Shown piece by piece: positions 1-64,000 of a stretch of DNA of 64,000 bases. Positions within the stretch are counted from its first letter, which is position 1. The number at the start of each line of letters is the position of its first letter. Source of the stretch: Actinoallomurus soli (GTDB lineage: Bacteria > Actinomycetota > Actinomycetes > Streptosporangiales > Streptosporangiaceae); NCBI RefSeq assembly GCF_024055715.1, contig NZ_JAMXMV010000001.1, positions 992,001 through 1,056,000 of the forward strand. Direction: 5' to 3'. The notes beneath the pieces were generated by a model, which was given only the letters and a program-made list of their open reading frames with translations, was not told the DNA's origin and ran no database searches. A program made the translations under genes and the position numbers.

Positions 1-680
1 GGTCCGGCGCGGCACTGCTGGCGCTCGACCCGCCCATCCGCGTCGACGACGAGCCGGAGACCGGCCGGGCCGCGGTGCGCCGCCGGGAGTGGCTGACTCC
101 CGCCCTGTTCGCGCTGCTCGGCGTGACGGCGGCGGCGACGTTCGTGCTCGCCGCGACGGAGCTCGGCCTGGTCGCGGTGCTCAAGGCCGACTCCGCGACC
201 CGCTGGACCGGCCTGGTGCTCGCCGTGTGGGGGCTCGCGTCGATGGCCGGCGGGTTCGTGTACGGCGCGCTGGCCCGGGGCTTCTCCCCGCTCGTCATCG
301 TCGGCGGCATGGCCGCGCTCACCGTTCCCATGGGCCTGGCCGGGCACTGGGGATGGCTCTGCCTCGCGCTGCTCCCGGCGGGAGTGATGTGCGCCCCGGC
401 CATCTCCACCACGATCGACACCCTCAGCCGATGGGTGCCGGCCGCGGCCCGCGGCGAGGCGACCGGACTGCACGGCACCGCGATGACCCTGGGCCTGGCC
501 GTCTCGGGCCCTCTCACCGGCGTCATCATCGACGGCCTGGGCACCCGCTGGGCGTTCGCCATCTCCGGCGCGGCCGGTCTCCTCGTGGTCCTGCTCGCCG
601 CCCCGGCCTGGCGGCGCGCCCCGCAGCCGGCGGCGCCGCCCGCGCCCGCCGCCGCGGCACCCGTCGCCGACGCCGCCTGA
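1..680 (+). CDS. MFS transporter, C-terminal part (5' end outside window)
   Basis: The reading frame is already open at base 3 and runs to TGA at 678-680, so the gene starts upstream of the window. The visible 225 codons contain about six hydrophobic segments (roughly window codons 34-55, 60-80, 98-115, 118-138, 155-175 and 182-200), separated by short basic loops. The motif-like GEATGLHGTA and a final GxxxRWAF loop are typical of the second half of major facilitator permeases. The protein ends in an Ala/Pro-rich cytoplasmic tail. Family-level function is proton-driven efflux or uptake of a small molecule; the substrate cannot be read. A GTG at 75 could start a shorter product but would leave only half a transporter, so I treat the gene as partial. 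Confidence 0.8.
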   Translation, partial: SGAALLALDPPIRVDDEPETGRAAVRRREWLTPALFALLGVTAAATFVLAATELGLVAVLKADSATRWTGLVLAVWGLASMAGGFVYGALARGFSPLVIVGGMAALTVPMGLAGHWGWLCLALLPAGVMCAPAISTTIDTLSRWVPAAARGEATGLHGTAMTLGLAVSGPLTGVIIDGLGTRWAFAISGAAGLLVVLLAAPAWRRAPQPAAPPAPAAAAPVADAA

Positions 681-745
681 CGGCGGGCGCGGCCGGCCTG
701 CGAGACCGGGTCCCGCGAACGGCGGAGCCGGTGTATTGCTGATTC

Positions 746-1615
746 ATGCGACGACTGAACGACCCGGCGGCGCTGCGCGGGCGCCGCGTCCTCGTCACCG
801 GAGCGGCGCGCGGCATCGGCGCGGCCCTCGCCCGCCGTCTGCACGCCCGCGGTGCCCGAGTCGCCCTGGCGGGCCTGGAGCCGGACGGTCTGGCGGCCGT
901 CGCGCGCGACTGCGCGGACGCGCCCTGGCGGACCTGCGACGTCACCGACCGCGACCTCGTCGAACGGGTGGTGGCGGAGCTGGCCGATCGGCTGGGCGGC
1001 CTGGACGTCGTGGTGGCCAACGCTGGTGTCGCCTGCCAGTGGCCCGTCCTCGGCGGTGATCCCGAGGTCCTGGAGACGACCATGCGCGTGAACGTCTTCG
1101 GCACCTACCACACCCTGCGGTCGGCGGGCCCGTACATCGCCCACCCGGAGGGCTACGCGCTGACGGTCGCCTCGCTGGCCGCCGCCGTCCATGCGCCGCT
1201 GCTCGGCGCCTACAGCGCCTCGAAGGCCGCGGTCGAGGCCCTGGGCGACACGCTCCGCGTCGAGCTGCGGCACACCGGCGCGCGGGTGGGCGTCGCCTAC
1301 TTCGCCGAGCTGGACACCGACATGACGCACCGCGGGTTCGGCACGCGGGCCGCCGCCGCGCTGCAGGGCAGGCGCGGAGCGTTCACCGGGGTGACGCCGC
1401 TCCGGGCCGGGGTCGACGCGCTCGAACGCGGCATCGCGACACGCGCCCGGCGGGTGCACGCCCCGCGCTGGGTCGGGCCGGTCCTGTACGGGCGGATGGC
1501 GGCCCAGCGTGTGCTCGAGACGGCGGTGCGGGCACGAGTGGAGCCCGCTCTGCGGATCGCGGCCGAAGAGGACCCGCCGCTGACGACACCGCAGCCCGAG
1601 GAGCGGGCCGGATGA
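746..1615 (+). CDS. Short-chain dehydrogenase/reductase (classical SDR)
   Basis: This 289-residue protein has the classical SDR layout. The NAD(P)-binding TGAARGIG glycine motif is at residues 18-25, the NAG motif is near residue 92, and the catalytic Tyr156-x3-Lys160 lies in YSASK, with a preceding Ser in the VASLAA strand. It should catalyse NAD(P)(H)-dependent oxidation or reduction of a hydroxyl or keto group on an unknown small substrate in the cytoplasm. The C-terminus extends about 50 residues beyond the usual core with a basic helix (residues 230-270), as in SDRs annotated as short-chain dehydrogenases acting on lipophilic substrates. Its stop overlaps the next gene by ATGA, so the two are probably co-translated. 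Confidence 0.85.
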   Translation: MRRLNDPAALRGRRVLVTGAARGIGAALARRLHARGARVALAGLEPDGLAAVARDCADAPWRTCDVTDRDLVERVVAELADRLGGLDVVVANAGVACQWPVLGGDPEVLETTMRVNVFGTYHTLRSAGPYIAHPEGYALTVASLAAAVHAPLLGAYSASKAAVEALGDTLRVELRHTGARVGVAYFAELDTDMTHRGFGTRAAAALQGRRGAFTGVTPLRAGVDALERGIATRARRVHAPRWVGPVLYGRMAAQRVLETAVRARVEPALRIAAEEDPPLTTPQPEERAG

Positions 1616-2289
1616 CGGATCCGCACGGCACGGCACCGCGGAACGCGGCGCCGCAGGATGCAGCGCCGCCGAGTGCGGGGGCACGGGGTGCGGGGGCACG
1701 GGGTGCGGTGTCGCAGGGCGCAGCGCCGTGGAATGCGGAGCGAAGAGATGCAGGACCGCGCGTCCCGGCCGGTTCGCGCCGCGAGCTGGGCACGCCGGCG
1801 TGGGTGTTCGCCCGGCTGGCGGGACGGCGCGCGGGCACGGCGCCGCCGGTGCTGTTCCGGGTGCTCGGCCGGCACCGCCGGTTGTTCCGCGGCTGGCTCC
1901 ACTTCGCCGGCCGGCTGATGCCGGGCGGTCTGCTGCCCCGCCGCGAGACCGAGCTGGTCATCCTGCGGGTCGCGCACCTGCGGGGCTGTCGTTACGAGTT
2001 CGGCCATCACGTACGCCTCGGTGCGCGGGCCGGGGTCACCGCCGTCGATGTGGCCCGGCTCGTCGAGCACGGGGCCGAGGACGACGGCTGGTCGCCGCGC
2101 GAGCGCGCGGTCCTGGCGGCGGTGGACGCGCTGCAGGCCGAGCGCGACCTCGACGACACGGCGTGGGAACGGCTCCGCGCGCACCTCGGCGACCGGGAGT
2201 GCATCGAGCTGATCATGCTCGTCGGCCACTACGACATGCTCGCGACGGCCATCACCGCGCTGCGGATCCCGCCCGATCCCTCCCGGTGA
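1612..2289 (+). CDS. Carboxymuconolactone decarboxylase (CMD/AhpD-like) family protein
   Basis: This 225-residue protein starts within the stop of the SDR gene (ATGA overlap). Residues 1-55 are a low-complexity Ala/Gly/Arg segment encoded by short GC-rich direct repeats (two copies of a 15-base unit near 1675-1705), unlike any family core. The CMD domain follows at about residues 60-200, with ETELVILRVAHL leading into GCRYEFGHH (Cys126, His132, His133). Peroxidase-type AhpD proteins have Cys-x2-Cys. Here the second Cys is replaced by Glu-Phe, as in the YEWGQH group of CMD proteins, so a thiol peroxidase function is unlikely. Pairing with an SDR suggests an isomerisation, decarboxylation or detoxification step, but the substrate is unknown. 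An internal start near residue 55 is possible. Confidence 0.7.
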   Translation: MTDPHGTAPRNAAPQDAAPPSAGARGAGARGAVSQGAAPWNAERRDAGPRVPAGSRRELGTPAWVFARLAGRRAGTAPPVLFRVLGRHRRLFRGWLHFAGRLMPGGLLPRRETELVILRVAHLRGCRYEFGHHVRLGARAGVTAVDVARLVEHGAEDDGWSPRERAVLAAVDALQAERDLDDTAWERLRAHLGDRECIELIMLVGHYDMLATAITALRIPPDPSR

Positions 2290-2563
2290 GCGCCGTCCCC
2301 ACCGCAGCTCCCGCAGATCGCTGATCGCCGATGGAACCCGAGCGCGCCTCGTCGTGCTGCCGGGGGAGGGGCGTGTGCTCCGGCGTCGGGACGGCATCGG
2401 AGCGGCCCTCGCGAAGAAGGCCTCGTGGCCGGCCGACGTCGCCGGGTGGTCCCCGCGAGGCGGCCGGCAGGGCGCCGTCACAGGGCGGTCGGCGGGCTCC
2501 CGCGGGGCGAACAGTGCGTCGACGGAGATGCGGCGGTGAAGATGCCGACGGGCGTCTGACGCC

Positions 2564-2950
2564 CTACCGTGCCGCCGTCAGATCCGCGTCACCGGTGGGT
2601 GCGTCTCCGGGGATCTCGTCCGTGCTGGACAGGAACCGGTCGAGACCGGTGATCTTGAGCATGCGCTGGACGTGCCCGGCGGGCCGGAGCAGCAGAAGCT
2701 CGCCACCGTCCTTACGCGCGCGCTTCCAGGCGCCGACGAAGCAACCGAGCCCGACCGAGTCGCAGAATTCGAGCGAGGACAGGTCGAGCGCGATCCGGAC
2801 CTGGCCCGCCGACAGCATCGCGTCGAGCTCGTCGCGGATGCCGCCGACGGTCGTGTAGTCCAGCTCGCCCGCCACGTGTACCAGCGACCACTCGCCCCGT
2901 GGCTCGACCGCCACGTCCAGCGTCGCCTCGTCCGATCGGTCCGCCGTCAT
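2564..2950 (-). CDS. STAS-domain anti-sigma factor antagonist
   Basis: This 128-residue single-domain protein begins at an ATG preceded by GGAGGTGGGG on the minus strand. The fold pattern is an N-terminal beta hairpin, then HVAGELDYTT, a helix, the LDLSSLEFCDSVGLGC segment and a final helix. Ser65 in CDSVGLG is at the position phosphorylated by anti-sigma kinases in SpoIIAA/RsbV proteins. Such proteins bind a serine kinase/anti-sigma partner in the cytoplasm and so release a sigma factor, usually of the SigB/SigF type. No kinase or sigma gene is in the window, so the partner is encoded elsewhere. It is divergent from the winged-helix gene at 3184 across a 233-base spacer. Confidence 0.85.
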   Translation of the reverse strand: MTADRSDEATLDVAVEPRGEWSLVHVAGELDYTTVGGIRDELDAMLSAGQVRIALDLSSLEFCDSVGLGCFVGAWKRARKDGGELLLLRPAGHVQRMLKITGLDRFLSSTDEIPGDAPTGDADLTAAR

Positions 2951-3077
2951 TCGTCCCCACCTCCACGCCGAATGATGGTGGTCTCAACCTTACGGCCCCC
3001 AGTCATTCTTGGCCGATGGTACGACAACCCCGATCACGCTCATCTTCTTCCCCGGCATCTGCGTCAGCATCCATGTA

Positions 3078-3091
3078 TTGTCGATTGACAA
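3078..3091. promoter_or_regulatory. Inverted repeat in the STAS/winged-helix divergent spacer
   Basis: TTGTC-GATT-GACAA is a perfect 5-bp inverted repeat in an unusually AT-rich stretch (about 3060-3115) between the divergent STAS and winged-helix genes. It contains a TTGACA hexamer on the plus strand at 3085-3090, but no good -10 box follows at the right distance. It could be an operator for the adjacent winged-helix protein. The position is suggestive; binding is inference. Confidence 0.35.
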
Positions 3092-3183
3092 AGTAGGAAA
3101 TATCTCTCACTCTGGATGGCGCGAGCCGGACGGCCGCCTCAGGTGCTCGTACAGGTCCCTGAACGTCGATGAAGGAATCCGCC

Positions 3184-3738
3184 ATGCCACGACTTCAGCT
3201 TGCGAAGCTCGACCCTCACCTCCCTGATTCATCTCCCGACCTGGACGTCGGGCCGCCGAAGGTTCCGGGCACGCCACCGGGCGGCCTCTTGGAGGTGATC
3301 CCGCTTCCCGGGACCGGCCAGGTCGTGGTGATCACCGCTCAGCTTCTCCCGGCCGGAGACGTGGGAACGCCGGTCGTCGTGCCGCCCCGGGGATCCCCGC
3401 CTGTTCCGTGGGGCCGGCGGCCGACCGGGCAGGAGCCCGACGACCTGGTCGTCGACCGCGACGCCAGGCGTGTCTGGGCGGACGGTGAGGAGGTGCCGTT
3501 GACGTTCCAGGAGTTCGAGCTGCTGGAGTACCTGACCGCCCGCCCCGGAAAGGTGATCTCCCGCCTCCACCTCATGAACGCGGTCTGGGAAGGCGCGTCG
3601 GTGGCCGTGCCCCGTACGGTCGACGTGCACGTCCACCGACTGCGCCGCAAGCTCGGGCGCCACGGCACGCGCCTGGTGACCGTACGGCGGGTGGGCTACT
3701 GCTACCGGCGGCCGGAGGCCCACGACGCGGCGCCCTGA
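3184..3738 (+). CDS. OmpR/PhoB-type winged-helix DNA-binding protein without receiver domain
   Basis: The chosen ATG at 3184 has GAAGGA 7 bases upstream; an ATG at 3169 overlaps that site and is less likely. The 184-residue product has a poorly conserved N-terminal half (about residues 1-85, partly beta-rich with several Pro/Gly) and a C-terminal Trans_reg_C winged helix (about 86-176). In the latter, LTFQEFELLEYL, then the recognition-helix region VDVHVHRLRRKL, and the hairpin VRRVGYCYR are easily recognised. No phospho-acceptor receiver domain is present, so it is not a normal two-component regulator; activity is probably set by protein level or the N-terminal part. Similar lone winged-helix proteins occur widely in actinomycetes. 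Targets are unknown; the divergent STAS gene is an obvious candidate. Confidence 0.75.
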   Translation: MPRLQLAKLDPHLPDSSPDLDVGPPKVPGTPPGGLLEVIPLPGTGQVVVITAQLLPAGDVGTPVVVPPRGSPPVPWGRRPTGQEPDDLVVDRDARRVWADGEEVPLTFQEFELLEYLTARPGKVISRLHLMNAVWEGASVAVPRTVDVHVHRLRRKLGRHGTRLVTVRRVGYCYRRPEAHDAAP

Positions 3739-3770
3739 GGAACCCTTGCGTCCCCGGCCGCCGGGCCGGC

Positions 3771-5024
3771 TCAGCCTTCGAAGAAGGTGATGCGCACTCC
3801 GGAGACGGCGCGCTCGACCGGGACGAAGCGGGCCAGGCCGGTCTGTGCCCGCAGGGCCTCGCTGAGGTAGACGCGGCCGGGCCGTCCGAGGTCCTGTGCC
3901 ATCTTCGACGCGACGTTGACGGGAGCGCCGGCGATGTCCCGGCCGCCGCCCGGCGTCTCGCCGGTCAGCACCGGCCCGGTGTCCACGCCGATGCGGCAGA
4001 TGATCTCGCGCTCGGCCAGGTCCGAGCGCAGCCGGAGGGCGAACTTCACGGCGGGCCCGGGCTCGTCGAAGAGGTAGATGCCCAGAGGGCCGGCGACCTT
4101 GATCTCGACGGCGCCGGTGGGCGGCAGCAGGCGAAGGGCCGTCTCCCGCATCGTGGCCGACAGGGCGAGTCCTCTCAGGACCGCCAGGTCGGGGGTCCCC
4201 GCCGAGGCGCCGCCGCGCTCGACGAGGACGACCGTCCGCTCGCGGAGGTGCCGGGCGGTCAGCCGGGCGAGCAGCTCGGCGTCGCCGGGGGAGTGCTCGA
4301 GGCGCAGCAGGTCGGCGTGGAACTCGGGGGAGTAGGGGATGGGGTACCGCTCGTCCTCGACGGGACGCACGTCCTCCAGGCGCGGACCGTCGAGCACCCG
4401 GTGGACCGGGCCGAGCGGATGCCGCAGGTCGTCCCTGCGACGCAGGACGAAGGGGTGATCGGACGGCAGGAGGCCGACCACCGGCGCGGTCACGGCGATC
4501 TCCCCGCCCTCGGTGTGGTTCTCCGCGATGTCCTCGATCCCGTCGGCATCCTCGCCGTACAGCCCGCCGGACAGCTCGTCGAAGGTCCCACGGTGGACGC
4601 CGATGCCGATCCGGACCCGGCAGTGGCGCCGGATCTCGTCCTGCACGCTCAGGAGGGCCGAGAGCAGCGTCGAGGCGCGCGTGTCCGCCGGATGGAACAT
4701 CTGGGCGTTGTCGGCCGCCCACACTCCGATCGCGCGTCCCCCGACGGCCCGGCCGTACGCGTGCAGGATCCGCTTCGGCCGGTCTATCAGCGCCAGGACC
4801 TCCAGGAGCGCCGCCTGCTCGCTGAGCCGGGTCAGCCCGGCCGAGTCGGACACGACGCTGTAGCCCTCGACGGCGTATCCGCTCAGCAGGCGCCGCGCGT
4901 CCTCGGCCGTCTGGCCGGTGTGCCGCCACCGCTGGACGAGGTCGTGGGGGAGCCCGCCGACGAGGTCGCGGGTCAGGTCGTAGTCGCCGGGCGTCGGCCG
5001 GCCTGCGGGGGGTTCCGAGGTCAC
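3771..5024 (-). CDS. Protein with two degenerate class III nucleotidyl-cyclase-like halves
   Basis: This 417-residue protein has a GTG start at 5024. The first half contains YSVVSDSAGLTRLS and, near residues 140-185, VRIGIGVHRGTF followed by GEDADGIEDIAENHTEGGEIAVT. That order matches the class III cyclase pattern (metal-binding strand, R-x-GI-x-x-G, then the N-x-A-x-R-x2 helix and the I-x-VS strand). The second half repeats it: ICRIGVDTGPVLTGE and AGAPVNVASKMAQ, ending in VYLSEAL. Several catalytic positions differ from active cyclases: no clear second metal Asp is seen, and the transition-state Arg is replaced by Lys in the second copy. It may therefore be a regulatory pseudo-cyclase rather than an enzyme. 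No membrane segment is visible. It is convergent with the winged-helix gene. Cyclase ancestry is fairly clear; activity is uncertain. Confidence 0.6.
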   Translation of the reverse strand: MTSEPPAGRPTPGDYDLTRDLVGGLPHDLVQRWRHTGQTAEDARRLLSGYAVEGYSVVSDSAGLTRLSEQAALLEVLALIDRPKRILHAYGRAVGGRAIGVWAADNAQMFHPADTRASTLLSALLSVQDEIRRHCRVRIGIGVHRGTFDELSGGLYGEDADGIEDIAENHTEGGEIAVTAPVVGLLPSDHPFVLRRRDDLRHPLGPVHRVLDGPRLEDVRPVEDERYPIPYSPEFHADLLRLEHSPGDAELLARLTARHLRERTVVLVERGGASAGTPDLAVLRGLALSATMRETALRLLPPTGAVEIKVAGPLGIYLFDEPGPAVKFALRLRSDLAEREIICRIGVDTGPVLTGETPGGGRDIAGAPVNVASKMAQDLGRPGRVYLSEALRAQTGLARFVPVERAVSGVRITFFEG

Positions 5025-5099
5025 GCGGTCAGCGTAACAGCGTATCGTGATCGATTGGATGCGGTCCGTGATAAAAATCTACAATGTAAAGGGAGGGGC

Positions 5100-5243
5100 G
5101 TGCGTCACCGGCGAGCGCCGGTGTTCATCCCGGCGTCGGTGCGTTCCGGCTCGACGCTGCCGCGCGCCGTCCTGAACGAGCATTCGCAGCTGTACGCGCC
5201 GCACGAGCTGCGCCTGAAGGCGACCGAACGACGGGCACGGCAC
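5100..5243 (+). pseudogene. Relic of the 5' end of a sulfotransferase-family gene
   Basis: A GTG at 5100, with GGGAGGGG just upstream, opens a frame encoding RAPVFIPASVRSGSTL, then LNEHSQLYAPHELRL (about codons 4-35). This is the N-terminal signature of PAPS-dependent sulfotransferases: a beta strand, the RSGST 5'-phosphosulfate loop, and the HS-x-x-APHEL segment found in actinobacterial members. After about 45 codons the frame continues into the antisense of the next gene with no further similarity. The gene is therefore truncated to its first sixth, probably by deletion or rearrangement. An AT-richer promoter-like stretch (5040-5090) precedes it. It fills the otherwise empty gap between the cyclase-like and glycosyltransferase genes. 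Confidence 0.5.
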
Positions 5244-5286
5244 CTTCGGTCAGCGAAGGAGGACAGGTGCCCCGAGGTCCGGGGGC

Positions 5287-6261
5287 TCACTCCAGTTCGT
5301 GGAGGACCTCGAGCCTTCGCTCCCACGCTCGCGGCACGCGCCGGCGGCGGGCCAGGGCCGCCGGGAGACGGAGCAGCACCTGGCGCAGGGTGTCCCGGGC
5401 CAGTGGGTCGCGCAGGGCCTCGATCGCCAGCGCGCCCGTGCGGCGCAGCGCCCGGCCGGCCGACAGCCGCATCCAGGTCACGAGCAGGTCGTTGCGGCGG
5501 TGCAGGGCGAGTCGCCGCGCGGAGTCCCCGCGAAGGCCGGACGGCGCGTGGCGTGCCGTCACCTCCGGAACGTACGCCAGCCCCCATCCGGACACGGCCA
5601 GATCCAGGGCGGGCAGGCTCTCCTCGCCGCCGAAGAACAGCAGTTCGTCGAATCCGCCGACGTCGAGGAAGGCGTCACGCCGGACCACGGCGGCGCACGC
5701 GGGGAACAGGAGGACCGACGGTCCCGGCAGGTCGGGTTCCCGGCCCAGTGCCCCCTGCGCCATCTTCCGCGAGACGTGGTCGAGCCGCCCGTCGCCCAGG
5801 TCGATCCGCGCGACCAGCACCGCCAGGCGCGGATGCCGGTCGAGCGCGCGGACGGCGGCGTGCAGGGCGCGGGGCTCCCACCAGGAGTCGTCGTCGCTGA
5901 ACGCCACGTACGGCGTGCGGGCGAGACGCACGCCGATGTTGCGGGCCGCGCCGCCCCGGTTGGCGGGCAGGACGACGAGGCGCACGTCCGGGAACCCGGT
6001 GGCCACCAGGTCCGCCGTACCGTCCGAGGAGGCGTTGTCGACCACGATGACCGGCGGGCGCTTCGGCAGCGCCCGGAGGCGGGCCAGCGTCCGCTCCAGT
6101 TCCCGGCGGCGGTTCCAGGTGGCCACCACGACGGTGACGCGGGCCGGTGCCCGCGCGGTCGGGCGCCGGGTGTCATCCGCCGGCGTCGGATCCGTCACGG
6201 CGCCGGGACCAGGCGTCGCCGGCGACCACGTGTCGGCGGCGACGGCGAACACCTCGAACAC
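5287..6261 (-). CDS. Family 2 glycosyltransferase
   Basis: This protein of up to 324 residues has a GT-A fold. RVTVVVATWNRR opens the nucleotide-binding domain (about residue 41), DNASSDGTADL follows (about 75-85), the metal-binding FSDDDSWW is near residue 120, and GGFDELLFFGGEE (about 205) contains the acceptor-side acidic pair. It should transfer a sugar from a nucleotide donor to an unknown acceptor at the cytoplasmic face; no membrane helix is present. The first 40 residues are not conserved in the family, and a GTG at 6198 is an equally possible start. It is isolated, with no neighbouring polysaccharide genes, but it lies directly beside a sulfotransferase relic, so a lost sulfated-glycan or glycopeptide pathway is conceivable. 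Confidence 0.82.
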   Translation of the reverse strand: MFEVFAVAADTWSPATPGPGAVTDPTPADDTRRPTARAPARVTVVVATWNRRRELERTLARLRALPKRPPVIVVDNASSDGTADLVATGFPDVRLVVLPANRGGAARNIGVRLARTPYVAFSDDDSWWEPRALHAAVRALDRHPRLAVLVARIDLGDGRLDHVSRKMAQGALGREPDLPGPSVLLFPACAAVVRRDAFLDVGGFDELLFFGGEESLPALDLAVSGWGLAYVPEVTARHAPSGLRGDSARRLALHRRNDLLVTWMRLSAGRALRRTGALAIEALRDPLARDTLRQVLLRLPAALARRRRVPRAWERRLEVLHELE

Positions 6262-6466
6262 TCGCCGGCTCAGCGTCGCGGCAGCTCGCCGAGATCAACA
6301 TGATCGAGGCTCCCCCCGAGAGCGGATCGTCCCCGTAGTCCGGATTCCTACCCGGTGCGGTGTTCGCGCAGACCTTGGTCGGGTGGCGTCCCCGACTCGA
6401 CGGGCCACCATCGACGGCAGCGGGTTCGCGGACCGCGGCACGGTCGTTCACCGGCCGCGTCCCGGG

Positions 6467-7645
6467 TCAGGGACAGAAGGCACTGAGGACGACGGCGTCG
6501 AGGTGCGCGACCTTGGCGTCGCTGACAGGCTCGGCGGTTGCGGCGATGGCGATCGCGCGCCCGTCCTCGGCGGCGAAGGCCGCCGTGCCGTATCCGGGGA
6601 TTCCACCGTCGTGTCCCCACACCGCGCCGCCACAGGGCAGCGGGGTGCGGAACAGGCCGAGGCCGTACCCCGCGCCTCGCTTGTCCCCGGTGCCGACGGT
6701 GGTGCGCATCTCCTTGAGCTGTGCCGGCTCGAGCAGTCTCCCGCCGAGCAGTGCGGCGAGGTAGCGGATGAGGTCGCCGTTGGTCGAGACGATCTGGCCG
6801 GCGGACCAGGCCCAGGAGGGATCCAGCTCGGTGACGTCGCGCAGCGGGCCTGTCGTGCCCGTCTCGGGGGCATAGCCCCGGGGATGGGCCTCATGGATGG
6901 TCTGGTCGCCCACGATCGGGAAGTAGGTGTGGCGCAGCCCGGCACGCTTGATCACCCGGTTGGTGATCTCTTCGATCACCGGGCGGCCGGTGGCCTTCTC
7001 GATGATCAGCCCGGCGACGATGTAGTTCGTGTTGGAGTACTCCCAGCGCGTGCCGGGACTGAAATGGGCCTTCTGCTTCAGCGCGAGGTCAAGCAGTGTC
7101 CGGGGCTCCATGTAGACGTGCTGGTAGGACAGGTAGTTCCGATCGAAGATGGTGGCGTAGTCCGGCAGGCCGCTGGTGTGCTGGAGGATCTGGCGGACGG
7201 TGATGCGGCGGCCGTCGATGCCGGCCCCGCGGATCAGTCCGGGCAGATAGCTCTCGACCGGCTTGTCCAGGCCGATCCTCCCCTCGCCGACGAGCTGGAG
7301 GATGACGGCGGAGGTGAAGCCCTTGGTGATGCTGCCGATGCGCACCTGTCCGTCGACCGGCACCTTGGCTCTGGTGCGCAGGTCCGCGACGCCCGCGGTG
7401 TAGTCGCGCACCCGCCCGTCGCGGCCGCGGACGGCGGCCAGCACGGCGGGGTATCCGTCTTTGCGTACCAGGTCGTCCAGCCGCCGTTGGATCGCGTCGC
7501 CGGCGGGGCCGGCCGGAGAGCTCGCCCTGCCGGGGGCGTGGCCACGCGCGGTGGAACAGCCGGGCAAGGCCAGAGTGCCGAGCAGGGCGAGCGCGGTGGC
7601 GAGCGCGGCCGGGCGCCGCCCTGATCGCGAACGGTGATGGGGCAT
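6467..7645 (-). CDS. S12-family serine hydrolase, lipoprotein (beta-lactamase/D-Ala-D-Ala carboxypeptidase class C fold)
   Basis: This 392-residue protein begins with a lipoprotein signal: a basic n-region, ALATALALLGTLALPGC with lipobox LPGC, and Cys30 as the predicted lipidated residue. The three serine-hydrolase motifs are present: Ser105-x-x-Lys108 in GSITKGF, Tyr-Ser-Asn in WEYSNTNY (about residue 206), and a C-terminal WGHDGG in place of K-T/S-G. It should act outside the membrane on D-amino-acid peptides, esters or beta-lactams. It is one of three clear paralogues around the lanthipeptide locus and shares with them the segment GxDGxxITVRxxLxHTSGL. It is transcribed in the same direction as the next paralogue, with a 126-base gap in which I see no gene. 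Confidence 0.85.
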   Translation of the reverse strand: MPHHRSRSGRRPAALATALALLGTLALPGCSTARGHAPGRASSPAGPAGDAIQRRLDDLVRKDGYPAVLAAVRGRDGRVRDYTAGVADLRTRAKVPVDGQVRIGSITKGFTSAVILQLVGEGRIGLDKPVESYLPGLIRGAGIDGRRITVRQILQHTSGLPDYATIFDRNYLSYQHVYMEPRTLLDLALKQKAHFSPGTRWEYSNTNYIVAGLIIEKATGRPVIEEITNRVIKRAGLRHTYFPIVGDQTIHEAHPRGYAPETGTTGPLRDVTELDPSWAWSAGQIVSTNGDLIRYLAALLGGRLLEPAQLKEMRTTVGTGDKRGAGYGLGLFRTPLPCGGAVWGHDGGIPGYGTAAFAAEDGRAIAIAATAEPVSDAKVAHLDAVVLSAFCP

Positions 7646-7771
7646 GGACGCAACGTTATGACGAGATGGGTCGTCCGGGGGCGTGTCGGGGGAGCGGCGC
7701 GGCGATGTCTTCGCCGGCCGGCGTCACCGTGACGGCGTCGACGCGGAGCACGTCCCGCCGTGCCGGCGGAG

Positions 7772-8962
7772 TCATGGACGGCTCGGTGACGGGGAGGCGT
7801 GCCCACGGCCGCCGCAGAACTCGGCGATGTAGGCCTTGTCCGTCAGCGCCATCTGCTTCTCCACTCCCCAGCCGCCGTTGACCACCCAGGCGAGCGTGTG
7901 AGCGCCGCCCGGCCGTCCGGCCATGCCGGTGAGGTATCCGTCGAGGGTACCGCCGTGGCCGTACACCGTGACCCCGCAGGGGAGCCTCGTGATGATCACC
8001 CCGAGGCCATACTTGTCGAGGTCCGAGCCCGCGCGGGACCTGGGAACGGGCGTCAGCATCTGCCGCAGGACGGGCCGCGGGAGCAGACGTCCCGCGAGCA
8101 GGGCCGAGACGAAGCGGTTCAGGTCTCCGACGGTCGAGACGAGGTCACCGGAGGCGGGCGCGAAAGTGGGGGTGCGCGCGGTCACGTCCTCGACGGCGCC
8201 GGAGCCCGAGGACGTGTATCCGTGCAGGTACGGAGGATCGATGGACCGCGATGCGCCGGGGAAGTAGGTCGAACGCAGCCCCAGCGGCCGGATGATCCGC
8301 CGGGTTGTCTCTTCGGCGTACGATCGGCCGGTGACCCGCTGGATGATCATCCCGAGCAGGACATAGTCGGTGTCGGAGTAGTTCCAGCCCGATCCGGGAC
8401 GGAACAGCGGGGGATGGGAGACCGCGACGCGGACCAGCGCGCGTGGCGGGACCCGTCGGGACGGATCCCGTTCGAAGGCCTGGCCCAGCTCCTTGTCGTT
8501 CGTGTAGTCGAACAGGCCGCTCGTATGGTCCAGCAACATCCGAACGGTGATCCGCCCCCCGTCGTTGCCCTTGCCGTCGACCAGACCCGGCAGCCACTGC
8601 CCGACGGTGTCGGTCAGCCGGATCCGGCGTTCGGCGACCAGTTGCAGGACCGTCGTCGCGACGAACGTCTTGGTGATGCTGCCGGCCCTGAAGCGCGCGT
8701 CCGGCCGCGGCGGTCCGCCGGTCCGCACGTCGCCGACCCCGATGGCGACGTCGTGGATCCGTCCCGGCCGGCGGGCCTGCGCCAACGCCCCTGGATAGTG
8801 GTTCTGGCGCACGGCCTCGGCGAAGACCTCGCGCAGGGCAGAGTCGTCGTGATCCGCGGCCGGGAGGGAATGCGCCGGAGGTCCGGCGAGCGCCGCGGCC
8901 ATGGCGGCCACCGCCATGACGGCCCGGCGAGAGACTTCGCCACGAGACGGTGTTCGCCCCAT
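7772..8962 (-). CDS. S12-family serine hydrolase, exported (possible Tat signal)
   Basis: The start chosen is ATG 8962, which has GGGAGGG shortly upstream; the frame is open further 5' but those codons look non-coding. The 396-residue product begins with MGRTPSRGEVSRRAVMAVAAMAAAL, here quoted in two parts: residues 1-10 are polar, and SRRAVMAV then a hydrophobic run follow. This resembles a twin-arginine signal cleaved near residue 32. Catalytic motifs are Ser95-x-x-Lys98 (GSITKTF), Tyr-Ser-Asp in WNYSDTDY (Asp in place of the usual Asn) and YGHGGT. It is a paralogue of the gene downstream and of the hydrolase at 14760. It lies divergent to the lanthipeptide precursor, sharing its upstream region. 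A role in maturation or resistance is inference only. Confidence 0.82.
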   Translation of the reverse strand: MGRTPSRGEVSRRAVMAVAAMAAALAGPPAHSLPAADHDDSALREVFAEAVRQNHYPGALAQARRPGRIHDVAIGVGDVRTGGPPRPDARFRAGSITKTFVATTVLQLVAERRIRLTDTVGQWLPGLVDGKGNDGGRITVRMLLDHTSGLFDYTNDKELGQAFERDPSRRVPPRALVRVAVSHPPLFRPGSGWNYSDTDYVLLGMIIQRVTGRSYAEETTRRIIRPLGLRSTYFPGASRSIDPPYLHGYTSSGSGAVEDVTARTPTFAPASGDLVSTVGDLNRFVSALLAGRLLPRPVLRQMLTPVPRSRAGSDLDKYGLGVIITRLPCGVTVYGHGGTLDGYLTGMAGRPGGAHTLAWVVNGGWGVEKQMALTDKAYIAEFCGGRGHASPSPSRP

Positions 8963-9267
8963 CAGCCCTCCCCGGGCTCGGCGCCGGCCCCGTCTGCGGG
9001 ATTCCCGCAACCCGCGTGACACCTGCACGCGACCATTCGATATTGCGGCGATTGCCGTTGCAACAAATGAACCGCAAACCAAGCTAACGTTCTTGTAAAG
9101 CGCAGATCGCGCACTGGCCTGCCTTTGCTGATTAGTTGCATCCCTGTTGCGGTGTTCGTGACTGGGTGAGTGACAATGAAGTCATGACAAGGAGGCCCGA
9201 ACGGTCATATTCGTCCAGGTCCGGATAGATCGTTCCTCGTAAGGCCTGATCAAAGGGGGGATTTCAC
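8963..9267. other. Divergent regulatory region between S12 hydrolase and lanthipeptide precursor
   Basis: This 305-base spacer is richer in A and T (notably 9040-9110 and 9125-9185) than its surroundings. No gene is convincing in it. A 14-codon frame at 9184-9228 contains AAGGAGG internally and lacks its own ribosome site. TTGCGG at 9147-9152 with GACAAT at 9172-9177 (19-base spacing) is the best promoter-like pair I could find for the precursor, and it is weak. Confidence 0.4.
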
Positions 9268-9495
9268 ATGGACAGGGCGATGACGATTCAGGCTGTCGTC
9301 GATGACGAGTTCCGTGCCCAGCTCATGGCGGATCCGACCGCCTTCGGCGCCGGGATCGGTTCGCTGCCCGACCCGATCGAGCAGTCCGGCCGGGAGTCTC
9401 TGGAGTTCTGGGTGAAGGGCGACGCCGGCGAGATCTACGCTTGTCCGAGCACCCATCACTGCAACCACACCTACGCCTGTCACCCGACCTATTAG
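9268..9495 (+). CDS. lanA: Class II lanthipeptide precursor with NHLP-like leader
   Basis: The 75-residue product starts at an ATG with a GGGGGG ribosome site 8 bases upstream. Residues 8-27 (QAVVDDEFRAQLMADPTAFG) resemble the nitrile-hydratase-like leader family: acidic-helix, FRxxL, then DP. Residues 28-54 are an acidic linker ending in KGDAGE. The C-terminus ACPSTHHCNHTYACHPTY (58-75) is the probable core. Cys59, Cys65 and Cys71 alternate with Thr62, Thr68 and Thr74 in a strict Cys-x2-Thr-x2 hexad repeated three times, plus Ser61. Dehydration of Thr/Ser and addition of Cys by the adjacent LanM would give methyllanthionines. The core also has four His and three Tyr nearby, unusual for a lanthipeptide. 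The cleavage site is unknown; the GDAG segment around residues 51-54 is a candidate. Confidence 0.85.
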   Translation: MDRAMTIQAVVDDEFRAQLMADPTAFGAGIGSLPDPIEQSGRESLEFWVKGDAGEIYACPSTHHCNHTYACHPTY

Positions 9496-9518
9496 GCGGC
9501 GGGTGAAGACGCCCGAAT

Positions 9519-9548
9519 GGGCGCGGTCGGCAGCCGTCGACCGCGCCC
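9519..9548 (+). terminator. Strong hairpin between precursor and lanM (attenuator candidate)
   Basis: GGGCGCGGTCG (9519-9529) pairs perfectly with CGACCGCGCCC (9538-9548) over 11 bp with an 8-base loop. It lies 24 bases after the precursor stop and about 110 bases before lanM, with no following T-tract. In ribosomal-peptide operons such a hairpin often lets the short precursor mRNA accumulate while a minority of transcripts read into the synthetase gene. The structure is seen; the role is inferred from position. Confidence 0.6.
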
Positions 9549-9657
9549 GCGTCGAGATTCACGCGCGTCCGCGAACGTGCGCGGACGGAACGGCCATCCA
9601 CCGTTGATCGCGCGATCAGGCTCGCTGACCGTCGCGCACCGAAAGGAGTCTCGACCA

Positions 9658-12600
9658 TTGGGTGATCACTCCTTCGTCGACATCGCCGCCGCCGCCGCGA
9701 ACCTCGCCGAACGTCTGCACGTCGTCGCCAGGCTGGACGCGACCGGACCGGCGAGGCCGGCCGGCCCGCTGCCTCGTTTCGACACCTGGAAGATCGACCG
9801 GATCTCCCGGCGGCTCGCCGTGAAGACCGACGTGAAGACGCCGCGGCCGGCCACGGCCGCCGGTCACGGCCAGGACGGCCTCATGCGGGCGCTCACCGTC
9901 TTCCGGAACCACGAACTCGGCCTGGGCGAGGCCGATGACGACACCAAGGCGGTCTTCGCCGAGGTTCAGCGCTCCTGGCTGCCGACCTACCAGGCCGCGG
10001 TCGGCCGGTTCGACCGTTCCGCCGACGATGCGCCGGACGCGAGTTGGCGGCGGCCCGAGACCTACTACGGCCGGCTCGCCATCGCCTGCGAGCCCTTCCT
10101 GCGCGAGCTCGGTCGCCGGATGGACGCCGCACGGGCGCGTCGTCCCGGCCGGTTCGGCCGCCGCATGACCGAGGGTCTGCAGTGGCACCTCTTCGAGCGT
10201 TTCGAACTGGCACTCGCCTGGGCCGTGGAGGCCGACGGGAAGGTCTACCGCGCCGAGGCGGGCATCGACAGGGAGCAGGCGACCCGCGAGGACTTCCGCG
10301 CGTATCTCGACGCCACATTCGCCGACGCGGCGGCCCATCACCGGTTCCATCTCAGGTTCCCGGTGCTGGGACGCTGGCTGGCGCACGTCACCGCCTTGCT
10401 GGCCGATTTCGGGTGCGAGCTCATCGAACGCCTCGATGCGGATGCCGCGGCGATCGGCCGCGAGATCTTCGGCGAGGACATCTCGTCATTCCTGTCGTTG
10501 CGGCCGGGTCTGTCCGACTATCACGCCGGGGCCCGCAGCGTCGCCGTCATCGAGGCTCGGCTGGCGGACGGCACGACCGGTTCGTTCGTCTACAAGCCGC
10601 GCTCGCTCACCGCCGAGGCGGCGATGCAGGAACTGCTCGGCCGGCTGCGCGACGACGGCGTGCTCGGCTTCGCCCCGCATGTCGTCCTGCGGCGGACGGG
10701 GTACGGGTATGAAGAGCTGATCCCGCCGGGCCGTAACCGGGTGACGACCCGGGGGGAGGCCGAGCGGATCTACCGGGAGCTCGGCGGCCACCTCGGGATC
10801 TTCTACGTGCTGGGCGGTGACGACCTGCACTTCGAGAACGTTCTGGTCGCCGACGGCCATGCCCACGTCTGCGACTGCGAGACCGCCCTCAGCGTGATCC
10901 TGCGCGGTCAGGCCCAACCGCCGGGGACACTGCTCGACTCGGTGTTCAGGACCGGTCTGCTCGAGTGGCCACGCGGGGCGGGCTCCGGTGCGGCCATCCG
11001 GGCCAGCGGCTACTCCGGAGGCGAGGCGTACGAGGTGCCGATGCCCGTGCCCTGTGTCAAAGGGCGGCGCGACAGCTTCCGGATGTCGGTGACGCACGTG
11101 ACCGGCGTACGCGTCGAGCCGGAGACGTACAACCGGGTGTTCCTCGGCGGCACGTTGGTACGGCCGGAGGACTTCACCGAGGCGATCATGGAAGGGTTCG
11201 GCCGGGTGTACGAGTGGTTCGAGGGCCGTCCCGACGCGGCCGTACGCGCGGTGACGGAGACCTTCGGCGGTGCCTCCGTCCGGTACGTCAACTGGGGAAC
11301 CCAGGCCTACGTCGATCTGCTGCAGTACGCCCGGCACCCGAAATGCCTGGTCGACCCCTTGGAGGTCGACCTGCTCCTCGGCACGGTCCGCACCTTCCCG
11401 CAAGTCTGGGACCAGGACGGCCGGCTCGCGGAGCGGGAGGTCGAGTCGATGTGGCGACTCGACGTACCGATCTTCACCGCGGACGCCCGCGGCGGCCCGC
11501 TGGTCCACGACCACACGACGGCGTTGGCGACCGGCCTCGACATCTCTCCGCTCGACCATGCCGTGCAGCGGATCCGGCTGCTGTCCGCGGACAACCGCGA
11601 TCAGCAGCGCAGGTACATCGCGGCCGGCCTGTCCACGAGCGAGGTCGCCACCCCGGCGTTCACGTCCGCCTGCGTCGAGCAGGCGAGCCGGATCGGCGAG
11701 CGCCTGTGCGCCATGCTCCGTGAGCCATCGGAGCCAGCGCCGTGGACGTCCTACAAGAGCGGCCCCGACGGGCCCGTACGGGTCGGCGTCGGCGGCGACC
11801 TGTACGACGGGGCGACGGGCATCGCGCTGTTCCTCGCCTACCTCGACCACATCGCTCCAAGACCGGAGTTCCGGCAGGCGGCCGAACGGGCGCTGTCCCA
11901 CGCCATCGCGGCCGCCGATCGCCGCGAGATCGGCGCCTTCAAAGGGATCGGCGGCCTGATCTACCTGCTCACCCACCTGCACCGCCTGTGGGGCGACCGC
12001 GAGCTGCTGAAGCTCGCGGTCCGCCTGGGCGAGGACCTACGGTCCCGGATCGAGGACGACACGGCACTGGACATCTTCAGCGGTGTGGCCGGCCTCGTCC
12101 CGGTGCTGCTCGGGCTCGCCTCCGAGGCGGACGGCCGGGGCATCGAGCAGGCACGGTCGTGCGCGGAGGTGTTGCTGCGCCACGGCGTCGGGGACGCCGA
12201 CACGCTGAGCTGGCCACCACCCGATCCTCGCGTCGCCTCCGCCGATCTGACCGGATTCGCCCACGGCGCGGCCGGTATCGGATGGGCGCTGATCCGGCTC
12301 GGGCGGCTGACGGACCGGCCGGAGTACGTGACCGCCGGACTCCGGGCCTTCGCCTACGAGGCCCGGCATTTCGACGAGGCGACGCGAGATTGGTACGACC
12401 TGCGCACCCGCCCCGGCGGCTTCCGCCACAACGGCCGCTACTACGCCAACGCCTGGTGCAACGGCGCCGCCGGCATCGGCCTGAGCCGCGTCGCGAGCTG
12501 GGCGATCCTCGGCGGCGAGGATGAGTCCCTGCTGCGCGAGACCCGCTACGCCGTCTCGGCGACGCTACGGAACTTCCCCCGCCTGAGGAACGACACGCTC

Positions 12601-12867
12601 TGCCACGGCCGGTCGGGGAACGCCGAACTCTTCCTGCGTTTCGCCACGTTGCAGGACGAGCCGGTCTTCCGGTTGGAGGCGAACGTGCAGGCGCATGAGC
12701 AGTGGCGGCACTTCGGCGAGACCGAGAACGGCGTCATCGGGCAGGCGGAGGGCGTCCTTCCCGGGCTCATGGCCGGGATGTCCGGTTTCGGGATGCACGT
12801 CCTGCGCCTGGCCCACCCCGACCGGATCCCGTCCCCTCTCCTCCTGGATCCGGTACCTGGAACATGA
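9658..12867 (+). CDS. lanM: Class II lanthionine synthetase LanM
   Basis: TTG at 9658 is chosen as start because AAAGGAG ends 9 bases before it; an ATG at 9517 would begin in the hairpin. The product is 1069 residues, normal for LanM. The N-terminal two thirds is the DUF4135 dehydratase, with a kinase-like LGGDDLHFENVLV near residue 390 and CDCETAL near 405. These phosphorylate and eliminate Ser/Thr of the precursor. The C-terminal part is a LanC cyclase with YDGATGIALF (about 720), FAHGAAGIG (about 865) and the zinc ligands Cys934 (AWCNG), Cys982 and His983 (LCHGRSG). It acts in the cytoplasm on the preceding precursor. Its stop overlaps the ABC ATPase start (ATGA). Family assignment is secure; ring pattern is not predictable from the enzyme. 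Confidence 0.95.
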   Translation: MGDHSFVDIAAAAANLAERLHVVARLDATGPARPAGPLPRFDTWKIDRISRRLAVKTDVKTPRPATAAGHGQDGLMRALTVFRNHELGLGEADDDTKAVFAEVQRSWLPTYQAAVGRFDRSADDAPDASWRRPETYYGRLAIACEPFLRELGRRMDAARARRPGRFGRRMTEGLQWHLFERFELALAWAVEADGKVYRAEAGIDREQATREDFRAYLDATFADAAAHHRFHLRFPVLGRWLAHVTALLADFGCELIERLDADAAAIGREIFGEDISSFLSLRPGLSDYHAGARSVAVIEARLADGTTGSFVYKPRSLTAEAAMQELLGRLRDDGVLGFAPHVVLRRTGYGYEELIPPGRNRVTTRGEAERIYRELGGHLGIFYVLGGDDLHFENVLVADGHAHVCDCETALSVILRGQAQPPGTLLDSVFRTGLLEWPRGAGSGAAIRASGYSGGEAYEVPMPVPCVKGRRDSFRMSVTHVTGVRVEPETYNRVFLGGTLVRPEDFTEAIMEGFGRVYEWFEGRPDAAVRAVTETFGGASVRYVNWGTQAYVDLLQYARHPKCLVDPLEVDLLLGTVRTFPQVWDQDGRLAEREVESMWRLDVPIFTADARGGPLVHDHTTALATGLDISPLDHAVQRIRLLSADNRDQQRRYIAAGLSTSEVATPAFTSACVEQASRIGERLCAMLREPSEPAPWTSYKSGPDGPVRVGVGGDLYDGATGIALFLAYLDHIAPRPEFRQAAERALSHAIAAADRREIGAFKGIGGLIYLLTHLHRLWGDRELLKLAVRLGEDLRSRIEDDTALDIFSGVAGLVPVLLGLASEADGRGIEQARSCAEVLLRHGVGDADTLSWPPPDPRVASADLTGFAHGAAGIGWALIRLGRLTDRPEYVTAGLRAFAYEARHFDEATRDWYDLRTRPGGFRHNGRYYANAWCNGAAGIGLSRVASWAILGGEDESLLRETRYAVSATLRNFPRLRNDTLCHGRSGNAELFLRFATLQDEPVFRLEANVQAHEQWRHFGETENGVIGQAEGVLPGLMAGMSGFGMHVLRLAHPDRIPSPLLLDPVPGT

Positions 12868-13877
12868 CAGAGGGGGAAGGGGTCGTCGAAACCGGTCGGA
12901 TGCGCCGGCCGGAACCGGACGCTCCGCGCCGGTACCAGGACGTTCCCGCCATCCGGGCGACCGGCCTCCACAAGTCCTATCCGGACGTGGACGCCGTGCG
13001 CGGTGTCGACCTCACGGTCGAGCAGGGCGAGACGTTCGGCCTCCTCGGTCCGAACGGCGCGGGCAAGAGCACGATCATCGCGATGCTGTGCACGCTGGCC
13101 GTGCCCACCGCGGGGCGGATCGAGGTGGCCGGTCACGACGCCCGGACCGCGCCCGGCCGCGTACGGCGGAGCCTTGGAATCGTCTTCCAGGAGAGCACGC
13201 TCGACGGGGAGCTCACCGCCGCCGAGAACCTCCGCTTCCACGCCGATCTGTACGCCCTGCCGAGGGCGGGACTGGCCGCCCGGATCGAGGCGATGCTCGA
13301 TCTGGCCGGGCTCGCGGCACGGCGTGACCACCTCGTACGGACCTTCTCCGGGGGGATGCGCCGCCGCCTGGAGATCGCCCGCGGCCTGCTGCACCGGCCA
13401 CGCGTCCTCTTCCTGGACGAACCCACCATCGGCCTGGACCCGCAGGCACGCGACCGGCTCTGGGCCCACCTTCGCGAGGTGCGCGAACGCGAGACGACCA
13501 CGCTCTTCTTGACGACGCACTACCTTGACGAGGCCGAGCGGTGCGACCGCGTCGCCATCGTCGACGAGGGACGGATCGTCGCCCGGGGTGCGCCGGCGGA
13601 GCTGAAGTCGGCCCTCGCCGCCGACCGCATCGACCTGCGCACCGGCGATGACGTGGCGGCGGCCGCGGCGCTCCGCGAGCGCTTCGGCATCGAGGCCGTC
13701 GCCGGACCGCGAGGTCTGCGCGTCCAGGCGGAGAACGGGGCGAGCCTCGTCCCCCGCCTGTGCTCGGGCCTGGACGTTCCGGTCCACGAGGTGACCGTCA
13801 CCAGGCCCAGCCTCGACGAGGTCTTCCTGCACCACACCGGGCGCCACATCCGGGACGAGCCCGGGGGAGGCCACTGA
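12864..13877 (+). CDS. ABC transporter ATP-binding protein, DrrA-type
   Basis: The 337-residue protein starts in the last codons of lanM (ATGA overlap) and is presumably translationally coupled. Walker A is GPNGAGKST (about residues 62-70), the signature is FSGGMRRRLEIARG (about 157-170), Walker B is VLFLDEPTIGLDP, and the switch His is in TTHYLDEAERC. A C-terminal extension of about 90 residues follows the core, as in DrrA/daunorubicin-resistance ATPases. It should drive export of the modified peptide, together with the next gene. It lacks the N-terminal C39 peptidase and the membrane domain of LanT exporters, so leader removal must be done by another protein. Confidence 0.92.
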   Translation: MTEGEGVVETGRMRRPEPDAPRRYQDVPAIRATGLHKSYPDVDAVRGVDLTVEQGETFGLLGPNGAGKSTIIAMLCTLAVPTAGRIEVAGHDARTAPGRVRRSLGIVFQESTLDGELTAAENLRFHADLYALPRAGLAARIEAMLDLAGLAARRDHLVRTFSGGMRRRLEIARGLLHRPRVLFLDEPTIGLDPQARDRLWAHLREVRERETTTLFLTTHYLDEAERCDRVAIVDEGRIVARGAPAELKSALAADRIDLRTGDDVAAAAALRERFGIEAVAGPRGLRVQAENGASLVPRLCSGLDVPVHEVTVTRPSLDEVFLHHTGRHIRDEPGGGH

Positions 13878-14731
13878 TGGCCGGCGGCGCCGCGCCATCC
13901 ACGGCGTACGGGTGCGGCCTCGCCGCCGAACTCCGCGCCGCGCGCATGGTCTGGCAGCGGGAGATGCTGCACTTTCTCCGCGATCGGATCGGGACGCTGG
14001 TGTCCCTGCTGCAGTCTCTGATGTCCCTGTTCATCCTCGGCGTCGGGATGGGAGGGCTCTTCGCCGGCTCCGGCGTGGGGTCCGCGTCGGACTATCTGAC
14101 GTTCCTGTTCCCCGGTGTGCTGGTGCTGGCGGCGCAACCTGCCACGGTCGCCGTGGGCGCGTCCATCGTCTGGGACCGGGAGGACGGTTTCCTCCGCGAG
14201 ATGCTCGTCGCCCCCGTGCACCGGGCCACCCTGCTGATCGGCAGATGTCTCGGCGGCATGACGGTCGCGACCTGCCAGGGCCTGGTGATCCTGGCCGGCG
14301 CCGGACTGCTCCACATCCCCTACCGGCCTGGGATCTTCGGGCTGCTCACCGCCGAGCTGGCGCTGACGTCGCTCACGCTGACGGTGCTGGCCACGACGAT
14401 CGCGGTCTTCGTCCGGCGGCCCCGTACGCTGACGGCCGTGCTGGGCGTGCTGATGGCGCCCCTGCTCTTCCTGTCCGGGACGATGTTCCCGATCAGCGCG
14501 CTGCCGGGCTGGCTGTCGTTGCTCTCCCGCCTTGACCCGCTGACCTACGCCGTGGACGCCATGCGGCGTACCGTCGGAGTCGATCGGCTCGTCCACGGAC
14601 GGGCGATGCTGACCGCGCCGGTCACCTGGGGCGGCCTGCGCCCGGCACCACCGGTCGAACTGGCCGTCGTCGCCGCCTTCACGATGATCGCCCTCGTCGT
14701 GGCCGCCCGGCGCTTCTCCCGGCTCGGCTGA
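13877..14731 (+). CDS. ABC-2 type transporter permease, DrrB-type
   Basis: The ATG at 13877 overlaps the ATPase stop by one base (TGATG). The 284-residue product has six predicted membrane segments: about residues 40-60, 70-90, 115-140, 150-172, 180-200 and 255-275. A MVWQREMLHFLRDR amphipathic stretch before the first one and the PLLFLSGTMFPI loop motif are typical of ABC-2 permeases of the daunorubicin/lantibiotic-resistance group. It forms the membrane channel for the adjacent ATPase and probably exports, or gives immunity to, the lanthipeptide. It is the last gene of the precursor-lanM-ABC transcript; a 28-base gap separates it from the next hydrolase, which could also be co-transcribed. 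Confidence 0.88.
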   Translation: MAGGAAPSTAYGCGLAAELRAARMVWQREMLHFLRDRIGTLVSLLQSLMSLFILGVGMGGLFAGSGVGSASDYLTFLFPGVLVLAAQPATVAVGASIVWDREDGFLREMLVAPVHRATLLIGRCLGGMTVATCQGLVILAGAGLLHIPYRPGIFGLLTAELALTSLTLTVLATTIAVFVRRPRTLTAVLGVLMAPLLFLSGTMFPISALPGWLSLLSRLDPLTYAVDAMRRTVGVDRLVHGRAMLTAPVTWGGLRPAPPVELAVVAAFTMIALVVAARRFSRLG

Positions 14732-14759
14732 CCGGCCGCCGCCTCCCGGCGACGCATGG

Positions 14760-16010
14760 ATGCCCAGCGTCAGTGGAACATCACAATACGTGAAAAGTGA
14801 AGCTGTGCGGCCGGTCGTGCGAGCGGGCCTGGGGCACCGGCGGCGCCGGATGGCACCGGCAGCGGTCCTGGCGGGTGCACTCGTAGTCGGGGCATGCGGG
14901 ACGGCCGCGTCACCGCATGCGGTCGTCTCGCGGCCGTACGACCAGAGGCGGCTGCAGCACGACGCCGACGCGATCGTCGCGACGGGAGTGACGGGAGTCC
15001 AGGCACGTGTGACCGGCGACGGCGGTGACCTTGTCGCCACCAGCGGCGTCGGTGACGTTCACTCCCGGCGACCGGTCAAGCCCGATGATCACTTCCGGAT
15101 CGGCAGCTCCACCAAGACGTTCACGGCGACGGTCATCCTGCAGCTGGCCGGAGAGAAGAGACTGTCGCTGGACGACACGGTGGAACACTGGTTGCCGGGC
15201 GTGGTGCGCGGCAACGGCAACGATGGCAGCAAGATCACGATTCGCGAGTTGCTCCAGCACACCAGTGGCCTGAACGACGGCCCCGGTGGACATGAGACGC
15301 CGTCCGACTATTACCGGCACCGGTTCGACATCGTCCCGCCTGACGAGGTCGTGAAGGAGGCCATGAAGCACCGGCCGTCCTTCGCGCCCGGGACCTCATG
15401 GAAGTATTCGAACGCCGGCTACATCCTGCTCGGGATGATCATCAAGCGGGTGACCGGTCACCCGTGGTCCGAGGAGGTCGATCGGCGCATCGTCCGTCCG
15501 CTCGGCCTGTGGAACACGACCGTGCCGGGCCTCTCCCCGGACCTTCCGGCCCCGCATCCCGCGAGCTATGACCGTTTCCCGGACGGCACGCTCATCGACG
15601 TCACCCTGACCCGTGAGGCCTACACCGCCGACTCCGCCGGCGCCATGATCTCCACCACCGCCGACCTGGACCGCTTCTACCGCGCTCTTCTCACCGGCAG
15701 GCTGCTGCACCCGGCGGAGCTGGCCGAGATGAAGCGGACCGTCCCCGTGAACGCGAAGGTGCGGAAGGCCTTTCCCGGCGCGCGGTACGGGTTCGCGCTG
15801 TTCTCCATCCCGCTGTCCTGCGGCGGACGTTACTGGGGCCATGGCGGGGACATCCTGGGCTTCATGACGAGGAACGGCTTCACCGAAGACGGCCGCCGGG
15901 GCGCCGTGGTCTCGATGTCCACCGAGTTCGAGGGCTCCGACGCCGCCGCGGAGCGTCAGGGGAAAGCGGCCCTGGCGCTGATCGACCACGCACTCTGCCG
16001 AACCGGCTGA
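14760..16010 (+). CDS. S12-family serine hydrolase, lipoprotein
   Basis: As called, the product is 416 residues. A GTG at 14817, which gives a short basic n-region before the hydrophobic stretch, is an equally good start. The signal ends in LVVGAC with Cys46 as lipidated residue in the longer form. Motifs are Ser116-x-x-Lys119 (GSSTKTF), Tyr-Ser-Asn in WKYSNAGY and WGHGGD. GNDGSKITIRELLQHTSGL is shared with the two paralogues at 6467 and 7772. It follows the ABC permease by 28 bases on the same strand, so it is likely transcribed with the lanthipeptide genes. The family trims D-Ala-D-Ala, hydrolyses esters or acts as a D-aminopeptidase. A role in immunity or product processing is possible but unproven. 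Confidence 0.83.
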   Translation: MPSVSGTSQYVKSEAVRPVVRAGLGHRRRRMAPAAVLAGALVVGACGTAASPHAVVSRPYDQRRLQHDADAIVATGVTGVQARVTGDGGDLVATSGVGDVHSRRPVKPDDHFRIGSSTKTFTATVILQLAGEKRLSLDDTVEHWLPGVVRGNGNDGSKITIRELLQHTSGLNDGPGGHETPSDYYRHRFDIVPPDEVVKEAMKHRPSFAPGTSWKYSNAGYILLGMIIKRVTGHPWSEEVDRRIVRPLGLWNTTVPGLSPDLPAPHPASYDRFPDGTLIDVTLTREAYTADSAGAMISTTADLDRFYRALLTGRLLHPAELAEMKRTVPVNAKVRKAFPGARYGFALFSIPLSCGGRYWGHGGDILGFMTRNGFTEDGRRGAVVSMSTEFEGSDAAAERQGKAALALIDHALCRTG

Positions 16011-16316
16011 ACCGCCGGGTGGTTCGCGGTACAGACGATCTGAGCGGGTCGTGCCGGCCGCCGGACGCACGCTGACCACCGCGATCAGCTGCGCGGTGAA
16101 CCGCCTTGTGCGCGAATTACCTGCGCTTTTGCCCCGAATCTACAACTTGTCTGTTTAGCGTGGGTGAAAAGGCATCTTCCGCCAGGCCTCTCCTTCGGAG
16201 GCAGCCGGAGAAGCTTCGGCCGGTTGTGCGGCCGCGTGCGGGATTCGGCGCGCGGCGCTGAAACGCCCCTGCGGGAACGGGAGCCTGTCGGCGGCGAAAC
16301 GTGAGCGGAGGGAATC
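16011..16316. other. Non-coding spacer before the repeat protein
   Basis: This is a 306-base gap after the S12 hydrolase. The stretch 16115-16175 is AT-richer and may hold the promoter for the repeat-protein gene (TTGCCC at 16129-16134 and TTTAGC near 16154 are only weak boxes). No reading frame in it shows protein-like composition on either strand, and no strong hairpin was found. Confidence 0.4.
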
Positions 16317-16937
16317 ATGGATCGCGGCAAGAAACTGATAGCCGCACTGGGCCTGACTGTGCTCGGTGCCGGTGGTTTCGGCGGGGGTCTTCAAGGCGCC
16401 ACGGCGATGGCTCTGACCAGTGCCCCTCCTGTCCGGACGGTGGCCGGCGCCGGACTTCCCCGCAGTGAGCCGCCCCCCTGGTGGGATGGCCGATCGGGGC
16501 ACGGCCGGTACGGAGAAGGCCGGTACGAGAGCAGCCGCCATGAGAGGGGCCGGTACGAGAGCAGCCGGTACGAGAGGAGCCGGTACGGACCAAGCCGGTA
16601 CGGAGAAGGCCGCTACGAGAGCAGCCGCCATGAGAGGGGCCGGTACGAGAGCAGCCGGTACGAGAGGAGCCGGTACGGACCAAGCCGGTACGGAGAGGGC
16701 CCGTTCGGACCCGGCCGGTACGAACCCGGTCGGTACGAAGGCCGCCGGTATGGACCAGGCCGCTATGTCGGTGTGCCGTACGAGCGCACCAGGATCCGGA
16801 GTTCCGAGTCGGAGCGCACCAGGTCCGAGCGCACCAGGTTCCGGGAAACCGGCTACGGGGGCGGCGGGTACAGCCGTCACACTTCCGAGCGCGGATCGAC
16901 TCGAAGCAGGTCGTCCGAGACCACCAGGTACGGATGA
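16317..16937 (+). CDS. Secreted Arg/Tyr/Ser-rich tandem-repeat protein
   Basis: The 206-residue protein begins at an ATG with GGAGGG 5 bases upstream and has a signal peptide (residues 1-32, basic start, hydrophobic core, AxA-like end at ATAMA). After a Pro/Trp linker, residues 62-150 are built from RYE/SRY/GRY units. A 30-residue module (GRYGEGRYESSRHERGRY then ESSRYERSRYGPS) is present twice in full and once in part. It is very basic and Tyr-rich, with no Cys. I do not recognise a family. The composition suggests a surface or envelope-associated, intrinsically disordered protein binding acidic polymer. The antisense and +1 frames are also open across the repeats, but only this frame has a ribosome site and a signal. 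Confidence 0.6.
   Translation: MDRGKKLIAALGLTVLGAGGFGGGLQGATAMALTSAPPVRTVAGAGLPRSEPPPWWDGRSGHGRYGEGRYESSRHERGRYESSRYERSRYGPSRYGEGRYESSRHERGRYESSRYERSRYGPSRYGEGPFGPGRYEPGRYEGRRYGPGRYVGVPYERTRIRSSESERTRSERTRFRETGYGGGGYSRHTSERGSTRSRSSETTRYG
16506..16700 (+). repeat. 90-bp tandem repeat inside the secreted repeat-protein gene
   Basis: Units start at 16506, 16596 and 16686. The first two are complete (90 bases, 30 codons) and differ at very few positions, for example CGGTAC versus CGCTAC in the unit's third codon group. The third is cut short at about 16700, where the sequence diverges into related GRY/ERT units. The near-identity at DNA level points to recent unequal crossing-over or slippage, so copy number is likely variable among strains. 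Confidence 0.85.
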
Positions 16938-17002
16938 TCCGCGATAGGGAGTCTCATCCGGCCCGCGGTCAGCTGAGTGCCCTCTTGTGCGAGATGTGAG
17001 CC

Positions 17003-17016
17003 ATGTGACATTTTAC
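17003..17016 (+). promoter_or_regulatory. Putative GntR operator upstream of hydroxyproline oxidase genes
   Basis: ATGTGACATTTTAC lies 5 bases before the GTG start at 17022. The same sequence with one change (ATGTGACATTTCAC) occurs inverted at 19853-19866 before the second transcription unit. Its core is GTGA-N4-T(T/C)AC, the GT...AC half-site pattern used by FadR-type GntR repressors such as the one encoded at 26682. The pair of matches is seen; regulator assignment is inference. Confidence 0.55.
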
Positions 17017-17021
17017 CGCTC

Positions 17022-18164
17022 GTGAGCAGTGCTGACGTGGTGATCGTCGGCGGTGGCGTCGTCGGTGCCGCGTGCGCGTACTACGCGGCGCGGGCCGGGC
17101 TGACGGTGACCGTCGTGGAGCGCGGCGCGGTGGCCGGAGGCACCACCGGGGCGGGGGAGGGCAATCTCCTCGTCTCCGACAAGGAGCCCGGGCCGGAGCT
17201 CGACCTCGCCGTCCTGTCCTCCGCGCGGTGGGCGGAGCTCGCCGCCGAGGACGGACTCGGCGCGGCGGTCGAGTACGAGCCCAAGGGCGGTCTCGTCGTC
17301 GCCGAGACCGAGGAGGGCGTGGCCGGGCTCGCCGGGCTGGCGGTCGAGCAGCGGGCCGCGGGCGTCGACGCGGTCGAGGTTCCCGCCGCCGAGCTGACCG
17401 GCTACGAGCCCCACCTCGCGCCCGACCTGGCCGGCGGCATGTTCTACCCGCAGGACGCGCAGGTCCAGCCGATGCTGGCCGCCGCGCACCTGCTGCGCGC
17501 GTCGGGAGCCGAGGTCCGTACGGGCGTCACCGTGACCGGGATGCTGCGAAGCGGCGACCGGGTCACCGGGGTCCGCACCGACCGGGGCGACCTCGCCGCC
17601 GGAGCGGTGGTGAACGCCGCCGGCACCTGGGGCGGGGAGGTCGCGGCCCTGGCCGGGGTGACCGTCCCGATCCTGCCGCGCCGGGGCTTCATCCTCGTCA
17701 CCGAGCCGCTGCCGCCGCTGATCCGGCACAAGGTGTACGCGGCCGAGTACGTCGCGAACGTCGCGAGCGACGACGAGGGGCTGGAGTCCTCCGCCGTCGT
17801 CGAGGGCACCCCGGCCGGCACGATCCTGATCGGCGCCAGCCGCGAGCGGGTCGGGTTCGACCGCACGCTGTCGATGGCGGCGCTGCGGCGGCTGGCCCGC
17901 CAGGCGATCCGGCTGTTCCCGGCGCTCGGCGACGTCGCGGCGATCCGCGCCTACTGCGGGTTCCGGCCCTACTGCCCCGACCACCTGCCGGTCATCGGCC
18001 CCGACCCGCGCGCCGAGGGGCTGCTGCACGCCTGCGGCCACGAGGGCGCCGGGATCGGCCTGGCGGCGGCGACCGGCCACCTGCTCGCCCAGTCCCTCAC
18101 CGGCGCGCCGCCGGACCTCGACCTGCACCCGTTCCGCCCCGACCGTTTCCCGGAGCACCCATGA
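17022..18164 (+). CDS. FAD-dependent D-hydroxyproline dehydrogenase subunit (DadA/HcnC-like)
   Basis: The 380-residue protein has an N-terminal Rossmann FAD site, VVIVGGGVVGAACAYYAA (residues 6-23), and the C-terminal GHEGAGIGLAAATG flavin-capping motif of the DAO/glycine-oxidase family. RPYCPDHLPVIGP precedes the latter. It should be the catalytic flavoprotein that oxidises cis-4-hydroxy-D-proline to 1-pyrroline-4-hydroxy-2-carboxylate, passing electrons through the two following gene products. GTG 17022 gives the normal family N-terminus but has no Shine-Dalgarno sequence, and an operator-like site ends 5 bases upstream, so the mRNA may be leaderless. It overlaps the ferredoxin-like gene by ATGA. 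Confidence 0.82.
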   Translation: MSSADVVIVGGGVVGAACAYYAARAGLTVTVVERGAVAGGTTGAGEGNLLVSDKEPGPELDLAVLSSARWAELAAEDGLGAAVEYEPKGGLVVAETEEGVAGLAGLAVEQRAAGVDAVEVPAAELTGYEPHLAPDLAGGMFYPQDAQVQPMLAAAHLLRASGAEVRTGVTVTGMLRSGDRVTGVRTDRGDLAAGAVVNAAGTWGGEVAALAGVTVPILPRRGFILVTEPLPPLIRHKVYAAEYVANVASDDEGLESSAVVEGTPAGTILIGASRERVGFDRTLSMAALRRLARQAIRLFPALGDVAAIRAYCGFRPYCPDHLPVIGPDPRAEGLLHACGHEGAGIGLAAATGHLLAQSLTGAPPDLDLHPFRPDRFPEHP

Positions 18165-18412
18165 GCCAGTTCGTCTTCGAGGGGCGGCCCGTGCCGTTCG
18201 AACCGGGCCAGAGCATCGGCGCCGCCCTGACCGCCGCGGGCATCCGCTCATGGCGTACGACGCGGTTCGGCGGGCGGCCGCGCGGGCTGTACTGCGGGAT
18301 CGGCGTGTGCTTCGACTGCCTGGTCACCGTCAACGACCGCCCGTCGCTGCGGGCCTGCATGGTCGAGGCGCGGGAGGGCGACACGGTGGAGGGCGGTGAC
18401 CGGGATGCGTGA
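18161..18412 (+). CDS. Small [2Fe-2S] protein, subunit of D-hydroxyproline dehydrogenase
   Basis: The 83-residue protein is a Fer2_4-type ferredoxin domain. Four cysteines, Cys45, Cys50, Cys53 and Cys66, in the order C-x4-C-x2-C-x12-C (YCGIGVCFDC and LRAC), bind one plant-type [2Fe-2S] cluster. The length matches HcnA/OoxX-like subunits that link a DAO-type flavoprotein to a second FAD subunit. The gene overlaps its upstream neighbour by ATGA, and its 3' end overlaps the following gene, so the three subunits are made together. Confidence 0.85.
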   Translation: MSQFVFEGRPVPFEPGQSIGAALTAAGIRSWRTTRFGGRPRGLYCGIGVCFDCLVTVNDRPSLRACMVEAREGDTVEGGDRDA

Positions 18413-19802
18413 CCTGGTGGTGATCGGCGCGGGCCCGGCGGGCCTGGCGGCGGCGGTGGCCGCGGCGACGGCCGGACTGGACGTCGCGCTCGTCGACGCG
18501 GGACGAAGGCCCGGCGGGCAGTACTACCGGCACCACGCGGCCGAGACGGGCCGTCTCCACCACGATTGGGACGCCTTCGTACGGCTCCGGGGCGCGCTCG
18601 ACCGGCTCACGTACCTGCCGGGGCACCGGGTGTGGCACGTCGAGGACGGGTTCACCGTGCACGCCCTCACCGGTGACCGCGACGAGCGCCCGGTACGGAT
18701 CGGCGCGCGGGCGCTGGTCGTCGCGACGGGGGCGCACGACCGGTCGCTGCCGTTCCCCGGCTGGGACCTGCCGGGCGTGCTGACCGCGGGCGGCGCGCAG
18801 GCGCTGCTGAAGGGCGACCGGGTCACGGCGGGCGAGAGGATCGTCGTGGCGGGCACCGGACCGTTCCTGCTGCCCGTGGCCACCGGCCTGGCCGGGGCCG
18901 GCGCGACGATCGCCGGCGTCTTCGAGGCGAACCGCCCGTACGGCTTCGCCCGGCACGTCGCCCGGCACCCGGACAAGGCGCGGGAGGGCGCGGGCTACGC
19001 CGCCCTGCTGGCCCGGCATCGCATCCCGTACCGCACCGGCCACGCCGTCGTCGCCGCGCACGGGGACGACCGGGTCGAGGCGGTCACCGTCGCCCGTCTC
19101 GACCGGGACTGGGCGCCGGTGCGCGAGCGCGTCATCGCGTGCGACACGGTCGCGGTCGGTCATGGCTTCACACCGCAGCTGGAGCTCCCGCTGCAGCTCG
19201 GCTGCGCCACCCGGATGGACGCCGACGGCAGCCTGGTCGTCGCGGTCGACGTCGCGCAGCGCACCAGCGTGCCCGGCGTGTACGCTGCGGGGGAGACCAC
19301 CGGGGTCGGCGGCGCGCAGCTCTCCCTCGTCGAGGGCGAGCTGGCCGGGCTGGCCGTCGCGGAGGCCGCGGGCGGGGTCGCCCCGGACCCGGCCGGCGTC
19401 CAGCGGCTGCTGGCCCGCCGCCGGCGGCTGCGCGCGTTCGCGGCGGCCATGCACGCGGCGTACCCGGTCCGTCCCGGCTGGATGGACCGGCTGCGGGACG
19501 ACACGCTCGTCTGCCGCTGCGAGGAGGTGACCTGCGGGCGGCTGGCCGAGGCGGCCGAGCTCGGCGCCACCGGCCCGCGGTCGGCCAAGCTCCTCAGCCG
19601 GGCCGGCATGGGCCGGTGCCAGGGCCGGGTGTGCGGCTACGCGACGGCCTGGCTCACGACCGGCGTCTGCGGCCGGATCCCGGGCCCGGAGGACCTGCTC
19701 GGAACGGCGCGACGGCCGATCGCCCAGCCCGTACGCCTCCGCGACCTCGCCGGGGAGCCCGAGAACCCGCGCGACGAAAACCATCCGATTAACCCGGCAT
19801 AA
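18405..19802 (+). CDS. FAD/NAD(P)-binding oxidoreductase with C-terminal BFD-like iron-sulfur domain (HcnB/OoxA-like)
   Basis: ATG 18405 is preferred, since GGAGGG lies about 11 bases upstream; GTG 18396 would sit too near it. The 465-residue product begins with DLVVIGAGPAGLAAAV (FAD site), has a second GxGxxG-like segment around 150 (VVAGTGPFLLPVATG) and ATGAHDRSLPFPG. A C-terminal BFD-like [2Fe-2S] domain carries CRCEEVTCG and GRCQGRVCG. This arrangement is that of the alpha subunit of hydrogen-cyanide-synthase/octopine-oxidase-type complexes, which includes the D-hydroxyproline dehydrogenase LhpE-like subunit. It would pass electrons from the substrate flavoprotein to an acceptor, probably the respiratory chain. 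It closes the first transcription unit of the cluster. Confidence 0.83.
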   Translation: MRDLVVIGAGPAGLAAAVAAATAGLDVALVDAGRRPGGQYYRHHAAETGRLHHDWDAFVRLRGALDRLTYLPGHRVWHVEDGFTVHALTGDRDERPVRIGARALVVATGAHDRSLPFPGWDLPGVLTAGGAQALLKGDRVTAGERIVVAGTGPFLLPVATGLAGAGATIAGVFEANRPYGFARHVARHPDKAREGAGYAALLARHRIPYRTGHAVVAAHGDDRVEAVTVARLDRDWAPVRERVIACDTVAVGHGFTPQLELPLQLGCATRMDADGSLVVAVDVAQRTSVPGVYAAGETTGVGGAQLSLVEGELAGLAVAEAAGGVAPDPAGVQRLLARRRRLRAFAAAMHAAYPVRPGWMDRLRDDTLVCRCEEVTCGRLAEAAELGATGPRSAKLLSRAGMGRCQGRVCGYATAWLTTGVCGRIPGPEDLLGTARRPIAQPVRLRDLAGEPENPRDENHPINPA

Positions 19803-19829
19803 CGGACGGATCACGAGTCCGGCCACGTA

Positions 19830-19866
19830 TTGACGGCCGCGCTCGGTCCAACGTGAAATGTCACAT
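19830..19866 (+). promoter_or_regulatory. Promoter and overlapping GntR-type operator before the deaminase/epimerase/transporter unit
   Basis: TTGACG (19830-19835) and TGAAAT (19854-19859), 18 bases apart, form a plausible sigma-70-type promoter in the 82-base gap. The palindromic GTGA-AATG-TCAC (19853-19864), extending to GTGAAATGTCACAT, overlaps the -10 box and matches, in inverted orientation, the site at 17003-17016. AAGGGAG at 19872-19878 then serves the deaminase ATG. A repressor bound here would block polymerase. Confidence 0.55.
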
Positions 19867-19884
19867 CGCACAAGGGAGAACCGC

Positions 19885-20781
19885 ATGAGTGTCCCCCGTA
19901 AGCCCTGGCACGGCGTCCTCGTCGCGACCGCGCTGCCGTTGCGCGAGGACCTGTCGGTCGACTTCGACCGGTACGCCGAGCACGTCCGCGGACTGATCGA
20001 CGCGGGGTGCGACGGCGTGTGCCCCAACGGTTCGCTCGGCGAGTACCAGAACCTCACTCCCGACGAGCGGGCGCGGGTCGTGCGGACCGCCGTCGAGGCG
20101 ATCGGCGGCGACCGGGTCGTGCCCGGGGTCGCGGCGTACGGCTCCGCGGACTCGCGGCGCTGGGCCGAGCAGGCCGCCGAGGCGGGCGCGTCCGCGGTGC
20201 TCCTGCTCCCGCCGAACGCCTACCGCGCGGACGACCGGATCGTCGAGGCCCACTACGCCGAGGTCGCCAAGGCGGGCATGCCGATCGTCGCGTACAACAA
20301 CCCGTACGACACCAAGGTGGACCTGACCCCGGAACTGCTGGCCCGCCTGCACGGGGCCGGTCACATCGTCGCGGTCAAGGAGTTCAGCGGCGACGTGCGC
20401 CGCGCCTACCGGATCGCCGAGCTGGCCCCCGAGCTGGACCTGCTGATCGGCGCGGACGACGTGACGCTGGAGCTGGCCATCGCCGGCGCCAAGGGCTGGG
20501 TCGCCGGGTACCCCAACGCCCTGCCGAAGGCGAGCGTCGCGCTGTACCGGGCGGCCGTCGCGGGCGACCTGGAGCGGGCGCTGCCGCTGTACCGCGCGCT
20601 GCACCCGCTGCTGCGCTGGGACTCCCGTACCGAGTTCGTCCAGGCGATCAAGCTGTCGATGGACGTCATGGGCCGGTACGGCGGGCCCTGCCGCCCGCCC
20701 CGCCTTTCGCTGACCGAGGAGCAGGCCGCGACCGTGCGGGCCGCCACGGAGGCCGCCGCGCACCTGGAGAGCAATGCGTAG
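19885..20781 (+). CDS. DHDPS-family 1-pyrroline-4-hydroxy-2-carboxylate deaminase
   Basis: ATG 19885 follows AAGGGAG by 6 bases. The 298-residue protein is a (beta/alpha)8 barrel of the dihydrodipicolinate synthase family. NGSLGEYQNLTPDER is the substrate-loop strand, YNNPYDT carries the conserved Tyr, and IVAVKEFSGD carries the Schiff-base Lys. Conversion of 1-pyrroline-4-hydroxy-2-carboxylate to 2-oxoglutarate semialdehyde, with release of ammonia, is assigned from context: a D-hydroxyproline dehydrogenase on one side and a proline-racemase-family epimerase overlapping by 8 bases on the other. Motifs alone would also allow another DHDPS-like aldolase or hydratase. Confidence 0.82.
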   Translation: MSVPRKPWHGVLVATALPLREDLSVDFDRYAEHVRGLIDAGCDGVCPNGSLGEYQNLTPDERARVVRTAVEAIGGDRVVPGVAAYGSADSRRWAEQAAEAGASAVLLLPPNAYRADDRIVEAHYAEVAKAGMPIVAYNNPYDTKVDLTPELLARLHGAGHIVAVKEFSGDVRRAYRIAELAPELDLLIGADDVTLELAIAGAKGWVAGYPNALPKASVALYRAAVAGDLERALPLYRALHPLLRWDSRTEFVQAIKLSMDVMGRYGGPCRPPRLSLTEEQAATVRAATEAAAHLESNA

Positions 20782-21778
20782 CAGGCACGTGTTCCACGCC
20801 GTGGACTCGCACACCGAGGGGATGCCGACCCGCGTCGTCACCGGCGGCGTCGGCGTCATCCCCGGCGCGACGATGTTCGAGCGGCGCGCGTACTTCATGG
20901 AGCACCTCGACCACATCCGCACGCTGCTGATGTACGAGCCGCGCGGGCACGCGTCGATGAGCGGCGCGATCCTGCAGCCGCCGACCCGGCCGGACGCCGA
21001 CTACGGCGTGCTGTACATCGAGGTGTCCGGCTGCCTGCCGATGTGCGGGCACGGCACGATCGGCGTGGCCACCGTGCTGGTCGAGACCGGGATGGTCGAG
21101 GTCGTCGAGCCGGTCACCACGATCCGGCTGGACACGCCCGCCGGGCTCGTCGTCGCCGAGGTGGAGGTGCGCGAGGGCGCGGCGAGGAGCGTGACGATCC
21201 GGAACGTCCCGTCGTTCGTCGACGCCCTCGACCAGACCGTCGACGTGCCGGGCATCGGGCCCGTCACGTACGACATGGCCTACGGCGGCAACTTCTACGC
21301 GATCCTGCCGATCGAGCGGGTCGGGCTGCCGTTCGACCGGGAACGCAAGAACGACATCCTGACCGCCGGCCTGGCGATGATGGCGGCGATCAACGAGCAG
21401 CGCCACCCCGTGCACCCGGAGAACCCCGACATCGCGGGCTGCCACCACGTGCAGTTCGTCGCGCCCGGCTCGGACGCGAAGCACTCCCGGCACGCGATGG
21501 CGATCCATCCGGGGTGGTTCGACCGCTCGCCGTGCGGCACCGGCACCTCCGCCCGGCTCGCCCAGCTGCACGCGCGCGGGGAGCTCGCGCCGGGCGCGGA
21601 GTTCGTCAACGAGTCGTTCATCGGCAGCCGGTTCGTCGGCCGGATCGCCGAGGAGACCACCGTCGGCGGCTCGCGGCCCGCGATCGTCCCGGCCATCACC
21701 GGCCGGGCCTGGGTGACCGGCACGGCGCAGTACCTGCTCGACCCCGACGACCCCTTCCCCGAGGGGTTCCTCCTCTGA
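20774..21778 (+). CDS. 4-hydroxyproline 2-epimerase (proline racemase family)
   Basis: The 334-residue protein has both catalytic cysteines of true epimerases, in MCGHGTIG (about residue 92) and SPCGTGTSARLA (about 254). Dehydratases of the family have Thr at the first position, so this should be a two-base epimerase. It would convert trans-4-hydroxy-L-proline to cis-4-hydroxy-D-proline in the cytoplasm, feeding the D-hydroxyproline dehydrogenase. HAVDSHTEGMPTRVV is the usual N-terminal signature. It overlaps the deaminase gene by 8 bases. Proline racemase itself is less likely, because the neighbours form a hydroxyproline route. Confidence 0.87.
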   Translation: MRSRHVFHAVDSHTEGMPTRVVTGGVGVIPGATMFERRAYFMEHLDHIRTLLMYEPRGHASMSGAILQPPTRPDADYGVLYIEVSGCLPMCGHGTIGVATVLVETGMVEVVEPVTTIRLDTPAGLVVAEVEVREGAARSVTIRNVPSFVDALDQTVDVPGIGPVTYDMAYGGNFYAILPIERVGLPFDRERKNDILTAGLAMMAAINEQRHPVHPENPDIAGCHHVQFVAPGSDAKHSRHAMAIHPGWFDRSPCGTGTSARLAQLHARGELAPGAEFVNESFIGSRFVGRIAEETTVGGSRPAIVPAITGRAWVTGTAQYLLDPDDPFPEGFLL

Positions 21779-21817
21779 CCTTCCGCTCCTTAAGACCCCG
21801 AACCGACCGCCCGACGC

Positions 21818-21840
21818 GGCGCGGCCGTCCCGGCCGCGCC
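21818..21840 (+). terminator. Perfect 10-bp hairpin between epimerase and importer genes
   Basis: GGCGCGGCCG (21818-21827) pairs perfectly with CGGCCGCGCC (21831-21840) around a TCC loop. No T-run follows. It sits in the 119-base gap before the binding-protein gene and could be a partial terminator or an mRNA 5'-stabilising structure that sets the level of the abundantly needed binding protein. Confidence 0.5.
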
Positions 21841-21897
21841 GCCATCTCCCCGTACCCACTCTCCCCCTATCCGTCGCTCACGCATCGGAGATCCCCA

Positions 21898-23052
21898 ATG
21901 ATGAGGAAAGCAGCGCTCGGCGTCGCGCTGGCGGCGACCGCTCTGACCGCCTCGGCCTGTGGCCAGGGCGTGCTCGGCGGCGACAGCAAGAAGGACAAGG
22001 GCCCCATCCTGCTCGGGATGGACATCCCCCTGTCCGGGAGCAGCGCCGACATCGGCCCGTACATGAAGAACGGCGCCCAGATGGCGATCGACGAGATCAA
22101 CGCGAAGGGCGGTGTGATCGGCCGCAAGCTGCAGCTGCGCGCCGAGGACGACGCCTGCGACCCGAAGACGGCGGTCGCCGCCGCGAACAAGCTGGTCGCC
22201 GCGAACGTCGCGGTCTCGGTCGGCGGGTACTGCTCGGGCGCGACCCTGCCCACGCTGCCGGTCTTCGACCGCCGCAAGATCCCGATGATCATCCCGGCGG
22301 CCAACTCCACCGAGCTGGTCGACCAGAAGCTCAAGCACGTGTTCTTCGTCAACGGCACCGGTGACCAGCAGGCCGTCGCCGCGATGACCTGGATGACCAA
22401 GAGCGGCGCCAAGCGGGTCGCGCTCCTGCACGACAACACGTCCTACTCCAAGGACATCGCGGTGCGCACCGCCGCCGAGCTCGACAAGCCGGGCGGCCCC
22501 GACAAGGCGACGCTGGACGCGGTCAACCCGGGGGAGAGCGACTACTCCGCGAACGTCGCCAATCTGCTGCGTTCCAAGCCCGACTTCGTCTACTGGACCG
22601 GCTACTACCAGGAGGGCGGCCTGATCCTGCGGCAGCTCCGGCAGGCCGGGTACAAGGGCAAATTCATGGTCGCCGACGGCTCGGTGGACGCCAAGCTCGT
22701 CAAGATCGCCGGGGGGACCGCCGCCGAGGGCGCGTACGCGACGATGACCCAGACCCCGGACACCATCCAGGGCGCGGAGAACTGGATCGCCGGCTACAAG
22801 CAGAAGTTCGGCGCCGACCCCGGCCCGTACTCCACCCAGTCCTACGACGCCGTGCGCGTCGCGGCCGAGGCCATCAGGAAGGCCGGCAGCACCGACGGCG
22901 ACAAGCTCGTCACGGCGCTGGAGGGCATCAACGGGCTGCAGCTGTTCTCCGGTCCGCTGAAGTTCACCGACCGGCACACGCTCACCAGCGGCGGCTTCGT
23001 GATCCTCGTCGTCAAGAACGGCAAGTTCGTGCTCCAGGACGCGCTGAAGTAG
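21898..23052 (+). CDS. livK: Substrate-binding lipoprotein of a branched-chain amino-acid-type ABC importer
   Basis: The 384-residue protein (ATG with GGAG 9 bases upstream) has a lipoprotein signal: KAALGVALAATALTASAC with Cys at about residue 22. The mature part begins ILLGMDIPLSGSSADIG and continues with a type I periplasmic-binding fold (NAKGGVIGRKLQL; ARLVAANVAVSVGG-like segment). It would capture hydroxyproline, or a related amino acid, outside the membrane and pass it to LivHM. It is the first of five importer genes placed directly after the hydroxyproline enzymes, which supports that substrate. Confidence 0.88.
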   Translation: MMRKAALGVALAATALTASACGQGVLGGDSKKDKGPILLGMDIPLSGSSADIGPYMKNGAQMAIDEINAKGGVIGRKLQLRAEDDACDPKTAVAAANKLVAANVAVSVGGYCSGATLPTLPVFDRRKIPMIIPAANSTELVDQKLKHVFFVNGTGDQQAVAAMTWMTKSGAKRVALLHDNTSYSKDIAVRTAAELDKPGGPDKATLDAVNPGESDYSANVANLLRSKPDFVYWTGYYQEGGLILRQLRQAGYKGKFMVADGSVDAKLVKIAGGTAAEGAYATMTQTPDTIQGAENWIAGYKQKFGADPGPYSTQSYDAVRVAAEAIRKAGSTDGDKLVTALEGINGLQLFSGPLKFTDRHTLTSGGFVILVVKNGKFVLQDALK

Positions 23053-23062
23053 GCCCCGGTCC

Positions 23063-23952
23063 ATGTCACAGCTGATCTGGAACGGCCTGTTCGTCGGCTC
23101 GTTCTACGCCCTGGTCGCGCTGGGCTACAGCATGGTGTACGGCATCATCAAGCTGCTCAACTTCGCCCACGGCGACCTGTACATGCTCGGCGCGTTCAGC
23201 GGGTTCGCGATGCTCGGGGCGATGGGCGGGCTGGTGAAGTCCTCCTCGCTCGTCGCCCTGTTCGTCGTGCTGATCCTCACGATGGTGGCGACCGGCCTGT
23301 CCGGCGTCGTCATCGAGCGGGTCGCCTACCGGCCGCTGCGCGGCGCGCCCCGGCTCTCGCTGCTGATCACCGCGGTCGGCGCGTCGTTCGCCCTGGAGTA
23401 CGGCACCCGCATCGTCGCCGGACCGAACCCGAAGGTCTACCAGGTCCGGCTCGACGGCACGGCGCTGCACGTCCTCGGCGCGCTGATCACCTGGCAGCAG
23501 CTCGCCCTGATGGCGGTCTCCATCGTCCTCATGGTCGCGCTGAACCTTCTGATCACCCGGACCCGGCAGGGCCGCGCGATGCGGGCCATCGCCCTGGACC
23601 CGAAGGCGTGCCTGCTCATGGGCATCGACGTCGACAAGGTGATCTCCCGGACGTTCTTCATCGGCTCCGCGCTCGCCGGGGCGGCGGGCGTCATGGCCGG
23701 CGGCTACTACGGGAAGATCGACTTCCTGATGGGCTTCATCATCGGGCTCAAGGCGTTCACCGCGGCGGTCATCGGCGGGATCGGCAACATCCCCGGCACG
23801 ATGCTCGGCGGCCTGCTGCTCGGCCTGCTGGAGTCGTTCGGCACGCACTTCGTCGGCGGCCAGTGGCGCGACGTCTTCGCGTTCGGCTTCCTCATCCTGT
23901 TCCTGACCGTGCGGCCCACCGGCCTGCTCGGCGAACGCGTCACGGAGCGGGT

Positions 23953-23956
<4 letters not shown>
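23063..23956 (+). CDS. livH: Branched-chain amino-acid-type ABC permease LivH
   Basis: The 297-residue membrane protein has about eight hydrophobic segments and the LivH N-terminal pattern LIWNGLFVGSFYALVALGYSMVYGIIKLLNFAHGD, of which ALVALGYSMVYGIIKLLNFA is the most conserved part. The cytoplasmic coupling loop is GRAMRAIALDPKACLLMGID. It starts 10 bases after the binding protein and ends with an ATGA overlap into the second permease. It forms half of the transmembrane channel for the presumed hydroxyproline importer. Confidence 0.92.
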
Positions 23957-24944
<988 letters not shown>

Positions 24945-24945
<1 letters not shown>

Positions 24946-25737
24946 TGCTGGAAGTCGAGGACCTTCGGCTGTCCTTCGGCGGTGTACTGGCCGTGGACGG
25001 GCTGTCATTCGGCGTCGGCGCGGGCGAGATCGTCTCGGTGATCGGCCCGAACGGCGCGGGCAAGACGTCGGCGTTCAACTGCGTCACCGGGTTCTACAAG
25101 CCCACGGCCGGCCGGATCCGCATTGACGGCGCGGACGTGACCGGGCGGCGGCCCTCCCTGATCGCCTCCCGGGGCGTCTCCCGCACGTTCCAGAACCTGC
25201 GGGTGTTCGGCGAGATGTCGGTGCTGGACAACGTACGGGCCGGCACGCACCTGTGGCTGCGCCAGCGGGTCGTCGACGCGCTGCTGCACACGCCCCGGTA
25301 CCGCCGCAGCGAGCGCGAGGGCACCGAGGAGGCGCATAAGTGGCTCGACTTCGTCGGCCTCCGTGGTGACCGGGCCGGGCTCGTACGGAACCTGCCGTAC
25401 GGTGAGCAGCGCCGGGTCGAGATCGCCCGCGCGCTGGCCCGTCGGCCGAAGCTGCTGCTGCTCGATGAGCCCGCCGCCGGGCTGAACCACGGCGAGAAGG
25501 CCGAGCTGCTCGACCTGATCCGGCGGATCCGCGACCTCGGCATCGCGATCGCGCTGATCGAGCACGACATGGGCCTGGTCATGGAGGTCTCCGACCGGGT
25601 CGTCGTGCTCAACTTCGGCCGGGAGATCGCCGACGGGCCGCCCGAACAGGTCCGCGCCGATCCGGCGGTCATCGAGGCGTACCTCGGGCGGGACGCCGAC
25701 GAGGCGGAGATCGAGGCGGCCAGAGAGGAGGTCGGCG

Positions 25738-25754
<17 letters not shown>
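24945..25754 (+). CDS. livG: ABC ATPase LivG
   Basis: The 269-residue ATPase starts at ATG 24945, overlapping the LivM stop. Walker A is GPNGAGKTS, the LivG-specific RGVSRTFQNLRVF follows, the signature is LPYGEQRRVEIARAL (YGEQ in place of SGGQ, common in LivG), and Walker B is LLLLDEPAAGL. The D-loop is HGEKAELL. A C-terminal acidic tail of about 25 residues is rich in Glu and Ala. It energises import with LivF. Its 3' end overlaps livF by 17 bases. Confidence 0.92.
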
Positions 25755-26448
<694 letters not shown>

Positions 26449-26451
26449 CCC

Positions 26452-26502
26452 GCTCGACGCGTCGTGCCCGGTTCCCCGGGCACCGGTCACGACGCGTCGA
26501 GC
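26452..26502 (+). terminator. Terminator-like hairpin after livF
   Basis: Perfect 15-bp arms GCTCGACGCGTCGTG (26452-26466) and CACGACGCGTCGAGC (26488-26502) enclose a 21-base loop that itself contains CCCGG/CCGGG. It begins 3 bases after the livF stop. There is no T-tract, as is common for actinobacterial terminators. Confidence 0.75.
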
Positions 26503-26599
26503 AGAGACTCGAACGGAGAGACACCCGGTAGCGCGCCGAGGGCCCGGTCACGAGCGGCGACACCGCCCTGGCAGGATCGTCACCGTGGGCGTGAAGAGA

Positions 26600-26690
26600 G
26601 CGAAGGAGGGCGCTTGAGCGAGCGAAGCGAGCGAATCATGGGCACAGCGCCTCTGGTCGCTCCTCCGGCGAAGGAGGGCGCTTGAGCGAG
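26600..26690 (+). repeat. 23-bp direct repeat duplicating a ribosome site and TTG start
   Basis: The 23-base sequence that begins GCGAAGGAGGGCGCTTGAGC is present identically at 26600-26622 and 26668-26690. Each copy carries AAGGAGGG and TTGAGCGAG. The downstream copy provides the start of the GntR gene. The upstream copy opens a 23-codon frame (26614-26685) whose stop overlaps the GntR TTG. The GAGCGAGCGAAGCGAGCGAA stretch between them looks like a dispersed intergenic element. Confidence 0.7.
26614..26685 (+). CDS. Possible leader ORF coupled to the GntR gene
   Basis: TTG at 26614, preceded by AAGGAGGG, opens a 23-codon frame encoding SERSERIMGTAPLVAPPAK and ending EGA. Its TGA overlaps the TTG of the GntR gene (TTGA). 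The peptide has no recognisable function. The frame could arise simply because the initiation region was duplicated. If translated, it would couple or modulate regulator synthesis. Confidence 0.25.
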   Translation: MSERSERIMGTAPLVAPPAKEGA

Positions 26691-27353
26691 CTGAACCTGC
26701 CGTCGCTGGGGGTGCGGCAGAACGTCCGCGACCAGATCGCGCAGGCGCTGCGTGCCTCGCTCGTCGCCGGGGAGATGCGGCCCGGCGTCGTCTACTCCGC
26801 GCCCGCGCTGGCCGAACGGTTCGGCGTCTCGCCCACCCCCGTTCGCGAGGCGATGCTGGACCTGGTCAAAGAGGGCCTGGTCACCGTCGTACGGAACAAG
26901 GGCTTCCGGGTCACCGAGCTGTCCGACCGGGACCTGGACGACATCACCGAGGTTCGCGCGCTCATCGAGGTGCCGACCGTGGGCCGGGTCGCCGCGTCGC
27001 CCGACGGGGTCGAGAGGCTGCGCCCGATGGCGGAGGCGATCGTCGCCGCCGCCGAGCGCCGCGACATCCTCGCCTACATCGAGGCCGACCAGACGTTCCA
27101 TCTGGAGCTGCTCGCCCTGGCCGGCAACGCGCAGCTGGTCGAGGTGGTCCGTGAGCTGCGGCACCGCTCCCGCCTGTACGGCGTGCCCAAGCTCGCCGAG
27201 CGCGGCGAACTGCTGCCCTCGGCGCGGGAGCACCTGACCCTGCTCGACGTGATCGCGCGCGGTGACGTCAAGGGCGCCGAGACGCTGATGCGTCACCACC
27301 TGCGGCACGTCCGCGGCATCTGGGCCGGCCCCGCCAAGGCGACCGGCGGCTGA
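26682..27353 (+). CDS. GntR/FadR-type transcriptional regulator (FCD domain), probable hydroxyproline repressor
   Basis: TTG 26682 with GGAGGG 4 bases upstream gives 223 residues. The N-terminal winged helix (about 15-80) contains LAERFGVSPTPVREAMLDLVKEGLV. The FCD domain (about 90-210) has the metal/ligand residues in EADQTFHLELLALAGN and a later MRHHLRH. It should bind DNA as a dimer and release it when a hydroxyproline-pathway compound binds the FCD pocket. Its likely operators are the GTGA-N4-TCAC-like sites at 17003 and 19853. I see no copy of that site before its own gene, so autoregulation is not indicated. Confidence 0.85.
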   Translation: MSELNLPSLGVRQNVRDQIAQALRASLVAGEMRPGVVYSAPALAERFGVSPTPVREAMLDLVKEGLVTVVRNKGFRVTELSDRDLDDITEVRALIEVPTVGRVAASPDGVERLRPMAEAIVAAAERRDILAYIEADQTFHLELLALAGNAQLVEVVRELRHRSRLYGVPKLAERGELLPSAREHLTLLDVIARGDVKGAETLMRHHLRHVRGIWAGPAKATGG

Positions 27354-27457
27354 CCCGCAGGCCCGTCAAGGCGCCGACCGCGGGCCCGTCAAGTAACTCG
27401 CCCGCGGGCCCGTCGAGGTGACCGGCGGCCGCTCGCGCGGGCCGTACTCCGCCCGGA

Positions 27458-27481
27458 GTAGCCGGCGTGCCGGCGGGCTAC
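27458..27481 (+). terminator. Weak hairpin after the GntR gene
   Basis: GTAGCC (27458-27463) pairs with GGCTAC (27476-27481), with additional GC pairing inside. It lies in a 217-base spacer made partly of repeated CGGGCCCGTCAAG-like and CCGCCCGGAG-like units (27354-27500). It may end the regulator transcript. Confidence 0.35.
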
Positions 27482-27570
27482 CCCGCCCGGAGCAGCGGCG
27501 CTGCCTCTTCCCGACGGACGATCCGTCCGGGGCTGTCCCGCCATCCTTCGGGGGAGCGAAGGAGGGGCGC

Positions 27571-28395
27571 ATGACAGTTCCATCGACCGCCGCTCAGGAC
27601 GCCGGAACGGCCCGTACGGTCCCGCGTGCGATCTTGGGTCGGGCCCGTGCCCACTGGGCGGGCCGCCGGCGGATCGAGCGTCTCTGCCACGTCGTCGGCG
27701 CGGTGCTGATCGCCTCGGGGCTGTTCCACTTCGGCGTGTTCCTGGTGCGCGGCGGGCCGTGGGAGGGGCCGGTGTCCTGGCGCAAGCCGACGACGTTCGG
27801 CCTGTCGTTCGGGCTGACGCTGATCTCGATCACCTGGGTTGCGTCGTACCTGCTGCTGAGCCCGCGCGTACGGTCGTGGCTCCTCGGGGTCTTCGCCGCC
27901 GACTGTGTGCTGGAGGTCGCCGGCATCACCGTGCAGGCGTGGCGGCACGTGCCGTCCCACTTCGACACCGAGACGCCGCTGAGCACGGCGATCGCCATGA
28001 GTCTCGCCTTCGGCGGTGCCGTCCTCATCGTCGTGCTCGGCGCCCTGGCGGTCACGGCGTTCCGGGGGAGGACGCGTGGCCCGGCGGACCTGCGGCTGGC
28101 CCTCCGGGCGGGCTTCGGGCTGCTGATGGTGGGCCTGGCGACCGGGGCGGCCATGATCGCCAAGGGCGAGGTGCTGATCCGTTCCGGTCACCGGCAGGAG
28201 GCGTACGACACGGCAGGATCGTTGAAATGGGTGCACGGCATCACCCTGCACGCGGTCCTCGTGCTCCCCGCCCTGGCGGTGCTGCTGAACGCGCTGGGCC
28301 GGCCGCCGGAGCGCCGGTACCGCGCGGTCGCCGCCGCCACCGGCCTCTACGCGGCCGCCGCCGTCGTCGCCCTGATGATCTCCCTCGTCCGCTGA
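27571..28395 (+). CDS. Uncharacterised seven-helix membrane protein
   Basis: ATG 27571 follows AAGGAGGGG by 3-4 bases. The 274-residue product has a 40-residue basic cytoplasmic N-terminus, then seven hydrophobic segments at about residues 43-62, 75-95, 105-123, 138-160, 175-195, 215-235 and 248-270. Two conserved-looking loop stretches, RGGPWEGPVSWRKPTTFG between helices 1 and 2 and GSLKWVHGITLH before helix 6, contain several Trp and His and may form a membrane-embedded site. I do not recognise a characterised family with confidence. It is not obviously linked to the hydroxyproline genes or to the next gene, which is convergent. Confidence 0.75.
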   Translation: MTVPSTAAQDAGTARTVPRAILGRARAHWAGRRRIERLCHVVGAVLIASGLFHFGVFLVRGGPWEGPVSWRKPTTFGLSFGLTLISITWVASYLLLSPRVRSWLLGVFAADCVLEVAGITVQAWRHVPSHFDTETPLSTAIAMSLAFGGAVLIVVLGALAVTAFRGRTRGPADLRLALRAGFGLLMVGLATGAAMIAKGEVLIRSGHRQEAYDTAGSLKWVHGITLHAVLVLPALAVLLNALGRPPERRYRAVAAATGLYAAAAVVALMISLVR

Positions 28396-28405
28396 GGCGG
28401 ACCGC

Positions 28406-28993
28406 TCACATCGGGCCGAACAGGGACAGGTCAAGCATGATCGCCAGCATGACGGTGAGGGTGCGGGCCGGCTCGGAGATGTCCCGGTTGAACTCGATCT
28501 TGTAGTGGTCCGAGGGGGTGAGCCACTCCTTCACCGGCCCGGCCCAGGTCTTGCTCACGTGGGCGATCCGGGCGCCCGAGGCCGCGGTGACCTGGAAGTG
28601 TTTGAGCGACAGCTCTCCGACGGCGGTCGCCACGACCTGCTCCTGGTCGTCGGTAAGTTTGTAATGACGGGTCGTCCCGGTCGCGCGGATCCGGCCGACC
28701 AGGCCGCCGTCCGGCCCGTGGACCTCGGCGAGCCGCCCGTTCGGATGCCGGGTCAGCAGGAGGATCGCCTGGTCGTCGGTGCCGGTGACCGTGAGGATGC
28801 GCGCGCCCGGCGGCGGCGCGGTGGGCAGAGTCGCCTTCAGCATTTGCAGACGGGTGCGCCGATCGGTCTCCGTGGCGAACGCCAGGCGATTCCGCTTGTC
28901 ATCGAGAATCTCGTAGCTCGCCTGGGTCGGGAGGATTTTTCCGGGTTGCCGCAGCCGCACGACGGGGGAATCGAAGAGGACGTCCACACTCAC
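28406..28993 (-). CDS. LURP-one-related / scramblase-like family protein
   Basis: The 195-residue protein (GTG 28993; a second GTG lies at 28987) has the repeated beta-strand pattern of the Tubby-like LOR fold. Strands such as ASYEILDDKRNRLAFATE, RILTVTGTDDQAILLLTR, GGLVGRIRATG and RIAHVSKTW precede a C-terminal hydrophobic helix, TLTVMLAIMLDLSLFG. The family is common in bacteria but lacks a firm biochemical role; membrane-phospholipid or DNA association has been proposed for relatives. It overlaps nothing and follows the DUF72 gene on the same strand by 49 bases. A longer open frame upstream is antisense to the DUF72 gene and not credible. Confidence 0.75.
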   Translation of the reverse strand: MSVDVLFDSPVVRLRQPGKILPTQASYEILDDKRNRLAFATETDRRTRLQMLKATLPTAPPPGARILTVTGTDDQAILLLTRHPNGRLAEVHGPDGGLVGRIRATGTTRHYKLTDDQEQVVATAVGELSLKHFQVTAASGARIAHVSKTWAGPVKEWLTPSDHYKIEFNRDISEPARTLTVMLAIMLDLSLFGPM

Positions 28994-29042
28994 TGAGTAT
29001 GCCGTGTGTAAATGCTTTCCGTACCGGCCGCCAGGCTCTCCG

Positions 29043-29900
29043 TCAGAAGAGGGTCGGCGGCTCGGCGGGCGCCCGCATCGGCTCCGGCAGCGGTTCGAGC
29101 TCCGGAAGCCGGGCCCGTACGTCCTCGTGGAACCGGCGGGCGAGCTGCAGCGCCTCGGCGTTGTCCGGGGTGTGGATGAAGACCGTCGGCGAACGGCCTT
29201 CCCGCAGCCATCCGGCGACCTGGCCGACCCATCCCCGCCAGCCGGCGACCGTTTCGTCCACGGAGTCACGGCCGATGTACCGGACGATGGGCCGGTCGGT
29301 GAGGGCGACCGTGCGTCGTGCGACGCGCGGCTTGCGCGTCCAGGCGTCGCGCTCCATGTCGCTCGTCGGCGGGGTCTGGAAGAGCGCCGTGGTGTCGAAC
29401 GGGATCCACTCCGCACCGACGCCGGCGAGGGCCTTCTCGAGGAGCGCCGCGGCTCCCGGATCCTCGAAGAACGCGCGGTGCCGTACCTCGACGGCGTACC
29501 GGTGCGAGGGCGGGAGCCGGCGCAGGAAGGCCGCCAGCACCCCGACGTCGGCCGGCGCGAACGCCGGCGGCAGCTGGATCCAGAGCGCGTGGGCCCGCGG
29601 CCCGAGCGGCTCGATGGCGTCCAGGAAGGCGCGGAGTTCGGCGCCGACGTCCCCGAGGCGGCGCACATGCGTGATCGACTTGGGCATTTTCAGGACAAAG
29701 CGGAAATCCTCGTCGGTCTGACCCGCCCAGGTCTCCACCGTGCCACGCGCTGGAATGGCGTAGAAGGTGGTGTTCCCCTCGACCGCATTGCACCAGCTCG
29801 CGTACGCCTTCAGCCGTTCCTGCGGAGGAAGCGGATGAGGCAGGAATCGCCCCTGCCATGGCGCATGGGTCCACATCGCACATCCCACATGAAGCCGCAC
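29043..29900 (-). CDS. DUF72 domain-containing protein (TIM-barrel fold)
   Basis: GTG 29900 yields 285 residues and the standard DUF72 N-terminus LHVGCAMWTH...W. Further family features are NAVEGNTTFYAIP (residues 38-50), FRFVLKMPKSITH, LWIQLPPAFAP, YAVEVRHRAFF and the C-terminal VFIHTPDNAEA. DUF72 proteins adopt a TIM barrel and are widespread; the reaction is not established, and a metal-dependent sugar- or nucleic-acid-related activity has been suggested for relatives. The frame stays open upstream, but that part is antisense to the methyltransferase gene. Confidence 0.85.
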   Translation of the reverse strand: MRLHVGCAMWTHAPWQGRFLPHPLPPQERLKAYASWCNAVEGNTTFYAIPARGTVETWAGQTDEDFRFVLKMPKSITHVRRLGDVGAELRAFLDAIEPLGPRAHALWIQLPPAFAPADVGVLAAFLRRLPPSHRYAVEVRHRAFFEDPGAAALLEKALAGVGAEWIPFDTTALFQTPPTSDMERDAWTRKPRVARRTVALTDRPIVRYIGRDSVDETVAGWRGWVGQVAGWLREGRSPTVFIHTPDNAEALQLARRFHEDVRARLPELEPLPEPMRAPAEPPTLF

Positions 29901-30038
29901 GCACGCGACGCTACCCAAATCCCGGCGGTCCAGTGCTGGGGGCATTCGGAAACGGGTCCACCGGTGACCCGGCCGGTGCCGCGGGTGTCCGGAAAACCGG
30001 TTCCCGAGGCCGCTGGCGGTGTGGAAGGCTCGCTCGTC

Positions 30039-30818
30039 ATGGGAGAGCGGAAAGCGGACGGCAGCGCGGGCGACGCGGACTACGGCACGATCGGAACCGG
30101 GTACAGCGACTACCGCAGGCCGGACGACCGTATCGCCCGGCTCATCGCCGAGGCCCTGGGAGGCGCGCGGACGGTGGTCAACGTCGGCGCGGGCGCCGGT
30201 GGCTATGAGTCCGTGGCGCCGGACGTCACCCCGGTGGAGCCGTCGGCGTCCATGCGCGCCCAGCGGCCCGCCCATCTGCCGCCCGCCGTGGACGCCACGG
30301 CGGAGCACCTGCCGTTCGCCGACGACGCCTTCGACGCCGCGATGACGACGTTCAGCGTTCACCAGTGGAGCGACCTGAAGGCGGGCCTGCGGGAGATGCG
30401 GCGCGTCGCCCGCGGCCCCGTCGTCATCCTGACCTGCGACCCGGACCTGGTCCGGAACTTCTGGCTGTACGAGTACGCCCCGCTGGTCCTGGACACCGAG
30501 GCCCGCCGGTACCCGGCGATCGGCGACATCACCGAGGTGCTCGGCGGCGAGGCGTCGGTGCGGCCGGTGCCCATCCCCGCCGACTGCACCGACGGGTTCA
30601 ACGAGGCGTACTACGCGCGGCCGGAACGCCTCCTCGACCCCGGGGCACGGCAGGCGTGCTCGGCGTGGAGCTTCGTCGAGCCGGCACTGAGCGAGCAGTA
30701 CGTGCAACGCCTCCGAGGCGACCTCGAATCCGGCGCATGGGACGAGCGGCACGGCGCCCTGCGCCGGCAGCCGTATCTGGAGGGTTCGCTGGTCCTCGTC
30801 CGCGCGGTTCCGGCCTGA
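30039..30818 (+). CDS. Class I SAM-dependent methyltransferase
   Basis: The 259-residue protein (ATG 30039; GTG 30021 is an alternative) is a Methyltransf_11-type enzyme. Motif I is VVNVGAGAGGYE (about residues 48-59), an acidic motif II lies near VEPSASM, and AEHLPFADDAFDAAMTTFSVHQW is motif post-II/III (HLPFADDAFDAAMTTFSV shown as the key part). MRRVARGPVVILTCD is motif IV. The 90-residue C-terminal lid has no recognisable substrate motif, so the acceptor is unknown. It diverges from the DUF72 gene and converges on a TetR gene. Confidence 0.85.
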   Translation: MGERKADGSAGDADYGTIGTGYSDYRRPDDRIARLIAEALGGARTVVNVGAGAGGYESVAPDVTPVEPSASMRAQRPAHLPPAVDATAEHLPFADDAFDAAMTTFSVHQWSDLKAGLREMRRVARGPVVILTCDPDLVRNFWLYEYAPLVLDTEARRYPAIGDITEVLGGEASVRPVPIPADCTDGFNEAYYARPERLLDPGARQACSAWSFVEPALSEQYVQRLRGDLESGAWDERHGALRRQPYLEGSLVLVRAVPA

Positions 30819-30876
30819 CGCGGCCTGCCCGGCCGAGTCGTCCCGGCCGCCCGGGCCATGGGACCGGTGCGGCGGG

Positions 30877-31473
30877 TCAGTCCCGAGGGCCGGTCCGGGC
30901 GGCGGGCAGCAGGGCGAGCGCGGCCTGGCGGGCGTGCTCACCCGCGCCGGCCGCGTCGTGGTGCGCGGCGACGACGGTCGCCCCTTCGACGAGCATGAGC
31001 CACTGCCGTCCCAGGGCCGATGGATCGGCGGCCCCGGCGCGTTCGGCGATGCCGGTCAGGAGTTCGAGGTAGCCGTCCAGGTGGCGCGCGGTGATGTCGC
31101 GTACGGACGCGACGTGGTGCTGTGCGGCGGCGTTCAGCATCGCGCAGCCGCGGAACACCGGGTCGTCGTACCACTCCTGCAGGGCGTCGAACACCGCGGT
31201 GAGCTGGTCGGCGGGGTCCTGCCCGGCGGCCTCGGCGGCCTCGGCCAGCCATCGGGTCACCCGCTCGCTGCGCGCCTCCAGCATGGCTTCGACCAGGCCG
31301 TCCTTCGTGCCGAAGTGCCGGTAGAGCGTCTCCTTGGAGATCCCGAGCCGGGCGCACAACTCGGCGACGCCGATGCCGTCGAGGCCGCGCTCGTACAGCA
31401 GGGGAGTGGCCGTCTCCAGGATCGCGGCGCGGGTGCGCGCCGGGTCGATCGTCGCGCCTTTGCGAACCGGCAT
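30877..31473 (-). CDS. TetR family regulator
   Basis: ATG 31473 is chosen (198 residues; the reading frame extends further but without family similarity). The N-terminal HTH is clear: ARTRAAILETATPLLYERG, then VAELCARLGISKETLYRHFGTKDGLVEAM. The C-terminal ligand domain has QEWYDDPVFRGCAMLNAAAQ, the Cys-containing GC-x-x-x-N pattern typical of the TetR_C group with small ligands (as in YcdC/AcrR-like members). No adjacent gene is divergent, so its target cannot be read; the methyltransferase is convergent. Confidence 0.85.
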   Translation of the reverse strand: MPVRKGATIDPARTRAAILETATPLLYERGLDGIGVAELCARLGISKETLYRHFGTKDGLVEAMLEARSERVTRWLAEAAEAAGQDPADQLTAVFDALQEWYDDPVFRGCAMLNAAAQHHVASVRDITARHLDGYLELLTGIAERAGAADPSALGRQWLMLVEGATVVAAHHDAAGAGEHARQAALALLPAARTGPRD

Positions 31474-31607
31474 GCCATAGACCGTACCGCCCGGTTCGAT
31501 GAGCCGCCATCGTCCGAGAACCACCCCGTACGAGCGGCGATGACGGCAGGCCGGATGCCATCATCGCCTGCCGCCGGAGCCGGCCTGGAAGGGTCAGGTG
31601 CCGGCGC

Positions 31608-32192
31608 TCAACGCGGGCTGCGCCGGCTCCGGTAGGCCGCGACGCTGGCCCGGTGTGCGCAGGTTCGGGTGCAGTACTGCTTCGAGCCGTTGCGCGAGAG
31701 GTCCACGAAAGTGGCCCGGCAGGTCGGCCCGGCACATACGCCGAGACGAGCGGGGCCGAGCGTGGCGATCACGGAGGCCAGTGCGCTGAGCGTAGTCGCG
31801 GCAAGGTGCGCCGAGCAGCGGTCGGTGTCGGAGGTCACCTCGGTCCACCAGCGGTCGTCCTCGTGGCGCAGTAGCAGGGTGGCACGGCTGCGACGCAGAC
31901 CGTCGTTGATCAGAGCCGCAGCTTCGACCGCGTCCGCGTTCGCCCGTTCGAGCACCTCACGCACGGTTTCGCGCAACGCGCGGACTTCCGCCAGGTCGGC
32001 GCGGGTGAGATGCCGCGGACCGGTCCCTTGGTTCGCGGCCGAACTCGGAGGCTCAGCCGCGGGATGGTCGTCAAGGAAGTCCCGGAGCTGCTCCACGGTC
32101 TCGAGCGCGTCCTCTCCCTTGATCGGCCTCAAGGTGTTGGCCAGGTCGACGGCCGTCTGGACCGCCAATGGGCTGTAATACGCATCCCGCAT
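31608..32192 (-). CDS. CGNR-type zinc-finger regulator (ABATE domain), motif variant
   Basis: The 194-residue protein (ATG 32192, GGAG upstream) has the N-terminal stress-induced ABATE region, AVDLANTLRP to about residue 150. A C-terminal zinc finger follows: GVCAGPTCRATFVDLS, then GSKQYCTRTCAHR. The usual CGNR tetrapeptide is CAHR here, but the four Cys are retained. Such proteins act as DNA-binding regulators. It is divergent from an MFS exporter with only 39 bases between start codons, containing a perfect 10-bp palindrome, so it very probably controls that exporter and itself. Confidence 0.8.
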   Translation of the reverse strand: MRDAYYSPLAVQTAVDLANTLRPIKGEDALETVEQLRDFLDDHPAAEPPSSAANQGTGPRHLTRADLAEVRALRETVREVLERANADAVEAAALINDGLRRSRATLLLRHEDDRWWTEVTSDTDRCSAHLAATTLSALASVIATLGPARLGVCAGPTCRATFVDLSRNGSKQYCTRTCAHRASVAAYRSRRSPR

Positions 32193-32215
32193 TTGACGTA
32201 TCTCCTCGCCGCCTC

Positions 32216-32225
32216 GTAACGTTAC
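32216..32225. promoter_or_regulatory. Palindrome GTAACGTTAC between CGNR regulator and MFS exporter
   Basis: A perfect 10-bp palindrome lies centrally in the 39-base divergent spacer. A TTGACG hexamer is nearby at 32193-32198. The placement is ideal for a shared operator bound by the CGNR protein. Binding is inference. Confidence 0.5.
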
Positions 32226-32231
32226 ACGCAA

Positions 32232-33692
32232 ATGAGCTTTCGCATGTCACAACATACCCGGCAGGGGACGACGCCGCAGACGATCCCGTCTGGAGGGTCC
32301 CCGGCACCGGAGCGAACCGACGCCCCGGACGGGCGTCGGCTGGGGCTGACTTTGGGGATGCTGGTGCTGCCGATGTACGTGGCACTGGGTGCGCCGTCGG
32401 TGGCCCTGCCGGCCATCGGCCGCGCACTCGCGGTGCCGTTCGGGGCCACCGCATGGATTCTCGCCGCGTGGTCGCTGACCTCCGCGCTCGCGATGCCGGT
32501 CGCGGGTCGGCTACTGGTCCGCTGGAGCCCCTTCCAGGTCCTCGTCGCCGGGGTCGTGGCGCTCGCCGCGGGCTCCGTGCTCGCCGGAGCCGGGCCGACA
32601 CTGTCCGTCGTGATCGTCGGCCGACTGATCGGCGGCGCCGGGGCGGGCGCGACCGTGATCGCCGTCTTTGCCGCGGCCACCGCCCTTCCCCGGCGGCAAC
32701 GGATCCGCGCCCTGGGAATCATCGCGGCCGCCAGCGCGACGGCGTCGGGGTGCGGGACACTGTTGGGCGGGGCGGTGACCGCATGGTTCGGGTGGCGTGC
32801 CGTGCTCGCGATCCCGGTCCTCGCGCTGCCCTTCCTGCTGGCCGCATTGCCGAGTAGGCGCGCGCTGACGCGGAGCGGTAGCGGCTGCGAGCGAAACGGC
32901 TCGACCGGGCGACTCGATATCGTCGGCGCGGCCGTGCTGTCGGTACTCGCCGGCTCCTTGATCACGTTGCTGCAGGCACACTCGGTCGGCCTGTCCGCTC
33001 CGGTCACGCTCGTCGTGGCTGCCGCCGGGGCGCTCGCCGCTGTGGGACTGTGGTGGCGCGTGCGAAGCACGCCCGACGGGTTCGTGCCTCGGCGGGTGAT
33101 CGCATCCCGCGGCTTCCTGGCGGCCGGGCTCATCGGCGGGACCGTCTTCGCCGGCTACTACGGGGTGCTGTTCCGCGCCCCGTCCCTGATCGAGCAGGCC
33201 ACGGGCGGTGGCCCCCTGGAAGCCGGCGTGCTCTTGGTCCCGGCCGCCGCCTGCTCGGTGCTGGCCGGGCGGCTGGTCGGCACCTTGACCGACCGGTTCA
33301 CCGGCTGGCAGGTGTCGGCCGGGCTTGCGGCACTCACCGTCGTCGGCGTGCTCGTGGTCGCGATCTTCACCGGGCCGATTCCGATTGTCGTCGGCACGGC
33401 GTTGACCGTGTGCGGGTTCGCCGGCGCCCAAGCCGTACTGGTGAGCCTCGCGCCGGACCTGGTCGCCGCGGACGACCGCGACACCGCACAGAGCCTGCTC
33501 AACTTCATGAACGCCCTGGGTGGCGGGATCGGTCCGGCCGCTGTCGCGGGCCTGTCCGGCATCGTGCCGGTGCCGGTGGCCCTCGCCGTGCTCGCGGCGC
33601 TCCCCCTGGCCGGACTCGTCCTCAGCCTGACCCGGCGCCCTATCGCCGACCGCCGCCCCGAACCCGACGCAACGCGTGGGAGCCCGCGATGA
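32232..33692 (+). CDS. MFS drug exporter, DHA2 (14-TM) type
   Basis: The product is 486 residues from ATG 32232, or 482 from ATG 32244. After a 35-residue Pro-rich cytoplasmic tail there are about 13-14 hydrophobic segments. Motif-A-like loops and the DHA2 antiporter motif C region around TASGCGTLLGGAVTAWFGWRAV (GCGTLLGGAVTAWFGWR) are visible, as is NFMNALGGGIGPA in the second half. It should export a toxic compound or metabolite using the proton gradient. Regulation by the divergent CGNR protein is likely. The stop overlaps a 10-codon ATG frame that I do not consider a gene; the epoxide hydrolase follows 52 bases later and may be co-transcribed. Confidence 0.85.
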   Translation: MSFRMSQHTRQGTTPQTIPSGGSPAPERTDAPDGRRLGLTLGMLVLPMYVALGAPSVALPAIGRALAVPFGATAWILAAWSLTSALAMPVAGRLLVRWSPFQVLVAGVVALAAGSVLAGAGPTLSVVIVGRLIGGAGAGATVIAVFAAATALPRRQRIRALGIIAAASATASGCGTLLGGAVTAWFGWRAVLAIPVLALPFLLAALPSRRALTRSGSGCERNGSTGRLDIVGAAVLSVLAGSLITLLQAHSVGLSAPVTLVVAAAGALAAVGLWWRVRSTPDGFVPRRVIASRGFLAAGLIGGTVFAGYYGVLFRAPSLIEQATGGGPLEAGVLLVPAAACSVLAGRLVGTLTDRFTGWQVSAGLAALTVVGVLVVAIFTGPIPIVVGTALTVCGFAGAQAVLVSLAPDLVAADDRDTAQSLLNFMNALGGGIGPAAVAGLSGIVPVPVALAVLAALPLAGLVLSLTRRPIADRRPEPDATRGSPR

Positions 33693-33744
33693 CGGTCCAC
33701 CTGCATCTGATCCGATAACGCCTTGACCAGTAGGGAGCCTTGCC

Positions 33745-34866
33745 ATGTCCGCCGAGCCATTCGAGGTCAGCATCACCGAAGCCGAGATCGCGGACCTGCG
33801 TGAACGATTGCGACGGACACGGTGGCCCGAGCGCGAGCCGGTGGACGACTGGTCACAGGGTTTGCCGCTGGCGTATGCGCAGGAGCTGTGCCGCAGCTGG
33901 GCCGAGGACTACGACTTCGGGTTCGCCGAGCGGCTGAACGTGTTCCCGCAGTACCGCGACACGATCGACGGGCTGGGCATCCACTTCCTGCACGTCCGCT
34001 CGCCGGAGCCGGACGCGTTCCCGCTCGTGCTCACGCACGGGTGGCCGGGTTCGGTTCTCGAGTTCCTGGAGGTCCTCGGCCCGCTGACCGACCCGCGCGC
34101 GCACGGCGGGGACCCGGCGGACGCGTTCCACGTGGTCGCGCCGTCGTTGCCCGGGTACGGCTGGAGTGACAAGCCGTCGACGACCGGGTGGGGCATCACT
34201 CGCACCGCGCGCGCCTGGGACACGTTGATGGTCTCGCTGGGTTACGAACGGTACGGCGCGCAGGGCGGTGACTGGGGTTCGGCAGTGTCCGGCGCGCTGG
34301 GCGAGGTGGCGCCCGAGCGGGTCGCCGGCGTGCACCTGAACCTGGGATCCGTGGCGGCGGGCACGTTCGACGACCCGACGCCCGCGGAGCTGGCGAATCT
34401 CGAGGCCGAGAAGGAGATGCAGCGCACCGGCCGGGGGTACTCGGCGATCCAGGCGACCCGGCCGCAGACGCTCGGCTACGGCCTCACCGACTCCCCGGCC
34501 GGGCAGGCCGCCTGGATCGCCGAGAAGTTCTGGGCGTGGACGGACAACGACGGCCATCCCGAGGACGCGTTGTCGCGGCAGACGATCCTCGACGAGATCT
34601 CGGTCTATTGGTTCACCGCGTCGGCCACGTCGTCGGCGCGCCTGTACTGGGAGAGCTTCGCCAACTTCCGGGACAAGGTGACCGCGCCATCCGGGCTGTC
34701 GGTCTACCCGCGCGACATAACCCGCCCGTCGAGGCGGGAGGCCGAGCTGCGGTTCACCGACCTGCGCTGGTTCGAGGAGCTGCCGCATGGTGGCCACTTC
34801 GCCGCGCTGGAGCAGCCGGAGTCGCTGGTCAAGCAGGTGCGCGGGTTCTTCCGCCTGTTCCGCTGA
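33745..34866 (+). CDS. Epoxide hydrolase, EHN-domain alpha/beta hydrolase
   Basis: ATG 33745 follows AGGGAG. The 373-residue protein has an N-terminal EHN domain (residues 4-110; FEVSITEAEIADLRERLRR, then LNVFPQYRDTIDGLGIHFLH). It continues with the alpha/beta hydrolase core: oxyanion HGWPGS (about 101-106), nucleophile Asp in AQGGDWGS (about 176), and the general base His in LPHGGHFAALEQP (about 351). A lid Tyr is in YWFTASATSSARLYWE. It should open an epoxide to a diol via an ester intermediate, in the cytoplasm. Together with the MFS exporter it suggests detoxification of a reactive epoxide or antibiotic. Confidence 0.88.
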   Translation: MSAEPFEVSITEAEIADLRERLRRTRWPEREPVDDWSQGLPLAYAQELCRSWAEDYDFGFAERLNVFPQYRDTIDGLGIHFLHVRSPEPDAFPLVLTHGWPGSVLEFLEVLGPLTDPRAHGGDPADAFHVVAPSLPGYGWSDKPSTTGWGITRTARAWDTLMVSLGYERYGAQGGDWGSAVSGALGEVAPERVAGVHLNLGSVAAGTFDDPTPAELANLEAEKEMQRTGRGYSAIQATRPQTLGYGLTDSPAGQAAWIAEKFWAWTDNDGHPEDALSRQTILDEISVYWFTASATSSARLYWESFANFRDKVTAPSGLSVYPRDITRPSRREAELRFTDLRWFEELPHGGHFAALEQPESLVKQVRGFFRLFR

Positions 34867-35293
34867 CTATTCGTGCCACGCGCTCTCCTCCGAGTCCTCG
34901 TCATCGAGCAGGGTTCGTAGCCGGACCAGTGGCCCCAACGCCCGCCCCGCCGACTCGGTGATCGGCGTCGAGCGCCTCACCGCCGATCAGCTGCCGCAAA
35001 CGCCTGAACACTGTGCGCGCCGTCTCCCTGAGAGGTTGATGAGGAGGCGCAGGCTACCGCTCGACGCGTCGGATCTTGGGGCGGGCCCGGAGGGGGCGGC
35101 CATGGTGTCACCGGACCAGGCGGACGTATGGGGTCACCGCACTAGCGGGGAGCATCCTCCGCGCAAAGATCGGCCAACTGCGATGGCGGATCCGTTCACC
35201 GCCGACGCCGGGATGATTCGCTTCCCTCGCATCCCGTCGCCCGAAGACATCGACCGGATCGCGAAATCTCCGCATAATCGACGAAAGGCTCTC
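34867..35293. other. Gene-poor spacer with a possible decayed coding fragment
   Basis: This 427-base gap holds no intact gene. On the minus strand, a frame ending at TAG 34867-34869 reads ESAGRALGPLVRLRTLLDDE, then DSEESAWHE at its C-terminus, about 39 codons back to an in-frame stop near 34989. The adjacent frame (about 34950-35030) reads RETARTVFRRLRQLIGGEAL. Together they look like the end of a frameshifted regulator-like gene. The stretch 35235-35290 is AT-richer and probably carries the promoter of the secreted-protein gene. Confidence 0.35.
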
Positions 35294-35884
35294 ATGTCGA
35301 CGAAGTCCTTGCGCTTCCTGCCCGTGGGCCTCGCGGCCGGCTCGCTGCTGGCCGCCATGGCTCTGACCACCGCGGCGCCCGCGTCCGCCTCCCCGGCCGG
35401 GAAGCGGCAGACCGTGGTCACCGCGCTCGGCTACAACAGCACCGACTGGAGGTACCTGCAGGTGCCACCGGCGGCCGACCAGCCGCTCTTCGCCGACCGG
35501 AGTTTCGACGACAGCGGCTGGCCCTCCGGTCAGGAGGGCTTCGGGACCGTCAACCGCACGTGCAAGTGGAACAATCCCGCGAACGTCAAGACCAACTGGG
35601 CCGTCAACACGGACATCCTCGCACGTCACTGGGTGCACATCCCGCGGGACGCCCAGGAGGTCCGCATTCAGGGGACCGTGGACAACGACGCGAGCGTCTA
35701 TTTCAACGGCCATCTGCTCCAGGCCGCCAAGAGCGGCAACTGCAACGCCGGCGCCATCGACGTCGTCGTTCCGGCCAATTATCTGGACTGCTGCAACCTG
35801 CTCGCCGTCCGGGGCCACGACTACGGTCTCGCGACCTACCTCAATGTCGCGGTGACCTACGTCAAGCCGACTCCCGCCGCCTGA
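35294..35884 (+). CDS. Small secreted beta-sandwich protein (galactose-binding-like)
   Basis: ATG 35294 has GAAAGG upstream. The 196-residue product has a cleavable signal peptide (about residues 1-33, ending PASASPA). The mature domain reads WRYLQVPPAADQPLFADRSFDDSGWPSGQEGFGT, of which FDDSGWPSGQEGFG is the key part, then LARHWVHIP, VDNDASVYFNGHLLQ and LLAVRGHDYG. This is the jelly-roll pattern of galactose-binding-like domains (FDDSGW, DND-x-x-V-x-x-NG and N-x-LAV-x-x-x-D). Cys pairs (NRTCKW with GNCNAG, and DCC) may form disulfides. It probably binds carbohydrate or cell wall outside the cell. Its 3' end overlaps the convergent TetR gene by 28 bases. Confidence 0.72.
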   Translation: MSTKSLRFLPVGLAAGSLLAAMALTTAAPASASPAGKRQTVVTALGYNSTDWRYLQVPPAADQPLFADRSFDDSGWPSGQEGFGTVNRTCKWNNPANVKTNWAVNTDILARHWVHIPRDAQEVRIQGTVDNDASVYFNGHLLQAAKSGNCNAGAIDVVVPANYLDCCNLLAVRGHDYGLATYLNVAVTYVKPTPAA

Positions 35885-36483
35885 CAGGCCGCCAGGGCCA
35901 GTTCGGCGGTCTCGGCGAGCTCGGCCGCCGTGGCGCCATCACGGGCGCGTTGTGACATGCCCTGGATGACCGCCGCGAAATACGCGGCGAGGGCGCGCGG
36001 ATCGGCCGTGGCAGGCAGTTCGCCTTTTCGCTGGGCGGTCCGCAGGCGGGTCTCGAATGCGGCCAGGTTCGTGTTACGCAGGTCGCGCAGCAAGGTCGCC
36101 ACCTCCGCGTCCTGGACGGTGACGTTGGTCGCGGCGCTGATGGTCAGGCAGCCGGCCGGGTGGGAGGGGTCGGGGTAGACGGCCGCGGCCTCGCGCAGGA
36201 TACGGCGGAACGCCTCCCGGGCCGTGGGCTCCTCCTTCAGCGCGACGCCCACGAACGCGCCGGCGGGAGAGCGCCCGTAGGCCCGCACCACCTCTTTGAA
36301 CAGGCCCTTCTTGTCGCCGAACGCCACGTACAGGCTCCCGGGCCGGATGTCCATCGCCTTGGTCAGCTCGCCGATGGAGGTGGCCTCGTAGCCGTGCTCC
36401 CAGAACAACCGGGTGGCGGCCGCGAGGGCCCTCGTCCGGTCGAACGCCGGCGGCCGTCCGCGCTTCGCGCCTGCTTCACTCAC
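35857..36483 (-). CDS. TetR family regulator of the adjacent SDR gene
   Basis: The 208-residue protein has a TetR HTH (GRPPAFDRTRALAAATRLFWEHG, with residues EATSIGELTKAMDIRPGSLY as the recognition part) and a TetR_C_6-like ligand domain with HPAGCLTISAATNV. It is divergent from the SDR gene at 36571. The spacer carries a perfect 15-bp inverted repeat, the expected layout for a repressor controlling both itself and an SDR that acts on its inducer. Confidence 0.87.
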   Translation of the reverse strand: MSEAGAKRGRPPAFDRTRALAAATRLFWEHGYEATSIGELTKAMDIRPGSLYVAFGDKKGLFKEVVRAYGRSPAGAFVGVALKEEPTAREAFRRILREAAAVYPDPSHPAGCLTISAATNVTVQDAEVATLLRDLRNTNLAAFETRLRTAQRKGELPATADPRALAAYFAAVIQGMSQRARDGATAAELAETAELALAACQAAGVGLT

Positions 36484-36498
36484 GCCGTCATTTTAGAA

Positions 36499-36544
36499 GG
36501 ATCACTCAACAAACATGCTAGGGTCCCCCTTTGTTGAGTGATCC
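36499..36544. promoter_or_regulatory. Perfect 15-bp inverted repeat, TetR operator candidate
   Basis: GGATCACTCAACAAA (36499-36513) and TTTGTTGAGTGATCC (36530-36544) are exact reverse complements with a 16-base spacer. The right arm overlaps a smaller palindrome, TGAG-TGATCC-CTCA (36536-36549). The element fills the space between the divergent TetR and SDR starts. Each arm may be bound by one dimer, or the pair by two. Confidence 0.7.
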
Positions 36545-36570
36545 CTCAAGAAATAGGGGCGTACGTGGTC

Positions 36571-37344
36571 ATGGGAACAGGGGCGCTGGAAGGCAAGGTC
36601 GCGCTGGTGACCGGCGGGAGCCGGGGCATCGGGCGGGCCATCGCGGAACGACTCGCGCGTGACGGCGCGGCGGTCGCCGTCGCCTACGCCCGCGACGAGG
36701 CGGCGGCGCGTGAGACCGTCGAGCGCATCCGGAAGGACGGGGGCCGGGCCTTCGCGCTACGGGCGCAGCTGGGACGGCACGGCGACGCGGCCCACCTGTG
36801 GGCCGCCTTCGACGCCGAGGGCGGCGACCACGCGCCCGACGGGAGGCTGGACATCATCGTCAACAACGCCGGCATCGGACGCAGCGCGCCGCTGGCCTCG
36901 CTGACCGAGGACGAGTTCGACGAACTGTTCGCCGTGAACGTGCGCGCGCCGTTCTTCATCGTGCAGCAGGGGCTGACCCGCCTGCGGGACGGCGGCCGGA
37001 TCATCAACATTTCCAGCGGCGCGGCCACCCTCGCCATGCCGGAGATCATCGCCTACAGCGCCACGAAGGGCGCGCTGGACACCTTCACCCTCAACCTCGC
37101 CAAGGAACTCGGCCCCCGTGGCATCACGGTGAACTCGGTGGCTCCGGGGATCGTCGACACCGACGTCAACGCCTCCTGGCTTCGCGGCGACCCGGAGGCC
37201 GAGGCGTACGCCGCGTCCGTGGCCGCCCTGGGCCGGGTCGGGCGGCCCGAGGACATCGCCGACGTCGTGGCCTTCCTGGCCTCCGACGACGCGCGCTGGG
37301 TGACCGGCCGGGTCGTCGACGCCACGGGCGGCGCCGGGCTGTGA
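36571..37344 (+). CDS. Short-chain dehydrogenase/reductase (FabG-like)
   Basis: ATG 36571 gives 257 residues; GTG 36565 is possible. The glycine motif TGGSRGIG is at residues 14-21, NNAG near 91, catalytic Ser in INISSG, and Tyr-x3-Lys in AYSATKGAL (about 162-166). The C-terminal VTGRVVDATGGAGL is standard for NADPH-dependent 3-oxoacyl-reductase-like SDRs. It probably reduces or oxidises a small carbonyl compound that also serves as the TetR inducer. A hairpin (37354-37390) follows the stop. Confidence 0.88.
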   Translation: MGTGALEGKVALVTGGSRGIGRAIAERLARDGAAVAVAYARDEAAARETVERIRKDGGRAFALRAQLGRHGDAAHLWAAFDAEGGDHAPDGRLDIIVNNAGIGRSAPLASLTEDEFDELFAVNVRAPFFIVQQGLTRLRDGGRIINISSGAATLAMPEIIAYSATKGALDTFTLNLAKELGPRGITVNSVAPGIVDTDVNASWLRGDPEAEAYAASVAALGRVGRPEDIADVVAFLASDDARWVTGRVVDATGGAGL

Positions 37345-37353
37345 GCGCGGCCC

Positions 37354-37390
37354 CTCGTGCGGGAGTTCGTTCGGCGGCCTCCCGCACGAG
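37354..37390. terminator. Bidirectional terminator hairpin between SDR and antiporter genes
   Basis: CTCGTGCGGGAG (37354-37365) pairs perfectly over 12 bp with CTCCCGCACGAG (37379-37390); the loop is 13 bases. It lies between two convergent genes. Confidence 0.7.
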
Positions 37391-37406
37391 AGGATCCCCG
37401 GCGGCC

Positions 37407-38708
37407 CTATGCCGCCTGTGACTCGGCCGATCGCGCGGAGCGGCGGTGGGCGAGTTCGTCCGGGGACGCGGGGGCGTTCGGCAGCAGGGGGCCTGCCAGG
37501 GCCGTCGTGACCAGCGCCATCAGGACCATCATCGTGAACATCTGGCCGTCGAGGACCCCGAGGCTGACGCCGACGTTGAGGATGATCAGCTCGGTCAGGC
37601 CGCGCGTGTTCATCAGCAGGCCGAGGGTGCCGGCCTCCCGCCACGACATTCCGGTGAGCCTTCCGGGGACCGTCGCGCCCACCATCTTGCCGACGCAGGC
37701 GACGAGGACGATGGCGGCCAGTTCGATGACGCTGCGGCCGGAGAGGGCGCTGACATCGACGTTCAGGCCCGTCACGATGAAGAAGACCGGGAGCAGCACC
37801 ATGCTGATTCCGCCGAACGGCCGCTTCACGCCCTCGATGAGGACCTCGAACGGCTCGCGCGGCATGATGACGCCGAACGCGAATGCGCCGAAGATGGCGT
37901 GAATGCCGATCCACGTCGTGGCGTAGGACGACAGGAAGATCCCGGTCACCAGCATGATGACGTACAGCGGTGGCACCCGGTCGGTGACCCACGTGCGCGT
38001 CAGGTAGGCCAGCAGCGGGCGTATGAGCAGCGCCATGATCGCTACATAGACCGCCGACAGGATGCCGATCTGCACCATGTGCCCGGCGGCGCCGTTGGCG
38101 GTGACGATCGCGGCGGTCAGTGCGAGGAGGCACCAGGCGAGCACGTCGTCGACGGCCGCGCTGGCCAACGCGAGAGCACCCACGCGCGTTCCCATCATGC
38201 GGTGCTCGGTCAGCATCCGGGCGAGCACGGGGAACGCGGTGATGGACATTGCCGCACCCATGAACAGCGCGAACGCCGTGAACGACGTGTGGTGGCCCTT
38301 CACGGTCTGGTGGTGGGAGTACAGCAGTGTCGCCAGGGCGACGCCGAGACCGAAGGCGAGCGCGATCGAGCTGATCGATACCGCCCCGGCCGCGCTGCGA
38401 CGCCCCTTCAGCAGCCGTTTGTCGAACTCCCAGCCGATGCCGAACATGAAGATCAGGAGCCCGACCTGCGCGATCGCCGAGAGGTACGGCCGCGCCTCGG
38501 TCGGGAAGATGTGGGCGGTGGGGTCGCCCGGGAGGAGCCCGAGCAGGCTGGGCCCGAGCGCGATCCCGGCGATGATCTCGCCGATGACCGGTGGCTGTCT
38601 CAGATGCCGGACCAGGCGGCCGAGGATCGCTCCTACCACCAGGACAATCGCGATGTCGGCCATCACAGTCGCGATCAGCAAATCGGAATGCTGCGCAAGG
38701 CTTTTCAT
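37407..38708 (-). CDS. CPA2-family cation:proton antiporter
   Basis: ATG 38708 gives 433 residues with about 12 membrane segments. Hallmarks are LRQPPVIGEIIAGIALGPSLLG (QPPVIGEIIAGIALGPSLLG shown), FGIGWEFD, the ALASAAVDDVLAW segment with the paired acidic residues (Asp-Asp) of the ion site, and GAFAFGVIMPRE. It should exchange K+ or Na+ for H+ across the plasma membrane and lacks the TrkA-N/C regulatory domains of KefB/C. An N-terminally longer start is open but unsupported. It is a solitary gene. Confidence 0.88.
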   Translation of the reverse strand: MKSLAQHSDLLIATVMADIAIVLVVGAILGRLVRHLRQPPVIGEIIAGIALGPSLLGLLPGDPTAHIFPTEARPYLSAIAQVGLLIFMFGIGWEFDKRLLKGRRSAAGAVSISSIALAFGLGVALATLLYSHHQTVKGHHTSFTAFALFMGAAMSITAFPVLARMLTEHRMMGTRVGALALASAAVDDVLAWCLLALTAAIVTANGAAGHMVQIGILSAVYVAIMALLIRPLLAYLTRTWVTDRVPPLYVIMLVTGIFLSSYATTWIGIHAIFGAFAFGVIMPREPFEVLIEGVKRPFGGISMVLLPVFFIVTGLNVDVSALSGRSVIELAAIVLVACVGKMVGATVPGRLTGMSWREAGTLGLLMNTRGLTELIILNVGVSLGVLDGQMFTMMVLMALVTTALAGPLLPNAPASPDELAHRRSARSAESQAA

Positions 38709-38865
38709 GGAGTACTCCGTTGTCCAGGGCAAGAATTGCGGGATCACCGGATGGCGACTGCCATGATCACACGGCACCCGAAAGCACGCCATAGACCGCG
38801 GCCCCTGATCTCCTTGTTAACCGAACGTTTCGTACGGGCGTCGCTCGAACACCGACCGGAATTAA

Positions 38866-39090
38866 TCAGGGAGCCGAGACGTGAGTGCGCGACCGTTTCT
38901 CCTGCTCGAGCAGCTGCAGACTTTTACGGGCGGCTTCCGGATATCTTCGGACAAGCCGATCGAGCTGCGTGAGCTCGCACGCCGCCGTCATGGCAGGTAG
39001 TCCGAGCCGGTCGATGGCGGCGTTGAAGGCCCGCACCGACTCCAGCGCCGCCCGGGCGACCGGATCCGTGACCTCCTGCGATTCGGTCAC
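38866..39090 (-). CDS. Small hypothetical protein paired with the 101-residue protein
   Basis: GTG 39090 overlaps the stop of the upstream gene (GTGA), giving 74 residues. It is predicted to be nearly all helical (VARAALESVRAFNAAIDRLG, then LDRLVRRYPEAARKSLQLLEQE) and charged, with no Cys pair or HTH motif. I do not recognise the family. Tight coupling to the 101-residue gene, and the divergent Scr1-like regulator next to it, suggest a small-protein partner of the kind found in WhiJ/Scr1-type loci. Confidence 0.5.
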   Translation of the reverse strand: MTESQEVTDPVARAALESVRAFNAAIDRLGLPAMTAACELTQLDRLVRRYPEAARKSLQLLEQEKRSRTHVSAP

Positions 39091-39392
39091 GGCCGCCGCC
39101 TGACCGGAATGGTGACGACGTGCCGGATGGCGGCCACGAGGTCGTCGACCTCGTCCGCGGTGAGGAGGCGTGTGTGGTCGTTCCGGTCGGCGATCGGTTT
39201 GCCCCAGGACCACCAGAAGCGGAGGTTCCCGTCGGTGTCGGGGCGGCATTCGACTTCTTCGGTGAGAAAGTGGCATTGCGCAATGATTCGGACCCTCGTC
39301 CCGTACTGCTCCGCGGTCAGTCCGGCCTCCTGGCAGGCCTGCGTGAGCCACTTCGCGAATGCGCTCATCTCTTCACTCGTGTACGGCCGCAT
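39087..39392 (-). CDS. Hypothetical protein divergent from the Scr1-like regulator
   Basis: ATG 39392 gives a 101-residue product. It starts with a helical part (SEEMSAFAKWLTQACQEAGL), has a central beta region (VRIIAQCHFLTEEVECRPD and GNLRFWWSWGKPI) and ends in a helix with a basic tail. The RFWWSWG-x-PI segment recurs, to my knowledge, in small proteins encoded beside actinobacterial HTH/DUF397 genes, but no function is known. It is divergent from the Scr1-like gene across a 129-base spacer and overlaps the following small gene. Confidence 0.6.
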   Translation of the reverse strand: MRPYTSEEMSAFAKWLTQACQEAGLTAEQYGTRVRIIAQCHFLTEEVECRPDTDGNLRFWWSWGKPIADRNDHTRLLTADEVDDLVAAIRHVVTIPVRRRP

Positions 39393-39521
39393 TGACTGAT
39401 CTCCTAGCGTGTTGGTCGCGCTACCCAGCGTGGCCGTGAAGGGATATGCTGGGAAGTGCGAACCCACCGTCGCTTGTGCGTGAAGTCCCGATAGCCATTC
39501 ACACGAGGATGTGAACCCCCA

Positions 39522-40322
39522 ATGGCACCGAAACGAGAGACGGCGCTCGACGCGTGGGGTAAGGAGCTGGCCTACGCCTGCGAGGCGGCCGGCCTCACCG
39601 GCAAACAATTCGCCGAGGCGCTCCACGTCGCCCCCTCGACCGTCAGCCAGTGGATCAACGGCCGTCGCACGCCCCATCTCGACGACGTCAAGCGCTGCGA
39701 CGAGGCGCTACACACGAACGGCTACCTCGCCCGCTACTTCGAGAAGTGGGTGACGCCCGAGATCCCTACGGTGTGGACCGACCGGTGGCTGTCCGCCGAA
39801 GCCCACGCGAACATGATCCACAGCTATGACCTCGCGGTCATTCCCGGGCTGCTCCAGACTCCGGACTACGCGCGCGCGGTCATTCGGTTCAACCGGCACC
39901 TGTCGATCGAAGTCGAGGAGCTCGTACGTCGGCGAATCGATCGACAGGCAATACTCAGCGACGAGAATCCGCCGATGTGCGTCTTCGTCATCGATGAGTA
40001 TGCGCTTCGACGCACGGTGGGCGACAGCAAGGTGATGTTCGATCAATTGACCCGTGTTCGTGAGCTGGCACAGTGGCCGAACATCATCGTGAAAATAGTG
40101 CCTGCGGGCACCGAGTACTACGCGGGCGGCCCATTCATGATCGCGAAGCTGGATAGGTGCGAAATCGCGAACTTGGACACTGCTCTCAGGGGCCAGATCA
40201 TCGAGAAGCCGGAGCGGGTCGCGGAGATCTGTCGCGTCTGGGAGGATATCCGCGAGCTGGCCTTGTCGCCGAAGGACTCGCTGGCATTAATAGAGGCGGT
40301 GGTCGAAGAATGGCGGGCGTGA
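39522..40322 (+). CDS. Scr1/WhiJ-type HTH regulator with DUF5753 domain
   Basis: The 266-residue protein has an N-terminal XRE helix-turn-helix (residues 10-66; LTGKQFAEALHVAPSTVSQW, then INGRRTPHLDDV). The DUF5753 domain (about 85-262) is recognised by YDLAVIPGLLQTPDYARAV, RRIDRQAIL, VIDEYALRR and the final SLALIEAVVEEW. Proteins of this type act as antitoxin-like repressors with DUF397 partners and influence development in streptomycetes. Its stop overlaps the start of a DUF397 gene, which is frameshifted here, so the partner may be non-functional. Confidence 0.88.
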   Translation: MAPKRETALDAWGKELAYACEAAGLTGKQFAEALHVAPSTVSQWINGRRTPHLDDVKRCDEALHTNGYLARYFEKWVTPEIPTVWTDRWLSAEAHANMIHSYDLAVIPGLLQTPDYARAVIRFNRHLSIEVEELVRRRIDRQAILSDENPPMCVFVIDEYALRRTVGDSKVMFDQLTRVRELAQWPNIIVKIVPAGTEYYAGGPFMIAKLDRCEIANLDTALRGQIIEKPERVAEICRVWEDIRELALSPKDSLALIEAVVEEWRA

Positions 40323-40450
40323 CCTGGAGAAAGTCGTCCCACAGTGGCTCTAACGCTGAGCAGTGCGTCGAGGTCGCTGTTGTCGAGGAGGGAGCCGGTT
40401 GGTACGCCGGCCGCACTTGGTGGTCTCGCCTGATCCGAGGCCGGACGTGA
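40310..40450 (+). pseudogene. DUF397 protein disrupted by a frameshift
   Basis: The 46-codon frame begins inside the end of the Scr1-like gene and encodes WRKSSHSGSNAEQCVEVAVV, the canonical DUF397 N-terminal half. The remaining codons (EEGAGWYAGRTWWSRLIRGRT) do not match the family. A different frame of the same DNA, from about 40388, reads SRLVRRPHLVVSPDPRPD, very like the normal C-terminal half (R-P-x-LVVSP-x-x-W-x-x-F). A single or small indel near 40385-40405 would reconnect them. The full domain is normally about 55-70 residues. Confidence 0.6.
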
Positions 40451-40529
40451 GGCGGCCACCGCTGTGATCATGTGGGTGTGTTGACCAACGCAGGCAAGGC
40501 CTTATCGATCGCTGAATGCGGCTGAATTA

Positions 40530-41180
40530 CTAACCGGATCCTTCACCCGCGGCATGTGACCTCGTGTCGCACCTTGTCCTAGCGGGCGACGACACTGTGG
40601 CCGCCTGGGCTGAGTGCGGGCTGCGTAGCCCGTCCAGCAGGAGGGTGACGATACCGTCGGCCTCGGCCCGCCAATTGGGGCGGTCATGAGCCGCGCCGAT
40701 GCCGTGCAGCGCCATCATGACGGCGCCGGCGCCCACGTCGTCGCGAACGGCGCCATCCCGCACGGCGGCGGCCACCAGGTCGGTGACAGCCTGCTCCAGT
40801 GCCCGGCTGCCCTCGGCGAGGGCGCCCGAGCGGTCGGCCATGAGCGTGGCCAGCGTCCGGGCGAGGCCCTGGTGGGCGTCAATGTGGTCGACCATGCCGC
40901 GTAGGAAGGTCGCCAAAGCCTCCTCCGCGGGCAGCGTGGCCTGTAGCCGGCGGGCGCGGTCGCACAGTGCGGCGATCTCCCCGTGGTAGACCGCCTCGGC
41001 CAGCGCCTCCCGGGTGGGGAAGTGGCGGTACAGCGTGCCGGTGCCCACGCCGGCCAGGCGGGCGAAGTCATCGAAGCGCAGGTCGAAGAAGTCGCCGGCG
41101 TCGAATACCTCCCGGGCTGTTGCGAGCAGGGCCTCGCGCTTGCGCTGGGCGTCGGCCCGCAGCGGCTTGTCGGAAGTCAT
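40530..41180 (-). CDS. TetR family regulator of the ketopantoate-reductase-like gene
   Basis: The 216-residue protein has a TetR HTH (AQRKREALLATAREVFDAGD and FARLAGVGTGTLYRHFPTREALAEAVY) and the HIDAHQGLARTLATLM ligand-domain helix of the SCO/YbiH-like group with the GVGTGTLYRHFP recognition motif. It is divergent from the gene at 41271. The 90-base spacer contains a strong promoter and two 15-bp palindromes, so it almost certainly represses that gene and itself. The last 25 residues are polar and poorly conserved. Confidence 0.88.
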   Translation of the reverse strand: MTSDKPLRADAQRKREALLATAREVFDAGDFFDLRFDDFARLAGVGTGTLYRHFPTREALAEAVYHGEIAALCDRARRLQATLPAEEALATFLRGMVDHIDAHQGLARTLATLMADRSGALAEGSRALEQAVTDLVAAAVRDGAVRDDVGAGAVMMALHGIGAAHDRPNWRAEADGIVTLLLDGLRSPHSAQAATVSSPARTRCDTRSHAAGEGSG

Positions 41181-41193
41181 GCGCTACCTCGCG

Positions 41194-41243
41194 TTGACAA
41201 GTGGAGACGACCTCCATATTTTGAAAAGTGGAGATGATCTCCA
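41194..41243 (+). promoter_or_regulatory. Consensus promoter with twin TetR operators
   Basis: TTGACA (41194-41199) and TATTTT (41217-41222), 17 bases apart, form one of the best sigma-70-type promoters in the window and point at the gene at 41271. The palindrome TGGAGACGACCTCCA (41202-41216) sits in the spacer, and TGGAGATGATCTCCA (41229-41243) covers the start-site region, centre-to-centre 27 bp. Occupancy of both by the divergent TetR would block initiation. Confidence 0.75.
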
Positions 41244-41270
41244 GATCGATCGTACCCCACGAGGTGCAGC

Positions 41271-42236
41271 TTGAAGATCCTGATGTTCGGCCGAGGCGTG
41301 ATCGCCACCGTCTACGGCTGGGCCCTGCAACAGGCGGGACATGACGTCGAGTTCTATGTCCGGCCAGGCCGCGCGGCGACGTACGGGGACGTGGTGGACC
41401 TCGATCTGATCGATATGCGGCGCCGGGTGTGGGGGCAACGCGTCGTCGAGAAGTGGCCGGTGCGCTACCGCGAGGCGCTGGAGCCGGACCACGACTTCGA
41501 CCTGATCGTGCTCAGCGTGCCGCACCACCGGCTCGCGGAGGCGGCGGCCTTCCTGACCCCGCGTGTCGGCCAGGCCACAGTGCTGGTCTTCGGCAACATC
41601 TGGACCGAGCCGCTCGCCGCGATCGGCGCACTCCCTGTCGATCAGATCGCCTGGGGCTTTCCTCAGGCCGGTGGCGGTTTCGGCGCGGACGGCGTGCTCC
41701 GGGGGATGCTGCTGCCGTCGGTCATCTTCGGCACCCTCGGCCAGCCCCCGACCGACCGGGAGCAGGCCGTGCGCCAGGCGTTCCGCGAGGCCGGGCTCCG
41801 ACCCAAGGAGCAGTCCGACTTCCGCGGCTGGCTGTGGGTCCATTTCGTGTCGGATGCCGGTCTGCACTCGCAGGGCCTGCGGCTGGGCTCCCTCTCCAAG
41901 CTGGCCGGGGCAACGGGCGACCTGCGCGAGGGACTGCTGGCCGGCCGCGAGCTGCTGCCGCTCCTCGAGGCGCGCGGCCTTGACCTGCGACGTCACCGGG
42001 GCGGCGTGCTGCCGTTCCGTGCGCCCACCTGGCTGACGGCACCCGCGCTCGCCTGGCTGACTGCGCATGTCGCGCCGGTGCGTGTGAATTTCGCCGCGCA
42101 CTCCGACCCCGCGGCCGAGGAGCCGCGTGAGATCTGCCGGGACGCCCTGGCGGAGGCACGACGGTTGGGCATCCCGGTACCGCGGCTGGAAGCGGCGGAA
42201 CCGCACTTCGCCCGTGAGGGGACGGGCCGAACCTGA
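41271..42236 (+). CDS. Ketopantoate reductase (ApbA/PanE) family oxidoreductase
   Basis: TTG 41271 follows GAGGTG by about 6 bases. The 321-residue protein has an N-terminal Rossmann motif, KILMFGRGVIATVYG (GxGxxA-like, with Arg in place of the second residue), an NADPH-phosphate-contacting YVRPGR, and the DFDLIVLSVPHH strand. The C-terminal helical domain has SDFRGWLWVHFVSDAG, where the family's catalytic Lys is replaced or shifted. It may therefore act on another 2-keto acid or be a general NAD(P)H-dependent reductase. It is the sole gene on its transcript and is under TetR control. Confidence 0.78.
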   Translation: MKILMFGRGVIATVYGWALQQAGHDVEFYVRPGRAATYGDVVDLDLIDMRRRVWGQRVVEKWPVRYREALEPDHDFDLIVLSVPHHRLAEAAAFLTPRVGQATVLVFGNIWTEPLAAIGALPVDQIAWGFPQAGGGFGADGVLRGMLLPSVIFGTLGQPPTDREQAVRQAFREAGLRPKEQSDFRGWLWVHFVSDAGLHSQGLRLGSLSKLAGATGDLREGLLAGRELLPLLEARGLDLRRHRGGVLPFRAPTWLTAPALAWLTAHVAPVRVNFAAHSDPAAEEPREICRDALAEARRLGIPVPRLEAAEPHFAREGTGRT

Positions 42237-42258
42237 ATCCACCGCAGACCACCGTGGT

Positions 42259-42288
42259 GGCGGCCATCTACTCACAGCGGTGGCCGCC
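42259..42288. terminator. Hairpin between convergent reductase and pentapeptide-repeat genes
   Basis: GGCGGCCA (42259-42266) and TGGCCGCC (42281-42288) are perfect 8-bp arms with a 14-base loop, preceded by CCACCGTGGTGG. It is placed between convergent genes and can serve both strands. Confidence 0.6.
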
Positions 42289-42337
42289 TTACGTCCGGCC
42301 TCCGATCAGACCGAGATCACCAAGTGCGGCTGGGGCA

Positions 42338-43003
42338 TTAGGAGTGGACCTGGACGTCGGGGGCGCCGTGGGCGGCGAACCAGTGGGTCAGGTCTTCGCC
42401 GTCGATGAGGTGCGGTTCGTCGGTGCCGACGTCGATCGGGCCGGAGACCCCTCCGGCGGCGCCCGCTACGGCGCACTGGCCGAATCTCGCCCTGGCCAGG
42501 CCGGTCGACTCTCCGTCCAGGCCGAACGAGCATTCGCGCAGGTCGGCGCCGCGTAGGTCCGCGTCGGAGAGCAGGGCCCTGCCGAACCGGGCCTTGCGGA
42601 GGTCGGCGCCGCGCAGGTCGGCGCCTTCGAACTCCGCGCGCTGCAGGTCCGCTCCGACGAACACGGCACCCCGGGCGTCGCACCCGCGCGCCAGCGCCTT
42701 GCGCAGGTCGGCGTGGGAAAGGTCGGCTCTCCGCAGGTCCGCGGAGACCAGCCAGGCACCGGACAGGTTCGTGCCGACGAGGCGTACGCCGCCCAGCATC
42801 GCCTCGCTGAGCTCGGCCTGGGTGAGATCGAGCCCGGACAGGTCCGCGCCGGTGAAGTCGAGCCCTTCGGCGTCGAGCACCGACAGGACGTCCTGGGAAT
42901 CGGCGGGCAGTGCCGCGAGGTAGGTCTCGAGGACCTGACGCGCGGCGGAATCGTCGGGCCAGCGGATCACGTCGCCGCGCGAACGACCGTACGTCATGGT
43001 CAC
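42338..43003 (-). CDS. Pentapeptide-repeat protein, candidate immunity protein
   Basis: GTG 43003 overlaps the toxin stop (GTGA); ATG 42997 is also possible. The 221-residue product has a 40-residue helical N-terminus, then about 20 pentapeptide units A(D/E)LxX (residues 45-150; for example GADLSGLDLTQAELSEAML and GADLQRAEFEGADLRGADLR). These should form a right-handed quadrilateral beta-helix. The last 60 residues are non-repeat, with acidic patches (GEDLTHWFAAHGAPDVQV). Because it is translationally coupled to a predicted nuclease toxin and is last in the operon, I infer that it neutralises that toxin, perhaps by DNA mimicry or direct binding. The repeat fold is certain; the immunity role is not. 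Confidence 0.75.
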   Translation of the reverse strand: MTMTYGRSRGDVIRWPDDSAARQVLETYLAALPADSQDVLSVLDAEGLDFTGADLSGLDLTQAELSEAMLGGVRLVGTNLSGAWLVSADLRRADLSHADLRKALARGCDARGAVFVGADLQRAEFEGADLRGADLRKARFGRALLSDADLRGADLRECSFGLDGESTGLARARFGQCAVAGAAGGVSGPIDVGTDEPHLIDGEDLTHWFAAHGAPDVQVHS

Positions 43004-44271
43004 TGGCCCCACACTACCCTTCCCTGCCAGGACGGATTGTTGGCGACGATCTGCTGGAGACGGGCGAGACGCGCGGGCGTCATTCCGTCCGGATCGAGCA
43101 GCACGTTCTGGCCGTTGTTCAGCTCTTTATCGATCATTTCGGTGAATTGCTGGTCCGATTGCGGGCTGGAGATGGGCTGCCCGGGGTTCGGGCGGTAACT
43201 GGGCCGGATGTCGGGTGAGCTCTTGACGTCCCACCGCTGGCCGGTGCCGTCGGTGATGTCGCCCATGTCCTCGCCGTTCGGCCCGAGCGGAGTCCGGCTC
43301 ACCGGACCGGGGAGATCGCCGGAACCCTCGGCCTTGAGCGCGACCGTCGCCTCTCGCTGGGAGGCGGGATTGGAAGCGCCGTTCTTGGCCGGGTCCTTGG
43401 ACAGGGTGTCGATCCGGTTCTGCCACTCCGGGGTCCCCTCGGTGTACTGCGGGTCCGGGGCGCTCGCCGTTCCCTCGCCGCTGCTGGTGTCGAAGGGCTG
43501 CACCTTGTCGTCGCCGGAGGCGTGGCTCGCCAGGTCGCCGGCGGAGGCCATCATGAGGGTGCCGCCGGCGAGGACACCGGCCGTCGAGATGGCGTTGATC
43601 GGCACCCCGGCGATCGCGCCCACTCCGGTCACGTCGAGGACCAGGCCGGCCCCGTCGCCGAACGCGCTGATCCCGGCGAGGGCCGTTCCGCCGATCAGGC
43701 CGAGATCGTCGAGGGGGTGGTGCAGCATCGCGTTCCCGAACGACGCGAGATCGTTGAGGGCGGTCTCACCGAGCTTCTCGGCGTCCTTGCCGAGACCCTC
43801 GAAGAAGTTGCCGACCTTGGACCAGAAGCCGGGTTTGTGCGGCGCCTTGTCGCGTAACTTCTTGACGGCCGCGGTCGCGGTGCCCGCCGCCTTGTGGAGC
43901 TGGCCGCGGGCGTTCTCCAGAGTGGCCTTGGCCGTGTCGTGGTCCCCCTGGTTCCACTGCTGGATCGCCACGCCCGCCTGGCCCTGGGCCCAGACCAGCG
44001 TCGGGACGTAGTCGTCGAGAGCCTTCGCCGCGCCGGTGAAGCACTCGCCGGCCTCTGACCACTTCTGCGGGTGACCGTGGAACCGCTTGCGGAACGCGTC
44101 GCCCGCGGGTCCCGTCCAGCCGTCGGCGGTGTCGATGCTGGCCAGGCCGTTCCCGGCCTCGTTGAGCAGCTCGGCGTAGCCGTACATCTTGCCCGCGACC
44201 GTGACGATCGCCTCGGCGTTTCCCGGGACGAGCTCCTTGGGATCGTCGGTGTCGCCGAGTTGCTTCACCAT
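43000..44271 (-). CDS. Type VII-secreted polymorphic toxin with PD-(D/E)xK-like C-terminal nuclease
   Basis: The 423-residue protein has a WXG100-like helical N-terminus (residues 1-150) with Trp52-Thr-Gly54 in GWTGPAGDAF, a hallmark of ESX/type VII substrates. A hydrophobic, Gly-rich middle (about 185-250, LGLIGGTALAGISAFG) may help membrane passage. The C-terminal toxin (about 320-423) reads REATVALKAEGSGDLPGPVSR, then GQRWDVKS (Asp348-x-Lys350), FTEMIDKELNNGQNVLLDPDG and NPSWQGRVVWGQ. This order matches the restriction-fold nuclease of CdiA-CT EC869-like toxins. It would be released to kill competitors by cleaving nucleic acid. The WXG partner lies upstream and the pentapeptide-repeat gene overlaps downstream. 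An acidic residue completing the PD-(D/E)xK motif is not certain by eye. Confidence 0.7.
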   Translation of the reverse strand: MVKQLGDTDDPKELVPGNAEAIVTVAGKMYGYAELLNEAGNGLASIDTADGWTGPAGDAFRKRFHGHPQKWSEAGECFTGAAKALDDYVPTLVWAQGQAGVAIQQWNQGDHDTAKATLENARGQLHKAAGTATAAVKKLRDKAPHKPGFWSKVGNFFEGLGKDAEKLGETALNDLASFGNAMLHHPLDDLGLIGGTALAGISAFGDGAGLVLDVTGVGAIAGVPINAISTAGVLAGGTLMMASAGDLASHASGDDKVQPFDTSSGEGTASAPDPQYTEGTPEWQNRIDTLSKDPAKNGASNPASQREATVALKAEGSGDLPGPVSRTPLGPNGEDMGDITDGTGQRWDVKSSPDIRPSYRPNPGQPISSPQSDQQFTEMIDKELNNGQNVLLDPDGMTPARLARLQQIVANNPSWQGRVVWGQ

Positions 44272-44597
44272 TGGCCGGCCGCCGGATCCGCGCCGGTGCG
44301 GCTCTGCAAGAGGCCGTGCAGGCGGGCGACGCTCGTCTTCTCGGCCTTGGCGTACGCCAGCGCGGACAGCGCCAGGCGGTTCGCGACCTCCTTCGAGTCC
44401 TTGATCAGGTGCTCGACACCGATCTCCCAGCGGTCGCAGAAGTCGGCGATCATCCCGCCGAGGTCGCCGTCGCCGTAGTCGGCCTTCTTCCCGTCGATGT
44501 CGCTGACCTTGTTGTTCTGCAGCGCGAGGATCGTTCCATTGACGCCTGTGGCCGCCTCGGCGAGAGCGTCGAAGTTCACTTTGTAACCGTCGGTCAT
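44265..44597 (-). CDS. WXG100/ESAT-6-like partner of the toxin
   Basis: The 110-residue all-helical protein has no signal peptide. It reads YKVNFDALAEAATGVNGTIL, then a loop, then FCDRWEIGVEHLIKDSKEVANRLALSALAY. The length and helix-turn-helix hairpin match WXG100-type proteins, although the turn has DRWEIG rather than the strict W-x-G. It overlaps the toxin gene by 7 bases. It probably dimerises with the WXG-like domain of the toxin for export through a type VII system encoded elsewhere. Confidence 0.65.
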   Translation of the reverse strand: MTDGYKVNFDALAEAATGVNGTILALQNNKVSDIDGKKADYGDGDLGGMIADFCDRWEIGVEHLIKDSKEVANRLALSALAYAKAEKTSVARLHGLLQSRTGADPAAGQW

Positions 44598-44701
44598 CCG
44601 GTCACCTCCGTGGCATTCCCTTTATAGGACGTGCCCACCGGGTGACGGGTTCCCTGGCCTAATTCAGGCGGCCAAGAATTCACCTAAACGGAAGTCCCTA
44701 A

Positions 44702-45283
44702 TCAGGAGCGGAAGGCGCCGGTGAGGGCGTCGGAGGCCATGGCGTGCAGGAGGCGGGCCATCGTGGCGCGGTCGAGTTCGCCGGTGCTGTGCGGGGTGGA
44801 GTTGAGGAGGCCGAACGCCGCATGCGTCGCGGCGCGGGCGCGGTCCTCGGCGGCGCCGGGGTGCACGAGGCGGAGCACCCGCACCCATTCCTCGGCGTAG
44901 GCGCGCTGCAGGCGGCGGATCTCGCGGCGCTCCGGCTGCGGCACGTTGCCCAGTTCGCGGACGTGGACGGTGATCAGGGCGGGGTTGTCCAGGGCGAAGT
45001 CGATGTGCCAGCGGAGCAGGGCGTCCAGGGCCACGTCCGGGGTGCCGGCGGCGGCGACGCGGCGGCGGCCCTCGCTCAGCAGGCGCTCGCTGATGTCGAG
45101 GAGCATCTCGGCGAGCAGGGCCTCCTTGCCCCGGAAGTGGCGGTACAGCGCCGGGCCGGTGAGGCCGACCGCGCGGCCGAGGTCACCGATCGACACGCCG
45201 TGGTAGCCGCGCCGGGCGAACAGCTCCGCCGCCGCGGACAGGATCTCCAGCCGGCGGGTCGGGGGAGCGCTGACCTCTGCCAT
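44702..45283 (-). CDS. TetR family regulator of the leucine/isovalerate operon
   Basis: The 193-residue protein has a TetR HTH (RRLEILSAAAELFARRGYHG, then IGDLGRAVGLTGPALYRHFRGKEALLAEML) and the ligand-domain segment HIDFALDNPALITVHVRELGN seen in KstR2/FadR-like acyl-CoA-responsive members. It is divergent from the carboxylase operon, with two palindromes in the 74-base spacer. It probably represses the operon until an acyl-CoA intermediate binds. Confidence 0.87.
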   Translation of the reverse strand: MAEVSAPPTRRLEILSAAAELFARRGYHGVSIGDLGRAVGLTGPALYRHFRGKEALLAEMLLDISERLLSEGRRRVAAAGTPDVALDALLRWHIDFALDNPALITVHVRELGNVPQPERREIRRLQRAYAEEWVRVLRLVHPGAAEDRARAATHAAFGLLNSTPHSTGELDRATMARLLHAMASDALTGAFRS

Positions 45284-45304
45284 GCCACGAGTCTAGACGG
45301 TCGC

Positions 45305-45346
45305 TGTTAATGTTGATTAACATCGTACTTGTTAACGATCGTTAAC
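45305..45346. promoter_or_regulatory. Two palindromes between TetR and acyl-CoA carboxylase genes
   Basis: TGTTAATGTTGATTAACA (45305-45322; 7-bp arms) and GTTAACGATCGTTAAC (45331-45346; a perfect 16-bp palindrome) share the half-site GTTAA. They occupy the AT-rich promoter region of the operon and end just before the GGGAGGGG ribosome site. They are strong candidates for the operator of the divergent TetR. Confidence 0.75.
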
Positions 45347-45357
45347 GGGAGGGGACT

Positions 45358-46965
45358 GTGGCGGAGGCTCCGCGGCTGGTGAGCCGCGTGGACGTGCGCG
45401 GTGCGGCATTCCAGCGCAACGCCGAGGAGAACCAGGCGCTCGCCACCGAGTTGCGCGAGCGCCTGGCCCGCGCGGCCCAGGGCGGCTCCGAGCGCGCCCG
45501 CAAGCGGCACGTCGCGCGGGGGAAGCTGCTCCCCCGGGACCGGGTGGACGCGCTCCTCGACCCGGGCTCGCCCTTCCTGGAGCTGGCCCCGCTGGCGGCC
45601 ACCGGCATGTACGACGACGAGGCCCCGGCGGCGGGTATCATCGCCGGCGTCGGGAGGGTGGCCGGGCGCGAGTGCGTCATCGCCGCCAACGACGCGACCG
45701 TCAAGGGCGGCACGTACTACCCGATGACGGTGAAGAAGCATCTGCGCGCCCAGGAGGTCGCGCTGCAGAACCGCCTGCCGTGCGTCTACCTCGTCGACTC
45801 CGGGGGAGCGTTCCTGCCGAAGCAGGACGAGGTGTTCCCCGACCGGGAGCACTTCGGCCGCATCTTCTACAACCAGGCGACGATGTCCCAGAAGGGCATC
45901 CCGCAGATCGCCGCCGTGCTCGGATCCTGCACGGCCGGCGGCGCGTACGTCCCGGCGATGAGCGACGAGACCGTCATCGTCCGCGAGCAGGGCACCATCT
46001 TCCTCGGCGGCCCGCCGCTGGTGAAGGCCGCGACCGGCGAGGTCGTCAGCGCCGAGGAGCTGGGCGGCGGAGACGTGCACGCGCGCGTCTCGGGCGTCGT
46101 CGACCACCTCGCCGACGACGACGCGCACGCGCTGCGCATCGTCCGGTCGATCGTCTCGACGCTGGAGCCGCCGGGCCCCGCGCCGTGGCCGACGGTCCCG
46201 GCCGAGGAGCCCGCCCTCGACCCCGGAGAGCTGCGCGGCATCGTCCCGCCCGACTCCCGCACGCCGTACGACGTGCGCGAGGTCATCGCGCGGATCGTGG
46301 ACGGCAGCCGGTTCCACGAGTTCAAGGAGCGGTACGGGCCGACGCTCGTCACCGGGTTCGCGCACATCCACGGGCAGCCCGTCGGGATCGTGGCCAACAA
46401 CGGCATCCTGTTCGGCGAGTCGGCGCTCAAGGGCGCGCACTTCGTCGAGCTGTGCGACCGGCGTTCGATCCCGCTGGTGTTCCTGCAGAACATCACCGGG
46501 TTCATGGTCGGCCGGGAGTACGAGGCCGGGGGCATCGCCAAGCACGGGGCCAAGATGGTCACCGCCGTCGCGTGCGCGCGGGTGCCGAAGCTGACGGTGA
46601 TCATCGGCGGGTCGTTCGGCGCGGGCAACTACGCGATGTGCGGCCGCGCCTATTCGCCGCGCTTCCTGTGGATGTGGCCGAACGCCCGGATCTCGGTCAT
46701 GGGCGGCGAGCAGGCCGCGTCGGTGCTGGCCACAGTACGCCGCGACCAGCTCGGCGACGAGTGGCCCGCCGCGGAGGAAGAGGAGTTCAAGAAGCCGATC
46801 CGGGAACAGTACGAGCGGCAGGGCAGCCCGTACTACTCGACGGCGCGCCTCTGGGACGACGGCGTGATCGACCCCCTCGACACCCGCCGGGTGCTCGGCC
46901 TGGCCCTCGCCGCCTGCGCGAACGCCCCGCTCGAACCCGTCGGCTACGGCATCTTCCGGATGTGA
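45358..46965 (+). CDS. liuB: Acyl-CoA carboxyltransferase subunit (methylcrotonyl-CoA carboxylase beta type)
   Basis: GTG 45358 follows GGGAGGGG. The 535-residue protein has two crotonase-fold carboxyltransferase halves. The N-terminal one has [20 protein letters not shown] and [18 protein letters not shown]. The C-terminal one has [20 protein letters not shown] and [18 protein letters not shown]. These motifs match 3-methylcrotonyl-CoA carboxylase beta better than propionyl-CoA carboxylase. It transfers CO2 from carboxybiotin to 3-methylcrotonyl-CoA in leucine breakdown. It is the first gene of a four-gene overlapping operon. Confidence 0.88.
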
Positions 46966-46967
46966 CC

Positions 46968-48959
46968 ATGTTCGATTCCGTCCTGATCGCCAACCGTGGT
47001 GAGATCGCCTGCCGGATCATCCGGACGCTGCGCCGGCTCGGCATCCGCTCCGTCGTGACCTACACCGACGCCGACGCGGACGCCCGCCACGTACGGGAGG
47101 CCGACTCCGCCCTCCGGGTGGGCGGCTACCTCGACGTCGGGGACGTCGTCGGCGCCGCCGTGCGGGCGGGCGCCGAGGCCGTCCATCCCGGGTACGGCTT
47201 CCTGGCCGAGAACCCCGAGCTCGCCCGCGCCTGCGCCGACGCCGGCATCGTCTTCGTCGGCCCGCCGCCGGACGCGATCACCGCGATGGGCGACAAGATC
47301 CGGGCCAAGCGCACGGTCGCCGCCGCCGGAGTCCCCGTCGTGCCAGGTCGTGACGAGGCGGGGCTGAGCGACGAGGAGCTGGCCGACGCCGCGATGGAGG
47401 TCGGGTTGAACGCCGGCGCGGCGGTGCTTCTGAAGCCGTCGGCGGGCGGCGGAGGCAAGGGCATGCGCCGGGTCGAGGACCCGGCGGAGCTGCGGGACGC
47501 GATCGCGGCGGCCCGGCGGGAGGCTCGCGGCGCGTTCGGCGACGACACGCTCCTCGTCGAGCGCTACATCGACCAGCCCCGGCACATCGAGATCCAGGTG
47601 TTCGCCGACGCGCACGGGAACGCCGTCCACCTCGGCGAGCGCGAGTGCAGCCTGCAGCGCCGCCACCAGAAGATCGTCGAAGAGGCGCCGTCGCCGCTGC
47701 TCGGCACCGGCCCGGACGGCGAGCGGATCCGGGCCGCGATGGGCGCGAGCGCCGTCGCCGCCGCGCGCTCCGTCGGTTACGTCGGCGCGGGCACGGCCGA
47801 GTACATCGTCTCCGCCGACCGCCCGGACGAGTACTTCTTCATGGAGATGAACACCCGGCTGCAGGTCGAGCACCCGGTGACCGAGGGCGCGGTCGTGATC
47901 GATGGCCGGCCGGGCCTGGACCTGGTCGAGCTGCAGCTGCGGGTCGCGGCGGGGGAGCCGCTGCCGTTCGGCCAGGACGCCGTGGCGTTCGACGGGCACG
48001 CGGTCGAGGCGCGGGTGTACGCCGAGGACCCCGCCCGGGGCTTCCTGCCCACCGGCGGCCGGGTGCTGCTGCTGCACGAGCCGTACGGCCTCGACCTCCG
48101 GGTCGACTCCGGGCTGCACGAGGGCGCCGTCGTCGGCGGCTCGTACGACCCGATGCTGGCCAAGGTGATCGCCCGGGGGCCGGACCGCGCGAGCGCGCTG
48201 CGCCGACTGGATCAGGCGCTGGCCTCGTACACGCTGCTCGGGGTCGGGACGAACATCGCGTTCCTGCGGTCGCTCCTGGCCGACCCGGACGTGGCCGCCG
48301 GCCGGCTCGACACCGGCCTGGTCGAGCGCCGCCCCGCCGACCCCGCGGACGGCGAGATCCCCGGGGACGTCCTCGCCGCCGCCGCGCTGGAGCGCATGCT
48401 CGCGCTGGAGACCCCGGACCCCGGCCCCTGGGACGTCCCGGACGGCTGGCGTCTCGGCGCGCCCGCCTGGACGACCTGGCGCATCGCCGGGCACGAGGTG
48501 CGCGTCCGCGGCCGCGCCGCCGACGCGGAGGTGTCGGTCGACGGCGGCGATCCCGTACGGGCCACGGCCCGCCGCGACGGCGTGGTCCTGCTCGTCGAGT
48601 ACGCCGGGGACCGTACCCGCTTCACCTGCGCCCGCGACGGGGACGTGTGCTGGCTCGGCCGGGACGGGCGCGTCTGGTCGCTGAAGGAGACCGAGCCGCT
48701 CGCCGCGCGGGCCACCGAGACCACCGCCGGAGCCGGCGCCGTGCGCAGCCCGATGCCCGGCACGGTCGCGGCCGTCAAGGCGGCCGACGGGGACGAGGTC
48801 GTCGCCGGCCAGCCGCTCGTGATCGTCGAGGCGATGAAGATGGAGCACACGGTGACCGCGCCGGTCGACGGCGTGGTCGGCGGGCTGACCGTCCAGCCGG
48901 GCGCGCAGGTCGCCCTGGACGAGGTCCTCGCCGTCGTCACGCCGAAGGGAGAACGATGA
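46968..48959 (+). CDS. liuD: Biotin carboxylase / biotin-carrier subunit (methylcrotonyl-CoA carboxylase alpha type)
   Basis: ATG 46968 starts two bases after the beta-subunit stop. The 663-residue protein has the biotin carboxylase N-domain (FDSVLIANRGEIACRIIRTL), the ATP-grasp loop KPSAGGGGKGMRRV, and the RDCSLQRR-like ERECSLQRRHQKIVEEAPSP. EMNTRLQVEHPVTE and a C-terminal biotinyl domain with EAMKMEHTV (biotinyl-Lys) complete it. It carboxylates its own biotin using ATP and bicarbonate and passes CO2 to the beta subunit. It overlaps the lyase gene by 4 bases. Confidence 0.92.
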   Translation: MFDSVLIANRGEIACRIIRTLRRLGIRSVVTYTDADADARHVREADSALRVGGYLDVGDVVGAAVRAGAEAVHPGYGFLAENPELARACADAGIVFVGPPPDAITAMGDKIRAKRTVAAAGVPVVPGRDEAGLSDEELADAAMEVGLNAGAAVLLKPSAGGGGKGMRRVEDPAELRDAIAAARREARGAFGDDTLLVERYIDQPRHIEIQVFADAHGNAVHLGERECSLQRRHQKIVEEAPSPLLGTGPDGERIRAAMGASAVAAARSVGYVGAGTAEYIVSADRPDEYFFMEMNTRLQVEHPVTEGAVVIDGRPGLDLVELQLRVAAGEPLPFGQDAVAFDGHAVEARVYAEDPARGFLPTGGRVLLLHEPYGLDLRVDSGLHEGAVVGGSYDPMLAKVIARGPDRASALRRLDQALASYTLLGVGTNIAFLRSLLADPDVAAGRLDTGLVERRPADPADGEIPGDVLAAAALERMLALETPDPGPWDVPDGWRLGAPAWTTWRIAGHEVRVRGRAADAEVSVDGGDPVRATARRDGVVLLVEYAGDRTRFTCARDGDVCWLGRDGRVWSLKETEPLAARATETTAGAGAVRSPMPGTVAAVKAADGDEVVAGQPLVIVEAMKMEHTVTAPVDGVVGGLTVQPGAQVALDEVLAVVTPKGER

Positions 48960-49888
48960 TGCGCGTGCCACTCGACGGGCTGCCCTCCCGGGTCACGGTC
49001 TACGAGGTCGGGGCCCGCGACGGCCTGCAGAACGAGTCGGCGATCGTGCCGGTCGAGGTGAAGCGGGAGTTCATCACCCGCCTCGCCGGGGCCGGGCTGC
49101 GGGTGATCGAGGCGACGAGCTTCGTCCACCCGAAGTGGGTGCCGCAGCTCGCCGACGCCGCCGAGCTGCTCGGCGGGCTGGAGCGCGCGGAGGGCGTCCG
49201 CCACCCGGTGCTGGTGCCCAACGAGCGCGGCCTCGACCGCGCCCTCGACGCCGGCGTCACCGAGATCGCGATCTTCGGCAGCGCGACCGAGACGTTCGCC
49301 CGGCGCAACCTCAACCGGACGATCGACGAGTCGGTGGAGATGTTCGCGCCCGTCGTCGAACGGGCGCGGGCGCACGGCCTGGACGTGCGCGCGTACGTCT
49401 CGATGTGCTTCGGCGACCCGTGGGAGGGCGACGTGCCGATCGCGCAGGTCGTCGCGGTCGCCACGCGCCTGCTCGACCTCGGCTGCACGGAGCTGTCCCT
49501 GGGCGACACGATCGGCGTCGGGACGCCGGGGCACGTCACCGCCCTCATCGGCGCGCTGGCCGAGTCCGGCGTCGACACCGGCCGGCTCGCCGTGCACTTC
49601 CACGACACCTATGGGCAGGCGCTCGCCAACACCCTGGCCGCGCTCCGCTGCGGCGTCACCACCGTGGACGCCTCGGCGGGCGGCCTGGGCGGCTGCCCGT
49701 ACGCCAAGAGCGCGACGGGGAACCTGGCCACCGAGGACCTCGTGTGGATGCTCGACGGCCTGGGCATCGAGACCGGCGTCGACGTACGCCGCCTCGCCGA
49801 GACCAGCCACTGGATGGCCGAACGCCTCGGACGCCCCAGCCCGTCCCGCGTCGTCCAGGCCCTGTCCCGAGAACAAGGGAGCGACTGA
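48956..49888 (+). CDS. Hydroxymethylglutaryl-CoA lyase
   Basis: The 310-residue TIM-barrel enzyme of the DRE family starts MMRVPLDGLPSRVTVYEVG. It has ARDGLQNE (metal and catalytic Arg/Asp), EATSFVHPKWVPQ, LSLGDTIGVGTP, VHFHDTYGQALAN (metal His-x-His) and the active-site loop GGLGGCPYAKSATGNLATED with the catalytic Cys. It cleaves 3-hydroxy-3-methylglutaryl-CoA to acetoacetate and acetyl-CoA, the last step of leucine breakdown. It overlaps its neighbours on both sides (ATGATG and TGATG). Confidence 0.92.
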   Translation: MMRVPLDGLPSRVTVYEVGARDGLQNESAIVPVEVKREFITRLAGAGLRVIEATSFVHPKWVPQLADAAELLGGLERAEGVRHPVLVPNERGLDRALDAGVTEIAIFGSATETFARRNLNRTIDESVEMFAPVVERARAHGLDVRAYVSMCFGDPWEGDVPIAQVVAVATRLLDLGCTELSLGDTIGVGTPGHVTALIGALAESGVDTGRLAVHFHDTYGQALANTLAALRCGVTTVDASAGGLGGCPYAKSATGNLATEDLVWMLDGLGIETGVDVRRLAETSHWMAERLGRPSPSRVVQALSREQGSD

Positions 49889-51036
49889 TGATCGGATTCA
49901 CCCTCGACGAGGAGTACGAGGCCCTGCGCCGTACCGTCGAGACGTTCGCCCGGGACGAGGTGGCGCCGGTCATCGGCGACTACTACGAGCGGGAGGCCTT
50001 CCCGTACGAGATCATCGCCCGGATGGGGAAGATGGGCCTGTTCGGGCTGCCCTTCCCCGAGGAGTACGGCGGGATGGGCGGCGACTACTTCGCCCTGTGC
50101 ATCGCCCTGGAGGAGCTCGCCCGCGTCGACTCCTCGGTCGCGATCACGCTGGAGGCCGGCGTATCCCTCGGTGCGATGCCGATCTTCCGGTTCGGGACCG
50201 AGGAGCAGAGGCGCGAGTGGCTGCCGCGCCTGTGCTCGGGCGAGCGGCTCGCGGCGTTCGGGCTGACCGAGCCCGGCGGCGGCACCGACGTGCCCGGCGG
50301 CATGCGCACCACCGCGCGGCTCGAGGACGGGCACTGGGTGATCAACGGGTCCAAGGCGTTCATCACCAACGCGGGCACCGACGTCACCGCGGCCGTCACC
50401 GTCGCCGCGCTGACCGGCGACGGCGAGATCTCCACGATCCTCGTGCCGTCGGGCACGCCGGGGTTCACCGCCGGGAAGAAGTACTCCAAGGTCGGCTGGT
50501 CCGCCTCCGACACCCGGGAGCTGTCCTTCGACGACGTCCGCGTCCCGGAGGAGAACCTCGTCGGCGAGCGCGGCCGGGGCTACGCCCAGTTCCTGCGGAT
50601 CCTCGACGAGGGCCGCATCGCCATCGCCGCGCTCTCGGTCGGGCTCGCCCAGGGGTGCGTGGACGAGTGCCTGCGGTACGTGCGCGAGCGCGAGGCGTTC
50701 GGCCGGGCGATCGGGGAGTACCAGGCGATCCAGTTCAAGGTCGCGGACATGGAGACGCGGGCGCACACGGCCCGGCTCGCCTACTACGCGGCGGCGGCGC
50801 GGATGCTCGCCGGGGAGCCGTTCAAGAAGGAGGCGGCGATCGCCAAGCTGGTCGCCTCCAACGCCGCCATGGACAACGCCCGCGACGCCACGCAGATCTT
50901 CGGCGGGTACGGCTTCATGAACGAGTACCCGGTCGGCCGGTTCTACCGCGACGCCAAGATCCTCGAGGTCGGCGAGGGCACCTCCGAGGTCCAGCGCATG
51001 CTCATCGCCCGCCACCTCGGCCTCCCCGCCCGCTGA
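49888..51036 (+). CDS. liuA: Acyl-CoA dehydrogenase, probable isovaleryl-CoA type
   Basis: The 382-residue flavoenzyme has FGLPFPEEYGGMGGDY, the FAD-binding FGLTEPGGGTD and WVINGSKAFITNAG signatures, KVGWSASDTRELSFDDVRVP, and QIFGGYGFMNEYPVGRFYRD. A Glu is present at the MCAD catalytic-base position, in VGEGTSEVQR. It oxidises isovaleryl-CoA, or a related short branched acyl-CoA, to the 2-enoyl-CoA, giving electrons to ETF. Context with methylcrotonyl-CoA carboxylase and HMG-CoA lyase supports leucine. It overlaps the lyase gene by one base. No methylglutaconyl-CoA hydratase is in this operon. Confidence 0.87.
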   Translation: MIGFTLDEEYEALRRTVETFARDEVAPVIGDYYEREAFPYEIIARMGKMGLFGLPFPEEYGGMGGDYFALCIALEELARVDSSVAITLEAGVSLGAMPIFRFGTEEQRREWLPRLCSGERLAAFGLTEPGGGTDVPGGMRTTARLEDGHWVINGSKAFITNAGTDVTAAVTVAALTGDGEISTILVPSGTPGFTAGKKYSKVGWSASDTRELSFDDVRVPEENLVGERGRGYAQFLRILDEGRIAIAALSVGLAQGCVDECLRYVREREAFGRAIGEYQAIQFKVADMETRAHTARLAYYAAAARMLAGEPFKKEAAIAKLVASNAAMDNARDATQIFGGYGFMNEYPVGRFYRDAKILEVGEGTSEVQRMLIARHLGLPAR

Positions 51037-51045
51037 TCCCGCCGC

Positions 51046-51079
51046 CTTCGTCGGCCGTCCAACGCGAGGGCCGACGAAG
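51046..51079. terminator. Bidirectional terminator after the acyl-CoA dehydrogenase gene
   Basis: CTTCGTCGGCC (51046-51056) pairs perfectly with GGCCGACGAAG (51069-51079) over 11 bp with a 12-base loop. It lies between the convergent acyl-CoA dehydrogenase and crotonase-family genes. Confidence 0.7.
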
Positions 51080-51109
51080 AGCGGAGCGGGTCCGGCGGGC
51101 CGCCGCCGT

Positions 51110-51970
51110 TCAGTCGAAGGGCGTCCGGCGGCCTTCGCGGACGTAGCCGCCGCGCGAGGAGATGTGATCGTCGCCGTGCACCGACGTGCCCTTCGCGAGG
51201 TGGCCGAACATCTGGATCCCGAAGCCGCCGTCCAGGTCGTCGACGATGCGCTTCTTCCAGGGGCGCCGGATGATCTGGGTGGTCAGGCGACGGACCGTCC
51301 GCGGCTGCCGCATGATGTGGTCCGCGATCGTGTAGGCACGCTCGACGAGCTCGTCGGCCGGCAGGATCTCGTTGACCATGCCGTAGTCCAGGGCGGTGGA
51401 GGCGTCGATCGACTCACCGGTCAGCAGCGCATACGCCGCGCGCTTGACCCCGAGCAGTTCCTCGAAGCAACTGTGGATACCGTCGCCGGGCACCGAGCTG
51501 ATGCCGTAGTGCAGGTCATAGATGTGCGCGTCGTCCGCCATCAACGTCAGGTCGCACATCAGCAGAACCTCGGAGTGATATCCGTCGCCGTTGACCAGCC
51601 CGATCGTTGGGATCTCCAGGTCATTGACCAGACTGCTGACGTTGATACGGCCATCCTTGTAGGCGTACTCGTACGCCCAGTGCTCGAGGTTCTCCTCTTC
51701 CAGCTCAAAGCCGGTGGGATCCGCGCCCATCATCCAGTCGGGGCCGGTTCCGGTGAGGATGAGGAGTTCGTTGTCGGGGTCCGCGCCGACGGTCTTGAGG
51801 AATTGGCCGAGGGCTCTGTGATTCTGCACGCTCAACTGGAGTGAGCCGCCGCAGGTGTGGGCGCGGGCGAGGAGCACCCCGTCGTCACGACGGTCCAGGG
51901 TGAAGAAATCCTTGAACTGCTCCTTGTACTCGTCGAATTTCGGGGTGGGGAGGAACTCTTGCAACGACAT
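51110..51970 (-). CDS. Crotonase-superfamily C-C hydrolase resembling 6-oxocamphor hydrolase
   Basis: ATG 51970 is chosen because GAGGAG lies 11 bases upstream; the frame also continues without a stop into the upstream gene through a poly-Pro linker. The 286-residue protein reads LILTGTGPDWMMG, VNGDGYHSEVLLMCDL, LHYGISSVPGDGIHS and LLTGESIDASTALDYGMVNEIL. This is much closer to 6-oxocamphor hydrolase than to enoyl-CoA hydratases. His154 and Asp163 keep the nine-residue spacing of that enzyme's catalytic His/Asp, and His132 may match a further active-site His. It would cleave a cyclic or non-CoA beta-diketone by a retro-Claisen reaction. It is the last gene of the Liv-dehydrogenase operon. Confidence 0.72.
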   Translation of the reverse strand: MSLQEFLPTPKFDEYKEQFKDFFTLDRRDDGVLLARAHTCGGSLQLSVQNHRALGQFLKTVGADPDNELLILTGTGPDWMMGADPTGFELEEENLEHWAYEYAYKDGRINVSSLVNDLEIPTIGLVNGDGYHSEVLLMCDLTLMADDAHIYDLHYGISSVPGDGIHSCFEELLGVKRAAYALLTGESIDASTALDYGMVNEILPADELVERAYTIADHIMRQPRTVRRLTTQIIRRPWKKRIVDDLDGGFGIQMFGHLAKGTSVHGDDHISSRGGYVREGRRTPFD

Positions 51971-51997
51971 GGCTGTTCCGACTCCTCGATTTAGACG

Positions 51998-52948
51998 ATC
52001 ACCGCTGGGGCTGGGCGCTGTCGGCGGTGGGGGGGGGGGGGGGTGGGGGGGGGGTGGGGGTGTCACGGGGGGCTCGCACGCCCATTCCAGGTCTGCTCCG
52101 ACCTGCTCGACGGCCGTCTCGAAGACCTCACGCAGAATCGGTCCGGTGGGGAGGTCGGCGCCCAGGTCTTCGGCGGTCTGAAGTGCCAGCATGAGATCTT
52201 TGAGGCCGAGCCTGGTGGTGAATCCGGGGGGCTCGTAGGTCTGGGTGACGATCGCCCGGCCGTATCCGCCGTAGACCGGCCCCGGGAAAATGGAGTCGTT
52301 GATCACCTCGATGAGCCGCCCTGCGTCCAGACCTTGTCGTTCGGCCAGGGTGACCGACTCCGCCAGGGCCTGCAGGGCATGGACGATCAGGTAGTTGATG
52401 GAGATCTTGGCGACGACGGCCGACGTCACGTCCGGCCCGAGGTCCCAGACTCGCCGGCCGATCGCCTCGAGCATCGGAGCCACCATGGCCCGGGCTTGCG
52501 CGTCCCCGGACGTCAGGATGGTCAGCCCGCCGGCGACGACGACGTCAGGGCGGCCGACCACGGGGGCGCTGACGTACCGGTGGCCGTTCTCAGCCGCCAT
52601 CGAGGCCAACTCGGTCACGGCGCCGGGGCTGATCGTCGCGTGGTTGACATGGATGAAGCCCTCGGGCGCGGTACGCATGCGCTCGGCCGTGCAGACCTGG
52701 CGCACCGCGTCGTCGTTGCTCAGCATCGAGAACAGCAGCCCCGTGGCGATGGCGTCCTCCGGCCCGTCGCCGCGCGTGGCGCCGCGCTCGACGAGCTCAT
52801 CGACCTTGCTCTTCGTCCGGGCCCATACCGTGACGTCGAAGCCGGCTTCGATCAGGCGTGTGGCCATGGGCGTCCCCATGTGCCCCAGCCCGATGAAGCC
52901 GACGCGGCGGGCCCGTGCCCGACCGGGCTCTGCCGTGCTGGTGTTCAT
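51998..52948 (-). CDS. Beta-hydroxyacid dehydrogenase (3-hydroxyisobutyrate dehydrogenase-like); 3' end uncertain
   Basis: From ATG 52948 the protein has the NAD(P) site VGFIGLGHMGTPMATRLIEAG (GFIGLGHMGTPMA shown as core). The substrate strand is YVSAPVVGRPDVVVAGGLT, and the catalytic Lys is in SAVVAKISINYL. RLGLKDLMLALQTAEDLGADLP is typical of the C-terminal helical domain. The recognisable family ends near residue 290 (GADLEWACEP). It is followed by the poly-Pro segment, after which the frame runs open into the crotonase gene, so the true stop cannot be placed; 51998 is only an estimate. Either indels in the G tract hide a stop, or a 612-residue fusion is made. It reversibly oxidises a beta-hydroxy acid. 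The gene follows the LivM gene by 28 bases. Confidence 0.7.
52029..52060 (+). repeat. Poly-G tract G15-T-G10-T-G5 inside or after the dehydrogenase gene
   Basis: The plus strand carries 15, 10 and 5 consecutive G residues (52029-52043, 52045-52054 and 52056-52060), separated by single T, with six more G at 52067-52072. On the minus strand this encodes a run of Pro and one His that joins two otherwise separate proteins in one frame. Such tracts are very rare in bacterial genes. The stretch could form G-quadruplexes, slip during replication, or be an assembly or base-calling artefact. Confidence 0.8.
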
Positions 52949-52976
52949 CGGTGTCCTCTTTCTCTCGTTGATGTGA

Positions 52977-53999
52977 TCAGACCTGGAATCGGCGGCCGCG
53001 GGCCCGGGAGGCCAGTTGGGTGATGCCGCGCGGAGCCAGCAACGCCATGACGATGAGGAGAGCCCCGAAGATCACCTGGTCCCAGACGCCCTGCAGCCGT
53101 ACGAACAACTGCGTCGCGAGGAGCTGGGTCAGTGCCGCACCGGCCAGGGGGCCGTACCAGGTGCCTTTGCCTCCGAGGACGACGGCGACGACCACCGCGA
53201 GCGAGATCCGGAAGTCGAAGGTCCCGGTCGGCTCGATGTACAGCGACTGGGCCGCGTAGAGGGAGCCGGCGATCCCGGCGATGGCGGCACCCAGCGCGAA
53301 CGCCACCACTTTCAGCGTCAGCGTCGGGACGCCCAGAACCTCGGCCGCGTCCTCGTCCTCCCGGATGGCCACCAGGGCGCTGAACCACCGTGTTCTCTCA
53401 GTGATCCAGCAGAGGGCGACGCTCACGGCGGCCAATGCCAGGAAGAGGAAGAAGAACAGCCTCGTCGACGCTTGGAGGGTGCCGGCGACGGGCGGCAGGG
53501 ACAGTCCGTTGGAGCCGCCGGTCACCTTCAGCACGTTCGTGAGCTCCCGCGCCGCCAGGGTGAGCACGAACGTGGCCACGGCGAAGTAGTCGCCGCGCAG
53601 CCGGAATCCGGGGATGCCGATGGCGACGGACACGACCGCCGCGCCCACCGCGGCGAGTGGGATCGTGAGGAGCGCGTTCATCGTGGTCTCCGTCACGAGG
53701 ATCGCCGTGGTGTACGCGCCGACTCCGACGAAGATGACCGTGCCGAAGTTGAGGTATCCGGCGTATCCGCCGAGGAGGTTCCACCCTTCCGCGAGCGCGA
53801 CGTACATCAGGACGGTGCCGGCGATCCGGAGGTTGGCGGTGTCTCCGGTGACGGCACCCCACGTTCCCGTCGCGGCGAGAAGCACGAGCGGTAGCGCGAC
53901 GTTGCGGCCACGGCGAAGTATCACGGTCGCTCCCCGGTCCGTCGCGGGGGTCTTCAGCTGCCCGGCTCGTTCGGGCGCGCGGGTGGTCGGGTTGCTCAC
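52977..53999 (-). CDS. livM: Branched-chain amino-acid-type ABC permease LivM (second importer)
   Basis: GTG 53999 overlaps the LivH stop (GTGA), giving 340 residues. After a 30-residue polar tail there are about nine membrane segments. LAEGWNLLGGYAGYLNFGTV is the LivM hallmark, GFRLRGDYFAVATFVLTL the next, and AIREDEDAAEVLGVPTLTLK the ATPase-coupling loop. It is fifth in the operon, and its stop is 28 bases from the dehydrogenase start. Confidence 0.9.
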   Translation of the reverse strand: MSNPTTRAPERAGQLKTPATDRGATVILRRGRNVALPLVLLAATGTWGAVTGDTANLRIAGTVLMYVALAEGWNLLGGYAGYLNFGTVIFVGVGAYTTAILVTETTMNALLTIPLAAVGAAVVSVAIGIPGFRLRGDYFAVATFVLTLAARELTNVLKVTGGSNGLSLPPVAGTLQASTRLFFFLFLALAAVSVALCWITERTRWFSALVAIREDEDAAEVLGVPTLTLKVVAFALGAAIAGIAGSLYAAQSLYIEPTGTFDFRISLAVVVAVVLGGKGTWYGPLAGAALTQLLATQLFVRLQGVWDQVIFGALLIVMALLAPRGITQLASRARGRRFQV

Positions 54000-54868
54000 A
54001 GGTATCGTTCCTTCGCTGCGGACAGGCCACCGCCGCGTGCGACCATGGCGATGACGAGGAGGCCGTAGACGACGGCGGGAACCCAGGCCAGCGGCAGCAC
54101 TTCGTTGAGGACGGCCTGGGCGATGCCGAGCGTGACGCCGCCGACGGCGGCGTTGACGACCCCGCCCGTTCCTCCCACCAGCACCACGATGAAGGCGTAG
54201 GCCAGCCATTGGGTCTGGGTCTGCACGGCGAACGGGAAGATGCCGGCCAGGATGGCTCCCGAGCAGGTGGCCAGGGCCGTGCCGACGCCGAAGACGACGG
54301 TGCTGTACCGGTCCGCGTTCACCCCGAGGATCCGCGCGGCGTCGCGATTCTGCGACAGCGCCTGGACCGCCCTGCCGAACATGGTGAACCTGATGACCGC
54401 CCAGATGACGAGGAGGAGGACCGCGGCCGCCGCGGCGGCGACCGCGTAGTCGGCCCGCACGGTCACCCCCGCGAAGGAGTACATGTGCTGACTGAAGCTC
54501 AACGTCAGGGTCCTGATGTCACTTCGCCAGACCTGCACGGCGACGGCCTGCAGGAGCAGCATGGCGCCGAAGAGGACGAGCAGGCCGGACTCCGCCGACG
54601 TGCGCTGGGCCCGTCGCACCAGGCCGACGTGCAAGGCGACTCCGACGACGAAACCAAGGGGGATCGACAGCACGAGCGCCACGGCGATGGGCAGTCTCCA
54701 CGTCTGGACGACCTCGAAGGCGAGGATGGATCCGCTCACCACCGCGAGGCCGTGCGTGAGGTTCAGGATCCCCAGCATGCCCAGTGACAGCGTCATTCCG
54801 AGCCCCACGAGGGTGTAGATCATCCCGAGCAGGACCCCGACCGTCAGTGCCTGCACCACGGTGGTCAT
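53996..54868 (-). CDS. livH: Branched-chain amino-acid-type ABC permease LivH (second importer)
   Basis: ATG 54868 overlaps the LivF stop (ATGA). The 290-residue protein has about eight membrane segments. GMIYTLVGLGMTLSLGMLGI then LNLTHG is the LivH N-terminal signature, with the coupling loop GRAVQALSQNRDAARILGVN. It forms the channel with LivM. Compared with the hydroxyproline LivH it is clearly a different paralogue, with Leu-Thr-His-Gly in place of Phe-Ala-His-Gly. Confidence 0.9.
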   Translation of the reverse strand: MTTVVQALTVGVLLGMIYTLVGLGMTLSLGMLGILNLTHGLAVVSGSILAFEVVQTWRLPIAVALVLSIPLGFVVGVALHVGLVRRAQRTSAESGLLVLFGAMLLLQAVAVQVWRSDIRTLTLSFSQHMYSFAGVTVRADYAVAAAAAAVLLLVIWAVIRFTMFGRAVQALSQNRDAARILGVNADRYSTVVFGVGTALATCSGAILAGIFPFAVQTQTQWLAYAFIVVLVGGTGGVVNAAVGGVTLGIAQAVLNEVLPLAWVPAVVYGLLVIAMVARGGGLSAAKERYL

Positions 54869-55659
54869 GACGCGGCTCCTTCGTCCGAAGGGGTGGAGGT
54901 GGCGTCGCCGCCCACCGACAGCCAGCTCTTGACGAGCGTGTCGAGGTCGGAGCCGAGTTCGTCGGACGTGCCCGACGAGACGCATCTGCCCGACTGCAGG
55001 ACGTGGACCACGTCCGCGATGGCGAGTGCGGGCCGCAGGTCCTGGTCGACCAGGACGACGGTCCGGCCGTCGTCGCGCAGGGCTTCGAGCTCCCGGTACA
55101 TCGTCGCGGCCGCGGCGGGCGCCACCCCGGCGGAGGGCTCGTCGACCAGGACCACGTCGGGGTCCGACACCAGGGCCCGGGCCAGTTCGAGGATCCTCTG
55201 CTGGCCGCCGGAGAGACTGCCGGCCGGCGCGCTGCGCTTGTCTCCGAGGACCGGATAACGGGCGAGCACCGTCTGGATCGCCTGCCGGGCGCGCTTCTTC
55301 TCGCGTCTGATCGGCCACGCGCCGACCAGGAGATTGTCGTAGACGGACATGGTGGGGAAGACGGAGTGGCCCTGCGGAACGAAGGCGATGCCCAGGGCGC
55401 TGCGCCGGTGGGCCTGTCCCGCGCCGATGGGCGTCCGCGAGGATCCGTTGATCAGCCAGACATCGCCCTCACGCGGATGCAGGAAACCGGCGAGCAGCCG
55501 GAGCGCCGTCGACTTGCCGGATCCGTTCGGGCCGATGATCAAGCTGATCTTCCCCGCCGGGGCGTGGAGGCTGAGCCCGCGGAGAATCGGCTGATCGGGG
55601 AAGTACTCGGCGGTCACGTCGTCGAGCGCGATCGCGGAGGTGCCGGGCCGCGTCGTCAT
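54865..55659 (-). CDS. livF: ABC ATPase LivF (second importer)
   Basis: ATG 55659 overlaps the LivG stop. The 264-residue protein has Walker A GPNGSGKST, FVPQGHSVFPTMSVYDNLL (LivF type), signature LSGGQQRILELARAL and Walker B VVLVDEPSAGVAP. The switch His is replaced: VDQDLRPAL has Asp-Gln-Asp where most have E-x-N or H. A Ser/Thr-rich C-terminal tail follows. It energises uptake with LivG. Confidence 0.88.
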   Translation of the reverse strand: MTTRPGTSAIALDDVTAEYFPDQPILRGLSLHAPAGKISLIIGPNGSGKSTALRLLAGFLHPREGDVWLINGSSRTPIGAGQAHRRSALGIAFVPQGHSVFPTMSVYDNLLVGAWPIRREKKRARQAIQTVLARYPVLGDKRSAPAGSLSGGQQRILELARALVSDPDVVLVDEPSAGVAPAAAATMYRELEALRDDGRTVVLVDQDLRPALAIADVVHVLQSGRCVSSGTSDELGSDLDTLVKSWLSVGGDATSTPSDEGAAS

Positions 55660-56420
55660 GCCGCTCCCTTCAGCGGGGCGCCGAGGTACGCCTCGATGAC
55701 GGACGGGTGCGCGCACACGTCCTCCGGCTCGCCCTCGACGAGGACCTCGCCCTGAGCCATGCACAAGAAGCGGTCCGAGAGCGCGACCAGGTCGGGCACC
55801 TCATGGCTCACCACCAGGAAGGCGGTGCCCAGGTCCTCGGCGGACCGCCGGATCTGTGCGTACAGGACGTCCTTGACCAGCGGATGCACGCCGGCGAAGG
55901 GTTCGTCCATCAGCACGACGATCGGCTGCTGGACCATGACGCGCGCGAACTCGACCAGCTTCTGCTGGCCACCGGACAGCTCATTGGCCACCCGATGGGT
56001 GAGGTCGCCGAGCCCGACGAGATCGATCCATTCGATGGCCCGCTCGGCCATCTGCTTCCTGACGGTCGCGCTCGCCCGGTGCGCGACCGGCACGTACATG
56101 TTCTGCAGGACCGTCAGGGACGAGAACACCCGCGGGTTCTGGAAGGTGCGCCCGACGCCGAGACCTGCCACCGCGTGAGCGGGTCTGCGCGCGATCTCCC
56201 GCCCGAGCAGCCTGATGGATCCCTTGCCGGGCCGGTGGGCTCCGGAGAGGAGGTTGATGGTGGTGGTCTTCCCGGATCCGTTCGGGCCGATCACGCCGAG
56301 GACCTCGCCGCCGTGGAGGTCGAGGCTGACGTCACGGACCGCCTGGACGCCTCCGAAGCGCTTGGACACGTTCTCGACCGTGAGCACGGGGGCGCCGCGG
56401 CTCTCCGCGCGCCGCCTCAC
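55656..56420 (-). CDS. livG: ABC ATPase LivG (second importer)
   Basis: GTG 56420 overlaps the binding-protein stop (GTGA); the frame is open a little further, but without a ribosome site. The 254-residue ATPase has Walker A GPNGSGKTT, GVGRTFQNPRVFSSLTV, signature LSGGQQKLVEFARVM and Walker B VVLMDEPFAGVHP, with switch His in VSHEVPDL. It is the second gene of the operon. Confidence 0.88.
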   Translation of the reverse strand: MRRRAESRGAPVLTVENVSKRFGGVQAVRDVSLDLHGGEVLGVIGPNGSGKTTTINLLSGAHRPGKGSIRLLGREIARRPAHAVAGLGVGRTFQNPRVFSSLTVLQNMYVPVAHRASATVRKQMAERAIEWIDLVGLGDLTHRVANELSGGQQKLVEFARVMVQQPIVVLMDEPFAGVHPLVKDVLYAQIRRSAEDLGTAFLVVSHEVPDLVALSDRFLCMAQGEVLVEGEPEDVCAHPSVIEAYLGAPLKGAA

Positions 56421-57643
56421 TTCGTCACCGTCACGGGGTGCTCGGCCACGTTCGCGGGCCACACCGGGACGGTCTTGCCGCCGATCGTCTGGACGACGAC
56501 CTCGGAGTAGGGGACGGTACCGTCGGGGTTGAACTTGATCCTGCCCACTGCGGTGTCGAAGGTGTGCGCGTAGATGTACGCGCGCAGCCGCGCCTGGTCG
56601 GTGGTGCCGGCGCCCTCGATCGCCTGCTGGATGACCTGCAGGCCGGCGTAGGCGACCACCGCGTAGGAGGGGATGACCTGTTCACCGTTGGATCGTGAGA
56701 TCGCGAGGAGTTGGTCCAGGCCCTTGAAATGCTCGGTGGGCCAGGCGGTCGTCGTGCCGAGCACGCCCTCGGCGGCGGCCCCCATCTGCGGCCAGGTCTT
56801 CAGCGTGCTCACCTGCGAGCCGCAGGCACAGGTCAGAGCCGGGCGGAAGCCTTGGGCGGACGCCGCTCGAATGATCCGGACCGAGTCCTCGGGAAGGCCG
56901 AGGATGAGGAACAGGTCGACGCGTGCCGCCTTCGCGGCGTTGATCGCCGAGGTGAAGTCCGTGGTGTCGGTGCTGTACTCCTGGTTGAAGACGACGGGCA
57001 GGCCGGCGTCCCTGGCGTAGTGGACCGCGCCTTCCGCACCCTTGTATCCGTCGCGGTCCGCCAGCGTGAACGGGTTGTTCAGCGTCAGGATGCCGACACG
57101 GGTCGGTCGCTCGTTCGCCGGCATCGCCTTGACGGCCTCGAAGACCCCTCGCGTGTACTGGCTCTCCTGATAGGGATAGGTGCCGACCATCCAGCCCTTG
57201 GCGGAGTCCGACAACTGCCGACTGGTGAACCCGCCGTTGAACAGGATCTTCCCGCCGGAACGGACGAGCGGGACGATCGGGGTTCCCACGTACGTGGAGT
57301 ACGGAGCCAGGAGGATGTCCACCCGGTCCTTCGTCAGCAGGGACTGGTACAGGGTCTGCGCGGTGCCGGGAGTGCTGTCGTCGTTCTTGATCACCATCTG
57401 GACCTTGCGGCCCGCGATACCGCCGGCCTTGTTGACCTGGGCGGCCCAGAGATCGTAGATGGCCTTGTACTCACCCGAGGGGCCCGCCAGGGCACCGGTC
57501 AGGCCCAGCGATCCGCCGATCTTGATCGGTCCGCTCGTCGCCGTCGCCGTGTTGCCACCGGCGCAGGCGGTGAGTGAGAACGTCGTCAGGACCGCGCCGG
57601 CGACGACGGCCCGGTGAGCCGCGTGGGTGTGCCGCTTGGGCAT
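56417..57643 (-). CDS. livK: Substrate-binding lipoprotein (second Liv-type importer)
   Basis: ATG 57643 has AGGAGGT upstream. The 408-residue protein carries a lipoprotein signal (AVVAGAVLTTFSLTACAGG; lipobox LTAC, Cys27). The mature type I binding fold reads IKIGGSLGLTGALAGPSGEY, NKAGGIAGRKVQMVIKNDDS, LLAPYSTYVGTPIVPLV and WPTEHFKGLDQLL. Tyr and Phe residues around the predicted cleft (GGFTSRQLS) suggest a carboxylate or acyl-amino ligand rather than a plain amino acid, but this is inference. It is first in a seven-gene operon that ends with a dehydrogenase and an oxocamphor-hydrolase-like enzyme, so the ligand may be a catabolic substrate. Confidence 0.88.
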   Translation of the reverse strand: MPKRHTHAAHRAVVAGAVLTTFSLTACAGGNTATATSGPIKIGGSLGLTGALAGPSGEYKAIYDLWAAQVNKAGGIAGRKVQMVIKNDDSTPGTAQTLYQSLLTKDRVDILLAPYSTYVGTPIVPLVRSGGKILFNGGFTSRQLSDSAKGWMVGTYPYQESQYTRGVFEAVKAMPANERPTRVGILTLNNPFTLADRDGYKGAEGAVHYARDAGLPVVFNQEYSTDTTDFTSAINAAKAARVDLFLILGLPEDSVRIIRAASAQGFRPALTCACGSQVSTLKTWPQMGAAAEGVLGTTTAWPTEHFKGLDQLLAISRSNGEQVIPSYAVVAYAGLQVIQQAIEGAGTTDQARLRAYIYAHTFDTAVGRIKFNPDGTVPYSEVVVQTIGGKTVPVWPANVAEHPVTVTK

Positions 57644-57680
57644 TACGACCTCCTGTTTCCGACATGTGACCCCCGCCACC

Positions 57681-57698
57681 TGTGTGTAGCTACATACA
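57681..57698. promoter_or_regulatory. Palindrome in the LivK/XRE-cupin divergent spacer
   Basis: TGTGTGTAGCTACATACA is an 18-bp palindrome with one mismatched pair in a 196-base AT-richer spacer. Its GTGTGTAG half-site recurs in direct orientation at 57703-57710. It is a candidate operator for the divergent XRE-cupin regulator. Confidence 0.5.
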
Positions 57699-57839
57699 AG
57701 AGCGTGTGTAGTGACACTGTCAATAGGTGCCCGTTCGTTCAGTGCTAGCAGACGTTCATCCAATTGCAGGGCTCATGTGTCAGAATCGTCTGGGGGTGCG
57801 TGCACCCGGCTTCACCGAGATGTGCAACAGGAGGAAACG

Positions 57840-58559
57840 ATGTCGACGGAGACGGTGACGGCAGAGGACCCGCTCGGTGCCGAAGCCGAAGATCTGGCCG
57901 GCCCCGGGCTCGGTCTGGGAATTCGGCTCCGCCGGGTTCGCACCGAGCGCTCGGTCTCCGTCCGGGAGCTCGCGCGGCGCACGGGATGCTCTCCCAGCCT
58001 CATCTCGCAGATCGAGCGGGGACGCAGCGCTCCTTCGGCCCAGATGCTGTACGCGCTGGCCAACGAACTACGCGTCAGCCTGGACTATCTCTTCGGCTTC
58101 GGTGAGGCGCCCGCCGCGGCGGAAGCCGCACCGGACTCTGCCGCCCGTGACCAGGACGCCGGCGACGCGCCCCGTCCCGCTCCGCCCTGGGGACGCGCCA
58201 CGGACTCGACCGGGGCCGGGATCATCCAGAGGCACCAGAGCCGTCGGCGCATCGAGCTGTCCAGCGGTGTCCGTTGGGAACGGCTGACGCCCGACTCCGA
58301 CGGAGCCGTCGACTTCCTCGAAGTCGTCTACCAGCCCGGTGGCCACTCGAGCGATGGCCACATGGCCGTCCGGCACACCGGACGTGAGTACCTTCTGATC
58401 CTCGAAGGCACCCTGCACGCCGACATCGGCTTCGAGACCTACGCTCTGGGGGCCGGTGACTCCGCCGCCTTCGACCCACTGACACCGCACAGGTTCAGGA
58501 ACGAGACGGATCAGGTGGTCCGCGCCGTCTCCTTCATCGTCCAGGGCGATCACGGATAG
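57840..58559 (+). CDS. XRE-cupin transcriptional regulator
   Basis: ATG 57840 follows AGGAGG by 6 bases. The 239-residue protein has an XRE helix-turn-helix (residues 28-85; SVRELARRTGCSPSLISQIE, then RGRSAPSAQMLYALAN). After a Pro/Ala/Asp linker, a C-terminal cupin (about 160-235) contains VYQPGGHSSDGHMAVRHTGREYLLIL (GGHSSDGHMAVRHTGREYL shown as core), AGDSAAFDPLTPHRF. His and Glu residues for a metal or ligand site are present. Such proteins sense a small molecule with the cupin and control the adjacent transport and catabolic genes. It is divergent from the Liv operon and convergent with the E2 gene. Confidence 0.88.
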   Translation: MSTETVTAEDPLGAEAEDLAGPGLGLGIRLRRVRTERSVSVRELARRTGCSPSLISQIERGRSAPSAQMLYALANELRVSLDYLFGFGEAPAAAEAAPDSAARDQDAGDAPRPAPPWGRATDSTGAGIIQRHQSRRRIELSSGVRWERLTPDSDGAVDFLEVVYQPGGHSSDGHMAVRHTGREYLLILEGTLHADIGFETYALGAGDSAAFDPLTPHRFRNETDQVVRAVSFIVQGDHG

Positions 58560-58562
58560 GCC

Positions 58563-58594
58563 GGGCGCCGGGCCGATCGGACCGCCTGGCGCCC
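58563..58594. terminator. Hairpin between convergent XRE-cupin and E2 genes
   Basis: GGGCGCCGGG (58563-58572) pairs with CCTGGCGCCC (58585-58594), 9 of 10 positions complementary, with a 12-base loop. It lies between convergent stops and probably ends both transcripts. Confidence 0.6.
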
Positions 58595-58600
58595 TGGCCC

Positions 58601-59977
58601 TTACAGAAGAATCCGCAACGGATTCTCGACGATCTGTTTGAACGCCTCCAGCCAGCGTGCCGCGAGGGCCCCGTCCAGCGCACGGTGGTCCCCGGAGAGG
58701 GTGACCGTCATCAATGTCGCGGCCCGTACGGTGCCGTCGTCGGCGACGACGGGCCGTCTGCTCGCCGCGCCGACGGCCAGGATCCCCGAATGAGGCGGGT
58801 TGATGATCGCGGTGAACCGCTCGGTCCCGTACATGCCGAGGTTCGAAACGGTGAAGGACCCGCCTTCCAGGTCGGCCTGCTTGAGCCTCCCCTCACGGGC
58901 GCGGGCGATGAGATCCTTGACCGTACGGCTGATGTCGGTGAGAGAACGCCGGTCCGCCTCGCGGACGACCGGTGTGACCAGGCCGTGGTCGAGTGCGACG
59001 GCCACGGCGATGGAGACCGAGTCGAACCTGCGGACCGCGTCCGGCATCCAGATCGCGTTCGCCTCCGGCACCTCACGGAACGCCGCGGCGACCGCCTTGA
59101 TCACGAAGTCGTTGACGGACGGTGTGACGGTGACCGATGGATCCTTCTCGATGGTGCGGCGGAGGGCCAGCAACGTGTCGACCTGGCAGTCCGCCTCCAT
59201 GTAGAAGTGGGGGACCGTGCTCTTGCTCTCGCCGAGCCGGCGAGCGATCGCGCGGCGCATGCCGGTGTGCGGGATGTCGGTGAAACCGGCTCCGGCCGGC
59301 CGGTCCGTTCCGCGCCGCGGGTCGGATTCCGCACTCGCGGGCGTGATGGTGGGCGCGGACGCCCGGTCGCCGACGGGGACGGGCGGTCGGGGTGTGGCGC
59401 GGCTCGCGGTGTTCTGGACGTGACGGTCGAGGTCACGGCGGACCACTCGGCCGCCGGGACCGGTGCCGGTCACCGCGTTCAGGTCGATGCCCTGCTCGCG
59501 GGCGAGCCTCCGGACGAGCGGCGTGGCGAACCGCCGGTCCCGCCCGTCCTGGGTGGCACCCGCTGCCGGTGATGTGGCGGAGGCCACCGGGACCGCTGCC
59601 GTGTCCTCGCGGTCGGCCGGCCGGTCCTCGCCCGAACCGTTGGGCGGAGAAGGCCGGGACGTCGCTGCGGGTGCGTCGGGCTCGGCGGGCATCGCGGCTC
59701 CGGTCCCGGATTCGGCCAGCGCGTCCTCGACCGACTGACCGGGCCCGGCGAGCACGAGAATCGGTGTTCCGACCTCGATCGACTCCCCGAGACCGACGAG
59801 GAGACCGGCGACGACACCGGCTTGATCGGCTTCGAAGTCGACGGCGGCCTTCTCCGTCTCGATCTCGGCGATCGGCTGACCGGGCGAGATCTCATCGCCG
59901 GGCGACACGTGCCAGGAGACCAGAGTGGCCTCGCGCATGCCGGTGAGCACTTCGGGCATCCGGATGACAGCCGACAT
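58601..59977 (-). CDS. Dihydrolipoamide acyltransferase (E2) of a 2-oxoacid/acetoin-type dehydrogenase
   Basis: ATG 59977 overlaps the E1 stop by one base. The 458-residue protein has one lipoyl domain (residues 1-78) with lipoyl-Lys in IETEKAAVDF, a long Pro/Ala/Asp linker, and an E3-binding domain (about 150-190; FATPLVRRLAREQGIDLNAV and GTGPGGRVVRRDL). The catalytic domain ends with SGDHRALDGALAARWL, carrying the H-x3-DG active site. It transfers an acyl group from E1 to CoA. No dihydrolipoamide dehydrogenase gene is in the window, so a housekeeping E3 must be shared. Confidence 0.9.
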   Translation of the reverse strand: MSAVIRMPEVLTGMREATLVSWHVSPGDEISPGQPIAEIETEKAAVDFEADQAGVVAGLLVGLGESIEVGTPILVLAGPGQSVEDALAESGTGAAMPAEPDAPAATSRPSPPNGSGEDRPADREDTAAVPVASATSPAAGATQDGRDRRFATPLVRRLAREQGIDLNAVTGTGPGGRVVRRDLDRHVQNTASRATPRPPVPVGDRASAPTITPASAESDPRRGTDRPAGAGFTDIPHTGMRRAIARRLGESKSTVPHFYMEADCQVDTLLALRRTIEKDPSVTVTPSVNDFVIKAVAAAFREVPEANAIWMPDAVRRFDSVSIAVAVALDHGLVTPVVREADRRSLTDISRTVKDLIARAREGRLKQADLEGGSFTVSNLGMYGTERFTAIINPPHSGILAVGAASRRPVVADDGTVRAATLMTVTLSGDHRALDGALAARWLEAFKQIVENPLRILL

Positions 59978-62163
59978 CAGAGCGCTCCGATCGAGGTCTT
60001 GCACCGCTTCAGGGCCGCGACGATGTCGTCGACCTGCGCGATCGCGGCGGCTTCGAGGACGCGGGAGATGCTCGGGCTCGCCTCGGCACCGGTGACGCGT
60101 TCGACCGGCAGGTCGAGCCAGTCGAAGAAGCGTCGCTGGATCTCATCCGCGAGCCACCCGCCGTAGGACGTCCCGCGCGCGCCCTGCTCGACGATGAGGA
60201 CGCCATTGGTCTTGCGGATGCTGGCCCCGATGGTGTCCCAGTCGATGGACGCCCGGTCCAGCCAGCGCAGGTCGATGAGGTCCGCGTCGACCCCTGCCTC
60301 GTCGATGGCCTCCGCGGCCTTGTGGACCATGGCCAGGTAGCTGATCACGGTGAGTTCGGATCCGGTACGGCGCACTGCGGCCCGGCCGAGCGGGAGGTGG
60401 TAGTCCAGGTCGTCTCTGGGGACCTCCTGGCGTGTCGTGTAGAGATCGACGTGTTCGATCACGAGGACGGGGTCCTCCAGCCGCAGCGCCGTGTTGAACA
60501 GCCCGATGTAGTCCGAGGCGGTCGACGGGGCGACGATCCGCCAGCCCGGGCTGGTGACGAATATGCCGGCCGGGTCCATGAGGTGCTGTGAGCCGTACCC
60601 CGTGCCCATCGCGACCTTGGTCCGCAGGACGAGCGGGACCGTGTTGTTCCCGCCGAACATGTGCCGTGCCTTGCCGATCTGGTTGAACACCTGATCTGCG
60701 GCGACCCAGAGGAAGTCCGGGTACATGAATTCGATGACGGGACGGAAGCGGCCGTCCAGCGCCATCCCGGCGCCCAGACCGGCGAACGCGTTCTCGCTGA
60801 TCGGCGTGCCGAGAACCCGGTCGGAGGCGACCTGCAGCGCTTTCTTCGTCAGGCCGTTGGTCCCGCCGCCGAGCCGGTGGACGTCCTCGCCGAGGACGAC
60901 CACGCGCGGGTCGTCGGCCATCCGCCGTCCGATGACGTTCGACGCGGCGTCGACGAACCGGACGGTCTCGTTCGGGCCGGCGTGCTCGGCCGGGTCCAAG
61001 GTCCGTACGCCGGCGAGTTCGGACGCGTCGCCGCGGATTCCGTCGTCGACGGTCGCGGGATCCGGCCACAGTTCCGTGCGGATCCGGCGTCTGCCCTGCG
61101 CGTCCGGGTCGGGCTCCACCAGTTCACCGGTGACCTGTCGCATGGCGTCGAGGGCCTGCTCGCGGACACCCTGGGCCGTCGCGTCGTCGAGCAGGTCGAG
61201 GCGGCGCATCTCCCGCTCGAGCCTGGTGATCGGATCACGCTCGCGCCATTCGGCCTCTTCGTCCTTTGTCCGGTAACCGAATGCACTGCCCGCGTAGGCG
61301 CCGTTCTGGTGGAAGTAGCGGTAGACGTCGGCTTCGATGACGGTGGGCCCGTCGCCGGCGCGCATCACCTCTTCCGCCTGACTCATCGCCAGGTGCACCG
61401 CGAGCGGGTCCATGCCGTCGACCTTCCACGACGGAATGCCGAAGCCGAGCCCGCGCCCGGACAGCCGGTCCTCGCGGGTGATCTCCGCGACGCGGGTCGC
61501 GACCGCGTAGAGGTTGTTCTCGATGAAGAAGCACAGGGGAAGGTCCCAGGCCGCGGCGAGGTTCATCGTCTCCAGAACCGAGCCGATGTTGACGGCGCCG
61601 TCACCGAAGTAGCTGACGGTGACATCATCGGTGCCGGCCCGCCGCTGGGCCCAGGCGTTCCCGGCGGCCAGCGGCACTCCTCCTCCGACGATCGCGTTGC
61701 TGCCGAGGGCGCCCGCTTCGAGCCACTGCAGGTGGATCGATCCGCCCCGACCGCCGCTGAAACCCGGGGCGAGTCCGAGGATCTCCGCCAATGTACGGCG
61801 GAGCACGGTCCGCACGTCGTCGCTCACCAGTTCGTGCAGGTCGGCCTTGCCGCCCGTCAGGTGGGTGATGGCCTTGGCGAGGAACTGGTGATGGCCCCGG
61901 TGGGAGCCGTTGATCGCATCGGTGGTCCGCAGCCCGATCACCGAACCGACGGCTCCGCCCTCCTGCCCGATGCTGGAGTGCGCCGGACCGTGTACGAGGC
62001 CGTCCGTGGCGAGTTCGAGCACGGTCTCCTCGAACGCCCGGATCAGGTGCAGTTGCCCGAGCATGCCGCTCAGCAGGGCAGGGTCGGCGTCCTGCCAGTC
62101 GGACTTGGTGGTGCTGAGCTGGATCCACGGGCGGATCGCAGCCAGGTGTCTGTTTCGTGGCAT
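59977..62163 (-). CDS. Thiamine-diphosphate-dependent E1, fused alpha and beta subunits
   Basis: ATG 62163 has GAGGAAA upstream. The 728-residue protein joins an E1-alpha-like half (about 20-345) and an E1-beta-like half (about 385-720). The first contains HSSIGQEGGAVGSVIGL, SHRGHHQFLA and the ThDP motif YFGDGAVNIGSVLE...N. The second contains VVLGEDVHRLGGGTNGLTKK, ENAFAGLGAGMALDG, DLRWLDRASIDWDTI and VVEQGARGTSYGG-like IVEQGARGTSYGG. Separate subunits are usual in acetoin and branched-chain dehydrogenases; fused forms occur in some actinobacterial and Bacteroidetes-type enzymes. It decarboxylates or cleaves a 2-oxo or alpha-hydroxyketone substrate and loads the E2 lipoyl group. Substrate is unknown; it is probably a ring-cleavage or acyloin product given the neighbours. 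Confidence 0.88.
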   Translation of the reverse strand: MPRNRHLAAIRPWIQLSTTKSDWQDADPALLSGMLGQLHLIRAFEETVLELATDGLVHGPAHSSIGQEGGAVGSVIGLRTTDAINGSHRGHHQFLAKAITHLTGGKADLHELVSDDVRTVLRRTLAEILGLAPGFSGGRGGSIHLQWLEAGALGSNAIVGGGVPLAAGNAWAQRRAGTDDVTVSYFGDGAVNIGSVLETMNLAAAWDLPLCFFIENNLYAVATRVAEITREDRLSGRGLGFGIPSWKVDGMDPLAVHLAMSQAEEVMRAGDGPTVIEADVYRYFHQNGAYAGSAFGYRTKDEEAEWRERDPITRLEREMRRLDLLDDATAQGVREQALDAMRQVTGELVEPDPDAQGRRRIRTELWPDPATVDDGIRGDASELAGVRTLDPAEHAGPNETVRFVDAASNVIGRRMADDPRVVVLGEDVHRLGGGTNGLTKKALQVASDRVLGTPISENAFAGLGAGMALDGRFRPVIEFMYPDFLWVAADQVFNQIGKARHMFGGNNTVPLVLRTKVAMGTGYGSQHLMDPAGIFVTSPGWRIVAPSTASDYIGLFNTALRLEDPVLVIEHVDLYTTRQEVPRDDLDYHLPLGRAAVRRTGSELTVISYLAMVHKAAEAIDEAGVDADLIDLRWLDRASIDWDTIGASIRKTNGVLIVEQGARGTSYGGWLADEIQRRFFDWLDLPVERVTGAEASPSISRVLEAAAIAQVDDIVAALKRCKTSIGAL

Positions 62164-62296
62164 CGGTTTCCTCGCCGCCGTCGATCACCGTCAGGCGCGT
62201 CATGTGCCGCGCCGTCGCCGAATGTACGCCCGATAGGATCCAATCACAACCGCTCTCATGCGATTCTCTCCCTTGACATCCCCCAGCGGTGGACTC

Positions 62297-62308
62297 ATTG
62301 TATCCAAT
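62297..62308. promoter_or_regulatory. GntR/FCD-type operator candidate before the VOC gene
   Basis: ATTGTATCCAAT differs by one base from ATTGTATACAAT, the palindromic site recognised by many FadR-group GntR regulators. A related ATCCAAT half lies at 62238-62244. A TTGACA hexamer is at 62273-62278. The 199-base spacer divides the divergent E1-E2 and VOC-GntR-aldehyde dehydrogenase units, so one regulator could control both. Confidence 0.55.
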
Positions 62309-62362
62309 TGTGTCCGCCGCTCCTGTGGACGGCGGCTTCGTCGAGCGACAGAGGAACGAGGC

Positions 62363-62890
62363 ATGCCACTACCCGGATTGCGCGGCACGGAGCACATCGG
62401 TTTCACCGTGCCGGACCTGGAGGAGGCCGACACCTTCCTGGTCGACGTGCTCGGATGCCGACGCGTCTACGAGCTCGGCCCGTTCGTACACGAGCACGAC
62501 GACTGGATGCGGGATCAGCTGAACGTCCACCCGCGCTCGGTGATGCGCAGGCTGCGGCTCTACCGCTGCGGGTTCGGCTCCAACTTCGAGGTCTTCGAGT
62601 GGGAGCCGGCCGACGGCCGGCGGCCACAACCGCGCAACAGCGACATCGGGGGACACCACATCGCGTTCTACGTGGACGACCTCGATGCCGCCGTCGACTA
62701 CCTGCGCAGCCGCGGCGTCCAGGTGCTCGGCGAGCCTGTCGCCAGTGCCAACGCCAGCGCGGGACAGCGATGGATCTACTTCCTGTCACCGTGGGGGATG
62801 CAGTTCGAGCTCGTCAGCTTCCCGCACGGGAAGGCGTACGAAGCGGACGCGACGGTGGTCCTGTGGAATCCCACTCGCCCGGCACTGTAG
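62363..62890 (+). CDS. VOC-superfamily (glyoxalase/dioxygenase-like) protein
   Basis: ATG 62363 gives 175 residues. It has two beta-alpha-beta-beta-beta modules of the vicinal-oxygen-chelate fold. GTEHIGFTVPDLEEADTFLVD supplies the first metal His, and HHIAFYVDDLDAAVDYLRSR the second. WIYFLSPWGMQFELVSFP ends with a metal Glu. It is a likely metal-dependent isomerase, epimerase, lyase or dioxygenase acting on the compound that this region degrades. A GntR gene follows with 14 bases between stop and start. Confidence 0.82.
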   Translation: MPLPGLRGTEHIGFTVPDLEEADTFLVDVLGCRRVYELGPFVHEHDDWMRDQLNVHPRSVMRRLRLYRCGFGSNFEVFEWEPADGRRPQPRNSDIGGHHIAFYVDDLDAAVDYLRSRGVQVLGEPVASANASAGQRWIYFLSPWGMQFELVSFPHGKAYEADATVVLWNPTRPAL

Positions 62891-62904
62891 GCATGCTGGG
62901 GACC

Positions 62905-63648
62905 ATGACCGACGAACATCCCACCACCGCCGCGACGACCTCCTCATCATTGGATCCGGACACCGCGGGCAACGACGACAAGGGCCGTCACGGCAACGCC
63001 AGCCAGCGCATCGCCGACGGTCTGCGGGCATCGATCCTGTCGGGCGAGCTGCCCGCCGGCAGCCGGATCCGGCAGGAGGAGATCGCGGCCAGGTACGGCG
63101 CCAGCCGCATCCCGGTACGCGGCGCCCTGCGCATCCTGGAGTCCGACGGCCTCGTGCGGCTGGTGGCGAACTCCGGGGCCTGGGTGGCGCGGTTCACCCG
63201 CGCCGAGTGCGAGGAGTTCTACCAGATCCGCGAGCGCATCGAGCCGCTGCTGCTGCGCATGAGCCTGCCCTGCCTGACGGCGGAGAATCTCGACCGGATG
63301 GACGAACTCGCGGAACAGATGGCGCGCGCCGACCGCGTCGAGCACTTCCTGCGACTCGACCGCGAATTTCACGCCCTCTCCTACGACGGCGCCCGGACCG
63401 TCGTTCTCCAGGAGATCGTCCAGCGCATGTGGAACATGACACACCACTATCGGTCGATGTTCACCCAGGTCTTCCTGGAACAGGGCAGTCAGATCGTTCA
63501 CGACGAGCACCGCATGCTCGTCAGAGCGCTGCGGGAGGGCGACGCCGAACAGGCGGAGCTGGTCCTGTGCGGACACATCAGACGGACCCGGCTGCAGCTC
63601 GCCCGGCACCCGGAGATGTTCGACGCCTGGCCCTCGGCGTCCGGCTGA
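62905..63648 (+). CDS. GntR/FadR-type regulator (FCD domain)
   Basis: ATG 62905 (GGGG 4 bases upstream) gives 247 residues; ATG 62893 adds four. After a 30-residue Thr/Ser/Asp-rich tail comes the winged helix (RIADGLRASILSGELPAGSR and IRQEEIAARYGASRIPVRGALRILE; RIPVRGAL is the recognition part). The FCD domain contains LDREFHALSYDGA and GHIRRTRLQL, which carry the ligand-metal residues. It probably controls the unit it lies in and the divergent E1-E2 operon through the ATTGTATCCAAT site. Confidence 0.85.
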   Translation: MTDEHPTTAATTSSSLDPDTAGNDDKGRHGNASQRIADGLRASILSGELPAGSRIRQEEIAARYGASRIPVRGALRILESDGLVRLVANSGAWVARFTRAECEEFYQIRERIEPLLLRMSLPCLTAENLDRMDELAEQMARADRVEHFLRLDREFHALSYDGARTVVLQEIVQRMWNMTHHYRSMFTQVFLEQGSQIVHDEHRMLVRALREGDAEQAELVLCGHIRRTRLQLARHPEMFDAWPSASG

Positions 63649-63674
63649 ACCCCATCTTCGAGAAAGGCACCCCG

Positions 63675-64000
63675 ATGACGACCGCCACCGAACCACCGAC
63701 CGCGCCTCCGCTCGCCGTGACGAACCCGGCCACGGGCGAAACGGTCGAGGAGATTCCTTCACACGGCCAGGACGAAGTCGAACGGCGCCTGCGAGCGGCC
63801 CATCGCGCCGCTCGTACGCTGCGCGCCACGGACTACCTCACCCGGGCGTCGTGGATGAAGGAGACGGCCGCGGTGCTCGAAGCCGACTCCGAAGACGTCG
63901 CGCGCACCGTCGTCACCGAGATGGGCAAGACGATCCGCCAAGCCCGGGACGAGGTCGCCAAGAGCGTACGGACGATGCGGTTCTACGCGGATCACGCCGA
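63675..64000 (+). CDS. NAD(P)-dependent aldehyde dehydrogenase, N-terminal part (3' end outside window)
   Basis: ATG 63675 with AGAAAGG upstream opens a frame that runs to the window edge (108 codons). It encodes the standard N-terminus of succinate-semialdehyde-dehydrogenase-like enzymes: AVTNPATGETVEEIPSHGQDEVERRLRAA, of which NPATGETVEEIP is the signature. RASWMKETAAVLE, VTEMGKTIRQARDEVAKSV and FYADHA follow. The coenzyme-binding and catalytic Cys regions lie beyond the window. It would oxidise an aldehyde made in this pathway. It follows the GntR gene by 26 bases and is probably in the same transcript. Confidence 0.88.
   Translation, partial: MTTATEPPTAPPLAVTNPATGETVEEIPSHGQDEVERRLRAAHRAARTLRATDYLTRASWMKETAAVLEADSEDVARTVVTEMGKTIRQARDEVAKSVRTMRFYADHA

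Follow-up and report, generated by a model that had tools for sequence, protein, structure and literature searches.

A predicted Cys/Thr hexad lanthipeptide of Actinoallomurus soli and Microbispora as a conserved branch of the cinnamycin lineage

The class II, type B lanthipeptides of the cinnamycin group (cinnamycin, duramycin, kyamicin and mathermycin) have cores of 19 residues, and the thioether bridges of cinnamycin, C1–T18, S4–C14 and C5–T11, are nested by index. Cinnamycin has been described as a globular peptide with overlapping rings, one of which comprises 18 residues, and its AFA site is thought to be cleaved by the secretory signal peptidase (PMC2843593). The core motif of the family is given as CxxxCSxGPFTxxCDGxTK (PMC12837462). 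CinX is described as acting on Asp15, which it hydroxylates, and CinN on Ser6 and Lys19, the residues of the lysinoalanine bridge (PMC6974636). Deletion of cinX is reported to yield inactive deoxycinnamycin, and in the cin cluster an attenuator is located in the gap between the precursor and LanM genes (PMC5408092).

Here we describe a related locus of Actinoallomurus soli, contained in a stretch of 64,000 nucleotides (contig NZ_JAMXMV010000001.1, positions 992,001 to 1,056,000) that is referred to as the window. The locus has in common with the cinnamycin group its leader family, a CinM-type LanM, a LanT/LanH exporter, a hairpin between the precursor (A) and LanM (M) genes, a cysteine as first core residue, the residue order C-[S/T]-C-T-C-T and a threonine near the C-terminus. 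However, its core is only 17 residues long and evenly spaced, at a pitch of three, and lacks Asp15, Ser6, Lys19 and the GPxT motif; likewise, the locus lacks CinX, CinN and the regulator R1, and contains two S12 peptidases instead. The features of the locus are as follows.

7772–8962, minus strand: HydA, S12-family serine hydrolase (PF00144), likely exported, with SITK, YSD and HGG motifs (profiles, PDB relatives); start codon placed at 8962 by prediction, reading frame open to 9082
8963–9267, no strand assigned: divergent upstream region common to HydA and the precursor (aligns in 4/4 loci)
9255–9260, plus strand: G-run (GGGGGG) ahead of the precursor ATG, probable ribosome-binding site
9268–9441, plus strand: leader peptide of 58 residues, cinnamycin/duramycin type, ending in EIYA (profile matches, alignment); cleavage predicted after Ala58
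9442–9495, plus strand: core peptide CPSTHHCNHTYACHPTY with the hexad, plus stop codon (translation, core alignment)
9518–9549, plus strand: hairpin in the precursor–LanM gap, a possible counterpart of the cin attenuator (shuffle test)
9658–12867, plus strand: LanM, CinM-type lanthionine synthetase of 1069 residues, TTG start predicted (profiles, tree, alignment)
12864–13877, plus strand: LanT, ABC transporter ATPase, overlapping LanM by ATGA (profiles, locus comparison)
13877–14731, plus strand: LanH, ABC-2 type permease, overlapping LanT by TGATG (profiles, locus comparison)
14760–16010, plus strand: HydB, a second serine hydrolase of the S12 family, with SSTK, YSN and HGG motifs and an N-terminus resembling that of lipoproteins (profiles, PDB relatives)

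Precursor, leader and synthetase

Translation of positions 9268–9495 on the plus strand gives a product of 75 residues, exactly as an earlier note on this DNA had stated, in which Cys59, Thr62, Cys65, Thr68, Cys71 and Thr74 follow one another every three residues; both the reading frame and this hexad are thereby confirmed. Taking residues 59–75, which follow Ala58, as the core and Cys59 as core position 1, the hexad is formed by C1, T4, C7, T10, C13 and T16. The note had also counted four histidines and three tyrosines in the core: the four histidines are present, but only two of the tyrosines lie within residues 59–75, the third, Tyr57, being N-terminal of the core. Were three cysteines and three threonines distributed at random over 17 positions, an alternating series would arise with a probability of 1.6e-5 (about 1 in 60,000) at a pitch of three and of 1.7e-4 at any even pitch, figures that apply to a pattern chosen after being seen; the conservation of the hexad among orthologues, described below, is the stronger test.

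The leader is of the cinnamycin/duramycin type. It scores above the curated cut-off with PF19398 (DurB-like; 52.9 bits, cut-off 26.6) and above the cut-off with NF033431, the NCBIfam model of the cinnamycin family (50.3 bits, cut-off 35). In contrast, the NHLP-type leader that had been proposed from the sequence was rejected, as both NHLP models remain under their curated cut-offs (NF038399, 20.1 bits against 40; PF14407, 17.9 bits against 48). The leader terminates in IYA, which resembles the AFA site of cinnamycin.

The assignment as a class II lanthipeptide precursor is supported by the adjoining LanM, which appears intact: it matches TIGR03897 with 488 bits (cut-off 304), and the CylM residues K274, D347, H349, N352, D364, D252, H254, R506 and T512, as well as the zinc ligands C911 and H912, have identical counterparts when counted on the alignment, while the third zinc cysteine aligns in LicM2. 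These are the CylM residues that are both named in PMC4550811 and covered by the alignment and, as they are kept, the enzyme looks functional. LanT and LanH constitute an exporter of the CinT/CinH kind, as determined by locus comparison. The hairpin between the precursor and LanM genes, which occupies the place corresponding to the cin attenuator, is more stable than all of its shuffled counterparts (z −5.7, 0/200 shuffles equally stable); those at the three orthologous loci are less striking (z −2.0 to −2.8, 3–6 of 200 shuffles equally stable).

The hexad loci and canonical cinnamycin-type clusters

A search with PF19398 of 345 genomes of the order produced 40 matches across 38 genomes, which we classed as 30 canonical, four hexad and six other. 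Besides that of the window, hexad precursors were identified in three of the 15 Microbispora genomes (G069, G071 and G075). These orthologues are 63–65% identical to the window precursor, and their cores are CPGTHHCIHTHVCRKTY, CPATHQCIHTHVCRKTY and CPATHHCIHTHVCRKTY. An alignment of homologues had been proposed as a check on the hexad, and it bears the pattern out: all six residues are invariant in the four orthologues, as are P2, H5, H9 and Y17, while positions 3, 6, 8, 11, 12, 14 and 15 (seven of the 11 non-hexad positions) vary. Each Microbispora core contains exactly three threonines, three cysteines and no serine, so that three methyllanthionines would consume all of them; Ser61, a possible fourth dehydration site, occurs only in the window core. 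The loss of three waters that had been predicted agrees with these compositions. For the window core, the calculated mass is 1970.761 Da in linear form, 1916.729 Da following three dehydrations and 1898.719 Da should Ser61 be dehydrated as well.

Over the whole frame, comparison of the window with its three orthologues (our own Nei–Gojobori script, applied to few sites) resulted in dN of 0.19–0.23 and dS of 0.42–0.57, values that fit a translated gene. Within the 17 core codons, the three Microbispora pairs are constrained (dN 0.03–0.05, dS 0.22–0.74), whereas constraint is not clear in the pairs that include the window (dN 0.20–0.26, dS 0.23–0.38, the two being equal in one pair).

No hexad relatives were detected in viral contigs or in plasmids; a scan of genome contigs returned two Microbispora records and a canonical Marinactinospora one. 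A 394-genome sample of the class, searched with a precursor profile and PF19398, contained no further hexad core; within it, the core of G650 is canonical and no hexad-type core was seen at G640. Consistent with the earlier view that the core is unlike described lanthipeptides, six fragments of the hexad cores had no match in the open-licence literature, and the peptide is not mentioned, among the matches listed, in open-licence literature on cinnamycin or lanthipeptides with Microbispora. The hexad precursor represents a real and conserved branch of the cinnamycin lineage, which we found in no open-licence paper among the matches listed.

To compare the clusters, tblastn was run over 37 loci, comprising 26 with a canonical CinM, the four hexad loci, and seven others (L074 and L075–L080) that lie outside the comparison. 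Of the 30 canonical matches, 26 entered the count: those of G248, G233 and G253 were covered only by short stretches, and L074, the second match in G257, has none of the genes sought in the stretch examined. While canonical clusters have the order (R1)-N-A-M-X-T-H, the four hexad loci have the order HydA-A-M-T-H-HydB, with HydA divergent. CinN and CinX are present at all 26 canonical CinM loci and at none of the four hexad loci; conversely, HydA and HydB are present at all four hexad loci, relatives of at most 45% identity being found also at L063 and L079. R1 is likewise missing from the hexad loci (0/4) but, as it was found in only 10 of the 26 canonical loci, this says little. The absence of CinN and CinX is a property of the locus, since the genome of the window carries both in another cluster. 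Searching the 15 Microbispora genomes for CinX genome-wide, without a positive control, gave no match.

The hexad cores correspondingly lack Asp15, Ser6 and Lys19, with C13 followed by His or Arg, and none of the elements CS, GPFT, CDG and TK of the cinnamycin motif is found in them. Position 6 is not strictly serine in the canonical loci either, two of the 26 (L055 and L056) having threonine. Given that deoxycinnamycin is inactive, a core without Asp15 should not act like cinnamycin.

The window LanM is 80–81% identical to its Microbispora orthologues and 66% identical to the CinMs of two genomes from the genus of the window, G001 and G002. The hexad LanMs form one clade (100/100) inside the CinM family, and this clade joins the canonical CinMs of G001 and G002 with 91/90 in a first tree and with 99/97 in a second, to which four non-cin LanMs were added; the second tree omits four near-duplicate LanMs, has very long outgroup branches and does not resolve the base of the CinM family. 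The canonical CinM encoded by the genome of the window falls in a different branch of the family. This gene belongs to a second, canonical cinnamycin-type cluster, L049 (G000:C12:23549-23785), with the core CASTCSAGPLTILCDGTTK, CinN and CinX. The hexad gene appears to have been remodeled from the cinnamycin family, and the simplest history would be that a canonical ancestor lost CinN and CinX and that its core was remodeled.

Beyond the block itself, gene sharing between window bases 1–30000 and the Microbispora loci (14–20 kb) is restricted to S12 and ABC paralogues of 29–40% identity (window genes 7, 22 and 23). The intergenic region between HydA and the precursor can be aligned in all four loci, with a mean column identity of 81%. 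Together with the close orthology of the peptidases, described below, and the lack of other sharing outside the block, this indicates that HydA-A-M-T-H-HydB is a conserved unit.

Three-Cys cores of another kind are also matched by PF19398. They belong to a group of six loci, L075–L080, that are probably venezuelin-like class IV loci. Cores such as CRNTCVSGWTIRCDGYTL, at L075, L076, L078, L079 and L080, match the profile. LanL was identified in four of the five neighboring large ORFs scanned (L075, L078, L079 and L080); the fifth, the L076 ORF, the frame of which may be wrong, had no match. These cores differ from the hexad cores in being made by LanL, in keeping the CDG motif and in having another leader, and the presence of LanL beside them indicates that PF19398 takes in cores of both class II and class IV. 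At L074 (G257:C2:1093167-1093391), the 11.7 kb examined contain a precursor of cinnamycin-like type, CISTCSYGPTTIICDGATKVG, but nothing that matches LanM, CinN, CinX or a transporter, and L071 (G267) encodes a canonical cinnamycin-type core bearing a natural four-His tail, CASTCSAGPITFLCDGTTKHHHH.

Ring pattern

The order of the hexad core, C-[S/T]-C-T-C-T, is that of the cinnamycin cores, and the spacings C1..T4 and T10..C13 are kept, so that a nested pattern 1–16, 4–13 and 7–10 would be the direct counterpart of the cinnamycin rings. With three cysteines and three threonines, this order would arise by chance alone in 1 of 20 cases. We consider it most likely that the three methyllanthionines are nested, as C1–T16, T4–C13 and C7–T10.

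TxxC is a common ring motif. The earlier note had proposed two small TxxC rings, T4–C7 and T10–C13, inside an outer ring C1–T16 (Cys59–Thr74), a pattern that would follow from the local sequence and not from descent. Its outer ring is retained in the nested reading; the two small rings are possible, both TxxC pairs being invariant in all four orthologues, but nesting is the better guess because the residue order is that of cinnamycin. According to PMC11251773, where bridges form is governed mainly by the precursor sequence and not by the synthetase, which speaks for the small rings; a rule-based predictor published there omits nested bridges on the ground that lanthipeptides have not shown any. 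Both points weigh against nesting. Geometry was dropped as an arbiter: in a coarse closure model (three to four starts per topology, some ending badly strained), all six Cys–Thr pairings close, that with the two small rings included, and nesting is thus not favored. Against the small rings, LanM belongs to the CinM family, the known products of which are globular with overlapping rings (PMC2843593), and both the order and the two spacings are those of cinnamycin. Weighing these points, we regard the two-small-ring pattern as possible but somewhat unlikely, and the nested pattern as perhaps roughly twice as probable.

The flanking peptidases and the nature of the product

HydA and HydB share SxxK, YxN-like and HxG motifs with S12 D-Ala-D-Ala carboxypeptidases and D-stereospecific peptidases such as R61 and alkaline D-peptidase. 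YxN is the usual motif in S12 enzymes. Both proteins have SxxK and HGG, HydB having YSN or YCN; unlike these relatives, they are tied to a lanthipeptide cluster, and HydA has YSD in all four loci. Their best PDB relatives are the D-Ala-D-Ala carboxypeptidase 9s7k, the alkaline D-peptidase 4y7p and the S12 peptidase 3wwx, with R61 behind.

Orthologues of HydA (77–80%) and HydB (73–75%) are encoded beside the hexad gene in three of the 15 Microbispora genomes, the same three that have the hexad; the next-best matches in these 15 genomes are 57% for HydA and 48% for HydB, and HydA relatives of up to 57% are also present in Microbispora genomes without the hexad. Among the eight genomes of the genus of the window, the best HydA match besides the window's own is 47%, while HydB relatives of 56–57% occur in four other genomes and as a second copy in the genome of the window. 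Thus, in these 23 genomes of two genera, orthologues above 70% are found only beside the hexad gene, although more distant relatives, with identities of up to 57%, are frequent.

A role of HydA and HydB in immunity or self-protection is weakly favored. No example of lantibiotic immunity conferred by DD-peptidases was found in the open-licence literature, among the matches listed. Since the enzymes and residues for lipid binding are missing and two peptidase genes flank the cluster, a different target is suggested. Overall, we think it probable that the locus directs the synthesis of a contracted cinnamycin-type lanthipeptide with three nested methyllanthionines and a changed target, with the peptidases perhaps protecting the producer.

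The precursor would descend from a cinnamycin-type ancestor, and LanM would dehydrate Thr62, Thr68 and Thr74 and join them to Cys71, Cys65 and Cys59, respectively; the resulting rings T4–C13, C7–T10 and C1–T16 would span 10, 4 and 16 residues, a contracted form of the cinnamycin arrangement. The leader would be removed by a cut after Ala58 and the product exported by LanT/LanH. With Asp15, Ser6 and Lys19 missing together with their enzymes, the product would have neither hydroxy-Asp nor a lysinoalanine bridge, and it should not bind phosphatidylethanolamine in the manner of cinnamycin. The S12 peptidases would most likely be self-protective, either trimming the D-Ala-D-Ala ends of wall precursors or hydrolyzing the product. 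A bolder version, in which three concentric methyllanthionine rings at a three-residue pitch form a thioether-stapled hairpin, and a cinnamycin cluster has shed its lipid-binding chemistry and moved to a D-Ala-D-Ala wall target with two extracytoplasmic DD-peptidases protecting the producer, seems to us speculative and distinctly unlikely.

The peptidases might instead serve maturation, for example by removing Tyr17 beside the D-configured residue derived from T16, or by removing the leader. That both accompany the hexad gene in all four loci, and that their PDB relatives 9s7k, 4y7p and 3wwx include D-specific peptidases, would suit such a role. However, the invariance of Tyr17 in all four cores would be odd if this residue were merely discarded, and a leader ending in IYA, like an AFA site thought to be cut by signal peptidase (PMC2843593), would not need a dedicated peptidase; we therefore consider maturation unlikely.

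The proposal of a metal-binding lanthipeptide, with histidine side chains along one face of a ladder of rings, derives from the four histidines of the window core, and each orthologue has three to four; it was rejected as very improbable because H5 and H9 are the sole invariant histidines, the remaining ones being replaced by Gln, Tyr or Arg or placed elsewhere, and because the conserved block contains no metal gene. Least credible of all is that the locus is a cinnamycin cluster in decay that no longer yields a functional product: although CinN and CinX are missing from the loci and the core codons alone reveal no clear constraint between the window and Microbispora, the kept catalytic residues of LanM, the hexad and gene order common to all four loci, and the 80–81% identity of LanM across genera argue against it.

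The hexad cluster looks like a natural experiment in lanthipeptide target change, in which the ring-making machinery was kept, the pharmacophore and two tailoring enzymes were lost together, and a gene pair was gained. It hints at a new activity and at immunity based on peptidases, and the hexad core offers a small, symmetric substrate for testing whether an enzyme of the CinM lineage or the peptide sequence sets the ring pattern.

Elsewhere in the window, positions 16317–16937 on the plus strand contain an ORF of 206 residues with repeated RYE-rich units, which matches no Pfam or NCBIfam model. A third gene of the S12/beta-lactamase family (6467–7645, minus strand), which has no orthologue of its own at the Microbispora hexad loci, adjoins HydA, and its product is 39–40% identical to the Microbispora HydA proteins.
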